From NCBI GenBank assembly GCA_036268875.1, contig DATATI010000066.1, positions 124,001 through 188,000 on the forward strand: 64,000 nucleotides of DNA, written 5' to 3'. Within the stretch, counting starts at the first letter, position 1. Each line of letters opens with the position of its first letter. The DNA is from Polyangia bacterium (lineage in GTDB: Bacteria; Myxococcota_A; Polyangia; Fen-1088). This document shows positions 1 to 64,000 of the stretch, piece after piece. The notes under the pieces are model-generated. The model was not told where the DNA came from and ran no database searches. It saw only the letters and a program-made list of their open reading frames with translations. Made by a program: the position numbers and the translations under genes.

Positions 1-461
1 GCAGCGGACGAGAGGCCGGCCACGTCCACATCTGGGCCGAGTGTCTGGTGCCGGCCCCGGCGGTCGATGGCGGTCCCGGCTACCTGCGCGCCGTGCGCGG
101 CCGCGTGCGCAAGCAACTGGCCAAGCTGCTCCCTTTTTTCGCGGAACACCTGGCCGTGCTGGCCTCTCCGTACGATGGCCTGCCGGCCGAATTGCCGGCG
201 GGTACGAAGACGCCGCCGGTCGCCGTGCCGGCTCTGCCCATGCCGCCGGTCTACAGCGCCGAGTCAGCGCGCCCCCTGGACGTCGCCGGCCTGCCGCACG
301 CCACCGGGATCAAGAATCTTTATCTGGCTGGCCGCGAGAACCTGCCCGGTCTGGGCGTCGAGGGCGAGTTCGTCTCGGCCTGGGGCGTGCTGCGGCTGGT
401 GGCCGGGACGCAACCGAAGAAAGACGTTCGCCGACGCGAAGTCCTGCTCAGCGAAGGCTAG
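1..461 (+). CDS. FAD-dependent phytoene desaturase-like oxidoreductase, 3' fragment
   Basis: The frame is open from the window edge (first complete codon at base 3), so the start and the N-terminal Rossmann dinucleotide-binding motif lie outside. About 152 residues remain. The signature is the C-terminal block GIKNLYLAGRENLPGLG followed by EGEFVSAWGVLRLV. This is the FAD-contacting end typical of the phytoene desaturase / carotene isomerase / NAD(P)-FAD oxidoreductase family, where the Gly-Leu-Gly segment covers the isoalloxazine. The substrate cannot be told from this fragment; carotenoid desaturation and retinol- or amine-type oxidation are both possible. The stop is one base before the convergent PilZ gene. 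Family assignment is good, exact function open. Confidence 0.75.
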   Translation, partial: SGREAGHVHIWAECLVPAPAVDGGPGYLRAVRGRVRKQLAKLLPFFAEHLAVLASPYDGLPAELPAGTKTPPVAVPALPMPPVYSAESARPLDVAGLPHATGIKNLYLAGRENLPGLGVEGEFVSAWGVLRLVAGTQPKKDVRRREVLLSEG

Positions 462-462
462 T

Positions 463-825
463 TCAGCGCGAGGCGCGACGCTGCAGGCGGCGGCAGAACC
501 CGGCGATGGCCTGGCGGTGCTCCGGGCGCAAGGCGATGAACGAGACGCCGGTGCGACGAAAAGAACCGACCGGCGTGTCGCTGGTGATCACCCCTTCGGC
601 GGCGATCTCTTCGGGCGAGCCCGGCAGCGAAAAAGTCAGCGCCACCGGCGTGCGCGGCTTGTACGAGGCGTCCTTGGTTCGCTTGATGGTGATGCCGCCC
701 GGGCAGATGTCCTCCGCCTGGCAAAGCTGGATCCGGCCACTGGTTGCGTTCTTGACCGCGAACGTGGCGGCCGTGCGCCGCATCTGGCGCCGCTCGCGGT
801 CGGTTCTGCGCCGCTCTCCGGACAT
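463..825 (-). CDS. PilZ domain protein, putative c-di-GMP receptor
   Basis: A 120-aa single-domain protein. The N-terminus is very rich in Arg (MSGERRRTDRERRQMRR) and supplies the RxxxR half of the PilZ c-di-GMP site. The second half, normally D/N-x-S-x-x-G, reads DICPGG around residue 39, with Cys in place of the usual Ser. A beta-rich core and a TGVSF strand follow. PilZ proteins bind cyclic di-GMP and change motility, exopolysaccharide or transcription. The Ser-to-Cys change could weaken binding but Arg and Gly positions are kept. No partner domain is present, so the target is unknown. It is convergent with the oxidoreductase fragment. Confidence 0.8.
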   Translation of the reverse strand: MSGERRRTDRERRQMRRTAATFAVKNATSGRIQLCQAEDICPGGITIKRTKDASYKPRTPVALTFSLPGSPEEIAAEGVITSDTPVGSFRRTGVSFIALRPEHRQAIAGFCRRLQRRASR

Positions 826-865
826 ACCCCATTGTCGCGGCGGCCGGCGGAATCCGCAAAAAATT

Positions 866-928
866 TGCGCTTACTCCACCAGCGGCTGCGCTTATTCCAC
901 CAGCGGCTGCGCTTACTCCACCAGAGGC
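866..928. repeat. Three tandem 21-bp repeats over the end of the Trm112-like gene
   Basis: Three head-to-tail 21-bp units lie at 866-886, 887-907 and 908-928. They differ by one or two bases (TTACTCC versus TTATTCC, and AGCGGC versus AGAGGC). On the minus strand each unit encodes A-Q-P-L-V-E, in frame, followed by its own stop (TAA). The copy at 908-928 contains the actual end and stop of the Trm112-like gene; the other two lie just downstream. This is a clear local tandem duplication. Confidence 0.95.
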
Positions 929-1086
929 TGCGCCTCTTCGATGATGAAGTTCGGAATCTCGTCGGTCACTGCAAAGGCCAGCCGGCAGCGGGCGCATTCG
1001 AAGGCGCTTTCGTCCGGGCGCAGAGTCAACGGACCCTTGCATTTTGGACAGGCCAGGATCTCGATCAGCTCTTTGTTCAACGGCAC
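913..1086 (-). CDS. Trm112/YcaR-like zinc-ribbon protein (UPF0434 family)
   Basis: A 57-aa protein starting at GTG 1086: V-P-L-N-K-E-L-I-E-I-L-A-C-P-K-C, then FECARC at residues 30-35. The four cysteines in two CxxC pairs form the zinc ribbon of the Trm112 family, whose members activate methyltransferases; bacterial YcaR-type proteins have an unsettled role. The GTG is chosen because the family consensus begins M-x-L/N-x-x-L-L-x-I-L-A-C-P and 57-65 aa is the usual size. No strong ribosome binding site is seen. The last six codons plus stop are triplicated. It is divergent from the EtfD-like gene. Confidence 0.85.
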   Translation of the reverse strand: MPLNKELIEILACPKCKGPLTLRPDESAFECARCRLAFAVTDEIPNFIIEEAQPLVE

Positions 1087-1123
1087 GGCGCCGGTGTTTA
1101 TACCTGAAATCCCCCCCCTGGGA

Positions 1124-1129
1124 TACGAT
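1124..1129 (+). promoter_or_regulatory. Possible -10 element (TACGAT) for the EtfD-like gene
   Basis: TACGAT ends 11 bases before the ATG at 1141, and no Shine-Dalgarno sequence lies between. If used, the transcript would have a leader of only a few bases. No convincing -35 is seen. This is one of several TANNNT motifs close to start codons in this window. Confidence 0.3.
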
Positions 1130-1140
1130 GCTCGCGGACC

Positions 1141-3240
1141 ATGAAACGCGTGATCTTCACCGTTGTCCTCCTCGGCGCTTTGGCCTTTTTTGCCTGGACC
1201 GTGCGGCGTTTTGCCCGCCTGATCCTGGGCGGACGCCCGGATGTCCGCACCGATCACCCGGGCGATCGGGTGGCGTCGGTGATGACCTATTTCTTCGGCC
1301 AGAAGAAGGTGGTCGAAAAAACCGTCATCCCGGCGGCCCGGGCCAAGCGCCTGGTCAGCGCCATCGGCAGCAAGTACCACTTTCTGATCTTCTGGGGCTT
1401 CATCATCATCACCGTCGGCACCGGTGAGACGCTGCTGCAGGGGATCTTCCCGTCGTTCGCCCTGACCGACCTCCTCGGCCCGACGCTGGGGCGTTTTCTC
1501 TATGCCACGATCGACGTGTCCAACGTGCTGGTGCTGGCGACGATCGTCTTCGCCGTCTTCCGTCGCGTGGTCTTGAAACCGCGCCTCATCCCGATGAGCC
1601 GCGACGCCGCCGCCATCCTGGGCGCCATCGCCTTGCTGATGATCACCCACTATGGCATCCACGGCCTGCGCGCCGCCGCCGGGGCCGGCCAGGCGGGGTT
1701 CCCGCTCTCGAACGCCATCGGCGACGCCCTGGCCGGGTTGTCGGCGCCCACGGCGATGGCGTGGTCCGAAGTCTGCTGGTGGCTCCACGTCGTGGTGGTG
1801 CTGGCGTTCCTGAACTACCTGCTTTACTCGAAGCACAGCCACATCATCGCGGCGCTGCCGAACATCTATTTTCGCAAGCTGGGCCAGCGCGGAATCCTGC
1901 CCAAGCTGAACATGGAAGCCGACGACATGGCCGCCACCGGCGTGGTTTCCGAGTACAAGGACTTCACCTGGAAGTCGCTCCTCGACGGCTACGCCTGCAC
2001 CGAGTGCGCGCGCTGCTCGAACTTCTGCCCGGCGTACAACACCGGCAAGCCGCTGTCGCCGATGCAGGTCATTCATGACGTGCGCGACGACATGAAGTCA
2101 CGCATGCCGGACAAGGGCCCGCTGGACCACATCATCAGTCGGTTTCAGCACGCCAGGGTCGAAGCCGACGAACTGGATCGCGTGATTCCATTGATCGGCG
2201 GGCGCACCACCGAAGACGTGCTGTGGGCCTGCACGAGCTGCGGCGCCTGCCAGGAGGTCTGCCCGGTCTTCATCGACCACCCGGAAAAAATTCTGCAGAT
2301 GCGCCAGAACCTGGTTTTGGTGCAAGAAAAAGTCCCGACCGATCTGGCGCGCACCTTCACCAACCTGGAACGCAACGGCAACCCCTGGGGCCTGGGCGCG
2401 GACAAACGCATGGACTGGGCCGACGGCAAGAACGTCCCCACGCTGGACGACAAACCCGACGCCGAATATCTGCTGTGGGTGGGCTGCGCTGGCGCTTACG
2501 ACGATCGCATCAAGAAGCAGACGCTGGCCCTGGTCGACATCCTGCGCGAGGGCGGCGTGGACTTCGCCGTGCTGGGCCTGGAAGAAGGCTGCTCCGGCGA
2601 TCCGGCGCGCCGGGCCGGCAACGAGATGCTGTACCAGATGCAGGCGCAGCAGAACGTCGAGACCATGAACGCCAAGAAGGTGAAGAAGGTCATCACAGCC
2701 TGCCCGCACTGTCTGCACACCATCAAGAACGAGTACCCGCAGCTGGGCGGCACCTTCGAGGTGCGCCACCACACCCAGGTCATTCGCGAGCTGATGGCCG
2801 GCGGCAAGGTGGAGATCGACCAGCAGAAGGCCGGCGGGAAGACCGTGGCCTTGCACGATCCCTGTTACCTCGGCCGCTGGAACGGCGAGTACGATGCTCC
2901 TCGCGACGTGCTCGACGGTTTGCCGGGCACGCGCATCGAGCTGCCGCGCAACAAGCAGCACGGCTTCTGCTGCGGCGCCGGCGGCGGCCGCATGTGGATG
3001 GAAGAGAAGATCGGCACCCGGGTGAACCACAACCGCGTCGACGAGGTCATTGCATCCGGCGCCGACACCGTCGCCACCGCCTGTCCGTTCTGCACCATCA
3101 TGCTCCGCGACGGCGTGCAGGACCGCGACGCCGGCGAGAAGGTCGCCGTGGTGAACGTCTCCGAGCTGGTGGCGAAGACAATGAAGCGAAAAAAAGAGAT
3201 CGAAGCGACCGCGGCGGCCGCGCCGCCCGAATCCACCTAA
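1141..3240 (+). CDS. EtfD-like membrane heterodisulfide-reductase-type Fe-S oxidoreductase
   Basis: A 699-aa protein. Residues about 1-240 hold several membrane helices resembling the NarI/HdrE-type cytochrome b subunit. Two [4Fe-4S] motifs follow: CTECARCSNFCPAYN near residue 285 and CTSCGACQEVCP near 365. The C-terminal half has two CCG (cysteine-rich) domains, visible as EEGCSGDPAR, ACPHCLHTIKNEYP, DPCYLGR and FCCGAGGG. This architecture matches the membrane Fe-S oxidoreductases (EtfD type) that take electrons from electron-transfer flavoprotein during fatty-acid beta-oxidation and pass them to quinone. No etfBA is in the window, so the partner is inferred. Its stop overlaps the stop of the convergent gene by three bases. 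Confidence 0.8.
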   Translation: MKRVIFTVVLLGALAFFAWTVRRFARLILGGRPDVRTDHPGDRVASVMTYFFGQKKVVEKTVIPAARAKRLVSAIGSKYHFLIFWGFIIITVGTGETLLQGIFPSFALTDLLGPTLGRFLYATIDVSNVLVLATIVFAVFRRVVLKPRLIPMSRDAAAILGAIALLMITHYGIHGLRAAAGAGQAGFPLSNAIGDALAGLSAPTAMAWSEVCWWLHVVVVLAFLNYLLYSKHSHIIAALPNIYFRKLGQRGILPKLNMEADDMAATGVVSEYKDFTWKSLLDGYACTECARCSNFCPAYNTGKPLSPMQVIHDVRDDMKSRMPDKGPLDHIISRFQHARVEADELDRVIPLIGGRTTEDVLWACTSCGACQEVCPVFIDHPEKILQMRQNLVLVQEKVPTDLARTFTNLERNGNPWGLGADKRMDWADGKNVPTLDDKPDAEYLLWVGCAGAYDDRIKKQTLALVDILREGGVDFAVLGLEEGCSGDPARRAGNEMLYQMQAQQNVETMNAKKVKKVITACPHCLHTIKNEYPQLGGTFEVRHHTQVIRELMAGGKVEIDQQKAGGKTVALHDPCYLGRWNGEYDAPRDVLDGLPGTRIELPRNKQHGFCCGAGGGRMWMEEKIGTRVNHNRVDEVIASGADTVATACPFCTIMLRDGVQDRDAGEKVAVVNVSELVAKTMKRKKEIEATAAAAPPEST

Positions 3241-4094
3241 CTGGCGTAGCGCGAGACCGCCTGCTTACAGAAGGCGCAGTCGCCGCCGCTGTGCATGTGG
3301 GCGACGACGCCACCGGCAGCCTGCGGGCGTTCGGATTTGATGGCGGAGAAGACCATCAACGAATCGTGGCTGGGATCGCCGGAGGGCATGGCGGCGGCGT
3401 TGGTACCCGCGCCCGCCGGGCGATCGGATTGACCGCCCACCGCGGCGCTGACGGCGTCGCGCTGCTCGGCCATTTTTTCCTGGCGAGCCTGCGCCTCCAT
3501 TTGTGAGGCCTGGGCCGCGACCTCCAGATCTTGCGCCGAAGGATCGGCGGGGGCCAGCGCGGCGGCGTGCACGGTCTCGGCGTTCTGGATGGTCTCGTCG
3601 GGCGTGCGGCCTGGCGACAGGGACACCGGCACCTCGCCGCCGACGGCGTAGCGTCGTCCGTCGGGGCCGGTCTCGTAGGTGTACGAAGCGCCGCCGGTCA
3701 GGCCCTGGCCCGCCGCCATGTGCGCCGCCTCGTGCGCGCGCACGGCGGTGTCGCGCGCCTCCAGTTTTTGCACGACCTGCTTTTCTTCGGGCGAAAGCGG
3801 CTTGGTCGGACCTTTGGTCTCGGCGCTCTGATCGCTGCCGTCGGCGCCGTCTTTGCCGGAAGCGTCCTTGGTTTGATCGGGTGCGGCCGCGGCGCTGTCA
3901 CCGTCGCCACCGCTCTGCTGCGCCAGCTGCTTGCGTGCCTCGGGCGACAAACTGATCACCACGCCCGACGACGCACCACCCGCGCTTCCGTCGCTCTGGT
4001 CTCCGCCCGTGCCGGTCGCACGGGTCCGATCCGCCGCGCTTTCGCGCAAGGCGCCGATCGAAGACGCGTCCGGACCCCCAATTCGTATGTGCAC
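3237..4094 (-). CDS. SprA-family putative metalloprotease
   Basis: A 285-aa protein. Residues 1-100 are low complexity (Gly, Ser, Ala, Asp), with no signal peptide. From about 100 it matches the SprA-related family: a VRAHEAAHMAAGQG segment with a HEAAH zinc-protease-like motif at 121-125, then GGASYTYETGPDGRRYAVGGEVP. Ala/Gln-rich, helical-looking sequence follows. Catalysis has been proposed for the family from the HExxH motif but is not well established. The C-terminus carries CAFC, a possible metal or disulfide pair. The gene converges on the EtfD-like gene and the stop codons overlap. Confidence 0.75.
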   Translation of the reverse strand: MHIRIGGPDASSIGALRESAADRTRATGTGGDQSDGSAGGASSGVVISLSPEARKQLAQQSGGDGDSAAAAPDQTKDASGKDGADGSDQSAETKGPTKPLSPEEKQVVQKLEARDTAVRAHEAAHMAAGQGLTGGASYTYETGPDGRRYAVGGEVPVSLSPGRTPDETIQNAETVHAAALAPADPSAQDLEVAAQASQMEAQARQEKMAEQRDAVSAAVGGQSDRPAGAGTNAAAMPSGDPSHDSLMVFSAIKSERPQAAGGVVAHMHSGGDCAFCKQAVSRYAS

Positions 4095-4232
4095 GGATTA
4101 CCCGCCCGGGATCGGCAGATCGCGACCACTGCTTGAGCCCGCCTTTTCTGGCCTCAAACGCCGCTATTTCAGCCAGGAGGCTGACCTTGTGGAATACGGG
4201 TGGGCCCGCGGGAGGGCCCAGCCCTCCCGCGT

Positions 4233-6233
<2,001 letters not shown>

Positions 6234-6241
6234 GGCGCTCC

Positions 6242-6511
6242 TTACCTTATGGCGAATCCCTGCAGATCGGAATTCGCATCTGTCCACTCGGTTTCAACGT
6301 GCGTGACGTGTGCGCCGCGCGGACCACGGCGCAGATATTCCAGAAAACTCAACACGGCTGGCTCGGCGCCCTCGGCCAGGACCTCGACCGAGCCGTCGGG
6401 TTGGTTGCGAACCCAACCGGCCACGGCGAAACGACGCGCCTGTTCCAACGTCGTCGCGCGATAGCCCACGCCCTGCACGTGCCCGCGCACCACGGCGCGC
6501 AGTCGCCTCAC
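6242..6511 (-). CDS. acyP: Acylphosphatase
   Basis: An 89-aa protein that hydrolyses acyl phosphates such as acetyl phosphate. The P-loop-like substrate cradle [10 protein letters not shown] is at residues 9-18 and contains the catalytic Arg; the catalytic Asn is in [13 protein letters not shown]. Both catalytic residues are present and the length is standard. The start is GTG and overlaps the stop of the upstream lipoprotein gene (GTGA), which supports translational coupling. It sits directly upstream of acs, consistent with a role in acetate and acetyl-phosphate handling, although that link is inference from position. Confidence 0.9.
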
Positions 6512-7989
6512 GGCTGCACCCGCAGCGACGCTGGCCGCAACACCTCGCCGCCGGTGCCAGCGCCTCCGCGGAGATCAACGGAGCGCGGCTGACCGGGGCG
6601 GGCATCGGCGGGCGCCGACAGGATGGTGATGCGCCCATCGCCGGCGGCCGCCGGCACCAGCAGCCATCGGCCGTCGGGCGACATGTCCACTTTGCCCATC
6701 ACGCCGCTGGCGGTGGCGGCGGGCGTGGCGATCTCCTGCGCGCCCACCCGAAACACCGCTGCGCCTTGCTTGGTGTCGCCCCGCCGGCGCGCGGACACCC
6801 ACACCGTGGCGCGCTCGGGCGGCAAGCGAATCGCCGCTCCGCTCAGCAGCGGCAATGGGCGCCCGGCGCTGATCGCCATCGGCTCGATCGCTTCATCGAT
6901 GGTCAGCGTCCGGGCCAGGGGCAGCGACACGCGCGTCGGACCGTCGTCGATCAGGCGAACGGCAAAAAGGCGCGTCGGCTGCGGCCCGGTGGCGCGGCTT
7001 TGGGCCGTATCACCGGCCAGCACCCACAGTGACAATCCGTCGGGCGAGAACGCCACGTCGACCAGCACCGGCACCCGCGCCTCAGCCACGAGAGCGGTTC
7101 GACCGAGCACGGTGACCGGCCCGCGCGGGCTGATGCCAAGAACGATCAATTGATTGCCGCGCTGGGTGAGCAACGCCAACCGGGTGCCATCGGGCGAGAT
7201 ATCCGCCGCCACCAACCCGGCGTCGCGAACGTCGGCAGGCAGCGGGCGCGGCGCGGTCCGCGTCGGGTGCAGCGGATAACTGGTGTCAACGACGGCCAGA
7301 TCGGCGGCCCGCACCAGGACCAGCACCGGCATGTGCGCGGCAGACAAAAGCGCGATCACCGGCTCGGGGCCAAGCTCCAGGCGCGTGGCCGCGCGTGGAC
7401 CGCCCGGCGCCGGGATCTCCACCACGTTGACCACGGAACGCCGGGCTTCGGCGATGTACGCGGCTCTTCCATCGGCGGACAGCGCCAGAAAGCGGCCACC
7501 GTCGATGGCGGTGCCGCCGGCGGCCACCGGACCGTCGTTGTTGATCTCCGCCCAATCGACACGACCGCCGCCCGCCGCCACCACGGCGGCGTAGCGTTTG
7601 ATCGTCACGTTCTTTTCGCCGCTGCCGTTTTCGGTGGTGACGACAACCGAGGCGGTGCCGGCCGGCGCGCCGATGGGCACCCGCACCAGGGCGCCGCCAT
7701 CGACGGTCCGTCCCAGCACCGCCGCCGGGTGACCGCCGACGCGCACGGTGGGTTGTCGGCCGAAGCCTTTGCCGCGCACCCACAAGGTCTCGCCCACGGT
7801 GATGACACCGTCGCTGCCGTCCAGCTTCAGCTGGCCGCGCAACGGCACGTCCGACCCGCCGAGGTCGGTGATCTCGGTGATGGTCGGCCTGCCCGAAGCC
7901 TGCGACAGATCGCGCGGGTCTTCGACCATCTGGTGCAGCGGCCCTCCGCAGCTGGTCAGGAGGACCGCCGCGAGGACCGCCCGCCTCAC
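6508..7989 (-). CDS. Lipoprotein with TIG/IPT domain and beta-propeller repeats, unknown function
   Basis: A 493-aa protein starting at GTG 7989, which overlaps the stop of the preceding gene (GTGA). The N-terminus VRRAVLAAVLLTSCGG is a lipoprotein signal with lipobox LTSC. An Ig-like TIG segment follows (GETLWVRGKGFGRQPTVRVGG). The rest looks like a WD40/TolB-type propeller, with repeated ISPDGTRLALL, FSPDGLSLWVL and MSPDGRWLLV strands. No catalytic motif is apparent. It probably sits on a membrane facing the periplasm. The same frame stays open upstream to base 9021, but that part is antisense or out of frame to better genes and was excluded. Confidence 0.75.
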   Translation of the reverse strand: MRRAVLAAVLLTSCGGPLHQMVEDPRDLSQASGRPTITEITDLGGSDVPLRGQLKLDGSDGVITVGETLWVRGKGFGRQPTVRVGGHPAAVLGRTVDGGALVRVPIGAPAGTASVVVTTENGSGEKNVTIKRYAAVVAAGGGRVDWAEINNDGPVAAGGTAIDGGRFLALSADGRAAYIAEARRSVVNVVEIPAPGGPRAATRLELGPEPVIALLSAAHMPVLVLVRAADLAVVDTSYPLHPTRTAPRPLPADVRDAGLVAADISPDGTRLALLTQRGNQLIVLGISPRGPVTVLGRTALVAEARVPVLVDVAFSPDGLSLWVLAGDTAQSRATGPQPTRLFAVRLIDDGPTRVSLPLARTLTIDEAIEPMAISAGRPLPLLSGAAIRLPPERATVWVSARRRGDTKQGAAVFRVGAQEIATPAATASGVMGKVDMSPDGRWLLVPAAAGDGRITILSAPADARPGQPRSVDLRGGAGTGGEVLRPASLRVQP

Positions 7990-8228
7990 AGTGGACCTTC
8001 GGTGATGCGGAAGCCGACCAGGTTGTTCGGGATCATCGGCAGCTCGTCGTACTTGGCGACGACGTTGTTGGCGGCGTCCAGGAACTGCGCCTTGGACAAC
8101 ACGACCATCTGCACGGCGCCCTGCGGGGGCGCGCACGAGCCAACGTAGCCGACGATCTTGGCGCCGGTGTCGAACTCGAACGTGACGCGGTGACTGACCA
8201 TATCGCGAAGCTTTTTGTAGTCGGGCAT
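7986..8228 (-). CDS. Small protein of unknown function (80 aa)
   Basis: An 80-aa protein beginning MPDYKKLRDMVSHRVTFEFD, with a beta-rich pattern (GAKIVGYVGSC, VQMVVLSKAQFLD, NNLVGFRITEG). No known domain is recognised. It resembles a small barrel such as an Sm- or SH3-like fold, but this is only an impression from alternating hydrophobic strands. An in-frame GTG six codons upstream (8246) is an alternative start; neither has a clear ribosome binding site. Its stop overlaps the next gene's GTG, so it belongs to the lipoprotein/acyP/acs transcription unit. Confidence 0.6.
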   Translation of the reverse strand: MPDYKKLRDMVSHRVTFEFDTGAKIVGYVGSCAPPQGAVQMVVLSKAQFLDAANNVVAKYDELPMIPNNLVGFRITEGPL

Positions 8229-8339
8229 GGGCGCGGACGATACCACGCGTTGGGCGGCAACGGTGTTGGTACGGCGGCGCGGACAACCAGCGCTGGGGCA
8301 GCCCGGTCGCTAACACCGGCTCGGGCGCCCTGAGGGCCG

Positions 8340-9005
8340 CTACGGATGGCCGGGCGGCAGAGGACCGTGCGGGCGACCGCCGCCCATCATCGGCGGACCA
8401 CCGCCACCAATCAGCGATTCGTCTTCTTTCTGGATCTGGTTCAAAGACAGCTTCACCCCGCGCGAGCCAACCGCGACCTTGGGCAACAGGGCGATGACGT
8501 CGCCCTTCTTGTGGGTCATCGGATCGCCATCCTTGTCGACGCGGGCGCTGATGGCCAGGTCGCCCTCGAAGTTGCCGTTCTTGAACATCATGTCCTGCGG
8601 ACCCAGCGAGAACGGGATGGGCAGCGCCGCCGCGGTGAACCTTTTCACCGCCACCAGCGAACCACGCGCCGACGGATTGTCCGAGATGCGGCGGGCGACC
8701 AGGAAGATCACGTCGTCCGGTTTGACCTGCGCCTTCATTGAAGGGGCCAGGACGATGGTGCCGTTGATGACCGCGTTCGGATCCGGCTTGGGCTCGGGCG
8801 CCGGCGCTTCGGCGGCGGGCGCGGGCGGCGGAGCGGGCGCGGACGGCGCGGCAACAGGCGCAGGCGTCGCCGAGCCGGCGGGCGGCGCGGGAATGCCAGA
8901 CGCTTTGCCGGCGTCGTCGTTCTTGCTGCACGCGACGAGCGAGAGCGCCACGCTGGCGCCGATCAGAGCGGCGAGCAAACTCGAACCGCGCGCTGGTTTC
9001 GACAT
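8340..9005 (-). CDS. Lipoprotein with CcmI-type Ig-like domain
   Basis: A 221-aa protein. The N-terminus MSKPARGSSLLAALIGASVA followed by LSLVAC is a lipoprotein signal with Cys near residue 26. A long Ala/Pro linker runs to about residue 77. The folded part (VINGTIVLAPSMKAQVKPDD, VIFLVARR, LVAVKRFTAAALPIPFSLGP, DLAISARVDKDGDP) resembles the periplasmic C-terminal Ig-like domain of cytochrome c biogenesis protein CcmI/CycH. No TPR or Ccm partner is present, so a role in haem attachment is unproven. The tail is Gly/Pro-rich (GGGGPPMMGGGRPHG). It probably starts the minus-strand unit running to acs, with a 111-bp gap after it. Confidence 0.7.
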   Translation of the reverse strand: MSKPARGSSLLAALIGASVALSLVACSKNDDAGKASGIPAPPAGSATPAPVAAPSAPAPPPAPAAEAPAPEPKPDPNAVINGTIVLAPSMKAQVKPDDVIFLVARRISDNPSARGSLVAVKRFTAAALPIPFSLGPQDMMFKNGNFEGDLAISARVDKDGDPMTHKKGDVIALLPKVAVGSRGVKLSLNQIQKEDESLIGGGGPPMMGGGRPHGPLPPGHP

Positions 9006-9032
9006 GCGCGGACCATAACACAGTCGGCTATC

Positions 9033-9746
9033 ATGCCGACGATGTCCGGTCCCCTCACGGCCACGCTCAGCGCGCGAGCCATCGTCGCTCCGGGGATCGC
9101 GGATCTCCGATTCGCCATGCAATCGCCGGCCATGCTGCGCTTCCGCGGCGGCCAGTTCGTCTCGCTCTCGGTCGATCCGTCACTGCCCCGGCGCAGCTAT
9201 TCGATCGCCTCGCAAAGCGACCGCGGCGAAAGCGTGCGCCTCATCCTGCGCGTGATCGAAGGTGGCCCAGCGTCCGCGTACTTGATGGCGATGCCGCTGG
9301 GAGCGCCGCTGGCCATGACCGGCCCGCACGGCTTCTTCACCCTCGAGGACCAGCACCCGGGCGACATCGTCTTCGCCGCCACCGGCACCGGCGTGGCGGC
9401 GGTGATGCCCATGCTGGGCGAGCTGGCGGCTCGACCGGCGACCGGCCGGCGCCTGCTGGCCTGGGGACTGCGCCACCCCGAAGACATCTTCGCCCGCGAC
9501 GAGATCGAAGCCCTGTGTCGTGACGCCGGCGTCGAGCTGGACATCCACCTGAGCAGGCCGCCGTCCGGCTGGAGCGGAACGTCGGGCCGCATCACGGGCA
9601 CCCTATTGCGCCAATTTCCCCAGCTGGCGGCGCCCACGTTCTACCTGGTGGGCAACGGCGCGATGATCGACGAGCTGAAACGCGCCCTGGTGGAAAAAGG
9701 GGTCAATCGCAAAAAACAGATCCGCACCGAGGCTTTTTTCGATTAA
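9033..9746 (+). CDS. Ferredoxin/flavodoxin-NADP+ reductase-like flavoprotein
   Basis: A 237-aa protein of the FNR superfamily. The FAD-binding RRSYSIAS motif is near residue 54 (RxYS type), GGPASAYLMA is the second FAD contact, and FAATGTGVAAVMPML is the NAD(P)-binding glycine motif. The C-terminus ends EAFFD, with an aromatic residue close to the end as in FNRs. No [2Fe-2S] domain is fused. It likely moves electrons between NAD(P)H and a ferredoxin, flavodoxin or oxygenase; the partner is not in the window. A second ATG three codons in (MSGPL) is an alternative start. The next gene begins 62 bases later with its own promoter-like sequence. Confidence 0.8.
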   Translation: MPTMSGPLTATLSARAIVAPGIADLRFAMQSPAMLRFRGGQFVSLSVDPSLPRRSYSIASQSDRGESVRLILRVIEGGPASAYLMAMPLGAPLAMTGPHGFFTLEDQHPGDIVFAATGTGVAAVMPMLGELAARPATGRRLLAWGLRHPEDIFARDEIEALCRDAGVELDIHLSRPPSGWSGTSGRITGTLLRQFPQLAAPTFYLVGNGAMIDELKRALVEKGVNRKKQIRTEAFFD

Positions 9747-9793
9747 CCAGCCGGCGGCGCGCGATCGGCGATCCGGACACGCCCCCGGCACGC

Positions 9794-9799
9794 TAGAAT
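9794..9799 (+). promoter_or_regulatory. Possible -10 element (TAGAAT) for the TIG lipoprotein operon
   Basis: TAGAAT ends nine bases before the ATG at 9809, with no ribosome binding site between, as expected for a leaderless or nearly leaderless transcript. No clear -35 is visible. It would drive the unit running to 17668. Confidence 0.4.
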
Positions 9800-9808
9800 T
9801 TCGCCGTA

Positions 9809-11137
9809 ATGAGGATGGTCGGCACCGCGGCCTTGGGCCTGCTCCTGGCCGCCGCTGCTTGCAGCGGGACAGACGAACCCACCGCCACGCTGACCAGCCT
9901 GACGCCCGCCCGCGCCTACACCGACACCGCCGTGCCCGCGGCGCTGCGGGGCGGGCCTTTCCGTCCGTCGTTCGCCGTCGACACGTCGTCAGGCAGCGCG
10001 CGCATCGACCTGACGGCCTTCGCCTGCTTGCTGTTGCCCACCGCCGCCGACGACGTCACTGCCGCCAGCACGGCCGAGGTCACCGCCTGGACCGATCCGA
10101 TGCAGCTTGATGTCAGCGTGCCGGCGAAATTGCCGGCCGGCTTTTACGACGTGCTGTTGCGCGAGCCCAACGGCCCGGCGGCGACCTTGAAGAAAGGCTT
10201 TCAATCACTGGGCCCCGACACCGACGCGCCCGAGGTGTCGCTGGACGCACCGCTTGGCGGCACGTTCGTGGTGGCGGGGACCCGCGTACCGGTCACCGTC
10301 AGCGCCAACGACGGCGACGGCCACCTGATCTCGCTGGGCTGGACGCTGACCTCGTTACATTTTTCAGCGCAGACGCACACCTGCCCGGCGCCCGCCGGCG
10401 CGTCGCACATCACCTGCGATGATGGCGCGCTGGTCTTGCCCGAGAGCACCAGCCTGCAAGATCAGATGATCCTGCGCGTCGACGCCCAGGACGACGCCGG
10501 CAACCTGGGCTCGCGCGAAGATCTCCTTTGGCTGGCCCAGGCCCCGGTGCTCACCTCGTTCGCGCCGGCCGTCGGGCCGTCGACGGGCATGACTCAGATC
10601 GTGGTGCGTGGGCAGGCCTTCGTGATGGCCACCCGCGTGCTGATCGACGGCGTGCCGATCAACCCCGCCGGCGGCATCTGGGAGAACGACACCACCATGC
10701 GCGGGTTCACCAACGCCCACGATCCCGGCGCGGCGCCGGTGGTGCTGGAGACGGGAAACCAGCAGGTGGTGGGACAGGCCTTCACCTTCGTGGCCGTACC
10801 GGTGATCCGGCAAATCACTCCCAACCAGGGCCCGTCGGCGGGTGGAACGGTGGTGACGATTGTCGGCAGCCACTTCGTGTGCGACCGTCCGGACGCGATG
10901 GGCACTCAATTCTCCGTCGGCGCGGGCGTGGTGCGCGTGCCCTTGACTGTCACCGATTGCGCGGGCATGAACCGGGTGGCGGCGATCATGCCAGGCTATA
11001 TGGTGCCGCCTGATGGCACCGGCACGGTGTCGCTGTTCGCGCTGGACGCCGCAGCCGGCGAATCAGAGTTGCCGGACGCCTTCACGTACGCGTCGCTGCC
11101 AGTGACGCCGCCGCCGATGCCCATACCCATGCGCTGA
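9809..11137 (+). CDS. Lipoprotein with two TIG/IPT domains
   Basis: A 442-aa protein. The signal MRMVGTAALGLLLAAAACSG ends in lipobox AAAC. A beta-rich N-terminal half with an Ig-like segment (GTFVVAGTRVPVTVSANDGD) is followed by two TIG domains: FAPAVGPSTGMTQIVVRGQA near residue 250, and ITPNQGPSAGGTVVTIVGSH near 335, the second closely matching the TIG consensus. TIG domains occur in extracellular binding and adhesion proteins. No enzyme motif was found. It is the first gene of a six-gene unit with two histidine kinases; its TGA overlaps the ATG of the kinase (TGATG), which argues for coupling. A sensory or surface role is inference. Confidence 0.75.
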   Translation: MRMVGTAALGLLLAAAACSGTDEPTATLTSLTPARAYTDTAVPAALRGGPFRPSFAVDTSSGSARIDLTAFACLLLPTAADDVTAASTAEVTAWTDPMQLDVSVPAKLPAGFYDVLLREPNGPAATLKKGFQSLGPDTDAPEVSLDAPLGGTFVVAGTRVPVTVSANDGDGHLISLGWTLTSLHFSAQTHTCPAPAGASHITCDDGALVLPESTSLQDQMILRVDAQDDAGNLGSREDLLWLAQAPVLTSFAPAVGPSTGMTQIVVRGQAFVMATRVLIDGVPINPAGGIWENDTTMRGFTNAHDPGAAPVVLETGNQQVVGQAFTFVAVPVIRQITPNQGPSAGGTVVTIVGSHFVCDRPDAMGTQFSVGAGVVRVPLTVTDCAGMNRVAAIMPGYMVPPDGTGTVSLFALDAAAGESELPDAFTYASLPVTPPPMPIPMR

Positions 11138-13044
11138 TGAAACTTTTCTCCAAGCTGACATTGTTGACCCTGGGCGTTTCGGCGGTGCCGGTGGGCATCG
11201 CCGGTTACTCGTCGCTGCGCATCGGGCAGAACGCCTTGCGAGGGGCGATCGAAGAGAACGAGCTGACAGTGGCCAAACAGGTGGCCGAATACACCGCTGG
11301 CGAGCTGAACAACCTCTTGTCGATCCTGCGCGTCGACGCGCACATCTTCGACCTCACGCGCGCCGGCCGCGAAGCGCCCACGCCGCAAGGCCTGCTGAAG
11401 TTCTTGCAGCTGGTCTATCACCAGAGCGACGACTTCTGCGCGGTGGCCATGTTCGACGAACGCGGCGGCGCCGTCGGACAGCCAGCGTTCATGGAGAATC
11501 CGGCTCAGTACGAAAGCTTTCGCAACCACGAACCGATGCGCCCCACCGACGTCGAAGCGGTGGGCTTGATGGCCCCGCTCGGCGAGGCGGCGCGCGGCGG
11601 GAGCGGCGTGGGCCCGGTTTTTCTGGGTGGTCCCAACCGGCTGCCCCACGTGGTGATCGCCGTGGCCTTCGATCCCAGCCTGGGCGGCGGCAAGCGGATC
11701 CTGGCCGCCGAGATCACCCTCAAGCGCCTCGGCGACTACGTGGCGGCCGCTTCCAGCCCCGACACCGACGTCAAGCTGCTGGACAGCCGTGGGCGCTTGA
11801 TCGCCGCCGGGAGCCACGGCGGCGTGGCCAGCCTGGATGTGGTGCGCATGCCGAACGGAAAAGAAGGCGAGCTGCCGCCCGCCGATTTCGTCGGCGAGTA
11901 CGAACCGAACGAACGCCGGGCCATCGGCGCCTTCGCCGCCGCCGGGCCTTCGGGGCTGGGCGTGGTCGTCGATCGCAGCGTGCGCGCCGCCCTGGCCCCG
12001 GTCGAACGGATCGCCCGCGCCACGCTGTTCTGGATCGGCATTTCAGTTTTGATCGGCTCGATCGTGGCCCGCAGCGTGGCCCGGCGGATCGCCCAGCGGG
12101 TGGAGAGCTTGTCGGCCGGCGCGCTGCAACTGGCCGCCGGCAAGCTGGACACGCGCATCGGCGAGACCAGCCGCGATGAACTGGGCGACCTGGCCCGCGC
12201 TTTCAACACCATGGCCGGATCGCTGGACAGCGCGCGCGGACAGATCCTGCAGCAGAACAAAGAGATCCTGGCCTGGAACCAGACCCTCGAGCGGCGGGTG
12301 GACGAAAAAGCCCGCGAATTGCGCCAGGCCCACGATCTGTTGCTGCGCTCGCGCTCGCTGGCGGCGGTGGGCGATCTGGGTTCCGGCGTGGCGCACGAGA
12401 TCAACAACCCGCTGGCCGGCGTCCTGGGAATGGCCCAGCTCATCCTCACCGATCTGACCGCAGATCATCCGATGCGCCCGATGATCGAAGACATCGAAGA
12501 ACAAGCCACGCGCATCCGCAAGGTGGTGTTCAATCTTCTGCGTTTTGCCCAGCGCGAGATGGGCGAGGACATGGTCGCCATCGACGTCACCCGGGTCCTG
12601 GACGACGCCATCGAGCTGTGCGGCCCCAGCGAGCTGGCCAGCTCGGGCGTGCAGATCATGCGTCGGTACGCCAAGCACACTCCGCTGGTGCGGGGCAGCG
12701 GAACCCGCCTGCAGGAAGCGTTCATGCAGCTCATCCAAAATGCCCGGTCGGCCATGCCCAAGGGCGGCACCATCGCCATCGAGACCAACGTCCCCGACGA
12801 CACGCTGGTGCGGGTGACCATCCGCGACACCGGCCGCGGCATCAACCCCGAGCACCTGCCGCGCATCTTTGATCCGTTCTTCACCACCAAGGGCGAGTGG
12901 GCCGGCACCGGAATGGGGCTGGCGGTCGTGCACAAGACGATCGAAGATCACGGGGGAGCCATCCAGGTGCAAAGCCAGGTCGGCACGGGAACCAACGTCA
13001 GCATGACCTTCCCGGTGAATGCGGTGAGGACCCGTCTGTCATGA
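11137..13044 (+). CDS. Membrane sensor histidine kinase (HAMP-HisKA-HATPase)
   Basis: A 635-aa protein. Helix 1 is at about residues 5-25. A periplasmic sensor region of about 260 residues follows, then helix 2 (LFWIGISVLIGSIVA) near 295-310, HAMP (RRIAQRVESLSAGALQLAAG), a coiled coil, HisKA with His420 in VAHEINNPLAG, an N-box with QNARSAM, and the G-boxes DTGRGINPEHLPRIF and GTGMGLAV. All catalytic boxes look intact. There is no receiver domain and no response regulator is encoded nearby. The signal is unknown; the adjoining TIG, FecR and Ig-like genes suggest an envelope or surface cue. Confidence 0.92.
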   Translation: MKLFSKLTLLTLGVSAVPVGIAGYSSLRIGQNALRGAIEENELTVAKQVAEYTAGELNNLLSILRVDAHIFDLTRAGREAPTPQGLLKFLQLVYHQSDDFCAVAMFDERGGAVGQPAFMENPAQYESFRNHEPMRPTDVEAVGLMAPLGEAARGGSGVGPVFLGGPNRLPHVVIAVAFDPSLGGGKRILAAEITLKRLGDYVAAASSPDTDVKLLDSRGRLIAAGSHGGVASLDVVRMPNGKEGELPPADFVGEYEPNERRAIGAFAAAGPSGLGVVVDRSVRAALAPVERIARATLFWIGISVLIGSIVARSVARRIAQRVESLSAGALQLAAGKLDTRIGETSRDELGDLARAFNTMAGSLDSARGQILQQNKEILAWNQTLERRVDEKARELRQAHDLLLRSRSLAAVGDLGSGVAHEINNPLAGVLGMAQLILTDLTADHPMRPMIEDIEEQATRIRKVVFNLLRFAQREMGEDMVAIDVTRVLDDAIELCGPSELASSGVQIMRRYAKHTPLVRGSGTRLQEAFMQLIQNARSAMPKGGTIAIETNVPDDTLVRVTIRDTGRGINPEHLPRIFDPFFTTKGEWAGTGMGLAVVHKTIEDHGGAIQVQSQVGTGTNVSMTFPVNAVRTRLS

Positions 13045-13997
13045 TCAAGCCGTCGTACAAGCGAACCGCCGGCTCGGTCGCGCTGGGCGTCAGCGTGCTG
13101 GCGCTGCTGTACGGCGCCACGCGGCTGTCGAGGCTGCTGTTCGAACGCCCCACCAGCGTGGCCACCGTGTCGCCCAGCCCCACCGGCACCGCGCGCACAG
13201 CGCCCGAGGCCACCGCCGAGGCGAACATCTTCCAGGTCATCGCCGCCGACGGCCAGGTCGACGCGTACCGCGACGGGCGCTGGGTCGCCGTGCAGAAAGG
13301 CGACCTGCTGAGCTTGCAGGACATCGTGCGCACCACGCCCGGCGCCAGCGCCGTCTTGCGCCTGGGCGCAGCGACGGAGATCGATCTGCGCGAGAAAGTC
13401 GAGATCCGCCTGGACAAGCTGACCGCCGCCGGCGCCATCGTCGATCTGCGACGAGGCAAGGTGGTGGCCCGGGTGGGCGCCAGCGGCGACAATCTGGAGA
13501 TCACCGCCCGCCAGACCCGTACGGTGAACGAAGGCCCGGCGCACTTCGTGGTGATGGCCGGCGAGAATGGCCGGGTGTCGGTGGCGTCGACCGGCGGGCG
13601 GGCGCGCTTCGCCGCCGGCGGCAAGACCGTCACGTTGACCGAAGGGACGCAAACCCGGGCCGAGGACCATCAAGCGCCCGACGACCCGGAGAAAATCCCC
13701 GAGGAAGTTTTGCTGACCGTGGTTTGGCCGGCCAGCGAACGCCACGGCGAGCAAGCGGCGTTGAAAGGTCGCGCGTCGGCGACGTCGCTGGTGACGGTGA
13801 ACGGGGACGCCGTTGCCGTCGGTGCCGACGGCGCCTTCGCCGCCACCGTGTCTTTGAAAGAAGGCGACAACCCGATCCAGGTCGCCGCCGAATCGCTGAC
13901 TGGCGGAACGCGGACCGCCAGCAAGACATTGATTCGACCATCGACTCGGCCGCCGAAGCTGGCGCCGGGGCGCGGGCCGCTTTGGAAGAAAAACTGA
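13041..13997 (+). CDS. FecR-domain membrane protein
   Basis: A 318-aa protein starting at ATG 13041, which overlaps the kinase stop (ATGA). One N-terminal helix (residues about 10-30) anchors it, with the rest in the periplasm. The FecR core runs from about 65: FQVIAADGQVDAYRDGRWVA, VQKGDLLSLQDIVRT, then SAVLRLGAATEIDL and GAIVDLRRGKVVARV. The C-terminal part looks like an Ig-type domain (ALKGRASATSLVTVNGDAVA and GDNPIQVAAESLTGG). FecR domains bind or relay signals in transmembrane regulation, but no ECF sigma factor or TonB receptor is nearby, so this is not the classical FecIR system. It lies between two histidine kinases. Confidence 0.8.
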   Translation: MIKPSYKRTAGSVALGVSVLALLYGATRLSRLLFERPTSVATVSPSPTGTARTAPEATAEANIFQVIAADGQVDAYRDGRWVAVQKGDLLSLQDIVRTTPGASAVLRLGAATEIDLREKVEIRLDKLTAAGAIVDLRRGKVVARVGASGDNLEITARQTRTVNEGPAHFVVMAGENGRVSVASTGGRARFAAGGKTVTLTEGTQTRAEDHQAPDDPEKIPEEVLLTVVWPASERHGEQAALKGRASATSLVTVNGDAVAVGADGAFAATVSLKEGDNPIQVAAESLTGGTRTASKTLIRPSTRPPKLAPGRGPLWKKN

Positions 13998-14007
13998 AAG
14001 GGGCTGG

Positions 14008-14826
14008 ATGAAAACACCACCACCTTCAACCGCCCCGCCGGCGGCGATGCCCGTCGCTGCCGTCTCGGCGGACGCCCTGGCAGCGGAGAACGCTCGCCTG
14101 CGCGAACTTTTGTCCGCCGCCGGCCGCCTGGCCGAGTTCGGCCGCTTCGCCGCCCAGCAGGTCCACGAACTGCGCCAGCCCTTGTTCGCCATTCGCGGCC
14201 TCGGCCAGTTGTTGCTGGAGAAAGACCACGTCGATCTGGAGGAGATCCTGGACTTCGCCCGCCACATCGTCGATCAGTCGGAACGTTTGACCGCTCTGGT
14301 GTCCGATCTGCGCCAGATGTCGGTGCCCGCGCCCCGCCACGGCAAGCGGCGCGCCGAGGTCGACGCCATCCTGGTGCGCGTGACGTCGCTGCTGGATTTT
14401 CGCCTGCGCAAGGGCGTCCGCCTGCGCACGCACATCGCCCCCGACGTGCCGCCGGTGGCCGCGGTGCCGCAGGCTTTGGAACAGATCTTCATCAACTTGT
14501 TCACCAACGCGCTCGACGCGGTGGCCGGCTTGCCGGCGGCGGTGATCCAGGTTCGCGCTCGCGGCTTGCCCGAACATCCGGGCCTGGTCGAAGTGGCCAT
14601 CGCCGACAACGGCGTGGGGGTGGCGAAGGCGGTGCGGGCGCGGCTGTTCGAAACGTTCTTCACCACCAAGGGCGAAGAACAAGGCACCGGCCTTGGCCTG
14701 GCGGTCAGCCGCGAGATCGCCCGCACCTACGGCGGCGAGCTCATGTTGCTGGAGGATCCCGGGCCCTGGGAAGAACCGGTGGTCACCGCGTTTTCGCTGA
14801 CCCTGCCGGTCCTGCAGGAATTCTAG
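14008..14826 (+). CDS. Soluble histidine kinase (HisKA-HATPase only)
   Basis: A 272-aa cytoplasmic protein with no membrane helix or sensor domain. After a short Pro/Ala-rich leader comes HisKA with His53 in QQVHELRQPLFAIRG. The ATPase half shows LFTNALDAVAG (N-box), IADNGVGVAKAVRARLFETFF (G1/F) and GTGLGLAVSREIA (G2). The kinase appears catalytically complete. Lacking input domains, it may depend on a partner such as the membrane kinase or FecR protein two genes upstream. It starts 11 bases after the FecR gene, with GAAAGGGG in that gap serving as a plausible ribosome binding site. Confidence 0.9.
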   Translation: MKTPPPSTAPPAAMPVAAVSADALAAENARLRELLSAAGRLAEFGRFAAQQVHELRQPLFAIRGLGQLLLEKDHVDLEEILDFARHIVDQSERLTALVSDLRQMSVPAPRHGKRRAEVDAILVRVTSLLDFRLRKGVRLRTHIAPDVPPVAAVPQALEQIFINLFTNALDAVAGLPAAVIQVRARGLPEHPGLVEVAIADNGVGVAKAVRARLFETFFTTKGEEQGTGLGLAVSREIARTYGGELMLLEDPGPWEEPVVTAFSLTLPVLQEF

Positions 14827-14837
14827 TCGCCGGCGGC

Positions 14838-16835
14838 ATGGCTTTCGTTCTTCCTCTGCTGATGGCCCTGGCGGCGCTGGCGGGCGGCGACGTCGACACG
14901 GTCACGCCAGGGCCCAGCGCCAGCTCGACGGCTGCAAGCGGCAGCGGCGCGCCTCACGTCACGGTGATCGCTGATCGGCAACAACTGACCCTGGGCAACG
15001 ACGACGGCGTCGGCCTGACCTTCGAGGTAAGCGGTTTTTCACCCGGCGCCAACGTGATCGTGCGCGGCGTGGCCAACGTCGGCCGCGTGGATCCCCCAAA
15101 GCCAGGATCAGCGCCGGGCCGCTTCGTCAGTCGTTACCTGACGCCGCAGGAGCAGTTTCCCCAGGTGGCGGTGATCGTCGTCGAAGCCCGCGCCGGCGAG
15201 CAAAGCGCCCGCGGCGTGATTCGCTTGCCCCTTTGCGCGCCGACGGAGATGCCGTTTCGCACCGATCCGCACGCCCAGGTCACCTTGCGCGTCGGCGATC
15301 GCCTGTTCGGCCCCACCAGCGCCGACGCCGGTGGCAAGGTCAAGCTACCGATCATCGTCCCGCCCGGCGTCGGCATCGGGCAGGCGCGCGCCGTCGACGG
15401 CAACGGCAACCTGAGCGAGACCATCGTCGATCTGCAGCCGACGGCCTACCCGCGCGCCGTCATCGTCGCCCCGCCGGCGCTGGTGGTGGGCACGCTGGTC
15501 GAGCTGTCCGTGTACGCCACCGAGCCGCGCGGCGAACCGACGCCGACCAAGCTGATCGCCTTGCGGCCGTCGCGCGGGGTGGCGCACGCCCTGGAACCCG
15601 GCCCGGGCGGCGAGGCGCGTTTCCTCTACGAAGCGCCCAGCGGCGTCGACGTGATCACCTTCGAAGCCAGCAAGTCGGGCGATCCCGCCGCTTCGTTCCA
15701 GCTGACCACCAACCTGCACGCCGGGCCGGCCAAGAAATTGACCCTGACCCCGTCGACCAACTGGCTGGTGATTGGCAGCGGGCAAGACGCGCGCGTCGGG
15801 GTGGCAGCGGAGGATCGTTTCGGCAATCCTGTCGCCTGCAACGCTGTCACCCTGACCAGCGCGGGCCAGAAACTTTCCGTGGACGTCTCCCAGACCGGAG
15901 ACGTCAGCGCGCTGGTGCGGGCGCCCGAGCGCTTTGGCGGGAAAGACGCCATCACCGTCGAAGCGGCGCTGGAAGACGCCCACGACTCCGTGGAGATCTT
16001 ACTGTCGGGCGGTCCGCCCGCCCATCTGACCGTCGATCTGGCCACGCCGTCGGTGGTGGCCGACGGTCGACGCGGGGTCGAGGTGCGGGTGAACGCCGTC
16101 GATCAAGCCGGCGCGCCCACGATGATCTCGGGGATGAGCTGGGAGATCAGCGGCGGACGCCTCAGCAACGTGCGCAAGCCGCGGGTGGGAACCACCATTG
16201 CCAACTTCGTTCCGCGCCGCGCCTCCACGCCACACGACGAGACCATCGCCGTGATGGCCAGCCAGGCCTTGCGCGCCTCGGCCACGGTGCGCATCGAACC
16301 ACCGCCACCGCGGGCGGTGGTCACGGCGCGGGCGGCGTTTTTTTCCAACCTGGGCAGCGCTTCAGGGCCGGCGGCGTTTCTGGACGCCGTGCGACCGCTG
16401 GCGGGAAAATGGGCCGCCGTCGACGTGGGGCTGTCGCTCGGTTACCTGCACGACGACATCACCACGCGGTCGGCGCCAGCGGTGAACGCGCAGGGCACCC
16501 GCGTGGAGATCGATCAATTTCCCTTGCTGGCCATCGGTCGCTATCGCCTGCCGATCGCCGGCGCCGACGTGCACGCGCGGGCGGGCATCGGCGCGTCGCT
16601 GGCCAGCACGCGGCTGACCCCACCAGCGGCGGACGGCGCGCCACCGGTCACCGCGCCCGCCCAGGCCCTGGCCCTGGAGATCGGCGGTGAGGCGGCTTTT
16701 CCGCTGGCGCCGGGACAGTTGATTGTTGGCCTGCGCTATCTGTGGATCGAGTTCGGCCACACGTCGCATCACGACGAAATTGGCGGCAACAGCGCGGGCC
16801 TGGTCGCCGACCTTGGGTATAGACTGTCGTTCTAG
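14838..16835 (+). CDS. Large exported protein with Ig-like repeats and C-terminal beta-barrel-like domain
   Basis: A 665-aa protein with a hydrophobic N-terminal signal (FVLPLLMALAALAGG). The middle contains bacterial Ig/invasin-type modules, seen in KKLTLTPSTNWLVIGSGQDA, RVGVAAEDRFGNPVACNAVT and LATPSVVADGRRGVEVRVNA (with VDQAGAP after). From about residue 495 the pattern changes to alternating strands (VGLSLGYLHDD, LLAIGRYRLPIAG, ARAGIGASLAST, LIVGLRYLWIEFG) ending in LGYRLSF; a terminal Phe is typical of outer-membrane barrels. It is therefore probably an outer-membrane protein displaying Ig-like domains, in the manner of an intimin/invasin but in the opposite domain order. No specific family recognised. 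Confidence 0.65.
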   Translation: MAFVLPLLMALAALAGGDVDTVTPGPSASSTAASGSGAPHVTVIADRQQLTLGNDDGVGLTFEVSGFSPGANVIVRGVANVGRVDPPKPGSAPGRFVSRYLTPQEQFPQVAVIVVEARAGEQSARGVIRLPLCAPTEMPFRTDPHAQVTLRVGDRLFGPTSADAGGKVKLPIIVPPGVGIGQARAVDGNGNLSETIVDLQPTAYPRAVIVAPPALVVGTLVELSVYATEPRGEPTPTKLIALRPSRGVAHALEPGPGGEARFLYEAPSGVDVITFEASKSGDPAASFQLTTNLHAGPAKKLTLTPSTNWLVIGSGQDARVGVAAEDRFGNPVACNAVTLTSAGQKLSVDVSQTGDVSALVRAPERFGGKDAITVEAALEDAHDSVEILLSGGPPAHLTVDLATPSVVADGRRGVEVRVNAVDQAGAPTMISGMSWEISGGRLSNVRKPRVGTTIANFVPRRASTPHDETIAVMASQALRASATVRIEPPPPRAVVTARAAFFSNLGSASGPAAFLDAVRPLAGKWAAVDVGLSLGYLHDDITTRSAPAVNAQGTRVEIDQFPLLAIGRYRLPIAGADVHARAGIGASLASTRLTPPAADGAPPVTAPAQALALEIGGEAAFPLAPGQLIVGLRYLWIEFGHTSHHDEIGGNSAGLVADLGYRLSF

Positions 16836-16837
16836 CG

Positions 16838-17668
16838 ATGTGGACCGCGATCGAAGATGGCTTCGTGGCCCAGCTGCCGGCGATTCCCCCAAGCCCGGTG
16901 GTGGTCAGCGTCCCGCACGCCGGCATCGCAACCGTTGGCTTCGAGAACGCGCTGGCGCCCGAGCTGGACGTGCGCTGCGACGCCGATCTTCACGTCGACC
17001 GTCTGTACCGCATCGGCGAGCCGTCCGCGCCGTCGGCATTCGTGGCCGCGCGGTTGTCGCGGTTCGTGTGCGATCTCAACCGCGATCCCGACGACGTGGG
17101 CCCAGGCGCCGTTCCGCTGCACCGCGATCCGCGCAACGCCGACGGCCGCGGGTTCATCTGGGCCGTCACCACCGCCGGGTCGCCGGCCCTGTCGCGCCCG
17201 CTGTCGCTGGAAGACTGGCGCGCCCGCACGTCGATCCACGCCGCCTATCACGACGCCATCACCCGCGCCCTCAACCGCGCGCGCGATCGCTTTGGCTTTG
17301 CTGTGCTGGTCGACGGCCATTCGATGCCGTCGCGCGGGCGTCAGGGCCACAAAGATCCCGGCCGCGAGCGCGCCGACGTCGTCCCCGGCGATCGCGACGG
17401 CAGCAGCTGTTCCCCGGCCCTGTCGCGGCTGGTAGGCGGCCACTTCGCCGAGCGCGGGTACCGCGTGGCCTTCAACGATCCCTACAAAGGCGGTTTCATC
17501 ACCACGCACCACGGCCGTCCAGCCGAACACATCCACGCCATCCAGATCGAACTGCGACGCGATCTCTATATGAACGAGTCGACGTACACCATCGTCGATG
17601 CGGGGTTTCAACGCCTGCGTTCAGCGATCGACGATCTGCTGGCGAAGTTGGAGACGTTCCAACCTTAG
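16838..17668 (+). CDS. N-formylglutamate amidohydrolase family protein
   Basis: A 276-aa protein. Family motifs are VVVSVPHAG near residue 24, DLHVDRLY, FVCDLNRDPDD, GFIWAV, YHDAITRALNRAR, FAVLVDGHSMPS with metal-binding Asp/His, DVVPGDRDGSS, and THHGRP followed by HIHAIQIELRRDLYMNE. Members hydrolyse N-formyl-L-glutamate to glutamate and formate in histidine degradation, but many homologues outside hut loci are uncharacterised. No hut genes are present, so the natural substrate is uncertain. It follows the Ig-like gene by two bases and is probably the last gene of that unit. Confidence 0.8.
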   Translation: MWTAIEDGFVAQLPAIPPSPVVVSVPHAGIATVGFENALAPELDVRCDADLHVDRLYRIGEPSAPSAFVAARLSRFVCDLNRDPDDVGPGAVPLHRDPRNADGRGFIWAVTTAGSPALSRPLSLEDWRARTSIHAAYHDAITRALNRARDRFGFAVLVDGHSMPSRGRQGHKDPGRERADVVPGDRDGSSCSPALSRLVGGHFAERGYRVAFNDPYKGGFITTHHGRPAEHIHAIQIELRRDLYMNESTYTIVDAGFQRLRSAIDDLLAKLETFQP

Positions 17669-17732
17669 CAAGAGCCGCGCACCGGACCGAATGGCGCCCA
17701 TCAACCGCGCAATCGGAAAGCGCGGCGCGAAC

Positions 17733-17750
17733 CCCGCCACGCTGGGCGGG
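17733..17750 (+). terminator. Hairpin between convergent genes, possible terminator
   Basis: CCCGCC and GGCGGG form a six-bp perfect stem with loop ACGCTG. It lies 64 bases after the amidohydrolase stop and four bases from the asd stop on the other strand. There is no T-tract on the plus strand, so termination is a suggestion from position and structure only. Confidence 0.4.
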
Positions 17751-17754
17751 CGTA

Positions 17755-18837
17755 CTAAGTAATGAACCCCTTCTTCGCCAAATATTCGCCGACCAGAATG
17801 GCGCCGCGCGCGGCGCCCATGCGGGTGTTGTGCGAGACCAAGAGGTACTTGAAGCCGTTGGCCAGCGCCGGGTCCTCCCGCAGGCGCCCCACCACCGTCG
17901 ACATGCCGCCCTCCTCGTCGCGATCCAATCTCACCTGCGGGCGGAACGGATCATCGCGCACCGTGATGAGGTGCTTGGGCGCCGAGGGCAGCGCCAGCTT
18001 CGCGAGCTCGGCGCCAAACGCGCGCCACACCGCCTTGACGTCGTCGAGACCCGCTGGCTTCTTCAGCTCGACGAAGACGGATTCGGTATGGCCTTCCATC
18101 ACGTTCACCCGCGTGCAGGTGCACGAGACGACGATCGGCGCCGGCGCGATCCCGTCGCTGCTCACCTTGCCCAGGATCTTTTGCGTCTCGCGCTCGACCT
18201 TTTCTTCTTCTTTCGGGATGTACGGGATGATGTTGTCCAGGATGTCCATCGCCGACACGCCCGGCGAACGCCCGGCGCCCGACAGGGCCTGCATGGACGT
18301 CATGAGCACCCGCGACACGCCGAAGGCGTCTTCCAGCGGCTTCAATGTCATGGCCAGACCCACGGTCGTGCAGTTCGGACCCGGCGTGATGAAACCCTTC
18401 CAGCCGCGGCGCTTGCGCTGCACGTCGATCAGCGCGGCGTGGTCCCAGTTCACGCCGGGGAGAAACACCGGCGTGTCGTTCTCATAACGAAACGCGCTGG
18501 CGGTCGAGATGACCGGAATGTGCGCGGCCAGGCGCGGCTCCATCTCGCGCGCCACGTCGGCTTCCACCGCCGAGAAGCACAGGCGCACGCCGTCGGCCGT
18601 CAGGTTGGCCGAGTCCTCGACGACGATGTCGGCGAACTCTGGAGCCAGGGGCTCGCTGCAGAACCACTTTGACGCTCCCTTGTCGTCGCGCACCGCTTGC
18701 GCGTAGGTCTTGCCGGCCGAGCGGCTGGACGCGGCCAGCTTCTTGATCTCGAACAGCGGGTGAGCAGACAGCGACGCCAAAAACTGCTGACCAGCAAGGC
18801 CAGTGGCCCCCACAACGGCAACGGGAATGCGCGACAT
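17755..18837 (-). CDS. asd: Aspartate-semialdehyde dehydrogenase, archaeal/fungal type
   Basis: A 360-aa enzyme of lysine, threonine and methionine synthesis that reduces aspartyl phosphate. The NADP-binding GATGLAGQQFL is at residues 10-20. The catalytic Cys is in PGPNCTTVGLAMTLKPL and the catalytic His in VMEGHTESVFVELKK. The motif SAMDILDNIIPYIPKEEEKV and the overall layout fit the archaeal/yeast-like branch rather than the usual Gram-negative one. GGAGG lies about ten bases before the ATG. It follows rlmB on the same strand after 42 bases and may be the last gene of proS-pyrF-rlmB-asd. Confidence 0.93.
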   Translation of the reverse strand: MSRIPVAVVGATGLAGQQFLASLSAHPLFEIKKLAASSRSAGKTYAQAVRDDKGASKWFCSEPLAPEFADIVVEDSANLTADGVRLCFSAVEADVAREMEPRLAAHIPVISTASAFRYENDTPVFLPGVNWDHAALIDVQRKRRGWKGFITPGPNCTTVGLAMTLKPLEDAFGVSRVLMTSMQALSGAGRSPGVSAMDILDNIIPYIPKEEEKVERETQKILGKVSSDGIAPAPIVVSCTCTRVNVMEGHTESVFVELKKPAGLDDVKAVWRAFGAELAKLALPSAPKHLITVRDDPFRPQVRLDRDEEGGMSTVVGRLREDPALANGFKYLLVSHNTRMGAARGAILVGEYLAKKGFIT

Positions 18838-18879
18838 GACTTATAGAACCTCCGGGCGCGGCACTTTAGCAGAAGTCGG

Positions 18880-19659
18880 CTACGGACGCGTTTGGCGCTG
18901 GCGGGCGGCTTCGTAAAGGGCGATGGCCCCCGCGACCGAGGCGTTGAGCGACGAGATCTCGCCGCGTTGCGGAATGTGAAACAAACCGTCGCAGCGGCGG
19001 ACCACGGCCTCGCGCATGCCGCGGCCCTCGGCGCCGATGACCAGGGCGACGGGCGCGCGAAGATCGACAGCGTCCAGGCGCTCACCCTCGGCGCTGCCGG
19101 CGCCGAGCACGCGGATGTCGGCCTCGCGAAGCGCATCTATGGTGCGCAGCAGATTCCCCACCCGGGCCACCTTCACTCGTTCGGTGGCGCCCGCCGATGC
19201 CTTCACCGCCGCTGGCGTGACCGGCGCGGCGCTGCGATCGGGGACGATCACCCCGTGCGCGCCCAGCACCTCGGCGCTGCGGACCAGCGCGCCCAGGTTG
19301 TGCGGATCGGTGATGCCGTCCAGCAACAACAGCAGCGCGGGCTCGCCCGACCCGGCGATCGCCCCCAGGAGCTCGCCCATCTCTGCATAGCGGTATTCGC
19401 CGGCCACCGCCACGATCCCCTGGTGCACGCCGCTGCCGGCCAGCGCGGCCACCAGCCGACGCGGGCGGACCTCGACGGCGATGCCGCGCTCGCGCGCCAG
19501 GCCCAGCGTTTGATCCAGCTCGGGCGAGTGCGCGCCCTCGGCGACATACACCACCGCCACGCCGCGCGGATGGGCCCGGCACAGCTCCTCGACGGGTCGG
19601 ATGCCGAACACGACGCGCGTGCCTGCGGGCGCTGTCCCGCCGCCGTCGCGTTCGCTCAA
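18880..19659 (-). CDS. rlmB: 23S rRNA (guanosine-2'-O-)-methyltransferase, RlmB/TrmH family
   Basis: A 259-aa SPOUT methyltransferase. The N-terminal substrate-binding domain reads VVFGIRPVEELCRAHPRGVA. The catalytic knot has DGITDPHNLGALVRSAEVLG (motif 1), VIGAEGRGM (motif 2) and ISSLNASVAGAIALYE (motif 3). RlmB methylates G2251 of 23S rRNA in the peptidyl-transferase centre; closely related SPOUT enzymes cannot be fully excluded. The start is TTG 19659 overlapping the pyrF stop (TTGA), with GAGGAAG about 13 bases before it inside pyrF. Confidence 0.88.
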   Translation of the reverse strand: MSERDGGGTAPAGTRVVFGIRPVEELCRAHPRGVAVVYVAEGAHSPELDQTLGLARERGIAVEVRPRRLVAALAGSGVHQGIVAVAGEYRYAEMGELLGAIAGSGEPALLLLLDGITDPHNLGALVRSAEVLGAHGVIVPDRSAAPVTPAAVKASAGATERVKVARVGNLLRTIDALREADIRVLGAGSAEGERLDAVDLRAPVALVIGAEGRGMREAVVRRCDGLFHIPQRGEISSLNASVAGAIALYEAARQRQTRP

Positions 19660-20387
19660 ATCGCTGCTTTCACTTCCTCGACCAGCGCTTCGAACGCCTG
19701 GGCCGGATCGGCCGCGTCGCGCACCGGACGTCCCACGACCAGATAGTCGGCGCCGTTCTCGATGGCCTGCGCCGCGGTGGCGACGCGCTTTTGATCGCCG
19801 TGCGCCGAGCCGGCGCCTTCCGCCGGACGGATGCCGGGCACCACGATGAACAGCCCAGGCGCGGCGCCGCGCGCGTGCTCTATCTCGTGTGGCGAGCAGA
19901 CCAGGCCGGCGATGCCCGCCCGCGACGCCACCCGGGCCCGCGCCCGCACCATCTCGGGGATCGTCGTCTCGATCCCCTCGGCGCGCAGATCGTCCTCGAC
20001 CAGGCTGGTGAGCACCGTGACGCCCAGGATCTTCACCTTGTCGCCGGCCGCCTCCGCCGCGCGGGTCAGCATGGCGAACCCGCCCGAGGTGTGCACGGTG
20101 AGAAAGTCCGCGTGGATGCGCGCCGCCGACGTCACCGCCCGACCCACCGTCTCTGGAATGTCGTGCAGCTTGAGGTCGAGGAACAGCTTCCCGTTGCGCT
20201 TCTGCACCAGCTCGACGGCGCGCTCGCCCTCGGCGATGAACAATTCGAGGCCGACTTTGTAGAACGCGGGCCTTCCGTCCAGGCGATCGAGGAACACCGC
20301 CAGCCGCGGCAGATCCGGCACGTCCAACGCGACAATCACCCGATCGCGCGGGGCGATCACGTGGGCCGGTGGATGCGCGCCGGACAT
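19656..20387 (-). CDS. pyrF: Orotidine 5'-phosphate decarboxylase
   Basis: A 243-aa enzyme for the last step of UMP synthesis. Motifs are RVIVALDVPDLPRL at the start of the barrel, FYKVGLELF, and the active-site FLDLKLHDIPETV (D-x-K-x-x-D). Later strands include GVTVLTSL and IVVPGIRP, then DYLVVGRPV for phosphate binding. It starts at ATG 20387, overlapping the proS stop (ATGA). The frame remains open upstream but that sequence is antisense-like shadow of proS. Confidence 0.95.
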   Translation of the reverse strand: MSGAHPPAHVIAPRDRVIVALDVPDLPRLAVFLDRLDGRPAFYKVGLELFIAEGERAVELVQKRNGKLFLDLKLHDIPETVGRAVTSAARIHADFLTVHTSGGFAMLTRAAEAAGDKVKILGVTVLTSLVEDDLRAEGIETTIPEMVRARARVASRAGIAGLVCSPHEIEHARGAAPGLFIVVPGIRPAEGAGSAHGDQKRVATAAQAIENGADYLVVGRPVRDAADPAQAFEALVEEVKAAI

Positions 20388-22105
20388 CAGCGACGCTCCT
20401 TCTGGACTTCGGCGATCACCGTCGCGGCGATGTCGGCGATCTTCACCTTGCGCACCTCGGGCGCGCGCCGCAGCTTGAGCTCGACCACGCCTTCGGCCAG
20501 ACCTTTCTTGCCGACGGCGATGCGGAACGGGATGCCCATCAGGTCGGCGTCCTTGAACTTCACGCCCGGCCGCTCGTCGCGATCGTCGTAAAGGACGTCG
20601 ATGCCGGCGCCCGTCAGTTCGCCGTAAAGCTTCTCGCACAAGGCGACCAGGTTGGTGTCATCCATCTGCAGCTCCAGCAAGGCGACTTCGTGCGGGGCCA
20701 GCGGCGTCGGCCAGATGATCCCGTCCTTGTCGTGGTTTTGTTCGATGGCCGCGGCGACGATGCGGGTGACGCCGATGCCGTAGCAGCCCATGGTCATCGG
20801 CTTTTCGTGGCCGTCGACGTCCAGAAAGGTCACCCCCATCGGCTTGGAATATTTTTGCCCCAGGAAGAACACGTGTCCGACCTCGATGCCGCGGTAGCCT
20901 TTGAAGTGGCCGCTGGCGCAGCGCGGACACCGGTCGCCGGGCGCCGACTGCCGGTAGTCACCGCAGGCGAGCGGCGTGAAGTCGCGTTCAAGGTTCACGC
21001 CGCGCAGGTGGGCGTCGGCCTGGTTGGCTCCGACGACGAAATCGGTCATGGCGCAGATCTCCAGGTCGCAATAGACGGGGATCTTCAGACCGACCGGGCC
21101 GGCGAAGCCGGTCGGCGCGCCCGTCGCCTCGCGCACCGCCGCGTCCGAGGCCAACACGACGTCGGTGGCGCCCAGCGCCTTCTTCAGCTTGATCTCGTTG
21201 ACCGTGCGATCGCCGCGCACCAGCGTTGCCACCGGCTTGCCGTCGGCCAGATAGATCAGCGTCTTGACCAGAGCGGTGGGCGGCACCTTCAGGAACGCCG
21301 ACACCTCTTCGATGGTGTGCTGGCCCGGCGTGGAAACCTTGCTCAGCGCTTCCTTGCCGGCGGCGCCGCTCGGGCGCGCCTCGCCGGCGCGGCTCTGCGC
21401 TTGTTCGATGTTGGCGGCGTAGTCGCAGTTGTCGCAGGCCACCAGCGCGTCCTCGCCGGTCTCGGCCAGCACCTGGAACTCGTGCGACAGCGAGCCGCCG
21501 ATGTTGCCGGTGTCGGCCTCGACAGCGCGGAAGGCCAGTCCGCAACGCTCGAAGATGCGCTTGTAGGTGGCGTACATGTTCTCGTACTCGCGCTTGGCGT
21601 CGATCTCGTCGACGTGGAACGAGTATGCGTCCTTCATGGTGAACTCGCGCCCACGCATCAGGCCCGCGCGCGGCCGCAGCTCGTCGCGAAACTTGGTCTG
21701 GATCTGGTACAGGTTCAGCGGCAGCTGGCGATAGCTGCGCACGTCGCTGCGGACCAGGGCGCAGATGACCTCTTCGTGCGTCGGGCCGATGACAAAGTCG
21801 CCGCCCTTGCGATCTTTCAAGCGCAGCAACTGCGCGCCGTATTGCTCCCAGCGCCCTGATTCCTGCCAGAGCTCAGCGGGAATGACCGCCGGCAGAAACA
21901 CCTCCGACGCGCCGGCGCGATTCATCTCCTCGCGGATGATGCGGGTGATCTTTTGCACCACCCGAAAGCCAAGTGGCAGGAACGAATAGATCCCGGCTGC
22001 CACCTTGCGGATGTACCCGCCGCGCACCAGAAAGACATGAGACGGAACCTCCGCCTCGGCGGGCGCTTCCTTCAGGGTCGGAACCAGGGTCTTGGACAGA
22101 CGCAT
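20387..22105 (-). CDS. proS: Prolyl-tRNA synthetase (bacterial type with editing domain)
   Basis: A 572-aa class II synthetase. The start MRLSKTLVPTLKEAP at 22105 matches the family; an in-frame start 23 codons upstream lacks family similarity. Motif 1 (GASEVFLPAVIPAELW), motif 2 (FRDELRPRAGLMRGREFTMKDAY) and motif 3 (CYGIGVTRIVAA) are visible. The insertion between motifs 2 and 3 (about residues 220-380, with EEVSAFLKVPPTALVKTLIY) is the YbaK-like editing domain that removes Ala from tRNA-Pro. The C-terminal anticodon-binding domain is present. It is the first gene of the proS-pyrF-rlmB unit. Confidence 0.95.
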   Translation of the reverse strand: MRLSKTLVPTLKEAPAEAEVPSHVFLVRGGYIRKVAAGIYSFLPLGFRVVQKITRIIREEMNRAGASEVFLPAVIPAELWQESGRWEQYGAQLLRLKDRKGGDFVIGPTHEEVICALVRSDVRSYRQLPLNLYQIQTKFRDELRPRAGLMRGREFTMKDAYSFHVDEIDAKREYENMYATYKRIFERCGLAFRAVEADTGNIGGSLSHEFQVLAETGEDALVACDNCDYAANIEQAQSRAGEARPSGAAGKEALSKVSTPGQHTIEEVSAFLKVPPTALVKTLIYLADGKPVATLVRGDRTVNEIKLKKALGATDVVLASDAAVREATGAPTGFAGPVGLKIPVYCDLEICAMTDFVVGANQADAHLRGVNLERDFTPLACGDYRQSAPGDRCPRCASGHFKGYRGIEVGHVFFLGQKYSKPMGVTFLDVDGHEKPMTMGCYGIGVTRIVAAAIEQNHDKDGIIWPTPLAPHEVALLELQMDDTNLVALCEKLYGELTGAGIDVLYDDRDERPGVKFKDADLMGIPFRIAVGKKGLAEGVVELKLRRAPEVRKVKIADIAATVIAEVQKERR

Positions 22106-22181
22106 GATGTGCGAGGTCTTAACATCGGAAAGCGTGCGCGGGAAGCCTGGCGCGAAAAGAGCCAGCGCCGCCATTCGTGGC

Positions 22182-22187
22182 TAAAGT
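22182..22187 (+). promoter_or_regulatory. Possible -10 element (TAAAGT) for ligD
   Basis: TAAAGT ends eight bases before the ATG at 22196 and no ribosome binding site is present, consistent with a leaderless transcript. No clear -35 is seen. Confidence 0.3.
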
Positions 22188-22195
22188 GACGGTTC

Positions 22196-24490
22196 ATGGG
22201 CCTCGGCGAGTACAACAAAAAACGCGATTTCCACCGCACCAGCGAGCCACCCGGCGAAGCGCCGCCGGGCCGCAAGGATGGCGACGGGCGCATCTTCGTC
22301 ATCCAAAAACACGACGCGACCCGCCTGCACTATGACTTTCGGCTGGAAATGGACGGCGTCCTGCTGAGCTGGTCGGTGCCCAAAGGCCCCAGCCTCGACC
22401 CGAAAGAAAAACGCCTGGCGGTGCGGACCGAGGACCACCCCATCGCCTACGCCGACTTCGAAGGGATCATCCCGAAAGGCGAATACGGCGGCGGGACGGT
22501 CCTGCTGTGGGATCGCGGGACCTGGGAGCCGATCGGCGATCCGCGCGCCGGCTATCAGGCTGGAAACTTAAAGTTTTTGTTGAAGGGAAAGAAGCTGCAC
22601 GGCGGTTTCGCGCTGATAAAGCTGAAGGGCCGCGGACCGGCGGCCGCCCGCCGGCGCGACGACGAACGAAGCTGGCTTTTGATCAAGGAGCGCGACGCCA
22701 CCGCCCGGCCCGAGAGCGACGGCAGCATCGTCGAGACCCGCCCGGAGAGCGTGACCACCGAGCGCGATCTCGACGACATCGCCGCCGATCGCTCGCGGGT
22801 GTGGCATTCCCACCGCGGGCAACTGGACGCCGCGACGATTGAGGGCGCGGTGGCCGCCCCGCTGCCGCGGGCGTTCAAGGCGGCGGTGGCGGTGGCCACG
22901 AAAGGCGCTCACGTCCCCGACGGCGAGGACTGGCTGCACGAGATGCACATCGAAGGCGAACGCCTGCTGGGCGAGATCAACGGCCAGACGGTGCGCCTCC
23001 TGACCCCGAACGGCCGGCCGGTTTCCACCGCGCGGGCCCGCCTGCTGACCCCGCTTGATCACGCGCTGCGGATGCTGCCGGTCAAGCAAGCGCTGATTGA
23101 CGGCACGTTGACTGTGTTGCGCCCGGATGGGCGCACCACCGAGGAAGGGCTGGACGCCGCGCTGGCCAATGGCGACCGCGACGGCGAAAACCGCCAGGGC
23201 AGCACCGGCCGACTGACATTCTTTGCCTTCGACCTGCTGTACCTGGACGGCCACGATCTGCGCGGAGCGACGCTGGAAACGCGCAAGCAGGTCTTGCACA
23301 AGCTGATCGCCGGCGCCGACGCGCCGCTGTTGCGGCTTGGTACCCACGTCAGCGGCGGCGGTGAGCGCTTCTTCGCCGAGGCGTGCAAGGTGGGGATCCC
23401 GGCGATTGTCTCCAAGCCGCGCGATCATCGATACCAGCCGGCGGCGAAATCGCGCGCGGCCGGCTGGCGGCTGACCCGCTGCCCAAAGTCGTCAGCGAAA
23501 GCCACGGCAACGCCGGACCGGCACCACCACCAACCAGCGCAGACGCCGCCTGCCGCCCCACCCAAATCCGCCGGCAAGACACCGGAGACCGTCGCCGGTA
23601 TCAAGCTGTCGTCGCCCTTGCGCGTGCTGTGGGGCGACCTCGGCTTCACCAAGCACGATCTGGCCCGCTACTACGAAACCATCGCCGACCGCGCCCTGCC
23701 CCACATCGTCGGCCGGCCGCTGACGCTGTTCCGCTGCCCGGAAGGCGTGGGCACGCCCGACACGCAGCCGTGCTTTTACATGAAACACGCCAATTTTTCG
23801 GTGCCCGGCAACGTCGAGCGCATCAAGCTGCGCGAGCGCAATGAAGCCAACGAATATCTGGTCATTCGCGACCTGTCGGGGCTGATGGCCCTGGTGCAGA
23901 TGAGCATCCTGGAGATTCACACCTGGGGCTCGCAGGCCGACGACGTCGAGCACCCCGATCGCATCGTGATGGATCTGGATCCCGATCCGAGCGTGAAGTG
24001 GGAAGACGTGGTGGTCGCCGCCCACCTCATCCAGCACCAGTTCGCCGAGATCGATCTGGAAAGTTTCGTAAAGACGACCGGCGGCAAGGGCCTGCACGTG
24101 GTGGCGCCGCTGGCCCCGGCGCTCGGCTGGGAAGAGGTCACGGCGCTGTCGCGCGCTGTGGCCGAGCGGATCGCCCGCGGGGCGCCCCAGTTTTTCACCA
24201 CCAACATCGCCAAGGCCCAGCGCAAGGGAAAGATCCTGCTCGATTACCTGCGCAATCACCGCGGCAGCACGGCAGTGGCGGCGCTCTCCACGCGGGCCCG
24301 CGCCGGCGCCACCGTCTCCGTGCCGCTGTCGTGGGACGAGCTGACCCCGGACCTGAACCCATCCCTGTTCAACGTCCGCTCCGTGCCGGCGCGCCTGGCC
24401 GCCCAGAAGGTGGATCCATGGGCCCGCTATTTTCGGCTGAAGCAGAAGGTGAGCGCCGCCGCCCGCCGCCTGCTCAGCGCGACGACTTGA
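22196..24490 (+). CDS. ligD: LigD-type NHEJ protein: phosphoesterase and polymerase active, ligase module degenerate
   Basis: A 764-aa protein in PE-(ligase)-Pol order. The 3'-phosphoesterase domain (residues 30-145) keeps His39, His45, Asp47, Arg49, His81 and Tyr85. The polymerase/primase domain (about 465-764) keeps DLD at 593-595, GGKGLHVVAPL, and LLDYLRNHRGST. The middle segment (about 225-430) still has ligase landmarks (FFAFDLLYLDGHDLR at 342-356; VSKPRDHRYQP) but the nucleotidyl-accepting KxDG is HIEG at 251-254 and the motif III Glu is Thr304. The OB-fold that should follow is missing, replaced by a His/Pro/Ala linker. It therefore probably cannot ligate by itself. No ku gene is in the window. 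Its end overlaps the convergent lipoprotein gene by 17 bases. Confidence 0.9.
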   Translation: MGLGEYNKKRDFHRTSEPPGEAPPGRKDGDGRIFVIQKHDATRLHYDFRLEMDGVLLSWSVPKGPSLDPKEKRLAVRTEDHPIAYADFEGIIPKGEYGGGTVLLWDRGTWEPIGDPRAGYQAGNLKFLLKGKKLHGGFALIKLKGRGPAAARRRDDERSWLLIKERDATARPESDGSIVETRPESVTTERDLDDIAADRSRVWHSHRGQLDAATIEGAVAAPLPRAFKAAVAVATKGAHVPDGEDWLHEMHIEGERLLGEINGQTVRLLTPNGRPVSTARARLLTPLDHALRMLPVKQALIDGTLTVLRPDGRTTEEGLDAALANGDRDGENRQGSTGRLTFFAFDLLYLDGHDLRGATLETRKQVLHKLIAGADAPLLRLGTHVSGGGERFFAEACKVGIPAIVSKPRDHRYQPAAKSRAAGWRLTRCPKSSAKATATPDRHHHQPAQTPPAAPPKSAGKTPETVAGIKLSSPLRVLWGDLGFTKHDLARYYETIADRALPHIVGRPLTLFRCPEGVGTPDTQPCFYMKHANFSVPGNVERIKLRERNEANEYLVIRDLSGLMALVQMSILEIHTWGSQADDVEHPDRIVMDLDPDPSVKWEDVVVAAHLIQHQFAEIDLESFVKTTGGKGLHVVAPLAPALGWEEVTALSRAVAERIARGAPQFFTTNIAKAQRKGKILLDYLRNHRGSTAVAALSTRARAGATVSVPLSWDELTPDLNPSLFNVRSVPARLAAQKVDPWARYFRLKQKVSAAARRLLSATT

Positions 24491-26444
24491 TGTCGTCGCC
24501 GTCGACGACGTAGATCAGCGGCGCGTCGACGCGGGCGTGGTCGACGCCGAACTGCACGTTGCCGGTGGTGCCTTCGAACGTGCCGGCGCCCAGCGCCTTC
24601 AACAGATCGGCGCGCGTGCGAGCCCCATGCGCGGTCGCCGCCCGCAGCAACGCCACGCCGTCGTAGGCATACGCCTCGGTGGCGTGCGGATCCTGCCCGT
24701 ACGCCGCGCGGTACGCCTCGACGAAGGCGCGGCTGCGCGGGTCGTCGCCGTCGGCGAAGAAACCGGGGGACAGCAGCGCGCCCTGGACGTAACGACCGGC
24801 GTTTTGTAGCAGGCGCGGCGACAGATCGTTCGCCGTCGACAGCAGCAGCACGTTGCGCACCTTCGGCTTGCCGGGTTCGCTAGGCGGGCGCGGCTTGCCC
24901 CACGGCTGCGGCCACAGGTCGGCCACCGCCAGGGCCGGCGCGATCAGCTCCAACCGGTCGGCGCTGTCGGCCACGAAGATCGCCTGCGGCGGCACCTTCT
25001 TGATCGCCGCCACCGCCGCCGTGAATGACGTGGCGCCGGCGATGTACGTGCCCTCGCCGGTGATGCGTCCGCCGCCGACGATCACCTCGCGCCGGAAAGC
25101 CTCGCGCATGCGCTTGCCGAAGGCGCTGTCCGGTCCCAGGATGGCGATGTCGCGCGCGCCCAGCTTCAGCGCCCGGCGCGCCAGCTCGGCCACCCGCGCC
25201 TCCGGCGAGTGGACCAGTTGAAACGCCGTCGTGCCGGCACCGGGAATTTGATCGTCCAGCGTCAGCAGCGGCAGCCCCTCTTGCGTCGCCTGGCCGACCG
25301 CCGCCGCCGTGGTCTTGCGCTCGGCGCTGCCGATCATGCCGATGACCGATTCCGTCCGCGTCAGCTCGACGACGCTGCGGGCGGCGCGATCGGGATCGGT
25401 CGCGGTGTCGCGCACCACCAGCTGCGAACCGACGCCGCCGCCCCCGACGGTGCCCAGGGCGCCGGTGGCCAGCAGCACGGCGCGCATGGCCGCCTCGCCC
25501 ACCGGCTGAAAGCGACCGGACAGCGGCAGGGCCACGCCGATGCGCGACGGATCGCCGGGGCCGGAACTTTGCGCCAGCTCTTCGAAGCCGGTGGCGTGGC
25601 GGGCGCGCGCCGTTTCGCTGTCGACGGTCTCGGCGTTGGCGGAATCGGCCTGCGCACGAAGATAGCTGCTGGCCCGCGCGCCCAGGACCGCGCGCGCCAG
25701 GCCCTTGGCCGGCGCGGCATCGAAGGCGCGCCAGGCCGCTTCGCCGGACATCTGCGCGGCGATCTGTTCGGCGCGCTGGCGGGCGTAAGCGCGTTCAAAT
25801 TCCTTGGCGCCTCGGAAGTAGCCGTCCCACAGCTCCAGGGCCAGCGGGAATTCGCCGGTGGAGGTGGCCGCCTCGGCCAGGGCGCCCCGCAGTTCGACCA
25901 GCGATTCATCCGAGCCCTCGCCGGGCTGCTTGGGCAGAAATGGTGTCAACAGATCGCGGGCGCGTGCCCCGTGACCAGCGCGCGATTCCGCCAGGCCCAG
26001 GTAATAACGAGCGCGCGACGCCGTCGTCGGATCGATTGCCGCACCGCCGACCAACGGATCCAGCAACTGTCGCGCGCCAGGCTGGTCGCCGCGGAGCAAG
26101 GCCAGGCGCGCCAGCATGATCTGCGCCGCCGGCACCGACGGGTGCGCGGGGTTGGCGCCGACGAACGCCTCCAGCGCGACGCGCGCGCCCTCGCGCTCGC
26201 CCTGCTCGAAACGCGCCTTGGCGGCGCGAAAATCCGCGTCGCCTGGTGGTTCAGCGGCCACCGCGGCGTCGGCCCCAGCATCGGGCGCGGTGCGCGGGGG
26301 CGGCTCGGCCGCGGTGGTTCCGTCGGGCGCCACCGGCGGCGGCAGCGGTTCGCCGGCGCCCAGGCTTCCCGGTTGCACCTGCGCCGGCGCCACCGTCGCG
26401 CAAGAGGCCAGCACCCAGAACACAAAGACCGTCCGCCGCACCAT
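24474..26444 (-). CDS. LpoA-like lipoprotein (TPR plus type I periplasmic-binding domain)
   Basis: A 656-aa protein. MVRRTVFVFWVLASCATVAP is a lipoprotein signal with lipobox LASC. An Ala/Pro-rich linker follows, then TPR-like helices (about 80-270; RFEQGEREGARVALEAFVGA, MLARLALLRGDQPGARQLLD). The C-terminal half resembles a branched-chain amino-acid-binding fold: RIGVALPLSGRFQPVGEAA, ESVIGMIGSAERKTTAAA, then RDIAILGPDSAFGKRMREAF. This architecture matches YraM/LpoA penicillin-binding-protein activators, which stimulate PBP1A from the outer membrane. A solute-binding role is the alternative. It is eight bases downstream of mutY on the same strand. Confidence 0.78.
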   Translation of the reverse strand: MVRRTVFVFWVLASCATVAPAQVQPGSLGAGEPLPPPVAPDGTTAAEPPPRTAPDAGADAAVAAEPPGDADFRAAKARFEQGEREGARVALEAFVGANPAHPSVPAAQIMLARLALLRGDQPGARQLLDPLVGGAAIDPTTASRARYYLGLAESRAGHGARARDLLTPFLPKQPGEGSDESLVELRGALAEAATSTGEFPLALELWDGYFRGAKEFERAYARQRAEQIAAQMSGEAAWRAFDAAPAKGLARAVLGARASSYLRAQADSANAETVDSETARARHATGFEELAQSSGPGDPSRIGVALPLSGRFQPVGEAAMRAVLLATGALGTVGGGGVGSQLVVRDTATDPDRAARSVVELTRTESVIGMIGSAERKTTAAAVGQATQEGLPLLTLDDQIPGAGTTAFQLVHSPEARVAELARRALKLGARDIAILGPDSAFGKRMREAFRREVIVGGGRITGEGTYIAGATSFTAAVAAIKKVPPQAIFVADSADRLELIAPALAVADLWPQPWGKPRPPSEPGKPKVRNVLLLSTANDLSPRLLQNAGRYVQGALLSPGFFADGDDPRSRAFVEAYRAAYGQDPHATEAYAYDGVALLRAATAHGARTRADLLKALGAGTFEGTTGNVQFGVDHARVDAPLIYVVDGDDIKSSR

Positions 26445-26452
26445 GCTCCTTT

Positions 26453-27565
26453 CTAAGTCTGATCCGTCGCCATGTCGCGTTTTCCGCGGCTTTTTGGGCG
26501 GCGCCCGGTCGCCGCCGCGGCCAGGGTCTTGCGGGTGAAGCTGGAGATCCCCAGGGTGGGCAGCTCGTCCGCCGCCACCCAGCGACGGACGTCGTCCGAC
26601 GGTGAGATCGCCTTCGCCATCACCCGCCCGACAACCGCGTATACCTCAGCCGTCAGATCGCGGTGCGTGAAGATGTGGCGCACCCGCCCACGAAACTGCG
26701 GCCGCCGGCGACCGGGCATCACGCCGCTCTGTCGAGCCGCCTGGCGTGCCATCTCGGAGGCGTCCGCCGCGCCCACCACCGTCGCCGACGGCAACGCCCA
26801 GGTGCTGGCCAGCAGCTGTCCCTTCGGCCGACGCACCAGCAGCACGCGCCCGGCCTGCGTCACGTACGCGCAGGCCACCCGCGCGGTCGGACGTTGCGCC
26901 TTCTGCTTGCGCGCCGGAATGTCAGCGGTGATTCCTTTCTTGTACGCCACGCAGGTCGCGCGCAGCGGACAAACCAGACAGCCCGGCGCCGTCGCCGAGC
27001 ACACCAACGCGCCCAGCTCCATCACCGCCTGGGTGAAATCACCCGCGCGCCGCGCCGGCACCAGCGCCTGCCCCAGCGCGCGCAGGCGCAGGCGCACCGC
27101 CGCCCCGTCGATCACCTCGCTCACGCCGTGCAGGCGCGCCATCACCCGCGCTCCGTTGCCGTCCAGGGCGAAAGTCGGCGCGTCGAAGGCGATTGCCGCC
27201 ACCGCCGCCGCCGTGTAAGCGCCCACCCCCGGCAGCGTGGCCAGCGCCACTTCGTCGCCGGGGATCGCCGCACCGTGATCCGCCACCACCGCCTGCGCGG
27301 CCTTGCGCAGGTTGCGCGCCCGCGCGTAGTAGCCAAGACCCGACCACAGCGCCAGCACGTCATCTTCGCGCGACGCCGCCAGCGCGCGCACATCGGGAAA
27401 GCGCGCCAGGAACCGTTCAAAGTACGGCAGCACTGTCGCCACCACCGTCTGTTGCAGCATGAATTCGGACACCAGGGTTCGATACGGGCTGCGCACGCGC
27501 CGCCAGGGCAGATCGCGGCGAACGCCGTCGTACCAGTCCAGCAGCGCCGCGGCCGGCGTCTTCAT
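26453..27565 (-). CDS. mutY: A/G-specific adenine DNA glycosylase
   Basis: A 370-aa base-excision enzyme that removes A opposite 8-oxoG. The catalytic Glu is in SEFMLQQTVVATV, the helix-hairpin-helix is LATLPGVGAYTAAAV, and the catalytic Asp is in FALDGNGARVMARLHG. The [4Fe-4S] loop is C-x6-C-x2-C-x5-C (CSATAPGCLVCPLRATC). A C-terminal NUDIX-like 8-oxoG recognition domain includes VLLVRRPKGQLLASTWALP. The start at 27565 overlaps the upstream DUF486 stop (ATGA). The tail is Arg/Lys-rich. Confidence 0.93.
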   Translation of the reverse strand: MKTPAAALLDWYDGVRRDLPWRRVRSPYRTLVSEFMLQQTVVATVLPYFERFLARFPDVRALAASREDDVLALWSGLGYYARARNLRKAAQAVVADHGAAIPGDEVALATLPGVGAYTAAAVAAIAFDAPTFALDGNGARVMARLHGVSEVIDGAAVRLRLRALGQALVPARRAGDFTQAVMELGALVCSATAPGCLVCPLRATCVAYKKGITADIPARKQKAQRPTARVACAYVTQAGRVLLVRRPKGQLLASTWALPSATVVGAADASEMARQAARQSGVMPGRRRPQFRGRVRHIFTHRDLTAEVYAVVGRVMAKAISPSDDVRRWVAADELPTLGISSFTRKTLAAAATGRRPKSRGKRDMATDQT

Positions 27566-27900
27566 CGAAACGCCACCACCACCGCCGCGCCGATGAGGCC
27601 GAACGACACCAGGTATTTGGGCTGCGGCCCCTCGCCCAGCCACAACCAGGCGAACAGCATGAACACCGACAGCGTGATCGCCTCCTGCAAGATTTTCAGC
27701 TGATACGCGCTCATCGCCGCCCGATAGCCGATGCGGTTGGCTGGCACCTGCAGCATGTATTCGAAAAGCGCGATGCCCCAGCTCATCAAGATGGCCACCA
27801 GCATCGGCGCCGACTTGAACCGCAGGTGTCCGTACCAGGCCACGGTCATGAACAGGTTGGAGAGAACCAGCAGCCCCGCGGTGGTCAGTCGATCGTGCAT
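27562..27900 (-). CDS. DUF486 / DMT-like small membrane protein
   Basis: A 112-aa protein, starting at ATG 27900 (MHDRLTTAGLLVLSNLFMTV). It has four predicted membrane helices and the family landmarks TVAWYGHLRF, SWGIALFEYMLQVPANRIGY and LKILQEAITLSVFMLF. The DUF486 family resembles half of a drug/metabolite transporter and its function is unknown. An in-frame start 28 codons further upstream is unlikely because it would overlap the divergent holA start. It is coupled by ATGA to mutY. Confidence 0.85.
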   Translation of the reverse strand: MHDRLTTAGLLVLSNLFMTVAWYGHLRFKSAPMLVAILMSWGIALFEYMLQVPANRIGYRAAMSAYQLKILQEAITLSVFMLFAWLWLGEGPQPKYLVSFGLIGAAVVVAFR

Positions 27901-27915
27901 GTCGGCGTCAGATTC

Positions 27916-27921
27916 TATAGT
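27916..27921 (+). promoter_or_regulatory. Possible -10 element (TATAGT) for holA
   Basis: TATAGT ends ten bases before the holA ATG at 27932, inside the 31-base gap to the divergent DUF486 gene. No ribosome binding site is present. The transcript would be nearly leaderless. Confidence 0.4.
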
Positions 27922-27931
27922 ACAAAGACGC

Positions 27932-28996
27932 ATGGCTTGGTCCCGCGGCGCAGGCGCCGAGCGCGAAGATCCCATCGTCGCCATCGAACGCGGCGAGCTG
28001 GCTCCGATCTATTGTTTGCACGGCACCGAGCGGTACCTGGTCGATCGCTGCGTGAAGGCCATCCGCAAGGCCATCCTGGGCACCACCGCCACCGCCCCCA
28101 GCTTCAACGCCGACGTCTTCGATCTGAAGGACGCCAATCTAGGCGCCGTGGTCTCCGCCGCGCGGACGCTGCCGATGTTCGCCACCGGCCCCAGCAAGAA
28201 GCGCCTGGTGCTGGCCAAAGGCGTCGACGACGTGAAGGCCGACGCGCTGGAGCCGCTACTTTCGTACGTCGCCGATCCCAACCCGTCGACCTGCCTGGTG
28301 CTGGTGGGCGAGAAGATCGACACCCGCTTCAAGGTGTTCGCGGCCCTGCGCAAGGCGGGCTTTCTGCACGATTTCCCTTCGCTGCGGGACCGCGAATTGG
28401 CCGCCTGGCTGTCGCGCGAGGCCCGCGGCCGCAAGCTCACGCTGGAAGGCGACGCCGCGACGGCGTTGGCCGAGATCGCCGGCCCCGATCTCGGGCGGTT
28501 GAGCCAGGCCCTGGAACAACTGTCGTTGTACGTCGGCCCGGAGCAACCGATCCGTCTCGACGACGTCGAGGATTTAATCGCCGAGACCCGCCAGCGCGGC
28601 GTCTTCGAATTGACCAAGGCCATCGGCGAAGGCGACGTCGCCCGATCGCTGCGCCTGCTGACCAACATGCTCCGCAACCGCGAGCCCGCCCTGCGCATTC
28701 AATACATGCTGCTGCGCCAGCTACGCCAGATCTGGCGGGCCAAGGAACTGGCCGCCGCCGGCACCCCGCGCAACGAGATGGCCGGCGCCGTCGGCATCGC
28801 CCCGTTCTTCCTGGACGACGTCCTGATACCGGCGCGGCGAATGACCGCCGCGGCACTGGAACGCAGCTACGAGCGCCTGTACCAGGCCGACAAGACGCTG
28901 AAGTCGTCGCGGATCGATCCGGAGCTGATCCTGAGCAAGCTGGTGCAACAACTGGCGGAGGACGCGCGCAGCGGGGGCACACGACCGACGCGGTAG
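27932..28996 (+). CDS. holA: DNA polymerase III delta subunit
   Basis: A 354-aa clamp-loader subunit that opens the beta clamp. The N-terminal AAA+-like domain shows LAPIYCLHGTERYLVDRCV and NADVFDLKDANLGAVVSAAR. The middle lid contains REARGRKLTLEGDAATALAE and GPDLGRLSQALEQLSLY. The collar domain shows RGVFELTKAIGEGDVARSL and IQYMLLRQLRQIWRAKEL. As usual for delta, the P-loop is not a functional Walker A. The start at 27932 is chosen from similarity and the preceding TATAGT; the frame is open farther upstream but covers antisense of the DUF486 gene. It is convergent with rpsT, 14 bases apart. Confidence 0.9.
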   Translation: MAWSRGAGAEREDPIVAIERGELAPIYCLHGTERYLVDRCVKAIRKAILGTTATAPSFNADVFDLKDANLGAVVSAARTLPMFATGPSKKRLVLAKGVDDVKADALEPLLSYVADPNPSTCLVLVGEKIDTRFKVFAALRKAGFLHDFPSLRDRELAAWLSREARGRKLTLEGDAATALAEIAGPDLGRLSQALEQLSLYVGPEQPIRLDDVEDLIAETRQRGVFELTKAIGEGDVARSLRLLTNMLRNREPALRIQYMLLRQLRQIWRAKELAAAGTPRNEMAGAVGIAPFFLDDVLIPARRMTAAALERSYERLYQADKTLKSSRIDPELILSKLVQQLAEDARSGGTRPTR

Positions 28997-29010
28997 ACGC
29001 GTGAGTCCGC

Positions 29011-29274
29011 CTACTTCAGTCGCGCGACGGCCAAGGTCAGGCGCGACACGGACCGGGAGGCCGTGCCCTTCTTGATCACGCCCTTCGATTCGGCGCGGTC
29101 GATGGCCTGGATCGCCGAGGCCAGGAGGTTCTTGGCCTCGGTGGCGTTCTTGTGGCCGATGGCGGCGCGTAGGCGCTTCACCACGGAACGCATCGCGGTC
29201 TTCTGGGCGACGTTGCGCGCGGTGCGCGTGATTCGCTGGCGGTTGGCTTTCTCGGACGACTTGATGTTGGCCAC
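29011..29274 (-). CDS. rpsT: 30S ribosomal protein S20
   Basis: An 87-aa basic, helical protein. It starts at GTG 29274 (VANIKSSEKANRQRITRTA), the standard S20 beginning, with AAGGAG nine bases before it. Family features are ARNVAQKTAMRSVVKRLRAA and DRAESKGVIKKGTASRSVSR. S20 binds 16S rRNA and is a primary assembly protein. An in-frame upstream ATG would add ten residues foreign to the family. Confidence 0.95.
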   Translation of the reverse strand: MANIKSSEKANRQRITRTARNVAQKTAMRSVVKRLRAAIGHKNATEAKNLLASAIQAIDRAESKGVIKKGTASRSVSRLTLAVARLK

Positions 29275-29371
29275 TACGACGATCTCCTTGGATTCCGGGC
29301 CCAAATCGGGCTTTTACGTGGGCGCATCATGATGACCAGGGCGGGTGTTGTCAAGCGACCGCCCGGCGCGG

Positions 29372-30454
29372 TCAGTCGAGGCCGACGCTTTCCAGATCCG
29401 CCTCGTCCATCCCGAAGAAGTGGCCGGTCTCGTGCAGCAACGTGGTGCGGATTTCTTTGCGCAGGTCGTCCTCGCTGGCCGCGGATCGTTCCAGGTTGCG
29501 GCGAAACAACAAAATCTGCGTCAGCCCCGGCTGGCCGCCCACGTGCGAGATCTCCGGGTGCGGCGTGCCGGTGAACAGCCCCAGCACGCGCGGGTCCAGG
29601 CCCTCGTCGATGTCCGCCTCGGCCGGCAGATCGCTGATGACGATGGGGATGTCGCGCAGCAGGGCCCGGGCGCGTTCCGGCAACTCGCCCAGCGCCGCCT
29701 CGGCGACAGCGCCCAGCTCGCGTTCGTCCAGACGGACGGCGAAATCGGCGTCGTCGGCGCGGGCGTCCAACAGCCAGGATTTTTTCCAGGCGGCGCGCAT
29801 GGCGGTTTCATCGCCGACCTCTTCGCAGGCGATCCCCAGCGTGTACCAGCCGTCGGACATATCGGGATCGCTCTTGGTCAAGGTGTCCAGGCGATCACGG
29901 GCTTGTTGCGGCTCGCCGATGGCCAACCACAGCTCGGCGATCTCCAGCGCCAGCATCGGATCGCCCAGCGAGACGTCGGCGGCCGGCAGATCCTGCAGCG
30001 TCTCCTTGGCTTCATCGACCTCGCCCAGCTCCGCCTCCAGCCCGGCTTTCAAGGCCACCGCGCTCAGGTACTCGGCTTCTTCGTCGGCGAGATCCAAAGC
30101 GCGGGCGGCGTGACGGCGCGCCTCGGCGGTGGTCTCGGGCTGCATGGCCAGAAGTTCGGCCAGCCACAGCTCGGGCGTGCACCACTCGGGATCGGCGCTG
30201 GCCGCCTTGCGCAGCAGCGGAACCGCGTGGTCGTGATCGCCCTCCTCGCGAAAGCACGCCGCCTGCAGCAGCAGCGCCGGCGCCAGATGCTCGGACGTCG
30301 GCGCGTTCGCCTCGCCGCCATCTTGACCGACCGCCTCGTCGGCGATCCGCTTGGCGGAGGCGCGATCGCCACGCTCCAGCGCCTGCCAACCCTCCTCCAG
30401 CTTGCGTTCGAACTCGTCCGGTTCGGAACGCTCGTCGTCATCGTCGTCGCTCAT
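29372..30454 (-). CDS. TPR protein with C-terminal zincin-like metallopeptidase domain
   Basis: A 360-aa acidic protein. Residues about 15-230 are TPR-like helical repeats (AACFREEGDHDHAVPLLRKA and EELAELWLAIGEPQQARDRL-type pairs). The C-terminal 110 residues match the family of short minimal zincins: IVISDLPAEADIDEGLDP, ILLFRRNLERSA, and TLLHETGHFFGMDEADLESVG, with HETGH plus a downstream acidic residue as zinc ligands. The fusion to TPRs suggests substrate recruitment. The substrate is unknown. It overlaps the upstream ureohydrolase stop (ATGA), so the two are one unit. Confidence 0.8.
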   Translation of the reverse strand: MSDDDDDERSEPDEFERKLEEGWQALERGDRASAKRIADEAVGQDGGEANAPTSEHLAPALLLQAACFREEGDHDHAVPLLRKAASADPEWCTPELWLAELLAMQPETTAEARRHAARALDLADEEAEYLSAVALKAGLEAELGEVDEAKETLQDLPAADVSLGDPMLALEIAELWLAIGEPQQARDRLDTLTKSDPDMSDGWYTLGIACEEVGDETAMRAAWKKSWLLDARADDADFAVRLDERELGAVAEAALGELPERARALLRDIPIVISDLPAEADIDEGLDPRVLGLFTGTPHPEISHVGGQPGLTQILLFRRNLERSAASEDDLRKEIRTTLLHETGHFFGMDEADLESVGLD

Positions 30455-31608
30455 GCGGGTGGGTTTCCTTGCGGGCGCAGCATGCGATCACCAGCCAGCA
30501 CGGCCAGCGTGTCCAGCATATAACACGCGGCCACGTCCGTCGTGCGCTTCGCATCCTCCGCCGAACCGATCGGCGGCGCCACCTCGACCACGTCGCCGCC
30601 CAGCAAGGGAAACTCTTCGCCCACACGGGCGATCAGCGCGCGCACGAACGCCACCGACAGGCCATCGACGGCGGGCGCTCCGGTCGACGGCGCCAAGCCC
30701 GCGTCGGTGGCGTCGATGTCATTCGATAGATAGACGCGATCGACGCCGGTGCTGCGCAGATGCGCGATGAGCTCCTCGATGATCGCCGCCTCACCGCGGG
30801 CGCGCACATCGTCCATCCAGAACTGGCGCACGCCCAGCGTCGTCTCCCAGTGCGCGCGCGGCCGCGCCGACGCGCGCACACCGACCTGCACCAGCCGACC
30901 GCCGCGCCCGAGCAGTTCGTTGGCGTGATACGCCCAGGTGGCAAAGCAGATCTTGATGCCCAGCCGTTGCGGCAACAGATCCGTGTGCGCGTCGGCGTGA
31001 ACGATGGCCCACGGCTGGTGCGCATGGCGTCCCAGCGCCTTCACCACCGGCCACGCCACCGAATGATCGCCGCCCAGCATGAACACCCGCACCTTTGGAT
31101 TGATGGTCAGCACGCGATCGACGACCGCCTCGGCGATCGACAGCGGCGCCACCGGCAGCGCGGCGGCGCGCGGATCGCCGTCGTAGATGGCCGCGCGCGT
31201 GGCCGCCACCTGCTGCGCATCCAGCATGTCGTCGCTGAGCAACTGGGGCACCACGAACACGTCGCCGATGTCGACGACGCCGAGGCGGCGCGCGCGGTCG
31301 GGAAGATCCGCACACAAACGCAGCGCCGCCGCCCGCACGCCTTGCGGTCCGTAGGCTGCGCCGCGCACCAGACCGGCGCCACAATCGGAGGGGATCCCGA
31401 GCACCACCACCTTGGCGGCGGTGATCGACCCCAGCGCCGCGCGCCACTGCGCCGTCACCGCAGCGGCGTCACCCGCCTGGTAAAGCGCGCGCTGGAGTTG
31501 TTCTTGTTCGGCACGCCCGGTGCTGACGGTGAAGATGCCACCGCCGGCCGGCCTCAACATCAACGCCAGCTCGTCAAGCAACGATGACGCTTCCGGCGCG
31601 ATCACCAC
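30451..31608 (-). CDS. Arginase/agmatinase/formimidoylglutamase family ureohydrolase
   Basis: A 385-aa binuclear-manganese hydrolase. Metal motifs are FMLGGDHSVAWP, IVHADAHTDLL and YLSNDIDATDAGL, plus GAAYGPQGVRAA near residue 85, so all six ligands are present. It is longer than arginase (about 300) because of an N-terminal extension of about 65 residues. Substrate (arginine, agmatine, guanidinobutyrate, formiminoglutamate) cannot be settled from sequence alone. The start is uncertain: GTG 31608 is used here, and an in-frame ATG about 17 codons in is an alternative. It is coupled to the TPR/zincin gene. Confidence 0.82.
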   Translation of the reverse strand: MVIAPEASSLLDELALMLRPAGGGIFTVSTGRAEQEQLQRALYQAGDAAAVTAQWRAALGSITAAKVVVLGIPSDCGAGLVRGAAYGPQGVRAAALRLCADLPDRARRLGVVDIGDVFVVPQLLSDDMLDAQQVAATRAAIYDGDPRAAALPVAPLSIAEAVVDRVLTINPKVRVFMLGGDHSVAWPVVKALGRHAHQPWAIVHADAHTDLLPQRLGIKICFATWAYHANELLGRGGRLVQVGVRASARPRAHWETTLGVRQFWMDDVRARGEAAIIEELIAHLRSTGVDRVYLSNDIDATDAGLAPSTGAPAVDGLSVAFVRALIARVGEEFPLLGGDVVEVAPPIGSAEDAKRTTDVAACYMLDTLAVLAGDRMLRPQGNPPA

Positions 31609-31685
31609 GCGATCAGGATAATCCCGCGCTGGCGGCGGCGATAGCGGGCGGTGACGGTTTCATAACCACGCGCTGCGCGCGCCGC

Positions 31686-33074
31686 CTATTCGTCCTTGGG
31701 ACGAAAGTCGTCGGCGTTCAGGTGGAATCGTTTCGCCCACCGATAGACCAAGGCCGGCTTGCGATCCAGCTCGCGCGCCACGCGCAGCATGTTGCCCTGA
31801 AACCGCCGCATCAGTTCTTCCAGCTCGACATTCGAAGGCGGCGGACGCGAGACGCGGCCCGACGACGAGAGGCGTGTTCGCCCCGACGCGGCCGAGATGG
31901 CCGCCGGCAGATGTTCGAGGCCGATCCGCTCCGCATCGCGCGACAACGCTTCGGCCGAGGTGACCACCTTGCCGAGCTCGCGCACATTGCCGGGCCACGC
32001 ATACACGCACAGCGCTTGAAACGCCCCCAGATCGAACGGCCGCCCGCGCGCACCGAGCAGGAACGCCGTCAGCGCGCCCAGGTCTTCCATGCGTTCGCGC
32101 AGCGGTGGAATGCGAATTGGCTCGGCGCCGAGGCGCGCGGCCAGATCGGCGCGCAGCCCGCCGACACCCGATTTTCCCGGCGGTGCCGTGCGGCTGGTCG
32201 CCGCCAGCACGCGCGTGTCGATGCGCCGCGGGCGCGTGCCACCCACCGGTACCAGCAGGCGATCTTGGGTGAAGCGCAACAATTTCGTTTGCAGTTCGGG
32301 CGCCATGTCGCCGATCTCGTCGAGAAACAGCGTGCCGCCCTCCGCGTCTTCGATGATTCCTGGCTTCGACGCCAGCGCCTGCGAGTGCGCGCCGCGCACG
32401 TAACCGAACAGTTCGCTTTCCACTAACTCGCGTGGCAGCGCCGCGCAATTCACCGCGACGAAGCGACCCTTTCTTCCGCTGGCCTCGTGAACAGCGTGCG
32501 CGTAGACTTCTTTCCCCACCCCGGTTTCACCGGTGAGCAAGATCTCCTCCCCGGCGGCTGCCAACTTACGGAGGTTGTTGCAGATGAGGGCAAACGAAGG
32601 GTTGGCGGTCGGCACCGGGCCCAGCGGAGCGGCGAACTCTGCTTTGATCGCCGCCAGCTCCGTGGCCGAGGCCATGCGAAAAACCGCCACGTGCGATCCG
32701 ATGAAGATCAGCGAACCATCGCGCAGCTTCACGCGTGGCTGCGCCACCGCTCCATCGACGACGGTGCCGTTGGTGCTGTTCAGATCGACCAGATCGTACC
32801 CGTCGCCGGCACGCAGGATCTGTGCGTGCTGGCCCGAGATCATGCGATCGGGAGCTGCCCACGACGCCGATCCCGGCTCCAGGTTGGTGATGTGGCGACG
32901 CCCCAGGCGCAGCAGGTTCTGGAACGTCACCACACGCTCGGTTGATTCCGGCAGCTCGCCGTTCACGTTGCCAAGGACGACCAGCAACGGTGTCTGCTTT
33001 GGTTCGCCGCGCCGGCGCTGGTTCGGAACCAGGGTGACGCTGTCTTTTGGCGTGATCACGATGGGCGCTCCCAT
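31686..33074 (-). CDS. FHA-domain AAA+ enhancer-binding-type regulator
   Basis: A 462-aa protein. The FHA domain (about 55-110: LGRRHITNLEPGSAS, RMISGQHAQIL, DLVDLNSTNGTVVDG) recognises phosphothreonine. The AAA+ core (about 160-370) has Walker A GETGVGKE at 182-189, Walker B GGTLFLDEIGD, and an arginine-finger region VGGTRPRRIDTRVLAATSR. The sigma-54 contact loop, normally GAFTGA, is GAHSQA at 228-233. A Fis-like helix-turn-helix ends the protein (RFQGNMLRVARELDRKPALV). ATG 33074 is chosen as the start of the conserved part; the frame extends 30 codons upstream without family similarity. It is divergent from a sigma-54-like promoter and secreted-peptide gene, and near a Ser/Thr kinase. Confidence 0.88.
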   Translation of the reverse strand: MGAPIVITPKDSVTLVPNQRRRGEPKQTPLLVVLGNVNGELPESTERVVTFQNLLRLGRRHITNLEPGSASWAAPDRMISGQHAQILRAGDGYDLVDLNSTNGTVVDGAVAQPRVKLRDGSLIFIGSHVAVFRMASATELAAIKAEFAAPLGPVPTANPSFALICNNLRKLAAAGEEILLTGETGVGKEVYAHAVHEASGRKGRFVAVNCAALPRELVESELFGYVRGAHSQALASKPGIIEDAEGGTLFLDEIGDMAPELQTKLLRFTQDRLLVPVGGTRPRRIDTRVLAATSRTAPPGKSGVGGLRADLAARLGAEPIRIPPLRERMEDLGALTAFLLGARGRPFDLGAFQALCVYAWPGNVRELGKVVTSAEALSRDAERIGLEHLPAAISAASGRTRLSSSGRVSRPPPSNVELEELMRRFQGNMLRVARELDRKPALVYRWAKRFHLNADDFRPKDE

Positions 33075-33135
33075 CCTCGCTCGTCCGCGTTGACCGCAAA
33101 GAGTTTTGTCACTGACACCAAGCTCTGCCTGCCAG

Positions 33136-33151
33136 CCGCGGAAGGCCGCGG
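33136..33151. promoter_or_regulatory. Inverted repeat, possible operator or enhancer
   Basis: CCGCGG-AAGG-CCGCGG: two self-complementary hexamers separated by four bases. It lies 18 bases upstream of the TGGC of the sigma-54-like promoter and 61 bases from the regulator's ATG. It is a plausible binding site for the divergent enhancer-binding protein, though closer than most sigma-54 enhancers. Confidence 0.4.
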
Positions 33152-33169
33152 ACCGACAGTCCAACTCAC

Positions 33170-33185
33170 TGGCTTCTACTTTGCT
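33170..33185 (+). promoter_or_regulatory. Candidate sigma-54 promoter for the secreted peptide gene
   Basis: TGGCTTCTACTTTGCT keeps the invariant GG and GC with exactly ten bases between them, and matches consensus TGGC at -24 and TTGCW at -12. The central ACG of TGGCACG is not kept. Transcription would start near 33196, giving a leader of about 90 bases before the ATG at 33288. It is adjacent to a divergently encoded enhancer-binding-type protein. Confidence 0.55.
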
Positions 33186-33201
33186 CTAACTCACTTTGCA
33201 A

Positions 33202-33252
33202 CGCGTTCGCGTGGTCGGCGCGTTCGCAAAGCAGACAAACGGACCGACCACG
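33202..33252 (+). other. Leader of the peptide gene: stem-loop and direct repeats
   Basis: CGTGGTCGG (33210-33218) and CCGACCACG (33244-33252) form a perfect nine-bp inverted repeat with a 25-base loop. CGCGTTCGC is directly repeated at 33202-33210 and 33219-33227. Both lie between the proposed transcription start and the peptide ATG, so the mRNA leader could fold. Function is unknown. Confidence 0.5.
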
Positions 33253-33287
33253 TCAACAACCAGCAACACGCAACCAGGGGGAATCAC

Positions 33288-33446
33288 ATGCTCAAGAAAA
33301 TCGCGCTCGGTGGAATCTTCGTCCTTGCTTCGGCCTTCAGCCTGTCGACGGTGGCAACGGCGGTGACCGGAAATCAAACGACGAAGACGATCAGCGCGCC
33401 CAAAGCGCCGGTGCCCCAGGGACTTTGCCCAGGAGGGCGCTGTTAG
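33288..33446 (+). CDS. Small secreted peptide with C-terminal CPGGRC (52 aa)
   Basis: A 52-aa protein. MLKKIALGGIFVLASAFSLS plus TVATA is a classic Sec signal peptide (two Lys, hydrophobic core, ATA cleavage site after residue 25). The predicted mature peptide is about 27 residues, rich in Thr, Pro and Lys, and ends LCPGGRC with Cys47 and Cys52 able to form a small ring. AGGGGGAA just before the ATG is one of the strongest ribosome binding sites in the window. No family is recognised. It has a sigma-54-like promoter and structured leader, and its stop overlaps the convergent kinase stop. A secreted signal or processed peptide is a reasonable guess, not shown. Confidence 0.65.
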   Translation: MLKKIALGGIFVLASAFSLSTVATAVTGNQTTKTISAPKAPVPQGLCPGGRC

Positions 33447-36031
33447 TGGGTCATGCCGGAGAGAACGCGTACTGACGAGTTCTCTGCCTTAACAATCCTG
33501 GCGCGGCCGAAAAATGGCGAGCTCCATTCTTCGGTATCGCGCCAGCATTCATTCGGGCCACCGATGGGCGGGGCTTTCTTTTCCCTTCCCGTCAGGTGAC
33601 CGGCAGCAAGATCGAACTCGGCCCAGTGACGTTCGCGGTCGGAGCCTTGATAAATCCACAGACGATCGGCCGCGGTCCAAATCGAGGGACAATCCGCGCG
33701 TGCCGGCCCGAGATCGCGATCGCTCTGACCGTCTGTTGAGATGACGTGAACTCGCGGGACGCCAATCTGGGTAACGTACGCGATCGAACGCCCATCGGGA
33801 GCGAGACGCGACCAAACCGGCAACAGGTTCTCGGTGCGCACCTCGTGACAATTCGTCGAGTCTCCGAGGCAGAGGACAATCGCTTTGGTCGAGAGCCGCA
33901 CGAAAACGAACGTTTTCCCATCCTCCGAAAACGACGGCGTGCGATCGTTCGGACCCTGCGAAGAAAACAGGGCTCGGCCGCTCGAATCGTATCCAACGGC
34001 AACCATTCCCCCATCGGCATTTCTCTTCCCAACAGCAACGTAACCAGACGCCGTGCGGTCAGTACTCCAGTTCTCACCATCGTTTGTGAACGAATGGTGG
34101 GCGCCGTCCGGTTCAACTAGCCATACGTCTCCAGAGATCCTGCGTGACAAGATTAGCCCCTGTCCGCTCACCCCTCGGATAAGACCGCGCACATCTGAAC
34201 CAGACACCGCGCCCAACTTGGAGGCCTCGCCTGAAGCCCAGTTCAGCTCGGCCAGATGCGATGAAGAAGGCGACGCCTCCACAGAAAACAGTAGACGCTG
34301 TGAAATCGGAGAGAAGGCGATCTGGAGCGAGCCCTTCGGCAATCCATACGTCACATTCGGTGCCGCGCCCGGCCAAGAGAAGATCGAGACGCTCACGTTC
34401 TCGTACTCATCGGCTCGCTTGATAGCGAAGGCGTTCTTGGTCTCGTTCACAACCATTCCCTGAATGAACCCCACACTGCCTGAGGTTGAATCATCAACGA
34501 GACTGAACATCGTCGTCGGCAGGTGGAAAACGGCGGCATGAGTGCCGTCAAGGTTGTAGAGAAACTCCGTCCCGTTGGCTAACCATTCGGGCGACGTTCC
34601 CCGTGTGATCGCTTTCGCCGAGGCGCCATTCGGTTGATCCGAAAGCATCACTTGCATAGCACCCGACGAATCGACCGCGGCAAAGAGCAACTTCTCGCCC
34701 TGTGGCGAGAGATCAGGGCAGCCATCCTGAAAGGTTTCGGGAAGCAGATCGGAAGGCGATCGATGGCCGGTCGTCGCATCTACGTTCTCGGCGACCCGAG
34801 GCGAGCCCCAGATAACCTGGGCGGATCTGCCATCGTGCGAGGCGGCGAAGCAATGCACTCGTCCCGAAAACTCGGCCAGCATCCGCGACTTTGACCAATC
34901 TTCCGGCACGCCCTCGGGAACCACGGTCCGCACGCGCGCGTTCGGCGTCAGCGTCGCCCAGGCGCCCGAGAACAGATTCCCCTTGGCGATCGCAATCGCC
35001 CCGACCGCCGCCACCACGACCGCCATCACCGACCAGCCTCGCCCTTCCCCGCGCGACTTCGCAGTTCGCCGCGCCGGCATGCGAGGTGACGACTCCCGCC
35101 CTGGCGTCAACAAGATCATGACGTCGATGGCGTTCGCCGGCCGCTGATCGGCGTGTTCAGCGGCGCAGCCGGCGCATACCTCAGCCAGCGTTCGTTCCAA
35201 ACGCGAGGCACACTTCCCCAGTGGCATCCGCAACTTGCGCTCCCCATCCACCACGTCCCACTCCGGCCGTTTGCCGAAGAGGATCTCGTGCATCGTCACG
35301 CCCAGCGCCCAGACGTCCGATCGGAAGCTGGCGGGATCGCCCATCACGATCTCCGGCGCCATGTACGACGGCGTTCCGACCAGCACGGTCACCGCCGCGG
35401 TCTGGGCGGGGTTGGTGGCCAGGCCGAAGTCGGACAGGACGATGCGGCCGTCTTCCATGCGCAGCAGGTTCTCGGGTTTGACGTCGCGGTGGATGATGCC
35501 GGCGGCGTGCAGCGCGGCCAGACCGGAGACGAGAGCGCGCGCGTCGGCCACCTTTTCGGCGAACGGGCGCGGCGGCGCGTCCGCTCGGACCGCGGCGCGC
35601 AGCGTGCCCTTGGTCGCCAGCTCCATCGACAGGAAACGGTGACCATCGGACTCACCGATGTCGAAGACGCGGCAGACGTTCGGATGCTGGATCTGCCGAC
35701 CCAGGCGCAGCTCGCGCGAAAACCTTTCGCCCCAGTGCGGATCGCTGGCCAGTTCTTGGCTGAGGACCTTCAACGCCACCGGCGCCTGGGTGATGCGATC
35801 GAACGCGCGCAGCACCACGCCGCTGCCGCCCTTGCCCACGTACGTCTCGACTTGATAGCGGCCGGCCAGGACGGTGCCGCGTTCGAGATCAATGGGTGGC
35901 TCGACCACGATCGGGTCGTCGCCCACGTCCGTGACGCTCACCTCACCGGCCACGCTGCCGCCTGAGGACTGAACGCTCGCCACCCACCTAGCCAAGGCCA
36001 TCTTCGCCGGCAGGAGCGTACCCTTTTTCAT
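33443..36031 (-). CDS. Transmembrane Ser/Thr protein kinase with beta-propeller sensor
   Basis: An 862-aa protein from ATG 36031; ATG 36001 and TTG 36043 are alternatives. The kinase domain covers about residues 50-310: glycine loop VGKGGSGVVLRAF, catalytic Lys in VALKVL, HRDVKPENLL, SDFGLAT, and GTPSYMAPEI. A helix near residue 335 (WSVMAVVVAAVGAIAIA) crosses the membrane. The C-terminal 500 residues are a TolB/WD-like propeller (CPDLSPQGEKLLFAAVDSSG, LQIAFSPISQRLLFSVEAS, SFSEDGKTFVFVRLS) outside the cytoplasm. Its DNA is lower in G+C than the kinase half. The phosphothreonine produced could be read by the FHA regulator nearby, which is inference. Confidence 0.9.
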   Translation of the reverse strand: MKKGTLLPAKMALARWVASVQSSGGSVAGEVSVTDVGDDPIVVEPPIDLERGTVLAGRYQVETYVGKGGSGVVLRAFDRITQAPVALKVLSQELASDPHWGERFSRELRLGRQIQHPNVCRVFDIGESDGHRFLSMELATKGTLRAAVRADAPPRPFAEKVADARALVSGLAALHAAGIIHRDVKPENLLRMEDGRIVLSDFGLATNPAQTAAVTVLVGTPSYMAPEIVMGDPASFRSDVWALGVTMHEILFGKRPEWDVVDGERKLRMPLGKCASRLERTLAEVCAGCAAEHADQRPANAIDVMILLTPGRESSPRMPARRTAKSRGEGRGWSVMAVVVAAVGAIAIAKGNLFSGAWATLTPNARVRTVVPEGVPEDWSKSRMLAEFSGRVHCFAASHDGRSAQVIWGSPRVAENVDATTGHRSPSDLLPETFQDGCPDLSPQGEKLLFAAVDSSGAMQVMLSDQPNGASAKAITRGTSPEWLANGTEFLYNLDGTHAAVFHLPTTMFSLVDDSTSGSVGFIQGMVVNETKNAFAIKRADEYENVSVSIFSWPGAAPNVTYGLPKGSLQIAFSPISQRLLFSVEASPSSSHLAELNWASGEASKLGAVSGSDVRGLIRGVSGQGLILSRRISGDVWLVEPDGAHHSFTNDGENWSTDRTASGYVAVGKRNADGGMVAVGYDSSGRALFSSQGPNDRTPSFSEDGKTFVFVRLSTKAIVLCLGDSTNCHEVRTENLLPVWSRLAPDGRSIAYVTQIGVPRVHVISTDGQSDRDLGPARADCPSIWTAADRLWIYQGSDRERHWAEFDLAAGHLTGREKKAPPIGGPNECWRDTEEWSSPFFGRARIVKAENSSVRVLSGMTH

Positions 36032-36341
36032 CCTGGCGGCCAAGTCTTGTGGTGGTCTTCCCCGCAGCGGTGCGCGTTCCTAATCCCGCCGATAACTGTC
36101 TGAAAATCTGGACGAAGACGAGGGACAAAGTTCGGACGCTTTTGCCGTCTTCTCGGTCCGGGCGTCTGCCGTCCGGACGCCGGGCGACTATGACTTTGGT
36201 CAGCGCAGTCTGACTGTCATATGACTCCGCCCCGCCCGATCAGCACTCGTCTTCATTCTGATCAGCAGGGACACGGGCGTTTGTGAGGCCCGCCCCATGA
36301 TTGCGCGACGGCATTGCTCTTGCTGTGTCTTGGCAGCGGCA
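36032..36341. promoter_or_regulatory. Divergent intergenic region with palindromes
   Basis: About 310 bases between the divergent kinase and OmpR-type regulator, with no coding signal that I support. It holds GTCATATGAC, a perfect 10-bp palindrome at 36216-36225, in an AT-richer patch with several TGAC boxes around 36190-36225, and a seven-bp inverted repeat GAAGACG (36114-36120)/CGTCTTC (36146-36152). These may be operators for the regulator, but no promoter box is convincing. Confidence 0.4.
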
Positions 36342-37028
36342 ATGAAAATCCTGTTGATGTCGAAGGATCGCCAGTTTTGCGATCGCACCCGACTGGCCTT
36401 CGCGCGCGAAGGCAGCGCGGTTCGGATCGCCGATCGGCAGGGGATCCAGTCGCGAGCCGTCCTGACGGACGATGTGATGCTCTTGCATTCAGCCAACGCG
36501 GCCAGCGCGGCCCGCTGGTGTCGGGTGGTTCGCCGCGTGCACCGGGGTGGGCCGCTGGTCGCGTGCTGCGACAACTTGGACTCCGCGGGCGTGGCGACGG
36601 TGCTGAATGCGGGCGCCGATGACGTGGTGCTGGCGGCGGTTCCCGATGCCGAGCTCCTGGCACGGGTCCGGGCGGTCTGCCGCCGCAGCCCGGGCCCCAC
36701 CGCCGGGCAGCAGCGTTTCGGATCGATCGTCGTCGATCCGACCAGGCGCGGCGCCAGCATCAACGGCCAGTTGGTGCCGCTGCGCCGGGCAGAGTTTCGC
36801 CTGCTGAGTTACCTGCTGGCCCACGCCGATCGCATCGTCGGGGCCCGCGAGCTCATCGAAGACGTCCTGGGCGGCAAGCACACCGGTGACAATGCCCTGC
36901 TCCGGGTTCACCTTTCTCAGCTGCGGCGCAAGCTGGGCCCTGCCGGGACCGCCATCGAGACCGTGCGCGGGCAAGGCTATCGCCTGACCAGGGCCAGCGC
37001 TGATGCCGTGCTGATGAAAAGCGCCTGA
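36342..37028 (+). CDS. OmpR-type winged-helix regulator with degenerate receiver
   Basis: A 228-aa protein. The N-terminal half has a response-regulator-like layout (MKILLMSKDRQF; GADDVVLAAVPDAELLARVR) but the acidic pair is SKD rather than E/D-D-D, and the expected phospho-Asp strand reads DVMLLHSANAAS with no Asp at its end. Phosphorylation is therefore unlikely. The C-terminal half (about 140-220) is a clear Trans_Reg_C winged helix: LVPLRRAEFRLLSYLLAHAD and RVHLSQLRRKLG, then ETVRGQGYRLT. ATG 36342 is preferred over one 15 codons upstream from alignment to receivers. It is divergent from the Ser/Thr kinase. Codons at the end form GCGCC-TGA-GGCGC, with the stop in the loop, a possible terminator. 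Confidence 0.82.
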   Translation: MKILLMSKDRQFCDRTRLAFAREGSAVRIADRQGIQSRAVLTDDVMLLHSANAASAARWCRVVRRVHRGGPLVACCDNLDSAGVATVLNAGADDVVLAAVPDAELLARVRAVCRRSPGPTAGQQRFGSIVVDPTRRGASINGQLVPLRRAEFRLLSYLLAHADRIVGARELIEDVLGGKHTGDNALLRVHLSQLRRKLGPAGTAIETVRGQGYRLTRASADAVLMKSA

Positions 37029-37040
37029 GGCGCCGCCGCG

Positions 37041-38357
<1,317 letters not shown>

Positions 38358-38369
38358 GATCTCCCTCCG

Positions 38370-38402
38370 TTGACCTGGCGTGCGCAGCATAACCTATATA
38401 CT
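38370..38402 (+). promoter_or_regulatory. Possible promoter (TTGACC ... TATACT) for the TPR gene
   Basis: TTGACC at 38370-38375 and TATACT at 38397-38402 lie upstream of GTG 38409. The spacing (21 bases, or 19 if TATATA is used) is longer than optimal. The -10 ends six bases before the start codon, so the transcript would be leaderless. It overlaps the divergent gltA ribosome-binding region. Confidence 0.4.
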
Positions 38403-38408
38403 CTCGCC

Positions 38409-39167
38409 GTGAACCCGATAACCGCAGCGATCCTGTTGCTGGTCTCCGTCGACGCTGGCCCAGCGACGAGCGGCGCGAACGCTGATGGTGTGCCGGCGAT
38501 GACCGCGCGGCTGGATGCGCTTTACGCCCGGCGCGACGATCGCGCGGCCTGGGCCGAGCAACAGAAGCTGGCCACCCAGGCCCTCGGCCGCGCGCCCGGC
38601 GACTACACGGTTCTGTGGCGAGCGGCGCGCGTGTACTTCTGGATGTCCGACGATCCGGCAGCCAGCAACGACCAGCGGTCGGCGTGGGGCAAGCAGGGCT
38701 GGGATCTGGCCGAACAAGCGATCAAGGCCAACCCCAACGACGTCGCCGGGCACTACTACGCGGCCGTGTGCATGGGAAGCTACGCGCTCGGCCTGGGGAT
38801 CATGCGCGCGCTGTCGCAGGGTCTGGAAGGAAAGTTCAAGGAACGCTTGAAGCGCGCCGAGGAGCTGGAGCCCAAGTATCAAAATGGCGGGATCTTCATC
38901 GCCTGGGGGCGTTTCTACGACAAGCTGCCCTGGCCGAAGCGCGATCGAAAGAAGGCCCAGCAGTACGAACGGCAAGCCATGCAGGTGAACCCGGCCAGCT
39001 TGCGGGCGCGGGTTTACCTGGCCTCATCGCTGATCGAAGACGGCCGGCCGGAGGAAGCCAGGCGGCTGCTCGACGAGGTGCGGGCGGCGCCGATCGGACG
39101 CTACGACGCGCCTGAGGAGAAGCGGGCCAAGACCATGGCCGACCACGTGGAGGACAAGCTCAAATAG
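38409..39167 (+). CDS. TPR/TatT-like exported protein
   Basis: A 252-aa protein starting at GTG 38409. Residues 1-20 are a short hydrophobic signal-like segment ([18 protein letters not shown]). The body is helical repeats: [72 protein letters not shown], and [20 protein letters not shown]-like final helices. The layout resembles the TRAP-transporter TatT component family, trimeric periplasmic TPR proteins, but no TRAP genes are nearby. Function unknown. It converges on the Cys-rich gene, overlapping by eight bases. Confidence 0.7.
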
Positions 39168-39892
39168 CCCGCGCCAGAGGCGGATCGCTGGCGGCCGACA
39201 GGACCGTGGTGGTGACGGCGCTGCACGGCTGCGGATAGAAAAGGTAGTTGGCCACCACCGGCTGCCCCGAATAGCGCTGGGCATAGTCGCCGGGATGGAA
39301 GCCATCGGGCGGCGTGGTGATCTCGCCGAAATCCAGGTGGCGGATGTCTTGTTCGGCCAGCGCCGCCACCAGGGACTGAAACCGCTTGAGCAGCACCGGA
39401 TCAAAAACGCCGGTCCGGGGAACCTCGGTGATCACCGGTGCGCCGTCGGGCGCCCGCTCGAGGCGCATCGCCACCTGCTGGACGCCGGCGCAGCGCGCGA
39501 CGGACGACAAGGCCACCCGCAAATACAGCTCGTCGATGAAGTCGGACTCGGGCGCGGCGGCGGGCACCAATCCCTCGCGCATCTCCAGCAGCGATGGCGT
39601 GCGGCCCAAACACAGGACGTAGACGTAGTCGCAATACTCTTCCGCGGTGCCGGGCCGAAAGACCGCCAGCGCTTTCAAACGCGCGGCCAGGGTGCCGGCC
39701 AGCGCCTGCCCTTCGGCGACGCCGACGCCGGCCCGGAAGGCCGCCTCCTCGTCGCGCTCGTCCCAGCGCTTGGTCGGGTACAGCCGGGCCAGCATGTCGT
39801 CGATGGCCGCGAACATCGGGCCCTTGCGCGCGTCGCAACCGCCTTTGCGCCCGCAGTCCGTGCAGCCGCCGGGCGCACCATCGGACGGGCCC

Positions 39893-39906
<14 letters not shown>
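39160..39906 (-). CDS. Hypothetical protein with N-terminal Cys cluster, linked to kamA
   Basis: A 248-aa protein starting at GTG 39906, inside the end of the KamA-family gene (14-base overlap). The N-terminus [16 protein letters not shown] has C-x2-C-x4-C, a possible metal or Fe-S site. The rest is mixed alpha/beta with [40 protein letters not shown] and [20 protein letters not shown]. No family is recognised. The overlap with kamA suggests co-translation and possibly a helper role for the radical enzyme, which is inference only. Confidence 0.6.
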
Positions 39907-41281
<1,375 letters not shown>

Positions 41282-41353
41282 GCTTTTACAGCGTAACGTG
41301 GCGGCGCGTCGGTTGCCAAAGGTTAAGCGCCTTTCGGCGCGCAATCGCTGGCG

Positions 41354-42052
41354 TCACGGCAGCTTCCACATGAGCAGGCCCACCTCGTCGCCGGAGCGGA
41401 CGACGGTTCGCAGCGCGGGCGAGCGCGGCGCCGCGCCCTCTTCCCGCGCAGGGTCCACCACCCGATCGACGAACCCCAGCACCTGGACCGCATCGCCGTC
41501 CGCGACGGTCACGACACCCCCTTCCCCGTCGTCGCCGCCGCCGACCAACTGGCCGCCCTGCGCCAGGACCAGCACGCCGCCGTCCGGCGACGTCAAAAGG
41601 AAGTCGTGCCCTTCTTCGACTAAAAGGCATACGTCCGGGCCGCGCCGCGTACTATTCTCCCAGACGGTTCTCATGTCGGACAAGGGGGCGCCGCCGGCCC
41701 GTCGCAGGCAACGGGCGATTCCATGCAGCTTGACTGGCGTTCCGCTGGCCGCCAGCAATGCCTCGGCCAGCGCGCCCGGCGGTGTTCCCAGCAGGGACAG
41801 CCGCTTTTCGATGGTCCAGCGCGCGGGCGTCGACGATCCGGCGCCCATGCCGTCTCCGAACCAGGGTCCAGCCAGCAACGCCCGCAGCGTGCGCCAGCTG
41901 ACCAGCGATTCCAACCCGCGCGCGATGTGGTCCGGGCGGCCCTGCGCCGCCGTCAGCAACTGGGCGCGCAGGCGGATCGCCGCCGACGGTGGTGGCAGCG
42001 GCGACGTCCGTCGAAACCCGCCCGCGATCGCCACCTCGGTCGCTGCCTGCAT
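41354..42052 (-). CDS. Hypothetical protein with GIDE-like domain
   Basis: A 232-aa protein from ATG 42052; a longer frame to 42220 would run into the divergent kinase gene. Residues about 95-232 (GTPVKLHGIARCLRRAGGAP, LLVEEGHDFLLTSPDGGVLV, GDAVQVLGFVDRVVDP) resemble the GIDE-like beta domain found in membrane proteins and E3 ligase MAPL/GIDE. No RING finger or clear membrane helix is present. The first 90 residues show no known domain. Function unknown. Confidence in it being a gene is moderate. Confidence 0.55.
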   Translation of the reverse strand: MQAATEVAIAGGFRRTSPLPPPSAAIRLRAQLLTAAQGRPDHIARGLESLVSWRTLRALLAGPWFGDGMGAGSSTPARWTIEKRLSLLGTPPGALAEALLAASGTPVKLHGIARCLRRAGGAPLSDMRTVWENSTRRGPDVCLLVEEGHDFLLTSPDGGVLVLAQGGQLVGGGDDGEGGVVTVADGDAVQVLGFVDRVVDPAREEGAAPRSPALRTVVRSGDEVGLLMWKLP

Positions 42053-42092
42053 CAACGTCGACCTTAGGATCAGCGGGCCGGGCCGTCCATAG

Positions 42093-43631
42093 ATGGAACC
42101 GAGCAAGCTGACCAAACGCTGCGCAGTGTGCGGGCTGCGCTTTGAAGCGTCCGCTTTGATGTGCGCGACGGACGCCCGGCCTTTGGGCCCCGAAGATCCC
42201 AGCGCGGCGGAGCTGGGCAATTACCGTCTCATCCAGCGCATCGGCGAGGGCGGCATGGGCGCGGTCTATCGCGCCGTCCACCGCAAGCTGGATCGAACCG
42301 TGGCGATCAAGGTTCTGCAGCGCGACCTGACCAACGAGCCGGGCTTCATCAACCGCTTTTTTCACGAGGCGCGTGCCGCCAATACCGTCCGCCACCCACA
42401 CGTCATCGAGGTCTATGACTTCGTCGAGGCCGGCCGCGACATCTACTTCGTCATGGAATACCTGCGCGGCGAGGATCTGCACGACGCCATCCATCGCCGC
42501 GACGGCACGCCGATGACCATCGAACGAGCGGTGTCGATCCTGGAACAGGTCGCCTCCGGCCTGCACGCCACCCATACCCGCGAGATCATCCACCGCGACA
42601 TCAAGCCCGAGAACATCTTTCTGGCCGAGAAAATCGGTGTCCGCGACTTCGTGAAGATCTTCGACTTCGGCGTGGCCAAGCTGGATCGCCCGGACGGCCG
42701 CCTGACCGTCGAGGGCGCGGTGCTGGGCACGCCCGAGTACATGTCGCCCGAGCAGGCCCGCGGCCAACCCATCGACGGTCGGTCAGACATTTATTCGCTG
42801 GGCTGCGTGGCGTACGAAATGTTCAGCCGGCAGCATCTCTTTCGCGGCCGCACCCAGGTCGAGATTCTGTCGGCGCAGATCCACCAGCAACCGGTCCCGC
42901 TGCGCCAGCTGGTGCCGACCATTCCAGCGGCGCTGGACGACGCGGTTCTGAGCGCGCTGGCCAAATCGCCTGACGCCCGCCCGCAAACCGCCCTCGCCTT
43001 CGCCGAACTTTTGACCAGGGCCATCGGCCGCGGGCTGGCCGACAGCAGCGCCTTCACCGGCGCCCGCCGCGGGCCCACTCGCCCCACCCCCACCACCGGC
43101 CTTCTGTTGCGGGCCAGCGAAAACCGATCGAAGGCCTGGCGGCCGGTGGCGCTGGCGGCGATGGCGATGACGCTGCTGACCGGCGCGATGGTGTTGGGCA
43201 AGCGTGGCTCGGTCCGCGATGGCGTCCGGGGGCCGGCTCTGCCGACCACCGCCATCGTCCCGACCGCGGTGCCCGCAGCCCCACAGAAACCAACCGGCGC
43301 CGGGGCGCTGGAAGCGTTGACCACCATCACCTTGCAGTCCGAGCCGCCAGGCGCCGACGTCATCACCACGGAGGGTCAGCAACTGGGCGTCACGCCGTAC
43401 CGCCTGATGGTTCGGGCCGGCGGCGAGCAGCAGGTGCGGCTGCAGAAATCGGGATATCGGCCGATCGAGCGACGGTTCGGCACCCGCAGCGACGCCACCA
43501 TCGCCGTCCGTCTGGTGCCGATCGCCCCAGAAAACCGGGGGCCGCACCACCGCGAACGACCGGACACCGAAGCGGCAACACGATCCGCCCTGGACTCCCC
43601 GGCAGGGACGATCGATCCTTTCGGTAGATGA
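42093..43631 (+). CDS. Ser/Thr protein kinase with zinc-ribbon-like N-terminus and PEGA tail
   Basis: A 512-aa protein. The N-terminus CAVCGLRFEASALMCATD looks like a small zinc ribbon. The kinase domain (about 45-305) has IGEGGMGAVYRAVHRKLDRT, VAIKVL, HRDIKPENIFLA, KIFDFGVAKL and GTPEYMSPEQARG. A helix near residue 355 (PVALAAMAMTLLTGAMVLG) crosses the membrane. A C-terminal PEGA domain (SEPPGADVITTEGQQLGVTP) is external. Eukaryote-like kinases of this form are common in Myxococcota. Its stop overlaps the ATG of a second kinase (ATGA). TAGGAT at 42065-42070 may be a -10 element. Confidence 0.93.
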   Translation: MEPSKLTKRCAVCGLRFEASALMCATDARPLGPEDPSAAELGNYRLIQRIGEGGMGAVYRAVHRKLDRTVAIKVLQRDLTNEPGFINRFFHEARAANTVRHPHVIEVYDFVEAGRDIYFVMEYLRGEDLHDAIHRRDGTPMTIERAVSILEQVASGLHATHTREIIHRDIKPENIFLAEKIGVRDFVKIFDFGVAKLDRPDGRLTVEGAVLGTPEYMSPEQARGQPIDGRSDIYSLGCVAYEMFSRQHLFRGRTQVEILSAQIHQQPVPLRQLVPTIPAALDDAVLSALAKSPDARPQTALAFAELLTRAIGRGLADSSAFTGARRGPTRPTPTTGLLLRASENRSKAWRPVALAAMAMTLLTGAMVLGKRGSVRDGVRGPALPTTAIVPTAVPAAPQKPTGAGALEALTTITLQSEPPGADVITTEGQQLGVTPYRLMVRAGGEQQVRLQKSGYRPIERRFGTRSDATIAVRLVPIAPENRGPHHRERPDTEAATRSALDSPAGTIDPFGR

Positions 43632-45151
43632 GCGGCACCATCCCCGGAGTCCCTGCGGATCCGGCTGACCTGCAGGAACGACTGGCGCGCGAGCGTCTGG
43701 CGGCGGAGCCCAAACCCGGGAACCGCATCGGCGCCTATCGCCTGCTGCGTCTCCTGGGCCAGGGCACCACCGGCCGCGTCTTCGAGGTCGAGCACCAGCG
43801 CATCGGCCGGCGCGCGGCCATGAAGACGTTGGCCGCCGAGGCCGCCGTCCGCAAGGAGGCGGTCAAACGCCTGTTCGCCGAGGCGATGGCCGTCAACCGC
43901 ATCAACCACCCGCACATCGTTGAGATCACCGACGTCGTCGAGGGCGGTGTGCACCTGGTCGTCGACGCTGGCGGCCGCGAATCCATCGCCCCACAAAAAG
44001 TGAACGCCCTGGTGATGGAGCTTCTGGAAGGCCAATCGCTGGCCAAGGCGATGGCTCACGACGGTCTGCTGCCGGCGGAGCGGTTCTTGCCCATCTTGGC
44101 CCAGGTGTGCGAGGCGCTGGCGGCGGCTCACGCGGTCGGGTTCGTCCACCGCGACCTTAAACCGGACAACATCTTTCTCATCGAGCGCGACGGCCAGGCG
44201 GACTTCGTCAAGCTGCTGGACTTCGGCCTGGCCAAGGTGGTGAAGGTCGATCTGGACAAGAGCAATCCGTCGCTGCAGACGCTGGACGGCACCTTCCTGG
44301 GCACGCCGGCCTACGCCTCGCCCGAGCAGGCGTCGGGCAAACGCATCGGACACCAGACCGACGTCTATTCGGTGGGCGTGGTGCTGTACGAACTGATCAG
44401 CGGTCGCCTGCCGTTCCAGGGCAGCTCGATCGCCGATTTCATTCTGCAGCACCTGAACGCGCCGCCGCCACCCTTGCCCCAGGACATCGTCTCCACCAGC
44501 CTCGGCCGCACGCTGGACGCGGTGGTGCATCGCTGCCTGGAGAAAAATCCGGCCGAACGATTTCAGGCCGCCCAGCTGGCGGAGATCTTCTGGTCGCTGT
44601 CGCGCGGGCAAAGCGTGCGCTTCAGCATTCGCGAGGACTACCGCTCGCCCACGCACATCGCGCCGTCGCCGCGCAAACGGCTGGGCACGCAGATCGCCTG
44701 GGGACTGGGCGTGGGCCTGACCGCCGCGTTGATCAGCGCCGGCGTGGTCAGCCAGTTCCGCGGCCGTCACGGGCGCCCGAACACCGCCGCGGCCCGCAGC
44801 GAGATCGCCCCGCCCCTCGCTGGCCGAGCGGCGACCAGCAGCGGCGCCGCCGAAAGCGTGGCCGCGCCGGCGCAGGTGACCATCTCGTTCGATTCAGATC
44901 CCCCGGGTGCCGAGGTGCGCGTGGTCGGCAACGACACCATCCTCGGCGTCACGCCGTTCGTGCACCGGTTCGTCAAACAGGATCAAGCGATCGAGATCGA
45001 GCTGCGCGCCGCTGGCTACGAGGCCAGCCACCTGACGCTGTCCCTGGGCGTCAGCCGCACCGTCAGCGCCACGATGAACCGATCCGTCGCCCGTCGGCGC
45101 GCCGTTCCGCGCGAGCTGGAACGCGAATCGACCATCGATCCGTTCCATTAG
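43628..45151 (+). CDS. Ser/Thr protein kinase with PEGA tail
   Basis: A 507-aa protein coupled to the preceding kinase. Kinase motifs are LGQGTTGRVFEVEHQRIGRR, AMKTLAAEAA, HRDLKPDNIFLIERDG, KLLDFGLAKV and GTPAYASPEQASG. A transmembrane helix near residue 360 (IAWGLGVGLTAALISAGVVS) and an external PEGA domain (FDSDPPGAEVRVVGNDTILG) follow. The glycine loop ends GTTG rather than the common GGMG. The paired arrangement suggests the two kinases share a signal or phosphorylate each other, which is inference. Confidence 0.92.
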   Translation: MSGTIPGVPADPADLQERLARERLAAEPKPGNRIGAYRLLRLLGQGTTGRVFEVEHQRIGRRAAMKTLAAEAAVRKEAVKRLFAEAMAVNRINHPHIVEITDVVEGGVHLVVDAGGRESIAPQKVNALVMELLEGQSLAKAMAHDGLLPAERFLPILAQVCEALAAAHAVGFVHRDLKPDNIFLIERDGQADFVKLLDFGLAKVVKVDLDKSNPSLQTLDGTFLGTPAYASPEQASGKRIGHQTDVYSVGVVLYELISGRLPFQGSSIADFILQHLNAPPPPLPQDIVSTSLGRTLDAVVHRCLEKNPAERFQAAQLAEIFWSLSRGQSVRFSIREDYRSPTHIAPSPRKRLGTQIAWGLGVGLTAALISAGVVSQFRGRHGRPNTAAARSEIAPPLAGRAATSSGAAESVAAPAQVTISFDSDPPGAEVRVVGNDTILGVTPFVHRFVKQDQAIEIELRAAGYEASHLTLSLGVSRTVSATMNRSVARRRAVPRELERESTIDPFH

Positions 45152-45189
45152 CGCGCCCCGCCGGCGCCGCGAAGCGCTGAGGGAGATGC

Positions 45190-45195
45190 TAGGAT
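45190..45195 (+). promoter_or_regulatory. Possible extended -10 (TGCTAGGAT) for the TPR membrane protein
   Basis: TAGGAT preceded by TGC (extended -10 pattern, from 45187) ends nine bases before the ATG at 45205. There is no ribosome binding site downstream of it, again suggesting a leaderless transcript. Confidence 0.4.
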
Positions 45196-45204
45196 GGTCG
45201 GGCG

Positions 45205-45912
45205 ATGTTCGGGCGCGCGGTGGTGTTCGCTCTCGGTCTTCTGGTGCTGGCGCCAGCGACGGTGGCGCACGCCCAGGACGCCCCGCGGGAGGAATCCGAA
45301 CAGCAAGCGCGCGAATTTTTCCGCCGGGCGGAGATCAACTTCAACCTGGGCAAGTTCGCCGACGCCCTGGGTGGTTACCAGGCGGCGTATCAGGCCAAGC
45401 CGCTGACCGCGTTTCTGTTCAACATCGCTCAGTGCTACCGCTACATGGGCAAGTACGAACGGGCGCGGTTTTTTTATCGCCGCTATCTGACGCTGGAGCC
45501 GAAGACGCCCAACCGCCGCGTGGTCACCGATCTCATCGCCGAGGTGACGCGCCTGATGAAGGAGCCGTCGCCGGCGCCGCCCGGGCCGGCGGAGGCGCCA
45601 CCGCCGCCGGCTGTCGCCCCGCCGCCCCCGCCGAGAGCGACCACCGCGTCCAGCCTGGCGGCGCCGACCCACGCAACCGCCACCGTGCGCTTGGCCGCCC
45701 CGCCGCCCGCGGGCGCGAACGAGACCACGCTGGTGGCGCAGCCGGCGGCCGGCAGCGAGCCGGCGCGCGGCAAGCCGCTCTACAAACGCTGGTGGTTCTG
45801 GAGCGGCCTTGGTGCGCTGGTGGCAGGCGGCGTGATCACCACCGTGCTTTTGACTCGCTCGGATTCGCCGCATGGCACGCAGCCGCCCATCGACGCGCGC
45901 GACGGGTCGTAG
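45205..45912 (+). CDS. TPR protein with Pro-rich linker and C-terminal membrane helix
   Basis: A 235-aa protein. A Sec signal (FALGLLVLAPATVAHA) is followed by TPR-like helices (AREFFRRAEINFNLGKFADA, AFLFNIAQCYRYMGKYERAR) to about residue 120. A Pro/Ala-rich linker comes next (APPPPAVAPPPPPRATTAS), then a C-terminal helix (WWFWSGLGALVAGGVITTVL). This layout is frequent next to Ser/Thr kinases in Myxococcota and has no assigned function. It lies 53 bases after the second PEGA kinase. Confidence 0.75.
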   Translation: MFGRAVVFALGLLVLAPATVAHAQDAPREESEQQAREFFRRAEINFNLGKFADALGGYQAAYQAKPLTAFLFNIAQCYRYMGKYERARFFYRRYLTLEPKTPNRRVVTDLIAEVTRLMKEPSPAPPGPAEAPPPPAVAPPPPPRATTASSLAAPTHATATVRLAAPPPAGANETTLVAQPAAGSEPARGKPLYKRWWFWSGLGALVAGGVITTVLLTRSDSPHGTQPPIDARDGS

Positions 45913-45939
45913 TCAGCGATGATCTTCCGGGCAGTTGAT

Positions 45940-47379
45940 TCAGAGCCGTAGGAGGAAACGCGATTGGCCGCGCTGGATGACCAGCGAGGCGTGTTGACCC
46001 CGACTGAGGCGCTCCTCGACGGCCCTCAGGCGCTTGAGGTTCACGCCGTGGCCGTCCAGCAGCAACAAGATGTCGCCTTCTTCCAGGACGCCGCTGGCCG
46101 GCCCGCGCGGATCGACGGCGGTCACCAGCAACCCGTCGCCGGCCGGCAAACCCAGCGCCGTGGCGTCCGGCGTATCGAGCTGGCGCAAGCTGACGCCCAG
46201 GAACGTGCTCTCCCCGACGCTGCCGCCACCGCCTTGCGCGCCCAACGTCACCACCGCCTCGCCGCGCTTGCCCGCGCGGACGAAGATCACCTTCACCTTT
46301 TCGCCCGGGCGCAACAACGCCACCGCGGCGGTCAGGCGGCGGTAGGCGTCGATCGGCTTGCCGCCCAGCTCGACGATCACGTCGTTCGGCCGCAGGCCGA
46401 CCGCCTCCGCTGGCGAGCCGCGGCCCACCACGTTGAGCAGCGCACCGGGCGTGAACGACACCCCGAACTCCTTGGCGCGCTCGGCGGTGAAGTCCTCGCC
46501 GCCGACGCCCAGGTATCCGCGCGCCACGCGGCCGGAGGCCCGGATCTGGTCGGCGATCTGGCGCGCCAGATTGATCGGGATGGCGAACCCGACGTTCATC
46601 GCCACCCCCGGGTTGATGATCGCCGAATTGATCCCGATGACCTCCCCGCGAAAATTAAAAAGCGGTCCGCCCGAGTTGCCCTGGTTGATGGCCGCGTCGG
46701 TCTGGATGAAATCTTCGTAGCGCGGATCGATGTCGCCCAGCTTTTCGCCGATGATCCGGTTCTTGGCGCTGACGATCCCCATCGTCACCGTCTGCCCGAG
46801 GCCGAGCGGGTTGCCGATGGCCAGCACGTAGTCGCCGACCCGCACCTTCTCCGAATCGCCCAGCGTCACCACCTGCAGGTCGTGCGGCGCCTTGTCCAGC
46901 TTGATCACCGCGACGTCGGTGGCCGGATCGCTGCCCAGCACCTTGGCGGACAGCTGCCGGTTGTCCGTCAACTTCACCAGCACCTCGTCCGCGCCCGCCA
47001 CAACGTGGTTGTTGGTCAGGATGATCCCGGCGCGATCGACGATGAAGCCCGACCCCAACGCCTCTTGCCGTTCCTGGGTCGCGCGCGGCGCCGCGCCCAG
47101 ACCAAACTGCTCGCGCATCAGGCGGCTCCAGGGATCTTCCATGGCCGGGCGGCGGATAATCTTGGTGCTCTGGATCGTCACCACCGACGCCTTGACCCGA
47201 TCGACCAAAGGCGCGACGGTCCCCGACTCGCCGCCGCCAAACGCCGGTAGCGCGCCCGGCGGCGCCGCCGCCAGCACACCCGACGGCGCCGACACCAGCC
47301 CGACCAAAGCGAAGAGCGCCGCGGCCCTCGTCAAAACCAAGCTACCCCCGGTAGACGACGATTCCACGCGTCGGATCAT
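45940..47379 (-). CDS. HtrA/DegP-type periplasmic serine protease with two PDZ domains
   Basis: A 479-aa protease. The signal segment is [20 protein letters not shown]. The trypsin-like domain has His in LTNNHVVAG, Asp in [11 protein letters not shown] and Ser in [11 protein letters not shown], so the triad is complete. Two PDZ domains follow ([40 protein letters not shown]; then [20 protein letters not shown]). It degrades or refolds damaged envelope proteins. The ATG at 47379 overlaps infA by 38 bases; TTG 47340, right after the infA stop, is an equally good start and gives a cleaner signal peptide. Confidence 0.92.
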
Positions 47380-47557
47380 ACGGCGTCAGCGCGACCGTGA
47401 CCTTGTCGCCAAGGACGACGCGGATGCGATGCTTGCGCAGCTTGCCGCCCAGGTGCGCCAACACCTGGTGACCGTTCTCGAGCTCGATACGAAAATTCCC
47501 CGCCGGAAGGACCTCGATGACCCGGCCCTGAAATTCGATATGCTCTTCTCGACCCAT
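47342..47557 (-). CDS. infA: Translation initiation factor IF-1
   Basis: A 71-aa S1/OB-fold protein: [59 protein letters not shown], and TRGIVVYR at the end. It binds the 30S A site with IF-2 and IF-3. The first residues (MGREEHIEF) differ slightly from the common MAKEDxIE start. It stands outside any ribosomal operon and is followed by the HtrA protease on the same strand. Confidence 0.95.
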
Positions 47558-47607
47558 CGGCGGGACGGACCTTACGCGGTCGTCGATGCTCGGTCAATCC
47601 CACGACG

Positions 47608-48792
47608 ATGACCATTTCATCTTCTGCCCAGCCCGCCGCCGCGTCGACCACGTCCGATGGCGCGGTCTACTTTTCCGATCCCCGTGGGCTGATTCCCGGC
47701 AACGCGGTCAAGCTGTTGCGCGGCGGCGCTCAGGTGTTCCCGGCCTGGCTGGCCGCCATCAACGCCGCTCAGCTGCGCATCAGCCTGGAGATGTACATCT
47801 TCAGCGACGACGTGATCGGCCGGCGGGTGGCCGACGCGCTGATGGCCGCCGCGCGCCGCGGGGTGCGCGTGAACTTGATGTACGACTTCGTCGGCTGTCG
47901 CGACACGCCCGCCTCGTTCTTCCAGCGCCTGCGCGAGCACGGCGTGCACACCGTGGCCTATCATCGCCACCGCTTCTGGCGCCCGCGCTTCTGGCAGCTT
48001 CTGCGCCGCAACCACCGCAAGACCCTGGTCTGCGATGGCCTGCTGGCCTTCACCGGCGGCGTGAACATCTCAGACGAATGGGTGGCCAAGCGCGACGGTG
48101 GCGGCGGCTGGTCGGACGCCGCCGTGCAAATCGAAGGTCCGGCCGTCGCCCACCTGGAAGAGATCTTCCTCGAGACCTGGAACCGCCGCGCCCGCAAACG
48201 CGCCCGCATCGATCCCGACACGCTGCCCAAACCGCCGGTGGCTGGCAAGACGCGCCTGGCGGTGATCTCGAACCGCGAGCTTCTGGATCGCTTCTCCATC
48301 CGGCGCGCGGCCCTGCAAGCCATTCGCGCCAGCCGCGAGCGGGTGTACGTGGCCAACCCGTACTTCATCCCCGATCGCGGCGTGATGACCGCCCTCATGG
48401 ACGCCGCGGTTCGCGGAGCCGTCGTTCGCATCATCGTCCCGGCGCGCAGCGATTTTCGGCTGCTGGATCTGGCGGCCCGCGCCACCTTCGGACGCTTGCT
48501 GGCCGCTGGCGTGCGCATCTGGGAGACGGTCGATCTGATCCACACCAAGGCGCTGGCCGTCGACAGCGTCTTCGCCTCGGTCGGCAGCTACAACTTTGAC
48601 CACCGGTCGCTGGCCTACAATCTGGAGGTGGTGGTCAACGTCCTGGACGAAGACTGCAACCGCGACGTGACGGCGATGCTGGACGGCGAGATCGCCATCG
48701 CCGGCGAGCTGACCATGCAGGCCTTCACGCACCGATCGCTGCTGGGGCGGTTACTGGAACGCCTGGCCTACAGCGTCCGGCATTGGCTATGA
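47608..48792 (+). CDS. Cardiolipin synthase / phospholipase D family protein
   Basis: A 394-aa protein with two HKD motifs, NHRKTLVCDGLLAFTGGVN near residue 132 and IHTKALAVDSVFASVGSYN near 310, both with His, Lys and Asp. INAAQLRISLEMYIFSDD and EEIFLETWNRRARKRARI fit ClsA/ClsB-type synthases. There is no N-terminal membrane helix, so it resembles the ClsB-like group, which makes cardiolipin from phosphatidylglycerol and related lipids. It is divergent from infA, 50 bases apart. The repeat element at 48826 follows its end but is oriented with the gene on the opposite strand. Confidence 0.87.
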   Translation: MTISSSAQPAAASTTSDGAVYFSDPRGLIPGNAVKLLRGGAQVFPAWLAAINAAQLRISLEMYIFSDDVIGRRVADALMAAARRGVRVNLMYDFVGCRDTPASFFQRLREHGVHTVAYHRHRFWRPRFWQLLRRNHRKTLVCDGLLAFTGGVNISDEWVAKRDGGGGWSDAAVQIEGPAVAHLEEIFLETWNRRARKRARIDPDTLPKPPVAGKTRLAVISNRELLDRFSIRRAALQAIRASRERVYVANPYFIPDRGVMTALMDAAVRGAVVRIIVPARSDFRLLDLAARATFGRLLAAGVRIWETVDLIHTKALAVDSVFASVGSYNFDHRSLAYNLEVVVNVLDEDCNRDVTAMLDGEIAIAGELTMQAFTHRSLLGRLLERLAYSVRHWL

Positions 48793-48825
48793 TCGCATCT
48801 GCAGCAGGTTCGGATCCGCTAAAGA

Positions 48826-48911
48826 GCACTCCTCGTCAGAGGAGCGCAAACGCGCGAAAGCCGCCCTCCAATCGGGTTGCTGACCGTCGCCCGGCGCGTA
48901 ACGGGTTCGCC
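48826..48911 (-). repeat. Intergenic element, copy A, with hairpin
   Basis: Read on the minus strand this starts 12 bases after the VOC gene stop with GGCGAACCCGTTACGCGC and ends in the hairpin GCGCTCCTC-TGAC-GAGGAGTGC. It aligns over 86 columns with the plus-strand sequence at 59336-59420; I count about 67 identical positions by hand. The longest identical run is CGCGCGTTTGCGCTCCTCT plus the base on its left. The stem has one G-U pair in minus-strand RNA. It may act as a terminator or 3'-end element. Confidence 0.75.
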
Positions 48912-48922
48912 TTAGAGCGCGG

Positions 48923-49411
48923 TCAGCGCTTGCTGGGCTTGGCGGGCTTCCCCGCGGGTTTGGCGGGCTTGGTCGGCGGCGCGGGTTTGGCCGGTTTCGC
49001 GGCGGCCACAGGCTTGGGCTTGGTCGCGGCGGCGGGCGCGGCGATGGCGGCGGCACCTTTCTTCCGCGCCCACAGGCCGACGACGTTGCCGTCGGGATCG
49101 GCGAAAAGCGCCACTTCGCCGCCGCCGGCGAAGGGCCGGTGCGGGACGATCACCCGTCCACCGGCCTTCTCGACCTGCGCCAGGGTGGCGACCAGATCGT
49201 CGACTTCGACATAAGCCAGCGGACCCGGCGCCTGGCCGAGATCCGCCCGCACCCAACCCGTCGACAAGCTGTCGTTGCTGTCGAGCTTCATATAGGTCGA
49301 GTTGGCGTTCTGCTGCGTCTGCCAACCTAACGCTTTGGCGTAAAAAGCAGAGGCGCGGGCAAAGTCAGAACTGCGAAATTCAATATGGACGATCGGCGGC
49401 GTCACCGTCAT
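48923..49411 (-). CDS. VOC (glyoxalase-fold) protein with Lys/Pro/Ala tail
   Basis: A 162-aa protein. Residues 1-118 are a VOC half-domain pair: IVHIEFRSSDFARASAFYAK, LAYVEVDDLVATLAQVEKAG, VALFADPDGNVVGLWARK. His, Glu and similar metal positions suggest a glyoxalase/dioxygenase-like fold but substrate is unknown. The last 45 residues are a KPAKPAPPTKPAKPAG-type repeat resembling histone H1-like tails, probably disordered and cationic. It follows cobS by 13 bases and may be read with the cobamide genes. Confidence 0.75.
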   Translation of the reverse strand: MTVTPPIVHIEFRSSDFARASAFYAKALGWQTQQNANSTYMKLDSNDSLSTGWVRADLGQAPGPLAYVEVDDLVATLAQVEKAGGRVIVPHRPFAGGGEVALFADPDGNVVGLWARKKGAAAIAAPAAATKPKPVAAAKPAKPAPPTKPAKPAGKPAKPSKR

Positions 49412-49424
49412 GGGCGGTCCGAAC

Positions 49425-50165
49425 CTATCGCCCCGACGGAAAAATTGCCATCACCGTCAGCACCGAAACCTCGCCGAGTTCGATGGCGGCGCCATACACG
49501 TCACCGGTGAGGCCGCCCAGGCGGCGCCGCATCCACAGTCCTAGCAGGCACGCGCCGGCTGTGGCAATGACCGTCGGCAACAGCAGACGCGCACCCAGCC
49601 CGCCGACGATCACCGCGGTCAGCACGGCGGCGATGGCCAGCCGTCCACGGCCAGCCTCGCCAATGAAGGCGCGGCCCAGACCTTCGCGGCGGGCATAGGG
49701 AAACAGCACGATCAGCGGCACCACGGTCCAGCGCGCGATGGCCGGGAACACCAGCAAGGCCACGAAGTCCCGGCGCTCGATGGCTTGCGCGGCGGCCAGC
49801 ACCTTGGCCAGCAGCAACAAGATCAACGCCGCGGCGCCGTGCGCGCCGATGCGGCTGTCACGCATGATGTTCAGCATGCGCGCCCGATCGCCGCGCCCGC
49901 CACCGACGGCGTCGAACACGTCGGCGAAGCCGTCCAGGTGCAACCCGCCGGTCAACGCCGCCAGCAGCGCCACGGCAAACACCGCCAGCAAAAGCGGCGG
50001 CAGATACGCCCGCAACCCGAACGCCAGACCGGTCACGCCCAGGCCCAGCACCAGCCCGACCGCTGGAAAAAAGGCCACCGACCGCCCGAGATCGCCGTCG
50101 CGCACCCGGGCGTTGCCGACGGGGATGCGGGTGAGAAAGGCGAATGCCGCGACGATGGCCTGCAC
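49425..50165 (-). CDS. cobS: Adenosylcobinamide-GDP ribazoletransferase (cobalamin synthase)
   Basis: A 246-aa membrane enzyme that joins adenosylcobinamide-GDP and alpha-ribazole. Motifs are AFLTRIPVG near the start, GGLHLDGFADVFDAVGGG (the Asp-rich active site) and MRDSRIGAHGAAAL. About seven hydrophobic helices are visible. It starts with GTG, four bases after the cobU stop. No corrin-ring or other upstream cobalamin genes are present, so the operon is for nucleotide-loop assembly. Confidence 0.93.
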   Translation of the reverse strand: MQAIVAAFAFLTRIPVGNARVRDGDLGRSVAFFPAVGLVLGLGVTGLAFGLRAYLPPLLLAVFAVALLAALTGGLHLDGFADVFDAVGGGRGDRARMLNIMRDSRIGAHGAAALILLLLAKVLAAAQAIERRDFVALLVFPAIARWTVVPLIVLFPYARREGLGRAFIGEAGRGRLAIAAVLTAVIVGGLGARLLLPTVIATAGACLLGLWMRRRLGGLTGDVYGAAIELGEVSVLTVMAIFPSGR

Positions 50166-50169
50166 GCGG

Positions 50170-50766
50170 CTAGCGTAGTCGATCGGGCGCGGGCGGGCGA
50201 ACCACCGTCAGCGGCGTTGGCCGCAGACGGAGCATTTGCCCCATCGCCCCGAGATAGAGCTCGTCGGCGATGGCAGCCAGGCGTTGATGGGCAAGGCCGG
50301 TGAGATCGCGAAACAGGCGGCCGAGCGGCGTGTCGGGCACCAGGCCCAGGCCGACCTCATTGCTGACCAGGACGATGTGGCGGCGGCGGGCGGCGACCAC
50401 CCCCACCAGATCGTCGATGCGTCGCAGGGCGGGCGCCTCTGCTTCCTCGCGCATGAGGAGGTTCGACAGCCACAACGTCAGGCAATCGATCAGCACCACG
50501 TCGGCGCCGGTGATCGCGGCCAGCGCTTGGGGCAGATTCAGCGGCTCCTCGACGGTGGTGAAGCCGGCGCCGCGTTCGTCGCGATGGCGGGCGATGCGCT
50601 CGCTCATCTCCTTGTCGAAGGGCTGCGCCGTGGCCAGAAAGACCCGCCGCCGCCCAAGACGCAGCGCCCGTTGCAGCGCAAAGCGGCTCTTGCCCGAGCG
50701 AGCGCCGCCGCCCACCAGGATGAAACGACCGCGGGGGTTGCCGCCGCCGCGCCCGCCGCCGGCCAT
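50170..50766 (-). CDS. cobU: Adenosylcobinamide kinase / adenosylcobinamide-phosphate guanylyltransferase
   Basis: A 198-aa bifunctional enzyme. The P-loop is GGARSGKSRFA, the guanylylated His region is IARHRDERGAGF followed by TTVEEPLNLPQAL, and DVVLIDCLTLWLSNLL and LVSNEVGLGLVPDTPLGR are family blocks. It phosphorylates cobinamide and adds GMP ahead of CobS. The ATG overlaps the upstream gene's stop (TGATG). The N-terminus is Gly-rich. Confidence 0.93.
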   Translation of the reverse strand: MAGGGRGGGNPRGRFILVGGGARSGKSRFALQRALRLGRRRVFLATAQPFDKEMSERIARHRDERGAGFTTVEEPLNLPQALAAITGADVVLIDCLTLWLSNLLMREEAEAPALRRIDDLVGVVAARRRHIVLVSNEVGLGLVPDTPLGRLFRDLTGLAHQRLAAIADELYLGAMGQMLRLRPTPLTVVRPPAPDRLR

Positions 50767-51602
50767 CAGCCCTCGCCTTCCAGCGCCGCGGTCAGCGCTT
50801 CGAGCTCCACCAGCGATGAACGCAGATCATCCGGTCGAAATACCTCCAGCGTCAGAGCGCCGGCAAAACCCGCCCGGCGCAGCGCCCGCAACAGCGCCAG
50901 CGAGCGATGCCGTGGACAGTGAGCGATCGAACGATGGTCGCGTCCGCCCGGCTCGACGCCGTGCCATTGGATGACGCCGGTGCGCGGCAGCCAACGCTCG
51001 AGCAAGGCCAGCTCGTCACGCCCGTCGCGCAGCTGGTGTCCGACGTCCAGGGCAACCGACAGATCCAGCGCGTCGATCACCGGGGCCAGCAGGGCGAAGT
51101 CGTAATCGATGGTCTCCACGCACAGCGCGCGCGGCGGCACGCCCAGCGCGAGGATCGCCGCCAGCGCCTCGGCCGCCCGGGCGCGCCAGGCGTCGAGATC
51201 GGGCGGCGGCGCCGGATCGTGCTCCTGGTCGCCGAGGTAGACGTGGACCACGATCCGCTCGGGCTGCAGGGGCCGCGCCACCTCCAGACAGCGGCGCACC
51301 AGGGCCAGCGCTTCGGCACGCCGTCCGGCGTCGACCGAAGCCAGGCTGGCCCCAAGCGGCGTGTGCAGCGTGTACGAAAGCTGATGGCGATCCTTGAGCG
51401 CCCGAAGCCGCGCGCATTCGGCCGCGTCGGGCAGCTGCTCGGGACGCTCGGCTTCGAAGAACAACAGTTCGACGTCGCGCACCGGCGTCTCGACGCACAG
51501 GCGCTCGACGTTGTCCGCCCAGCCGGCGGGAAAAACGAACGACGTCGCGCCCAGACGAAACAGCGGCGGCGGCAGCAGCAGCGACGGCTTCGGCGCCATC
51601 AT
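50766..51602 (-). CDS. CbiR-like cobamide-remodelling phosphodiesterase
   Basis: A 278-aa TIM-barrel protein of the sugar-phosphate isomerase/AP-endonuclease 2 superfamily. RLGATSFVFPAGWADNVERL, RDVELLFFEAERPEQLP, LSYTLHTPLGASLASVDAGR, RIVVHVYLGDQEHD and CVETIDYDF carry conserved His, Glu and Asp suitable for metal binding. Placement directly before cobU and cobS, plus these blocks, fits CbiR, which removes the nucleotide loop from cobamides so that they can be rebuilt. A sugar isomerase is the alternative. Start overlaps the upstream gene's stop (ATGA). Confidence 0.75.
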   Translation of the reverse strand: MMAPKPSLLLPPPLFRLGATSFVFPAGWADNVERLCVETPVRDVELLFFEAERPEQLPDAAECARLRALKDRHQLSYTLHTPLGASLASVDAGRRAEALALVRRCLEVARPLQPERIVVHVYLGDQEHDPAPPPDLDAWRARAAEALAAILALGVPPRALCVETIDYDFALLAPVIDALDLSVALDVGHQLRDGRDELALLERWLPRTGVIQWHGVEPGGRDHRSIAHCPRHRSLALLRALRRAGFAGALTLEVFRPDDLRSSLVELEALTAALEGEG

Positions 51603-52489
51603 CGCGCCAGCTTGGCCAGGTTCGGCACCACCACCAGCACCGGCACGCGGGTGGCGCGGATCAGCCGTTCGTTTTCGTAACCGAAGAACAGTCGGTGCTG
51701 GATGGCCCGGTTCTCTGCGCCCAGGACCACCAGATCATAGCCGCCGCGCTCGACGGCCTGGGTGATGGCGCTGGAACCCGGGTCGTAAACCAGATGTAAA
51801 ATCGTGGGCCGCAGATTCGAGGCCCGAAACACCACGGAGATGCGCTGCAGCTCGGCGGTGCTGGTGGTCTGCGAATCGGGCGAGTGCGTTCCTGAAATGT
51901 CGGCGTAGCCGGCGGCTTGCGGGCGGCGTTCCGTCAGCACCGCCAGCGACAGCGCGGCGCCCGCCGCCTCGGCATAGCGCAAGGCCAGCTCGACGGCGCT
52001 GCGCGAGGCCAGGCTGCCGTCGACGGGGACCAAGATGTTCTTGAACGCCGCCGTCGGTGGCGCGGGCGCCTTCATGATCGCCACGTGGCACGGCGCGCCC
52101 GCCACCACGTCCTCGACGATGCTGCCGCCGATGGCCGGGCCCGGGCCCGAGCCCACCACCACCAGATCATAGCCGCGCCCCGCCTCGTCGCAGATGGCGC
52201 CCGCCACGCTGGCGCCGGTGATCTCGCGCGGCTCGGGCGCCAAGCGGCACTTGGCCAGGGCTTTCAGGGCGGCGATCTTCTGGGTGTTGTCGGCGGGCGG
52301 CGCTTCTCCGAACGGCCACAGCACCCGCTGCCCCAGTATGATTCCGGCCGACAGCTCGCCGACCACCGCGGGGAAGCCCAGGCGCTTGGCCGTCTCGGCG
52401 CCCAGACGGGCCACAGCGATCAGCAGCGCCAGCTGCAAGAACAGCAGGAAGACGGCGTGCCCGCTCACCGGTTTGAGAACGTCGACCAT
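51599..52489 (-). pseudogene. Remnant of a cation:proton antiporter-UspA fusion (internal deletion)
   Basis: The frame is open for 296 codons, but the protein is a chimera. Residues 1-60 are the first helix and loop of a Kef/CPA2 antiporter (LLFLQLALLIAVARLGAETA, FPAVVGELSAGIILG). At about residue 64 it jumps to the second half of a UspA domain (ALKALAKCRLAPEPREITGA, YDLVVVGSGPG), then a full UspA domain (147-296; ILVPVDGSLASRSAVELALR, GYDLVVLGAENRAIQH). The remaining ten or so antiporter helices are missing. It may still make a membrane-tethered UspA protein. It is the first gene of the unit leading to cbiR-cobU-cobS. Confidence 0.65.
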
Positions 52490-52610
52490 CGGTCGGGCAA
52501 CCTAACACGCGTCGGCCCGGGCACTCCGCCGCTGCGTCCGTCGGCAGCGCCCCGGCGCCCCGCTTTACACCGTCGGCGAAACCCTGACATGCTGCTCCGA
52601 CTTTCTTCAC

Positions 52611-54728
52611 ATGCCGCGCGATCTTCCCATTGGTAACGGCCGACTGCTGATCAACTTCGACGACGACTATCGCATCCGCGATCTGTTCTATCCGCACGTC
52701 GGCAAGGAGAACCACGTCGGCGGCCACGTCTGTCGGTTCGGCGTCTTCGTCGACGGCCAGTTCGCGTGGGTGGAAAAGAACCACGGCTGGAGCCTCAGCC
52801 TCACGTATGAAAAGGACACCCTGGTCACCCAGGTGGAATGTCGCAACGAAGGCCTCGGCATCGCCCTGTCCTGTTCGGACTGCGTGGACTTCCACGCCTC
52901 GTTGTTCGTGCGCCGGGTGGTGGTGAAGAACCTGCGCGACGACGCCCGGGAGATCCGCGTGTTCTTCCACCAGGATCTGCGCATCGGCGACACCGACGTC
53001 GGCGACACCGCTGCTTACGATCCCGAATCGCAGGCGGTGGTTCACTACAAGGGCGATCGCTATTTTCTGGCCAATTTATCGCTGAACGGCACGCCGGGCG
53101 TCCGTTACTGGGCGGTGGGACAGAAGGGACAGCCGGGCAAGGACGGCACCTGGCGCGACGCCGAAGACGACGGCAACCTGAGCGGCAGCCCCATCGCCCA
53201 GGGCGCGGTGGATTCGGTGATCGCCACCCGCACCATCATCCCCGGCCGTGGCTCCGCCGAGGTTTACTACTGGATCGCCGTCGGGCCGCGCTGGAAAGGT
53301 TCGTGGGAAGGCGTCTGCGAGCTGAATCAGAAGGTGGTCGAACGCGGCCCCGGCGCCTATCTGGATCGCACGCGCAACTACTGGAAGCTGTGGGCGGGCA
53401 AGGAGCCGCTGGAATTTTTCAACCTGCCGCCGTCGGTGATCGATCTCTACAAGCGTTCGCTGCTGATCCTGCGGACGCAGATCGACAACCGCGGCGCGGT
53501 GATCGCCGCCAACGACACCGACATCACCGCCTTCGCTCGCGACACGTACTCGTACCTGTGGCCGCGCGACGGGGCGCTGGTCTCGCACGCGCTGGATCTG
53601 GCCGGCCACCAGGAACCGCCGCGGCGATTCTTCGAGTTCTGCGCCGACGCGCTGATGCCCGACGGCTACCTGCTGCACAAGTACCAGCCGGACGGCACGC
53701 TGGGATCGTCGTGGCACCCCTGGGCGGCGGTCGGCCCGGACGGCATCATGCGCCCGCAGCTGCCCATCCAGGAAGACGAGACGGCGCTGGTGCTGTGGGC
53801 GCTGTGGCGGCACTTCCGCCGCTACCGCGACGTCGAAGACATCCAGAGCCTTTACGGCCGGCTGGTGAAGAAGGCGGCGCAGTTCATGGTGCGCTACCGC
53901 GATCCGCGCACCAAGCTGCCGCTGCCCAGTTACGATCTGTGGGAAGAACGACGCGGGGTGATGACCTTCACCTGCGCATCGGTGATCGGCGGGCTGCACG
54001 GCGCCGCCGAGTTCGCCTACATTTTTGGGGAAACCGCGCTGGCCACGCAGTATGAACAAGCCGCGCAGGAGATCCGCCAGGGCATGGACCAGTACTTATG
54101 GCGTCCGGAGCTGGGGCGGTTCGCCCGCATGGTCCAGTTCGACTCCAACGGCCAGATCACCGTGGACGGAACCATCGACGCGTCTTTGTACGGCGCCTTC
54201 GCATTTGGAGCGTATCCGGCCGACGATCCGCGCGTAGAAGCCACCATGAAGGCCGTGCGCGATCGCCTGTGGTGCAAGACCGACGTGGGCGGCGTGGCTC
54301 GGTACGAAAACGACTATTATCACCAGGTCTCGAACGACACGACCCAAGTTCCCGGCAATCCCTGGTTCATCTGCACGCTGTGGCTGGCGCAGTACGAGAT
54401 CGCCCGCGCCAAGACCGGCGCTGACCTCGACCGCGCGCTGGAGTACCTGGCCTGGGTGGAAAAACGCCGCCTGCCATCCGGCGTGCTGGCCGAGCAGGTG
54501 CACCCGTTCACCGGTGTGCCACTGTCGGTGGCGCCGCTGACCTGGTCACACGCCACGGTGGTCAGCGTGGTGCAGGAGTATCTTGATCGGGCCGAAGAAT
54601 TGAACCTGCCCGTGCCGGGGACCTCGCGCCGCTTCCGCAAGCTGCGCGGGTACGAACGCGAGGAACCGGTCATCGCCGTCAACGTCAACAGTCCATCGGC
54701 GGCGGAACCCGAGAAAAAAGGATCGTGA
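52611..54728 (+). CDS. Glycoside hydrolase family 15 (glucoamylase/trehalase-like)
   Basis: A 705-aa cytoplasmic enzyme. The N-terminal beta-sandwich (about 1-260; NGRLLINFDDDYRIRDLFYP, GKENHVGGHVCRFGVFVDGQ) is followed by an (alpha/alpha)6 barrel. Active-site landmarks are DTYSYLWPRDGALVSHAL near residue 308, HPWAAVG, and QEDETALVLWALWRHF. A catalytic Glu pair is expected in ESYDLWEERRG-like DLWEERRGVMTFT and in the late LAEQVHPFTG block. It releases glucose from starch, glycogen, isomalto-type glucans or trehalose; which one cannot be told. It lies four bases before zwf. Confidence 0.88.
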   Translation: MPRDLPIGNGRLLINFDDDYRIRDLFYPHVGKENHVGGHVCRFGVFVDGQFAWVEKNHGWSLSLTYEKDTLVTQVECRNEGLGIALSCSDCVDFHASLFVRRVVVKNLRDDAREIRVFFHQDLRIGDTDVGDTAAYDPESQAVVHYKGDRYFLANLSLNGTPGVRYWAVGQKGQPGKDGTWRDAEDDGNLSGSPIAQGAVDSVIATRTIIPGRGSAEVYYWIAVGPRWKGSWEGVCELNQKVVERGPGAYLDRTRNYWKLWAGKEPLEFFNLPPSVIDLYKRSLLILRTQIDNRGAVIAANDTDITAFARDTYSYLWPRDGALVSHALDLAGHQEPPRRFFEFCADALMPDGYLLHKYQPDGTLGSSWHPWAAVGPDGIMRPQLPIQEDETALVLWALWRHFRRYRDVEDIQSLYGRLVKKAAQFMVRYRDPRTKLPLPSYDLWEERRGVMTFTCASVIGGLHGAAEFAYIFGETALATQYEQAAQEIRQGMDQYLWRPELGRFARMVQFDSNGQITVDGTIDASLYGAFAFGAYPADDPRVEATMKAVRDRLWCKTDVGGVARYENDYYHQVSNDTTQVPGNPWFICTLWLAQYEIARAKTGADLDRALEYLAWVEKRRLPSGVLAEQVHPFTGVPLSVAPLTWSHATVVSVVQEYLDRAEELNLPVPGTSRRFRKLRGYEREEPVIAVNVNSPSAAEPEKKGS

Positions 54729-54732
54729 CGCC

Positions 54733-56307
54733 GTGACCGCCCCAACCATTCCCATGCCGAACCCCCTGCGCGAGGGACTCGAACAGGAGCGCATCCCGGA
54801 GCCCACCACCATGGTGATCTTCGGCGCCTCCGGCGATCTGACCAAGCGCAAGCTTTTGCCGGCGCTGTACAGCCTCACGCGCGAGCGTTTGCTGCCGGGG
54901 CGCTTTGCCGTCGTCGGTTACGCGCGCAAGCCGCTCTCCGACGACAGCTTCCGCGACGAAATGAAAAAAGGCTGCGACGAGTTCGCCCGTCGCCGGCCCG
55001 TCGATCCCGAGCTGTGGTCGGCGTTCGCCCGCAACATTTTCTATCAAGAAGGCGGCTACGACGACCCGGCATCGTTCATCGCGCTGAAGAAACGCCTGGA
55101 CGAGATCGAACACGCCCTCGGTCTGCCCGGCAACCGCGTCTTCTATCTGTCGACGCCGCCGTCGTCGTTCGCCACCGTGGTGCGCAACCTGGGCCTGTCC
55201 GGTTTGGTGCCGCGCGAATCCACCGAGACCAAGCCGGAACGATTCGCCCGGGTGATCATCGAAAAACCGTTCGGCACCGATCTTGGCACCGCCCGCCGCC
55301 TGAACGCCGAGATCCACGAGACAATGGCCGAAAAACAGATTTACCGCATCGACCATTACCTTGGTAAGGAGACGGTCCAGAACCTTTTGGTCTTCCGGTT
55401 CGCCAACGGCATCTTCGAGCCGGTGTGGAACAACCGCTATGTCGACCACGTGCAGATCACCGGCGCCGAGACGGTGGGCGTGGAAGGCCGCGGCGGCTAC
55501 TTCGAGCAGGCCGGCATCCTGCGCGACATGGTGCAAAACCATCTGTTCCAGGTGGTCAGCCTGGCGGCGATGGAGCCGTCGGTGGCCTTCGAACCGGATG
55601 CTGTCCGCGACGAGAAGCTGAAGGTGTTGAAGGCGCTGCGCCCGATCCAACCGAGCGAGATGGACGCCCACATCGTGCGCGCCCAGTACGGCGCGGGCTC
55701 CATCGTCGGGCGCAAGGTACCAGGCTACCGGGATGAACCGGGCGTCAACCCCACCTCGCACATCGAGACCTACGTGGCGATGAAGTTCTTCATCGATTCG
55801 TGGCGTTGGGCAGGCGTGCCGTTCTATCTGCGCTCGGCCAAGCGCATGCCCAAACGAGTCACCGAGATCGCCATCCACTTCAAAGAAGCGCCGCATTTGC
55901 TGTTCGGCGGAACCCGCGGCAGCGCCATTCGTCCCAACGTGCTGGCCATCCGCATTCAACCCGACGAAGGGATCTCGCTGAACTTCGGCTCGAAGCTGCC
56001 TGGGCCGGCCATGGAGGTGGCGCCGGTGACCATGGAGTTCCGTTACGGCGCCTCGTTCGGCGTCGAGCCGCCCGAGGCGTACGAACGGCTGATCCTGGAC
56101 TGCATGCTGGGCGACGGCACGCTGTTCACCCGCGCCGACGAGGTGGAGGCAAGCTGGACCTGGATCTCCAAGATTCACCAGTTCTGGGCCGAGCAGTCGG
56201 CGCGGCCGGGCGCGCCTCCGTTGCCCAGCTATGCTGCCGGCACCTGGGGACCGGAAGCCGCCGAACACTTGATCGACGCCGACGGACGGCACTGGCGGCG
56301 GCCATGA
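54733..56307 (+). CDS. zwf: Glucose-6-phosphate 1-dehydrogenase
   Basis: A 524-aa enzyme for the first step of the oxidative pentose phosphate pathway. The NADP-binding motif is IFGASGDLTKRKLLPALYSL near residue 30, EKPFGTDL includes the conserved EKPxG, and the active site is RIDHYLGKETVQNLLVFRFA. KARRLP-type substrate binding and FAERSV-type blocks are replaced by VDHVQITGAETVGVEGRGGY and FYLRSAKRMPKRVTEIAI. It starts at GTG 54733, four bases after the GH15 stop, and overlaps opcA by four bases. Confidence 0.97.
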   Translation: MTAPTIPMPNPLREGLEQERIPEPTTMVIFGASGDLTKRKLLPALYSLTRERLLPGRFAVVGYARKPLSDDSFRDEMKKGCDEFARRRPVDPELWSAFARNIFYQEGGYDDPASFIALKKRLDEIEHALGLPGNRVFYLSTPPSSFATVVRNLGLSGLVPRESTETKPERFARVIIEKPFGTDLGTARRLNAEIHETMAEKQIYRIDHYLGKETVQNLLVFRFANGIFEPVWNNRYVDHVQITGAETVGVEGRGGYFEQAGILRDMVQNHLFQVVSLAAMEPSVAFEPDAVRDEKLKVLKALRPIQPSEMDAHIVRAQYGAGSIVGRKVPGYRDEPGVNPTSHIETYVAMKFFIDSWRWAGVPFYLRSAKRMPKRVTEIAIHFKEAPHLLFGGTRGSAIRPNVLAIRIQPDEGISLNFGSKLPGPAMEVAPVTMEFRYGASFGVEPPEAYERLILDCMLGDGTLFTRADEVEASWTWISKIHQFWAEQSARPGAPPLPSYAAGTWGPEAAEHLIDADGRHWRRP

Positions 56308-57521
56308 GCGCCTCGAACATCGAACGGTTCTCGCGCGGGGAGTCCATCACCGTCGAGGTGGGCCGCATCGAACGCGAGCTGGCGGCGCTGTGGCAGGACG
56401 CCAGCCGCGCCGAAGCCCCGGCCAGCGACAGGGAGGCCCACGTCCTCCGCGAGCACGCCGCGCTGTCGCGCGCGGCGCTGTGGAACATCATCGTCCCCGC
56501 CCACGGCGCCGAGTCGCTGCGCTGGACGCGCGAGCTGGTGGACGAGATGGCCCCGTCGGTGCCGGCCCGGGTGATCGTCTTGTGCCGCGACGCCGACGAC
56601 GAACACAGCAGCGGCGGCAGCGGCGAAACCTTGCGCGCCAGCATCGGCAGCAACGTGGTGTCGCGGCCCAGCGGCGCGCGCACCGTCTACTCAGAGGAGA
56701 TCATCCTCACCGGCCGCGGCGGCGCCGAGGAACACTTCGGCGCGCTGGTGCGGGCGCTGCAGATCCCCAGCTTGCCGACGGCGATCTTCTGGATCGACAG
56801 CACGCTGACCGAGACGCTGCTGACCCGCGAACTGTTGCCGGTCTCCGAACGCCTGGTGGTCGACACCGGGCGCTGCCGCAACGTTGCCGATCTACGTTCG
56901 ATCGAACGCATCCTGGACCTGTGCCGCTTGGACATCGCCGATCTCGGCTGGGCGCGGCTGGACAATTTTCGGCTGCTGTTCGCCGGGCTGTTCGATCCGC
57001 CGGTGGGCGGGGACCCTCTGCGCTCGGCGACGCGCGTGGTGGTGCGGCACCGGCCGCACAGCCTGGTCAGCGGATTGTTGCTGATCGCCTGGCTGGCCGG
57101 GCAGATGAAGTGGGAAATGCTGGACAGCAAGGCGCGCCCGCAGGGCCAGCGACAGCTTTATTTTCGTCGCCCGAATGGCGCCGGCGGCGAGAGCGATGGC
57201 GGCGGCAAGGCGACCGAGACGTCACCGCTGGTGCTGGTCGAGCTGGTGCCGTCGCACGACAGCTGCGGCACCAGCGGCATCGTCGCCATCGAGCTGACTT
57301 CTGCCACCGGCGAGCGTTACGCGGTCACGCGCACCGCCCAGAACCACGCCAAGCTGGAGATCCCGATCGCGCCGGCGCGCTCGGTGAAGCTGGACTCGCG
57401 CAGCACCGCCGAGCTGTGCATCGCCGCCGTTGGCCCGCGTGGCCGCGATCCGCTGATGCGCCGCTGTCTGACGCTGGCCGCCCGCCTCGGCGAACGGCTG
57501 GAGCCAGGAACGACGCCGTGA
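56304..57521 (+). CDS. opcA: OpcA-type glucose-6-phosphate dehydrogenase assembly/effector protein
   Basis: A 405-aa protein starting at ATG 56304, inside the zwf stop (ATGA). Features of the family are ELAALWQDASRA at the N-terminus, ALWNIIVPAHGAESLRWTRE, YSEEIILTGRGGAEEHFGAL, LQIPSLPTAIFWIDST, and RLVVDTGRC with DLCRLDIADLGWARL. OpcA activates or assembles glucose-6-phosphate dehydrogenase in cyanobacteria and actinobacteria, and it normally adjoins zwf, as here. Presence in a Gram-negative-looking genome is less common. Confidence 0.88.
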   Translation: MSASNIERFSRGESITVEVGRIERELAALWQDASRAEAPASDREAHVLREHAALSRAALWNIIVPAHGAESLRWTRELVDEMAPSVPARVIVLCRDADDEHSSGGSGETLRASIGSNVVSRPSGARTVYSEEIILTGRGGAEEHFGALVRALQIPSLPTAIFWIDSTLTETLLTRELLPVSERLVVDTGRCRNVADLRSIERILDLCRLDIADLGWARLDNFRLLFAGLFDPPVGGDPLRSATRVVVRHRPHSLVSGLLLIAWLAGQMKWEMLDSKARPQGQRQLYFRRPNGAGGESDGGGKATETSPLVLVELVPSHDSCGTSGIVAIELTSATGERYAVTRTAQNHAKLEIPIAPARSVKLDSRSTAELCIAAVGPRGRDPLMRRCLTLAARLGERLEPGTTP

Positions 57522-58264
57522 GCAAACCGACCGTGGTGGTCTGCAACGATCTGCCGGCGCTGTCGCGCGAGGCGGCGCGGCTGGTGCGCAGTTCGGCGGC
57601 CGCCGCCATCGAAGCCCGCCAGCGCTGGTCGCTGGCGCTGGCCGGTGGTTCCACGCCGCGCATGCTGTACGAGCTTTTGGCCGCGCCGGCCGATCCGTTG
57701 GACACCATCGATTGGTCGCGGGCGCAGCTCTTCTTCGGCGACGAGCGGACCGTTCCCCCCGAGCACCGCGACTCGAACTATGGGATGGCTCGTCAGTCGC
57801 TGTTGTCGCGAGCGCCCATTGCAGCGGCCAACGTTCACCGGATGAAAGGCGAGGCCGCCGATCTGGACGCCGCCGCCATCGAATACGAAGGGCAGGTGCG
57901 CCAGTTCACGGAGAGCGCGGAGGGCGTGCTGGATCTGGCCATCCTGGGCATGGGCGCCGACGGCCACACGGCGTCCCTGTTCCCCGGCACCACCGCCCTC
58001 GACGAGCGGCAGCGCCTGTGCGTGCCGGTCACCGTCGAGAAGCTCGGCACCCGCCGTCTCACCCTGACCTATCCGGTGTTTCTGCGGGCCCGCGCCGTGC
58101 TGTTCCTGATCGCCGGCGCCGACAAGGCCGATCCGCTGCGCGCCGTGCTGGACGGCCCGGAGCGCCCGCGTGATCTGCCCAGCCAGGTGATCATCCGCCG
58201 GCCCGCCGGCTCTGTTAGCATCCTGTGCGATCGAACGGCGGCCGACGGGCTCGGCCCAAGGTAA
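57518..58264 (+). CDS. pgl: 6-phosphogluconolactonase
   Basis: A 248-aa hydrolase of the NagB/DevB type. Motifs are LALAGGSTPRMLYELLA near residue 41, QLFFGDERTVPPEHRDSNYG, ILGMGADGHTASLFPG with the catalytic His region, and LTLTYPVFLRARAVLFLIAG. It starts at GTG 57518 overlapping the opcA stop (GTGA). It completes the zwf-opcA-pgl sequence. Confidence 0.94.
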   Translation: MSKPTVVVCNDLPALSREAARLVRSSAAAAIEARQRWSLALAGGSTPRMLYELLAAPADPLDTIDWSRAQLFFGDERTVPPEHRDSNYGMARQSLLSRAPIAAANVHRMKGEAADLDAAAIEYEGQVRQFTESAEGVLDLAILGMGADGHTASLFPGTTALDERQRLCVPVTVEKLGTRRLTLTYPVFLRARAVLFLIAGADKADPLRAVLDGPERPRDLPSQVIIRRPAGSVSILCDRTAADGLGPR

Positions 58265-58280
58265 CCACGAAAGAGGGATC

Positions 58281-59306
58281 ATGATCGTACTGGCAGGCGA
58301 CATCGGCGGCACCAACACGCGGCTGGCCTTGATCGACGGCAAGGCGGGCGACGCCGGCCGCAAACTCACCTTTGGCGTGGTCGCCGAACAAACCTACCCT
58401 TCCGCCAGCCACCCGTCGTTGGACGCCATCGCCGAGATCTTTCTCGCCGACAAAGCCAAAGGCGCCAGCATCGAACGCGCCTGCTTCGGCATCGCCGGCC
58501 CAGTGGAAAACAACATCTGCCGCGCCACCAACCTGCCCTGGGTGATCGACGGGCGGGCCATCGGGCAGAAGCTGGGCATCCCGCGCGTCACGCTGGTCAA
58601 CGATTTCTATGCCGCCGCCTTGGGCGTCACCGCCGTCTCGTCGGATTTTCTGGTGCCGATGGGTGGCGGCCCGCCGGCCGATCGCGGGCCCATCGCCGTG
58701 CTGGGCGCTGGCACGGGCCTGGGCCAGGCGTTTCTGGTCTGGTCGGCCTCCGAGGATCGTTACCAGGTGGTCTCGTCGGAGGGCGGCCACACGGATTTTC
58801 CCGCGCGCACCGCCCTGGAGATGTCGTTGTTGCAATACCTGACCACCAAGTACGGCCGCGCCTCGTGCGAGCGCGTGCTGTCGGGCCAGGGCCTGGTCGA
58901 CATCTTCGGCTTCTTGGCGCAGGAACCAGCCTGTCAGTCGCTGCTCCGTCCTGACACCACCGCGGCGCTGGGCGATCGCGGACCCGGCAATGATCCGGCG
59001 GCGGCCATCTCCCAGCGCGCCCTGGCCGGCAGCGATCCGATCTGCGAGCTGGCGCTGGCCATCTTCTGTCAGGTGCTGGGCGCGGTCTCCGGCAATCTGG
59101 CGCTGACGTTGCTGGCCACCGGCGGCGTGTTCGTCGCCGGCGGCATCGCCCCGCGGATTCTCGCTTACCTGCAAAAAGGCGGTTTTCGCGAGGCCTTTGA
59201 ACGCAAGGGCCGCCTGCACCCGCTGGTGGCGAAGATCCCGGCGTTTGTCGTCACGCACCCGCAGCTTGGGTTGCTGGGCGCAGCGAAGGTGGCGTCGGGT
59301 CTGTAG
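58281..59306 (+). CDS. glk: Glucokinase (ROK-independent, bacterial Glk type)
   Basis: A 341-aa ATP-dependent glucose kinase. The phosphate-binding loop is VLAGDIGGTNTRLALID, the sugar-binding block is FGIAGPVENNICRATNLPWV, the catalytic Asp is in TLVNDFYAAALGV, and AVLGAGTGLGQAFLV and SSEGGHTDFPART complete the ATPase fold. AGAGGGATC before the ATG is a usable ribosome binding site, 16 bases after pgl. It feeds glucose released by the GH15 enzyme into the pathway. The intergenic element copy B begins 30 bases after its stop. Confidence 0.95.
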   Translation: MIVLAGDIGGTNTRLALIDGKAGDAGRKLTFGVVAEQTYPSASHPSLDAIAEIFLADKAKGASIERACFGIAGPVENNICRATNLPWVIDGRAIGQKLGIPRVTLVNDFYAAALGVTAVSSDFLVPMGGGPPADRGPIAVLGAGTGLGQAFLVWSASEDRYQVVSSEGGHTDFPARTALEMSLLQYLTTKYGRASCERVLSGQGLVDIFGFLAQEPACQSLLRPDTTAALGDRGPGNDPAAAISQRALAGSDPICELALAIFCQVLGAVSGNLALTLLATGGVFVAGGIAPRILAYLQKGGFREAFERKGRLHPLVAKIPAFVVTHPQLGLLGAAKVASGL

Positions 59307-59335
59307 ACCGATTTCAGGTTGGGTCCGATCTTCCA

Positions 59336-59420
59336 CGCAAACCCGTTACGCGCGGGGCGAATGGTGCAACTCGATTGAATCGCCGTGGTCGCGCGTTTGC
59401 GCTCCTCTGGGGAGGAGCGC
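59336..59420 (+). repeat. Intergenic element, copy B, with perfect hairpin
   Basis: Homologous to 48826-48911 on the opposite strand. It starts 29 bases after the glk stop with CGCAAACCCGTTACGCGC and ends in GCGCTCCTC-TGGG-GAGGAGCGC, a nine-bp perfect stem at 59399-59420. The loop (TGGG) differs from copy A (TGAC) while the stem is kept. No T-tract follows, so rho-independent termination is possible but not typical. Confidence 0.75.
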
Positions 59421-59457
59421 CTGAAAGCGATCTAGCGGTCGCAGCGCGCCCGCGTTC

Positions 59458-62247
59458 CTAAAGCCGTTCGCGGAAGATCGCGCGCACGCGGGCCATGCGG
59501 CGGTCGAGCTCTTCGAGCAGCGGCGCTGGTTCGCGTTCCAGCGTGCGGGCCAGCGCCAGCTGATCCGCGGGGCTCAGCACCTCCTCCGGGCGATCGCGCA
59601 AAAGACGCAGGCGCAAAGCCAGCCGCCGCAAGAACGCATAGTCCTCGCGCAGCCCCGTCGGCCACCCTAGCTGCACCAATCGATCAAGGGCGATCGTGGT
59701 GGTGGGCGTGCGCAGGCCGGGATCGGTGGCACCGCCGCGCAGCTGTCCCAGCGCGACCAGAAACTCGACGTCCATGATGCCGCCCGGATCAAAGCGCAGA
59801 TGGCGCGAGCCGCGCGGAACCCGGCCCCGTTCTTTTTCCACCCGCTCGCGCACGGCGCGCAGGTCGGTACGAAATTTCTGTTCGTCGAAGGGACGGTCGA
59901 AGGCGATGCCCGCGACGGTGGCGGCCAGGGCCTCCACGCCGGCCGCGGTCTCGGTGCTGAAGACCACCCGTGCCCGCAGCAACGCCGCCCGTTCCCAGCC
60001 GGCCGCCTCGCGCTCGTGATAGCGCACGAACGCTGCGTACGACGTCACCAGCAGGCCTTGCTCGCCCGACGGACGCAGGCGCGTGTCGACATGATAGAGG
60101 CGGCCGTCCTCCATCAGGGCCTGCAGCGCATTGATCACCCGCTGCGAGGCGCGCGCGTACCACTCGCGGTGGTCGACGCCGGTGCTGCTCTCGCCCTCGG
60201 CGCCGTAAAGGAAGACCAGATCCAGATCCGAGCCATAGCGCATCTCGCGCGCGCCCAGGCTGCCCAGCCCCAGCACGGTCAGCGCGGTGCACGGCTGGCC
60301 GTAACGGGCGTGCAGTGCCGGCAGCACGATGCCCATCACCTCGTCGAGACACGTCTCGGCCAGGGCGGTCAGCTGTTCGGAGATCGCGGCGGGATCGAGA
60401 TTGCCCGAGACGTCGTGCAGCCCGATGCGCAGCAGCTCTTCCACTTGAAAGCGGCGCACGGCGCGCAGGCGATCCTCTTCGTCGCCGTCGGTGCTGTCGG
60501 TGCTGGCCAGCCGCGCCCGCAACGCCGCGGCCAGCTCGCCCGGCGCGCGAACCCGGGCGCCCAGGTTGTCGACCAGCGACTCCCACAGCTCGGGTCTTTG
60601 AATCAGCAGCGATGACAGCCGCTCGCTGGTGCCGAACAGCGTGGCCAGCATGCGCAAAAGCTGCGGGTGATCGCGCAGCAGGGCCATCAAGCCCGTCGAC
60701 CCGCGCACGGTCAGATCGCGAAAGTGGGTCAGCGCCCGCGACGGATCGGGCGACGCCGCCGCCTGGGCCAGGAACGCCGGCGGGATGCGGCCGCGCACCA
60801 GCTCCAGGCTGTTGGCCGCGCCCTCTCCGTCGGAAAATCCCAGCGCCAGCAGCCGCTGCTCCATCTCCTCGCGCGGCAGCCCCGGATCCAGCAGGCGCAG
60901 GACCGCGTCGCCCGGCTGCGGCGCCGGATCGTTGAACGTCGCCGCGATGGCCTGCACCGCCGCCCGCTGGGTGGCCACCGCTTGATCGAAGGTCGGCAGA
61001 TGGGAAAATCCCAGACGCTCGGCGAACCAGGCGCGCGTCTCGTCGTCGGCAGGCAGCCGGTGGGTCTGCGTGCCGTCCTCGATCTGCACGCGGTGTTCAA
61101 GCCGCCGCCAAAAACGATAGGCCTCGGCCAGGGTCTTCGCCTCGCGATCGGAGATAAGGCCCGCCATCAGCAGCTTGTGCAAGCCCGACAGCGTGGTGCG
61201 ATCGCGCAGGTCGCGGCGTTTTCCGGCGTGCAGCAGCTGCAGCGTCTGCACCACCAGCTCGACGTCGCGGATGCCGCCCGAACCAAGCTTGACGTCAAAG
61301 CCGGCCGGCCCGTCGTCGCCCAGCGTGGCGGCGTCTCCCTGGGCGCGAAACATGGCCCGCAAGGCGCGGATGTCGTCGACGGTCTTGGCCTCGATGTGGC
61401 GCGGGTAGATGAACCCTTCCAGCGCGTCCAAAAGCTCGCGCCCGAAGGCGTGGTCGCCGGCGCACGGTCGGGCGCGCAGCAACGCTTGCCGCTCCCAGGT
61501 GCGCCCGAAGGTTTCGTAGTACCGCTCGGCCGCCGGCAGTGAATTGCACAGCGGACCGTTCTGGCCTTCCGGCCGCAGGCGCAGATCGACGCGAAAGATG
61601 GTCCCGTCGGCGGTCTTCTCTTCGATGGCATTGGTGATTCGCCGCGAAAGCTCGGAGAAATACTGGTGCAGGCTGATCCGGCCGGCCGCGCCAGCATCCG
61701 ACGAGTAGAAATAACAAACGTCGACGTCCGACGAAAAGTTCAGCTCCTCGCCGCCCAGCTTTCCCATCGCCAGCACGACGAACGCCGCCGGGCCGTCGCC
61801 GGTCATCGGATCGCCGTGCTCGCGGCGCAGCTCGCCGTCGCAGAAGCGCCACGACTCGTCCAGGCACGCCTCGGCGAAATCCGACAGCTCGCGCGCCACC
61901 TCCAGCGTCGTGCCCCAGCCGAACTCGCGCGCGCCCAGACGCAGCACCTCGCGGCGGCGCGCCACCCGCAGGCGGCGCTTGAAATCGCTGAAGTCGCTCG
62001 CACCGCTGACCTCCGCCACCACGGCGGCGCGGATCAGCTCGGCCGGCTTTGGCTGCCACAACCAGGGATCCGCCGCCAGCGCCGCCAGCGCGTTCACGTC
62101 GGCCAGCAAAAGCTCGGTGAGAAAATCGCCGCTCTCGACGATCGCCTGCAGCAACCGCCGGGCAACGTCGTGCTCGGGCCCCGGTCCAGGCACAGTGCCG
62201 CCGCGTTCGACGAAGCGGTCGAAACGCGCCTGCACCGCCGGCCGCAT
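59458..62247 (-). CDS. glnE: Bifunctional glutamine-synthetase adenylyltransferase/adenylyl-removing enzyme
   Basis: A 929-aa enzyme that adds or removes AMP on glutamine synthetase according to PII state. Two nucleotidyltransferase domains are present. In the N-terminal one LNFSSDVDVCYFYSSDAG holds the metal Asp pair (residues about 170-190), with RVDLRLRPEGQNGPLCNS after it. In the C-terminal one RYGSDLDLVFLYGAEGES and VDTRLRPSGEQGLLVTSY are the equivalent. A central linker domain lies between. It is encoded convergent to glk. The ATG overlaps the upstream gene's stop (TGATG). Confidence 0.95.
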   Translation of the reverse strand: MRPAVQARFDRFVERGGTVPGPGPEHDVARRLLQAIVESGDFLTELLLADVNALAALAADPWLWQPKPAELIRAAVVAEVSGASDFSDFKRRLRVARRREVLRLGAREFGWGTTLEVARELSDFAEACLDESWRFCDGELRREHGDPMTGDGPAAFVVLAMGKLGGEELNFSSDVDVCYFYSSDAGAAGRISLHQYFSELSRRITNAIEEKTADGTIFRVDLRLRPEGQNGPLCNSLPAAERYYETFGRTWERQALLRARPCAGDHAFGRELLDALEGFIYPRHIEAKTVDDIRALRAMFRAQGDAATLGDDGPAGFDVKLGSGGIRDVELVVQTLQLLHAGKRRDLRDRTTLSGLHKLLMAGLISDREAKTLAEAYRFWRRLEHRVQIEDGTQTHRLPADDETRAWFAERLGFSHLPTFDQAVATQRAAVQAIAATFNDPAPQPGDAVLRLLDPGLPREEMEQRLLALGFSDGEGAANSLELVRGRIPPAFLAQAAASPDPSRALTHFRDLTVRGSTGLMALLRDHPQLLRMLATLFGTSERLSSLLIQRPELWESLVDNLGARVRAPGELAAALRARLASTDSTDGDEEDRLRAVRRFQVEELLRIGLHDVSGNLDPAAISEQLTALAETCLDEVMGIVLPALHARYGQPCTALTVLGLGSLGAREMRYGSDLDLVFLYGAEGESSTGVDHREWYARASQRVINALQALMEDGRLYHVDTRLRPSGEQGLLVTSYAAFVRYHEREAAGWERAALLRARVVFSTETAAGVEALAATVAGIAFDRPFDEQKFRTDLRAVRERVEKERGRVPRGSRHLRFDPGGIMDVEFLVALGQLRGGATDPGLRTPTTTIALDRLVQLGWPTGLREDYAFLRRLALRLRLLRDRPEEVLSPADQLALARTLEREPAPLLEELDRRMARVRAIFRERL

Positions 62248-64000
62248 CAGAGATCGGCTTGGGCGACCGAAAACTTGTTGTTCTGGCTGTCGATGACCTT
62301 GAAGCTGTTGCGGGCCTCCGCCGGCAACAGACCTTGCAGGTGACCCTGCTGGCCGCGTTCAAAGATGAAGAACTGGCGGGTGCCGCGGTGACGGCCAATC
62401 CAATCCTTCAACCGATCGTCGGCGCCCTCCTGATCGAACACGGTGCGATCCTCGGTCGGCCCTTCGTAGATTTCATTCTTCGTGTAGAAGGTCTCGCCTC
62501 GCCAGTACATCTGATAGGCCACCAGACGCTCTTGCGGTGAGCGGCGGGCGCGGTAGTAAGCGGCGATCGGCACCTTCTGCGACCAGTACGGCGCCACATC
62601 GCGCATGTAGACGTCCAGCAAGAAGAAGGTGAACACCACCGCCGCGCCGCTGAGCCCGACCACCGCCCAGCGTCGAGTCCGCGCGAAGATGAGCCCGACC
62701 GTGGCGACCAGGAACAGCGCACAGAACACCATCAGCGGCGTCGAGAAATCCAGTCCCTCCGGCCACGGCCGCCCGCGCGGGTTGTGAATGTAGTCGTACG
62801 AAAACAACCACAGAAAATGTTGGGAGGCGTTCTTGGTCTCGACCAGATCCACCGTCACCAGCAAGAGCAGCGGAATCCCCAGCAGCGCTGCCGCCGCCGC
62901 CATTCGCCGCGCCCCGCGGGATATCACGTCGTCGATGAAGCAGCCGATGACGATGCACAGGCCCGGGATCGCCGGCAGCACGTAGTGGTGGAACTTGGTC
63001 ATCGACATCGACACCACCGTGTACGCCGAGACGAACCAGATCGCGCCCAGGCGGATGATCCCTTGCTTGCGCACCTCGGCCGGCGTCTCCGGACCGCTGC
63101 CGGCGTGCGACGCCCGCATCACCGACCAGCCCAGGGCCGCCGGCGCCAGCGCCACCCACGGCAGCAACGAATAGCCAAGCTCGCGCAGGAAGTACTCGAA
63201 CGAGCCGCGATCACCGTGACGGCCAAGCACCATGCGCCGCCAGTGGTTATCGCCGAACAGTTCGTTCCAGAACGGCAGGCCGTGGCGAATCAGCATGGCG
63301 TGGTGCCAGGGCACCGCCACCACCGCCATGCCGATCAGCGACACCACCACGCCGTAGAGAAGCTGCGCCCGCCGCAGCCGCCGCCAGTTCCAGGTGAACG
63401 CCAGATAGGCGAGAAAGATGATCAGCGGCAGCCCCAGGCCGGCCAGACCCTTCGCCAGCACCGCCAGGCCGCACAGGATGGCGGCGATGTAGAGATAAAG
63501 CGGCGCCTTGTACCGCGTGCGCGCCGCCAGAAACACGAAGGCGGCGAAGCCCAGGTAGTATGGAATCATCGCCACCGCGCCGTACATCTTCACGGTGTGG
63601 TCGCGCCAGGGGATCTCCACCTTCAGCTGATAGGAATCGATGATGAGCTGTGGGATGCAGACCAGCGCGAACAGGATCAGGCCGCCGTAGAACAGCCCGT
63701 GGTGCGGCCAGCTGCGCCAGCCGCGGCCCTTGCGCGGCAGCAGCTGATCTTCGTCGTCGAACAACGCCAGACCGCCCAGCGCCAGCGCCATGGCCATCGG
63801 CCCGACGAACGCCATGTCGGTCATCGCTTGCCGCGCCACCAGGCTGTACATCGGCGCGGTGGCGACGATGATGGCGGACAGCACGCCGGCGCGCCGGCTG
63901 ACGAAGCGCGCGGTGATCAAGTAAACAGCGTAGATGCCGAGAACGCCCATCAGAACGAACGGCGTCCGTACTGCCCATTCGGCTTTGTAGGTCAGGGCCA
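62247..64000 (-). CDS. GT39/ArnT-like membrane glycosyltransferase, 5' end beyond the window
   Basis: At least 584 residues, open to the window edge with the start outside (the frame continues ...EWAVRTPFVLMGVLGIYAVY). It has about ten membrane helices. AMTDMAFVGPMAMAL after a RRAGVLSAIIVATAPMYSLV helix is typical of the dolichyl-phosphate-mannose/ArnT family, as are KFHHYVLPAIPGLCIVIGCF and the GDRGSFEYFLRELGYSLLPW loop. The C-terminal 150 residues form a soluble domain. The enzyme likely transfers a sugar from a polyprenyl phosphate to lipid A, protein or a glycan; the substrate is unknown. It overlaps glnE by one base. Confidence 0.85.
   Translation of the reverse strand, partial: ALTYKAEWAVRTPFVLMGVLGIYAVYLITARFVSRRAGVLSAIIVATAPMYSLVARQAMTDMAFVGPMAMALALGGLALFDDEDQLLPRKGRGWRSWPHHGLFYGGLILFALVCIPQLIIDSYQLKVEIPWRDHTVKMYGAVAMIPYYLGFAAFVFLAARTRYKAPLYLYIAAILCGLAVLAKGLAGLGLPLIIFLAYLAFTWNWRRLRRAQLLYGVVVSLIGMAVVAVPWHHAMLIRHGLPFWNELFGDNHWRRMVLGRHGDRGSFEYFLRELGYSLLPWVALAPAALGWSVMRASHAGSGPETPAEVRKQGIIRLGAIWFVSAYTVVSMSMTKFHHYVLPAIPGLCIVIGCFIDDVISRGARRMAAAAALLGIPLLLLVTVDLVETKNASQHFLWLFSYDYIHNPRGRPWPEGLDFSTPLMVFCALFLVATVGLIFARTRRWAVVGLSGAAVVFTFFLLDVYMRDVAPYWSQKVPIAAYYRARRSPQERLVAYQMYWRGETFYTKNEIYEGPTEDRTVFDQEGADDRLKDWIGRHRGTRQFFIFERGQQGHLQGLLPAEARNSFKVIDSQNNKFSVAQADL

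Follow-up and report, generated by a model that had tools for sequence, protein, structure and literature searches.

A conserved LigD of Polyangia with a degenerate ligase domain probably processes DNA ends that a separate ligase seals

LigD is regarded as the one multi-tool of end joining in bacteria. The LigD of Pseudomonas aeruginosa has the order PE-Lig-Pol, in which a 3′-phosphoesterase (PE), a ligase (Lig) and a polymerase (Pol) are joined, and the ligase domain of Mycobacterium tuberculosis LigD (1vs0, 6nhz) contains an NTase half and an OB half. Bacillus-type LigD is a Lig-Pol protein without PE. NHEJ can also be split: PE, Pol and Lig are encoded by different genes in Streptomyces, rhizobia and archaea, where ligation occurs in trans, and when the ligase domain of LigD is defective, LigC serves as a backup (PMC5124664, PMC7719229). 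Our search of open-licence papers found no LigD with an inactive or pseudo ligase, or with a dead ligase domain retained in folded form.

We analyzed a 64,000-nucleotide stretch of DNA (the window) from a Polyangia bacterium, which encodes a 764-aa protein matched by Pfam LigD_N (residues 37–142), DNA_ligase_A_M (243–420) and LigD_Prim-Pol (485–742; 290 bits). The features of its gene are collected in Table 1. The protein exceeds the NCBIfam cut-off for DNA ligase D (TIGR02776) and resembles P. aeruginosa LigD in its domain order and in the catalytic residues of PE and Pol. The PE domain scored 217.6 bits against a cut-off of 144 (TIGR02777), shares 51% identity with the PE structure of P. aeruginosa (3n9b) and has the catalytic His, Asp and Arg; the Pol domain scored 295 bits against a cut-off of 214.7 (TIGR02778), is 38% identical to the P. 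aeruginosa structure 2fao and has the three catalytic Asp residues (DLD and D683). Thus, both sets of residues are intact, as a preliminary description of the sequence had stated. By contrast with P. aeruginosa LigD, the window protein lacks the catalytic Lys, the Glu residues of motifs III and IV, the motif V Lys and the OB fold, and its ligase domain scored 97 bits where the cut-off is 227.75 (TIGR02779).

Table 1. Positions in the window of the LigD-like gene, its domains and motifs, and its two neighbours
Feature	Position	Strand	Evidence or state
Whole gene, 764-aa PE - pseudo-NTase - Pol, putatively ligase-dead LigD	22196..24490	+	ORF; Pfam LigD_N/DNA_ligase_A_M/LigD_Prim-Pol
PE (3′-phosphoesterase) domain, residues 3-167	22202..22696	+	TIGR02777; 3n9b identity; residue check
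PE catalytic segments, QKHDATRLHYDFR and EDHPIAY	22304-22342 and 22430-22450	+	intact
Degenerate NTase (pseudoligase) domain, residues 243-429	22922..23482	+	M. tuberculosis LigD alignment; predicted fold
Degenerate motif I, HIEG vs KxDG (Lys -> His251, Asp -> Glu253)	22946..22957	+	
Degenerate motif III, Thr304 replaces Glu	23105..23107	+	alignment to LigDs
Degenerate motif IV, Pro402-Ala403 replaces Glu-Gly	23399..23404	+	alignment to LigDs
Degenerate motif V, GWRLTRC replaces WLKxKC	23462..23482	+	alignment to LigDs
His/Pro-rich linker at OB-fold position, residues 430-468	23483..23599	+	predicted disordered; short NTase-Pol gap
Prim-Pol domain, residues 469-746	23600..24433	+	Pfam; TIGR02778; 2fao identity
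Pol catalytic residues, DxD and third Asp in LLDYLRN	23969-23983 and 24236-24256	+	intact
Divergent neighbour, prolyl-tRNA synthetase-like gene (proS)	20387..22174	-	kept by PE-pseudoligase gene in three other genomes, 78-85% identity
Convergent neighbour, periplasmic ligand-binding-like protein	24474..26444	-	same three genomes as proS, 55-58% identity

We examined the active site by alignment with M. tuberculosis LigD (1vs0) and with LigDs from the window's own class. In the window protein, His251 occupies the position of the M. tuberculosis nucleophile Lys481, Pro271 that of Arg501, Thr304 that of Glu530, Pro402 that of the metal-binding Glu613, and Leu426 and Arg428 those of Lys635 and Lys637, leaving motif V without a Lys. 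Where active enzymes have KxDG, DGE, EG and K-x-K, the window protein has HIEG, DGT, PA and RLTR and does not qualify as a ligase NTase. The preliminary description was exact in placing HIEG at residues 251–254 and in reading Thr304 as the replacement of the motif III Glu; the end that it gave for the region, 23480, nearly coincides with the end of the degenerate domain at Cys429. It had also noted that a His/Pro linker replaces the OB fold, and the chain indeed passes from motif V through this linker directly into Pol. We count the OB fold as absent because the gap between NTase and Pol is only 26–41 aa in the four degenerate proteins that have Pol (see below), as against at least 100 aa (median 137) in 101 Lys-bearing proteins. 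Judged by its sequence, the window protein would be unable to adenylylate, and its ligase would not be expected to work. Because it lacks the defining features of a ligase, the name DNA ligase should be avoided for this protein, which would act like the processing half of a LigD.

The window protein is a member of an old, conserved clade, which the preliminary description had not included. Among 137 distinct LigD-type NTase domains compared, the motif I Lys is present in 128 and missing in nine, and loss of the Lys and loss of the OB fold coincide completely. All nine degenerate proteins come from one class, that of the window (Polyangia, Myxococcota): the window protein, four from its family (G002, G013, G014 and G015) and four Sorangium-type proteins from another family (G297, G298, G300 and G301), of which G297 matches Sorangium cellulosum So0157-2 in chromosome size (PMC3696898). 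A view of only five such proteins proved too narrow, as further loci gave the Sorangium set. The four family relatives consist of PE and the degenerate NTase, without OB and without Pol. G297, G298 and G301 have the order PE, degenerate NTase, linker and Pol, also without OB, and the G300 protein is incomplete since a contig end cuts its gene. The motifs of the Sorangium-type proteins read HEIQxDG, LKGIVSK and WVRxSC, with the motif III Glu retained. A profile of the nine rows, run against 317 genomes of the class, scored the nine proteins at 279–354 bits and the next one, which has the Lys, at 213 bits. In a phylum sample of 377 genomes, nothing beyond the known members exceeded 182 bits, and in a wide genome scan outside the class, the Lys was kept at every locus with a readable motif I.

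Since the NTase tree (support 96) and the PE tree (support 88/91, not strong alone) both join all nine proteins, a single origin is favoured. Recent strain-specific decay was rejected given nine related proteins in two families. An assembly or sequencing artefact, or a pseudogene of a single strain, has next to no probability: the window genome is a draft of 95 contigs, but the same losses occur in nine separate assemblies, one of which is a single 14,782,125-bp contig. The preliminary description had named sequencing error as one thing that could overturn its reading; the homologues, all of which have both losses, contradict it. It is also very improbable that the proteins are still active ligases that use an alternative nucleophile or cofactor. 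While structure prediction indicates that the fold persists, neither the catalytic residues of motifs I, IV and V nor the OB fold remain, and no new nucleophile is conserved, because the residue at the Lys site differs among the orthologues (H, Q, A or E).

AlphaFold2 modelled the whole window protein with a mean pLDDT of 88.9; linker residues 432–460 fell below 50 and are predicted to be disordered. When the degenerate domain was modelled from five family sequences alone (pLDDT 78, pTM 0.77), its best solved match was M. tuberculosis LigD 6nhz, residues 451–639 (Z 18.4, 186 residues, rmsd 2.9), a match covering the NTase half only. The 1vs0 profile also matches the domain (E 1.3e-17). The predicted fold of the domain is thus that of a ligase NTase. 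The domain resembles the M. tuberculosis ligase domain in this fold and in about 28–29% identity over 186–187 residues, but matches residues 451–639 only, with the OB half absent and the active site substituted.

We then compared evolutionary rates. Between Sorangium pairs, the degenerate domain has a dN/dS of 0.23–0.41 at a dS of 0.14–0.36 (lowest and highest pairs; dS unsaturated), PE has 0.15–0.36, and the intact NTase of the separate Lig-Pol has 0.14–0.29. The degenerate domain is under purifying selection in Sorangium, a relaxed but real constraint. Selection is relaxed in the window's family, since the domain evolves faster than PE there: dN/dS is 0.32 versus 0.12 in the G013/G015 pair, and identity between the window protein and its family relatives is 39–42% versus 63–73%, which makes the domain the fastest-evolving part. 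Such rapid change would fit a passive relic, a functionless remnant that drifts toward a PE-only state after ligation has moved to another gene, as would the freedom of the motif I residue to vary. Two sister genera point the same way: their sole PE lies in PE-only proteins of 352 aa (L022, G017:C3) and 284 aa (L023, G016:C5), with Lig-Pol elsewhere, and these proteins are possibly a further step of the same reduction. We nevertheless consider a relic unlikely, as the dN/dS in Sorangium, 31 alignment columns invariant across the nine proteins, a reading frame intact in all nine and the age of the losses, common to two families, argue against it. Homology and a predicted fold that are kept, catalytic motifs that are lost and selection that is maintained would together mark the domain as a pseudoenzyme.

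The residues that are kept bear on what the domain might do. No variation occurs at E249 or R256 among the nine proteins, and at the position of K407 six have Lys and three have Arg. In M. tuberculosis LigD, the corresponding Glu479, Arg486 and Lys618 contact the base and ribose (PMC8656161). A sensor that binds nucleotide or 5′-adenylated ends without catalysis could account for this pattern, the phosphate, metal and nucleophile residues being gone. We regard such a sensor as improbable, as the kept residues may serve the stability of the fold and affinity is likely to be low without the OB fold. A broader proposal, that the NTase was converted into a non-catalytic module, maintained by selection, for docking (of Ku or the trans ligase) or for sensing nucleotide or adenylated ends, and thereby coordinates processing with a separate ligase, is offered tentatively, with a little less than an even chance of being right.

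Since nine related proteins have lost both catalytic residues and the OB fold, the sealing of broken DNA in these bacteria would have to depend on another ligase. All nine genomes have Ku genes, two of them in the window genome, and the PE of the degenerate protein is the only PE domain found in each. Contig C1 of the window genome encodes a 331-aa stand-alone LigD-type ligase with intact NTase and OB (KLDG, DGE, MEGIVSK and WLKIK), which clusters with the Lig portion of the Lig-Pol from G014. The presence of Ku and of a stand-alone ligase, together with intact PE and Pol and the loss of the adenylylation residues and OB, supports the suggestion of the preliminary description that the protein may process and fill ends but not seal them. 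A reading of the sequences confirmed intact catalytic motifs in Lig or Lig-Pol for C1 of the window genome, for G002 and G014, and for all four Sorangium genomes; in G013 and G015, Lig-Pol is known as search matches only. The Sorangium genomes thus hold the degenerate protein, an intact Lig-Pol and Ku together. Bacillus-type Lig-Pol has the architecture of the relatives' intact partners (L025, L026 and L105) and resembles this active partner, not the degenerate protein itself. The present case would share ligation in trans with split NHEJ, but there the ligase domain has moved or is missing, whereas here a degenerate NTase, predicted to be folded, stays in the processing protein.

Other ATP-ligase domains of the window genome are on contigs C9 (308 aa), C79 (380 aa) and C20 (524 aa). 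The 308-aa LigD-type ligase gene overlaps a separate Pol gene (L034, C9:13648-15293), and the 380-aa LigC-like gene is convergent with a Pol gene (L004, C79:61703-64009). On C1, a polyphosphate kinase 2 gene comes next after the intact ligase gene, in the same orientation (L128:5442-7317).

The order proS, PE-pseudoligase gene and ligand-binding protein gene is the same, with the same orientations, in the window and three relatives. Since these genes share the divergent proS and the convergent ligand-binding neighbour, we take them to be orthologues in place. In G002, the gene lies away from the proS locus, head to head with a leucyl/phenylalanyl-tRNA transferase gene (L136:7372-9461); the same transferase gene is close to Ku in the window genome (C21, L129:4385-7951), G014 and G015. 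The window gene is not adjacent to Ku, and the scanned neighbours of the Sorangium genes included no Ku or other repair gene. The ends of the window ORF and the convergent ligand-binding-protein ORF overlap by 17 bases (24474–24490). Beyond the latter, one gene away from the LigD-like gene, lies an ORF that reads in translation as a MutY-like adenine glycosylase (26453–27643, minus strand).

The absence of Pol from the four family relatives, and the Lig-Pol found elsewhere in three genomes, had raised the idea that Pol was newly transplanted onto a PE-pseudoligase in the window lineage. This idea is weakened by the Sorangium proteins in which PE, pseudoligase and Pol are joined. The window Pol groups with the Pols of these proteins and with those of the family's Lig-Pol (support 94/86, not strong alone), and a clade of the window and Sorangium Pols was not rejected (p-AU 0.225). 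Because this grouping was not rejected, an ancestral PE-pseudoligase-Pol followed by loss of Pol is at least as good an explanation as a transplant.

Taken together, we consider it likely that these proteins are conserved pseudoligase LigDs whose PE and Pol process ends, with sealing by a separate ligase and with the degenerate NTase as a likely docking platform. In this view, the losses arose a single time, in an ancestral member of the window's class: its PE-Lig-Pol LigD would have shed the catalytic Lys, the Glu of motif IV, the Lys residues of motif V and the OB fold in its entirety, while keeping the NTase core in a folded, non-catalytic form. Ku would bind the double-strand break, PE would trim 3′-phosphate or ribonucleotide ends, and Pol would fill gaps in the window lineage and Sorangium, a step that is not universal, as the four relatives without Pol show. 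The final step, sealing of the processed nick in trans, would fall to a separate, intact ligase of the LigD type, presumably Lig-Pol in the relatives and, in the window genome, the Lig on C1. The degenerate domain would most likely be kept as a platform that docks DNA or a partner, either Ku or the trans ligase.

Proteins of this kind would likely be counted as complete LigD ligases, because genome surveys score LigD domains by profile match, and TIGR02776 is passed here. The clade would represent a natural separation of end processing from sealing, in which non-ligation roles of the ligase domain, such as Ku contact and DNA positioning, and the passing of ends between proteins become directly testable; Sorangium is a culturable genus, so that genetics is possible in principle. 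If the module has indeed been repurposed, NHEJ in these lineages would be the work of a multi-protein complex around a pseudoligase rather than of one multi-tool enzyme.

What the first reader, a model, noticed from the sequence alone, without database searches (positions are those of the whole stretch)
31686..36031. Candidate phospho-signalling circuit controlling a secreted 52-aa peptide
Seen: an FHA/AAA+ enhancer-binding-type regulator (31686-33074, minus), a sigma-54-like promoter (33170-33185) and inverted repeats, a 52-aa peptide with a Sec signal and C-terminal CPGGRC (33288-33446), and a convergent transmembrane Ser/Thr kinase with external beta-propeller (33443-36031). Known: FHA domains bind phosphothreonine, and enhancer-binding proteins activate sigma-54 promoters. 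Inference: the kinase senses an external cue, the FHA regulator reads the phosphorylation, and the peptide is the output. I know of no described system with this composition.
Basis: partly seen in the sequence, partly recalled or inferred. Interest (0 to 1): 0.75.

Follow-up and report, generated by a model that had tools for sequence, protein, structure and literature searches.

The report
Kinase-regulator locus with secreted Cys-loop peptide
Next to a membrane sensor kinase and the gene-switch protein it probably controls, five related bacterial genomes keep a tiny gene for a secreted peptide with a small cysteine loop; the arrangement is real and conserved, and the peptide could be either the circuit's product or the signal that the kinase senses.

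Summary
In detail: the three genes, the -24/-12 site and the inverted repeats are where stated. Relatives strengthen it. Five genomes from three genera of one family (in one the kinase is cut by a contig end) carry kinase, FHA regulator and peptide in the same order. The peptide was found nowhere else in 318 genomes of the class; twelve other family members have the neighbouring zincin gene but no regulator, kinase or peptide beside it. All five peptides start MLKKIA, have a Sec signal, and are predicted to mature to 15-27 basic residues with a C-terminal C-x4-6-C. All five upstream regions carry TGG-N8-TTGCT (at most 0.35% of shuffles do) and a leader stem-loop of differing sequence. Against the simple reading, the regulator has GAHSQA where sigma-54 activators have GAFTGA; yet a second locus with this regulator subtype also sits beside a conserved sigma-54-type promoter. 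The kinase's outer domain has diverged much faster than its kinase domain, more so than in a peptide-free paralogous pair of the same genomes. Best reading: a Ser/Thr-kinase-to-FHA-activator circuit (PknH-EmbR-like) that switches on the peptide through sigma-54. A peptide-to-kinase feedback loop is possible but unproven.

The parts
33288..33446 (+). 52-aa secreted peptide gene: Sec signal about residues 1-25 (33288-33362), mature part about 27 aa (33363-33443) ending CPGGRC (33426-33443)
   Evidence: five orthologues, no family in Pfam, NCBIfam or PDB sequences; cleavage site assigned by eye at A-x-A
33170..33185 (+). sigma-54-type -24/-12 promoter TGGCTTCTACTTTGCT (GG-N10-GC)
   Evidence: present in 5 of 5 orthologous upstream regions, 86-148 nt before the start codon; at most 0.35% of shuffles each
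33196..33287 (+). predicted leader of the peptide mRNA; stem arms 33209-33218 and 33244-33253
   Evidence: stem-loop in all five leaders with different sequence; z -1.1 to -2.2; start of transcription inferred from the -12 element
33136..33151 (.). palindrome CCGCGG-N4-CCGCGG upstream of the promoter; possible activator site, not conserved
   Evidence: four relatives instead share an ACCGGAAC element about 95 bp upstream
31686..33074 (-). FHA plus AAA+ regulator, 462 aa; FHA 32697-32909, AAA+ 32124-32603, HTH about 31725-31823 (assigned by eye)
   Evidence: FHA signature residues, Walker A and Walker B kept in all five orthologues
32376..32393 (-). GAHSQA in place of GAFTGA (sigma-54 contact loop)
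   Evidence: invariant in five orthologues, GAHS[QT]A in the paralogous subfamily; 27 readable loops of other activators of the genome are GAFTGA, GSFTGA, GAFTDA or GAYTGA
33024..33044 (-). N-terminal tail motif DSVTLVP of the regulator (candidate phosphothreonine site)
   Evidence: S-x-T-x-V-P invariant in five orthologues; role inferred
33443..36031 (-). transmembrane Ser/Thr kinase, 862 aa; kinase domain 35258-35857, membrane helix about 34976-35032, outer beta-propeller region 33446-34966
   Evidence: catalytic residues intact (HRDxKPxN, DFG, APE)
35924..35941 (-). VSVTDV in the kinase N-terminal tail; S-x-T-x-V invariant in four kinase orthologues, same pattern as in the regulator tail
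   Evidence: unbiased tail-to-tail comparison not significant, so a lead only

Best explanation
The locus is a signalling module. A membrane Ser/Thr kinase with an outer beta-propeller senses something outside the inner membrane and phosphorylates threonines, probably in its own tail and in the N-terminal tail (S-x-T-x-V-P) of the neighbouring FHA/AAA+ regulator. The FHA domain reads the phosphothreonine, which changes docking or ring assembly of the regulator. The regulator then drives the divergent sigma-54-type promoter, whose transcript carries a leader stem-loop (perhaps stabilising) and encodes a small secreted basic peptide with a C-terminal cysteine loop. Shown: gene content, order, conservation as a unit, promoter and leader conservation, intact kinase and FHA residues. 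Inferred: who phosphorylates what, that this regulator is the one acting on this promoter, and that it can use sigma-54 despite GAHSQA.
For: Trio conserved in five genomes of three genera at one syntenic place (arginase, zincin-TPR and DNA polymerase III delta on the regulator side). Peptide family only there among 318 genomes of the class (the four extra weak hits are about the number expected by chance). Twelve other family genomes have the zincin gene but no such module beside it. Promoter in 5 of 5 and RpoN in 18 of 18 family genomes. A second regulator of the same GAHS type (G000:C88, G007:C55, G002:C2) lies with a kinase and a lipoprotein gene that has a conserved -24/-12 site 28-42 nt before its start, with two TGTTGCGCAACA-like palindromes about 100 bp apart upstream in two genomes. 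Most GAHSxA regulators fetched lie beside or near a kinase gene. Precedent: PknH phosphorylates the FHA transcription factor EmbR and the FHA domain is needed (PMC4601284).
Against: GAHSQA differs from GAFTGA at Phe, Thr and the second Gly; in tested activators changes at Phe and Thr mostly abolish sigma-54 activation and in PspF only Tyr replaces Phe (PMC3162934; PMC2941729). No shared upstream activator site in all five (the ACCGGAAC element is missing in the window genome). The intergenic stretches of the C10-type regulator-kinase pairs show no obvious -24/-12 site. No transcript or phosphorylation data.
Confidence: 0.5

Rival explanations
1. Autocrine peptide signalling: the mature Cys-loop peptide is the ligand of the kinase's outer propeller. 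Secreted peptide accumulates, activates (or inhibits) its neighbour kinase, and the regulator adjusts peptide synthesis, giving density or self sensing with lineage-specific peptide-receptor pairs.
For: Peptide never found without the kinase. Outer domain 29-37% identical between orthologues against 60-76% for the kinase domain and 65-69% to the window copy for the regulator. For G001-G011, of one genus, the outer domain is 37% while the kinase domain is 75%; the peptide-free C10 pair in the same two genomes keeps 65% and 82%; for G001-G007, 53% (last 207 aa only) against 84%. Mature peptide also hypervariable apart from the terminal cysteines. Foldseek neighbours include LRP6 tandem propellers, some bound to Dkk1 or disulfide-constrained peptides, an analogy only.
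Against: Fast divergence of a sensor domain also follows from a changing external cue; five genomes are too few for a co-variation test; propeller model of low confidence; no published peptide-sensing Hanks kinase turned up in the search made, which is weak either way.
Confidence: 0.2
2. The regulator does not work through sigma-54. Like TyrR, DhaR or VpsR it has lost the contact loop and acts as a repressor or with another sigma factor; the conserved -24/-12 site is driven by a canonical activator encoded elsewhere, possibly with the GAHS-type protein as a modulating partner in mixed rings.
For: GAHS[QT]A in all orthologues and the close paralogues, while the other readable activators of the genome keep GAFTGA-like loops; literature on loop changes; no obvious -24/-12 site between the divergent C10-type pair.
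Against: Two separate GAHS-type loci sit next to conserved sigma-54-type promoters, which would be a coincidence if the regulators had nothing to do with sigma-54; ATPase motifs fully kept.
Confidence: 0.25
3. The peptide is an effector (small cationic antimicrobial or envelope-active peptide) released when the kinase senses envelope stress or other cells; kinase sensing has nothing to do with the peptide itself. This is a version of the best explanation in which the output acts on other cells or on the envelope.
For: Mature peptides are 15-27 aa with net charge +2 to +4 and two to four cysteines; sigma-54 regulons have been argued to concern the cell exterior (PMC3162934).
Against: No similarity to any family in the libraries searched; no recognised immunity or dedicated export gene at the locus.
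Confidence: 0.25

Closest known systems
PknH-EmbR of Mycobacterium tuberculosis (PMC4601284)
   Same: Membrane Ser/Thr kinase with an outer sensor domain and a transcription factor that carries an FHA domain needed for its phosphorylation; target sites there were predicted by likeness to the kinase's own phosphosite, as the shared S-x-T-x-V pattern may suggest here.
   Different: EmbR is a SARP-type regulator without AAA+ domain; its targets are arabinosyltransferase genes; the PknH sensor is not described as a propeller; no secreted peptide.
FHA-domain sigma-54 enhancer-binding proteins of Myxococcus xanthus (Jelsbak 2005, cited in PMC12288465; text not held)
   Same: FHA plus AAA+ sigma-54 activator architecture; proposed link to Ser/Thr kinases (own knowledge).
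   Different: Here the contact loop is GAHSQA and the regulator is tied by synteny to one kinase and one secreted peptide; the loop of the Myxococcus proteins was not examined here.
GarA/OdhI phospho-switch (PMC12321487)
   Same: Threonine motif N-terminal to an FHA domain, phosphorylated by Ser/Thr kinases and read by the same FHA domain.
   Different: GarA has no AAA+ or DNA-binding domain and controls enzymes, not promoters; phosphorylation of the tail is only inferred here.
Gram-positive peptide pheromone circuits (Agr, ComC/ComD; own knowledge)
   Same: Small secreted peptide gene beside a membrane kinase and its regulator; variable peptide and variable sensor.
   Different: Those use histidine kinases and response regulators; a ligand role is not shown here.

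Membership tests
sigma-54 enhancer-binding proteins | AAA+ domain with Walker A and B of the Sigma54_activat family | tested here: met
   Pfam PF00158 E 2.4e-47; GETGVGKE and GTLFLDEIG kept
sigma-54 enhancer-binding proteins | GAFTGA contact loop | tested here: not met
   GAHSQA in all five orthologues; so described as activator-like, not filed as a proven member
sigma-54 enhancer-binding proteins | activates a -24/-12 promoter | tested here: inconclusive
   conserved adjacent site in 5 of 5; activation itself not testable here
sigma-54 promoters | GG-N10-GC with TGG and TTGC | tested here: met
   5 of 5 upstream regions
Hanks-type Ser/Thr kinases | P-loop, catalytic Lys, HRDxKPxN, DFG, APE | tested here: met
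   all invariant in four orthologues
FHA phosphothreonine readers | GR, S-x2-H and NGT signature residues | tested here: met
   G58 R59, S80, H83, N102 G103 T104 invariant in five orthologues; binding itself not testable
kinase-to-FHA transcription factor pairs (PknH-EmbR like) | kinase phosphorylates the regulator in an FHA-dependent way | not testable with these tools
   needs protein work
secreted peptide pheromones | signal peptide and small mature product | tested here: met
   five orthologues, predicted mature part 15-27 aa
secreted peptide pheromones | neighbouring kinase binds the peptide | not testable with these tools
   only fast divergence of the outer domain seen

The most novel reading that the evidence does not exclude
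An autocrine circuit in a Gram-negative-type bacterium in which a ribosomal Cys-loop peptide is the ligand of a beta-propeller Hanks kinase, relayed by an FHA activator whose sigma-54 contact loop (GAHSQA) breaks the GAFTGA rule but still works.
Probability: 0.17. Interest if true: 0.87.

Novelty: new variant of a known kind. Interest (0 to 1): 0.6.

Why it matters
External ligands of bacterial Ser/Thr kinases are mostly unknown; here a small secreted peptide is tied to one kinase by conserved synteny, which makes a ligand-or-output question directly testable. The GAHS-type regulators are also a natural test of whether sigma-54 can be worked without GAFTGA, since two different GAHS-type loci sit beside conserved -24/-12 promoters.

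Tried and rejected
Peptide as chance ORF: rejected (five orthologues, third-position bias). Promoter as chance match: rejected. Known peptide or RNA family: none. Peptide in other families of the class: only chance-level hits. Shared tail motif of kinase and regulator as proof of a substrate relation: an unbiased comparison gave p 0.10-0.43 for the four pairs, and in the window genome picked another stretch, so kept only as a lead. Common activator site: found in four genomes, not in the window genome. GAFTGA in G008's copy of the regulator: seen only in the last bases of a contig, judged a probable contig-end artefact, not resolved. Named relatives: the one scan of named genomes gave activators at 35-52% identity in the best segment, none with a GAHS loop, so the organism could not be named.
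Full report
What is there. The window lies in G000:C66 (6.15 Mb draft genome in 95 contigs). The three genes are as described: FHA/AAA+ regulator 31686-33074 minus, peptide 33288-33446 plus, kinase 33443-36031 minus. Kinase and regulator point the same way, with the peptide gene between them on the other strand; its stop codon overlaps the kinase's stop codon. The far side of the regulator holds arginase, a TPR-zincin protein and DNA polymerase III delta.

Conservation. The regulator's orthologues (65-69% identity to the window copy) in G001:C12, G003:C272, G007:C499 and G011:C462 all have a peptide gene in the same place and orientation and a kinase beyond it (in G007 only the last 207 residues of the kinase are on the contig). 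The peptides share MLKKIA, a hydrophobic stretch, an A-x-A cleavage-like site, and two cysteines near the end; invariant columns are M1 L2 K3 K4 I5 A6 F11 P43 C47 C52. Predicted mature parts: VTGNQTTKTISAPKAPVPQGLCPGGRC, RTAGTHSAKKAPVLSAPQGFCPNGIRC, RTAAKKAPVPAAPQGFCFPQGMPC, RTTVPHRLCPIAACV, AKPSLQSVPSVGAPVMKGFRCACCGC (cut sites chosen by eye). Between G007 and G001 changes fall 7, 8 and 20 on the three codon positions. A profile of the five found no further convincing member in 318 genomes of the class. Twelve other family genomes hold the zincin gene but no regulator, kinase or peptide next to it. So the trio behaves as a unit, restricted to part of one family.

Promoter and leader. All five upstream regions hold TGG-N8-TTGCT, i.e. 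GG-N10-GC, 86-148 nt before the start codon; in dinucleotide shuffles of each region this happens in 0 to 0.35%. RpoN is present in all 18 family genomes. Each leader forms a strong stem-loop though the stem sequences differ (z -1.1, -1.7, -2.1, -2.2, -2.2); no Rfam match. Three genomes share GGTTTTAAAACCGGAAC or a near form about 95 bp upstream and G003 has a palindrome with the same ACCGGA half-site, but the window genome does not.

The regulator's loop. The position of GAFTGA reads GAHSQA in all five and GAHS[QT]A in the close paralogues of this family. The genome has 48 strong Sigma54_activat matches; of the 30 best, 27 loops could be read and all were GAFTGA, GSFTGA, GAFTDA or GAYTGA. In the 80 named-genome hits no GAHS loop was seen. 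Published work says that changes at Phe and Thr mostly abolish sigma-54 activation (PMC3162934) and that in PspF only Tyr can replace Phe (PMC2941729). Against that stands a second GAHS-type locus: in G000:C88, G007:C55 and G002:C2 a large lipoprotein gene near the regulator and a kinase has TGGCCTTCTTCTTGCT, TGGCCTCCTTATTGCG and TGGTGACGTTCTTGCA 28-42 nt before its start, and in the first two genomes two TGTTGCGCAACA-like palindromes lie about 100 bp apart upstream, a usual arrangement for activator sites. The C10-type divergent regulator-kinase pairs show no such site between their genes.

Signalling chemistry. Kinase residues are intact and the FHA signature is kept. The otherwise variable N-terminal tails of both proteins contain an invariant S-x-T-x-V (regulators DSVTLVP, ESVTFVP, ESITFVP, ESTTFVP, DSVTMVP; kinases VSVTDV, DSVTEV, ESVTGV, DSITQV). 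A comparison without choosing the motif beforehand was not significant, so this is a lead. It resembles GarA (phosphothreonine motif before an FHA domain, PMC12321487) and PknH-EmbR (PMC4601284).

Divergence of the sensor. The outer domain is 29-37% identical between orthologues while the kinase domain is 60-76%. In the peptide-free C10 pair the same two genomes G001 and G011 have 65% and 82% (here 37% and 75%), and G001-G007 has 84% for the outer domain (here 53% over the last 207 residues). The regulator, in contrast, is well kept. This pattern fits a receptor that changes together with its peptide but also a receptor tracking a changing outside cue. The outer domain was modelled with low confidence (pLDDT 65, pTM 0.49) as all-beta blades, and its PDB neighbours are mostly tandem propellers.

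Verdict. Observation confirmed; interpretation partly supported. I think a kinase-to-FHA-regulator circuit controlling the peptide through sigma-54 is most likely (about 0.5), with the sigma-54 step the least certain, and a peptide ligand role possible (about 0.2; the rivals overlap and need not sum to one). All conclusions rest on draft genomes of one family and on no experiments.

Noticed in passing
L062:1289-1304, L063:910-925, L064:1738-1753 (also L060:8126-8141): A near-consensus sigma-54-type site (TGGCAC-N5-GTTGC or close) lies about 28-31 nt before a gene that by eye looks like radC, near the C10-type regulator-kinase pairs.
   Followed up: no
L058:8963-9154 (G002:C3): A paralogous regulator-kinase pair has an unrelated 63-aa small gene without a Sec signal in the same position and orientation, also overlapping the kinase stop codon.
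   Followed up: partly
L241:2100-2430, L243:2420-2740, L244:5120-5440: GAHS-type locus with a large lipoprotein (CxxCH motifs) behind a conserved -24/-12 site; paired TGTTGCGCAACA-like palindromes upstream in two genomes.
   Followed up: partly
L052:2483-9021 (G001:C12): Beside the peptide locus, a second GAHS-type regulator and a second kinase-like gene in tandem (kinase-domain identity to the first 50%, outer domain 27%), suggesting local duplication.
   Followed up: partly
window 42093-45151: Two further Ser/Thr kinase genes in tandem; this genome seems rich in such kinases.
   Followed up: no
L193:3250-3355 (G008:C312): The regulator fragment at the contig end reads GAFTGA, unlike all orthologues; probably a contig-end artefact.
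   Followed up: partly
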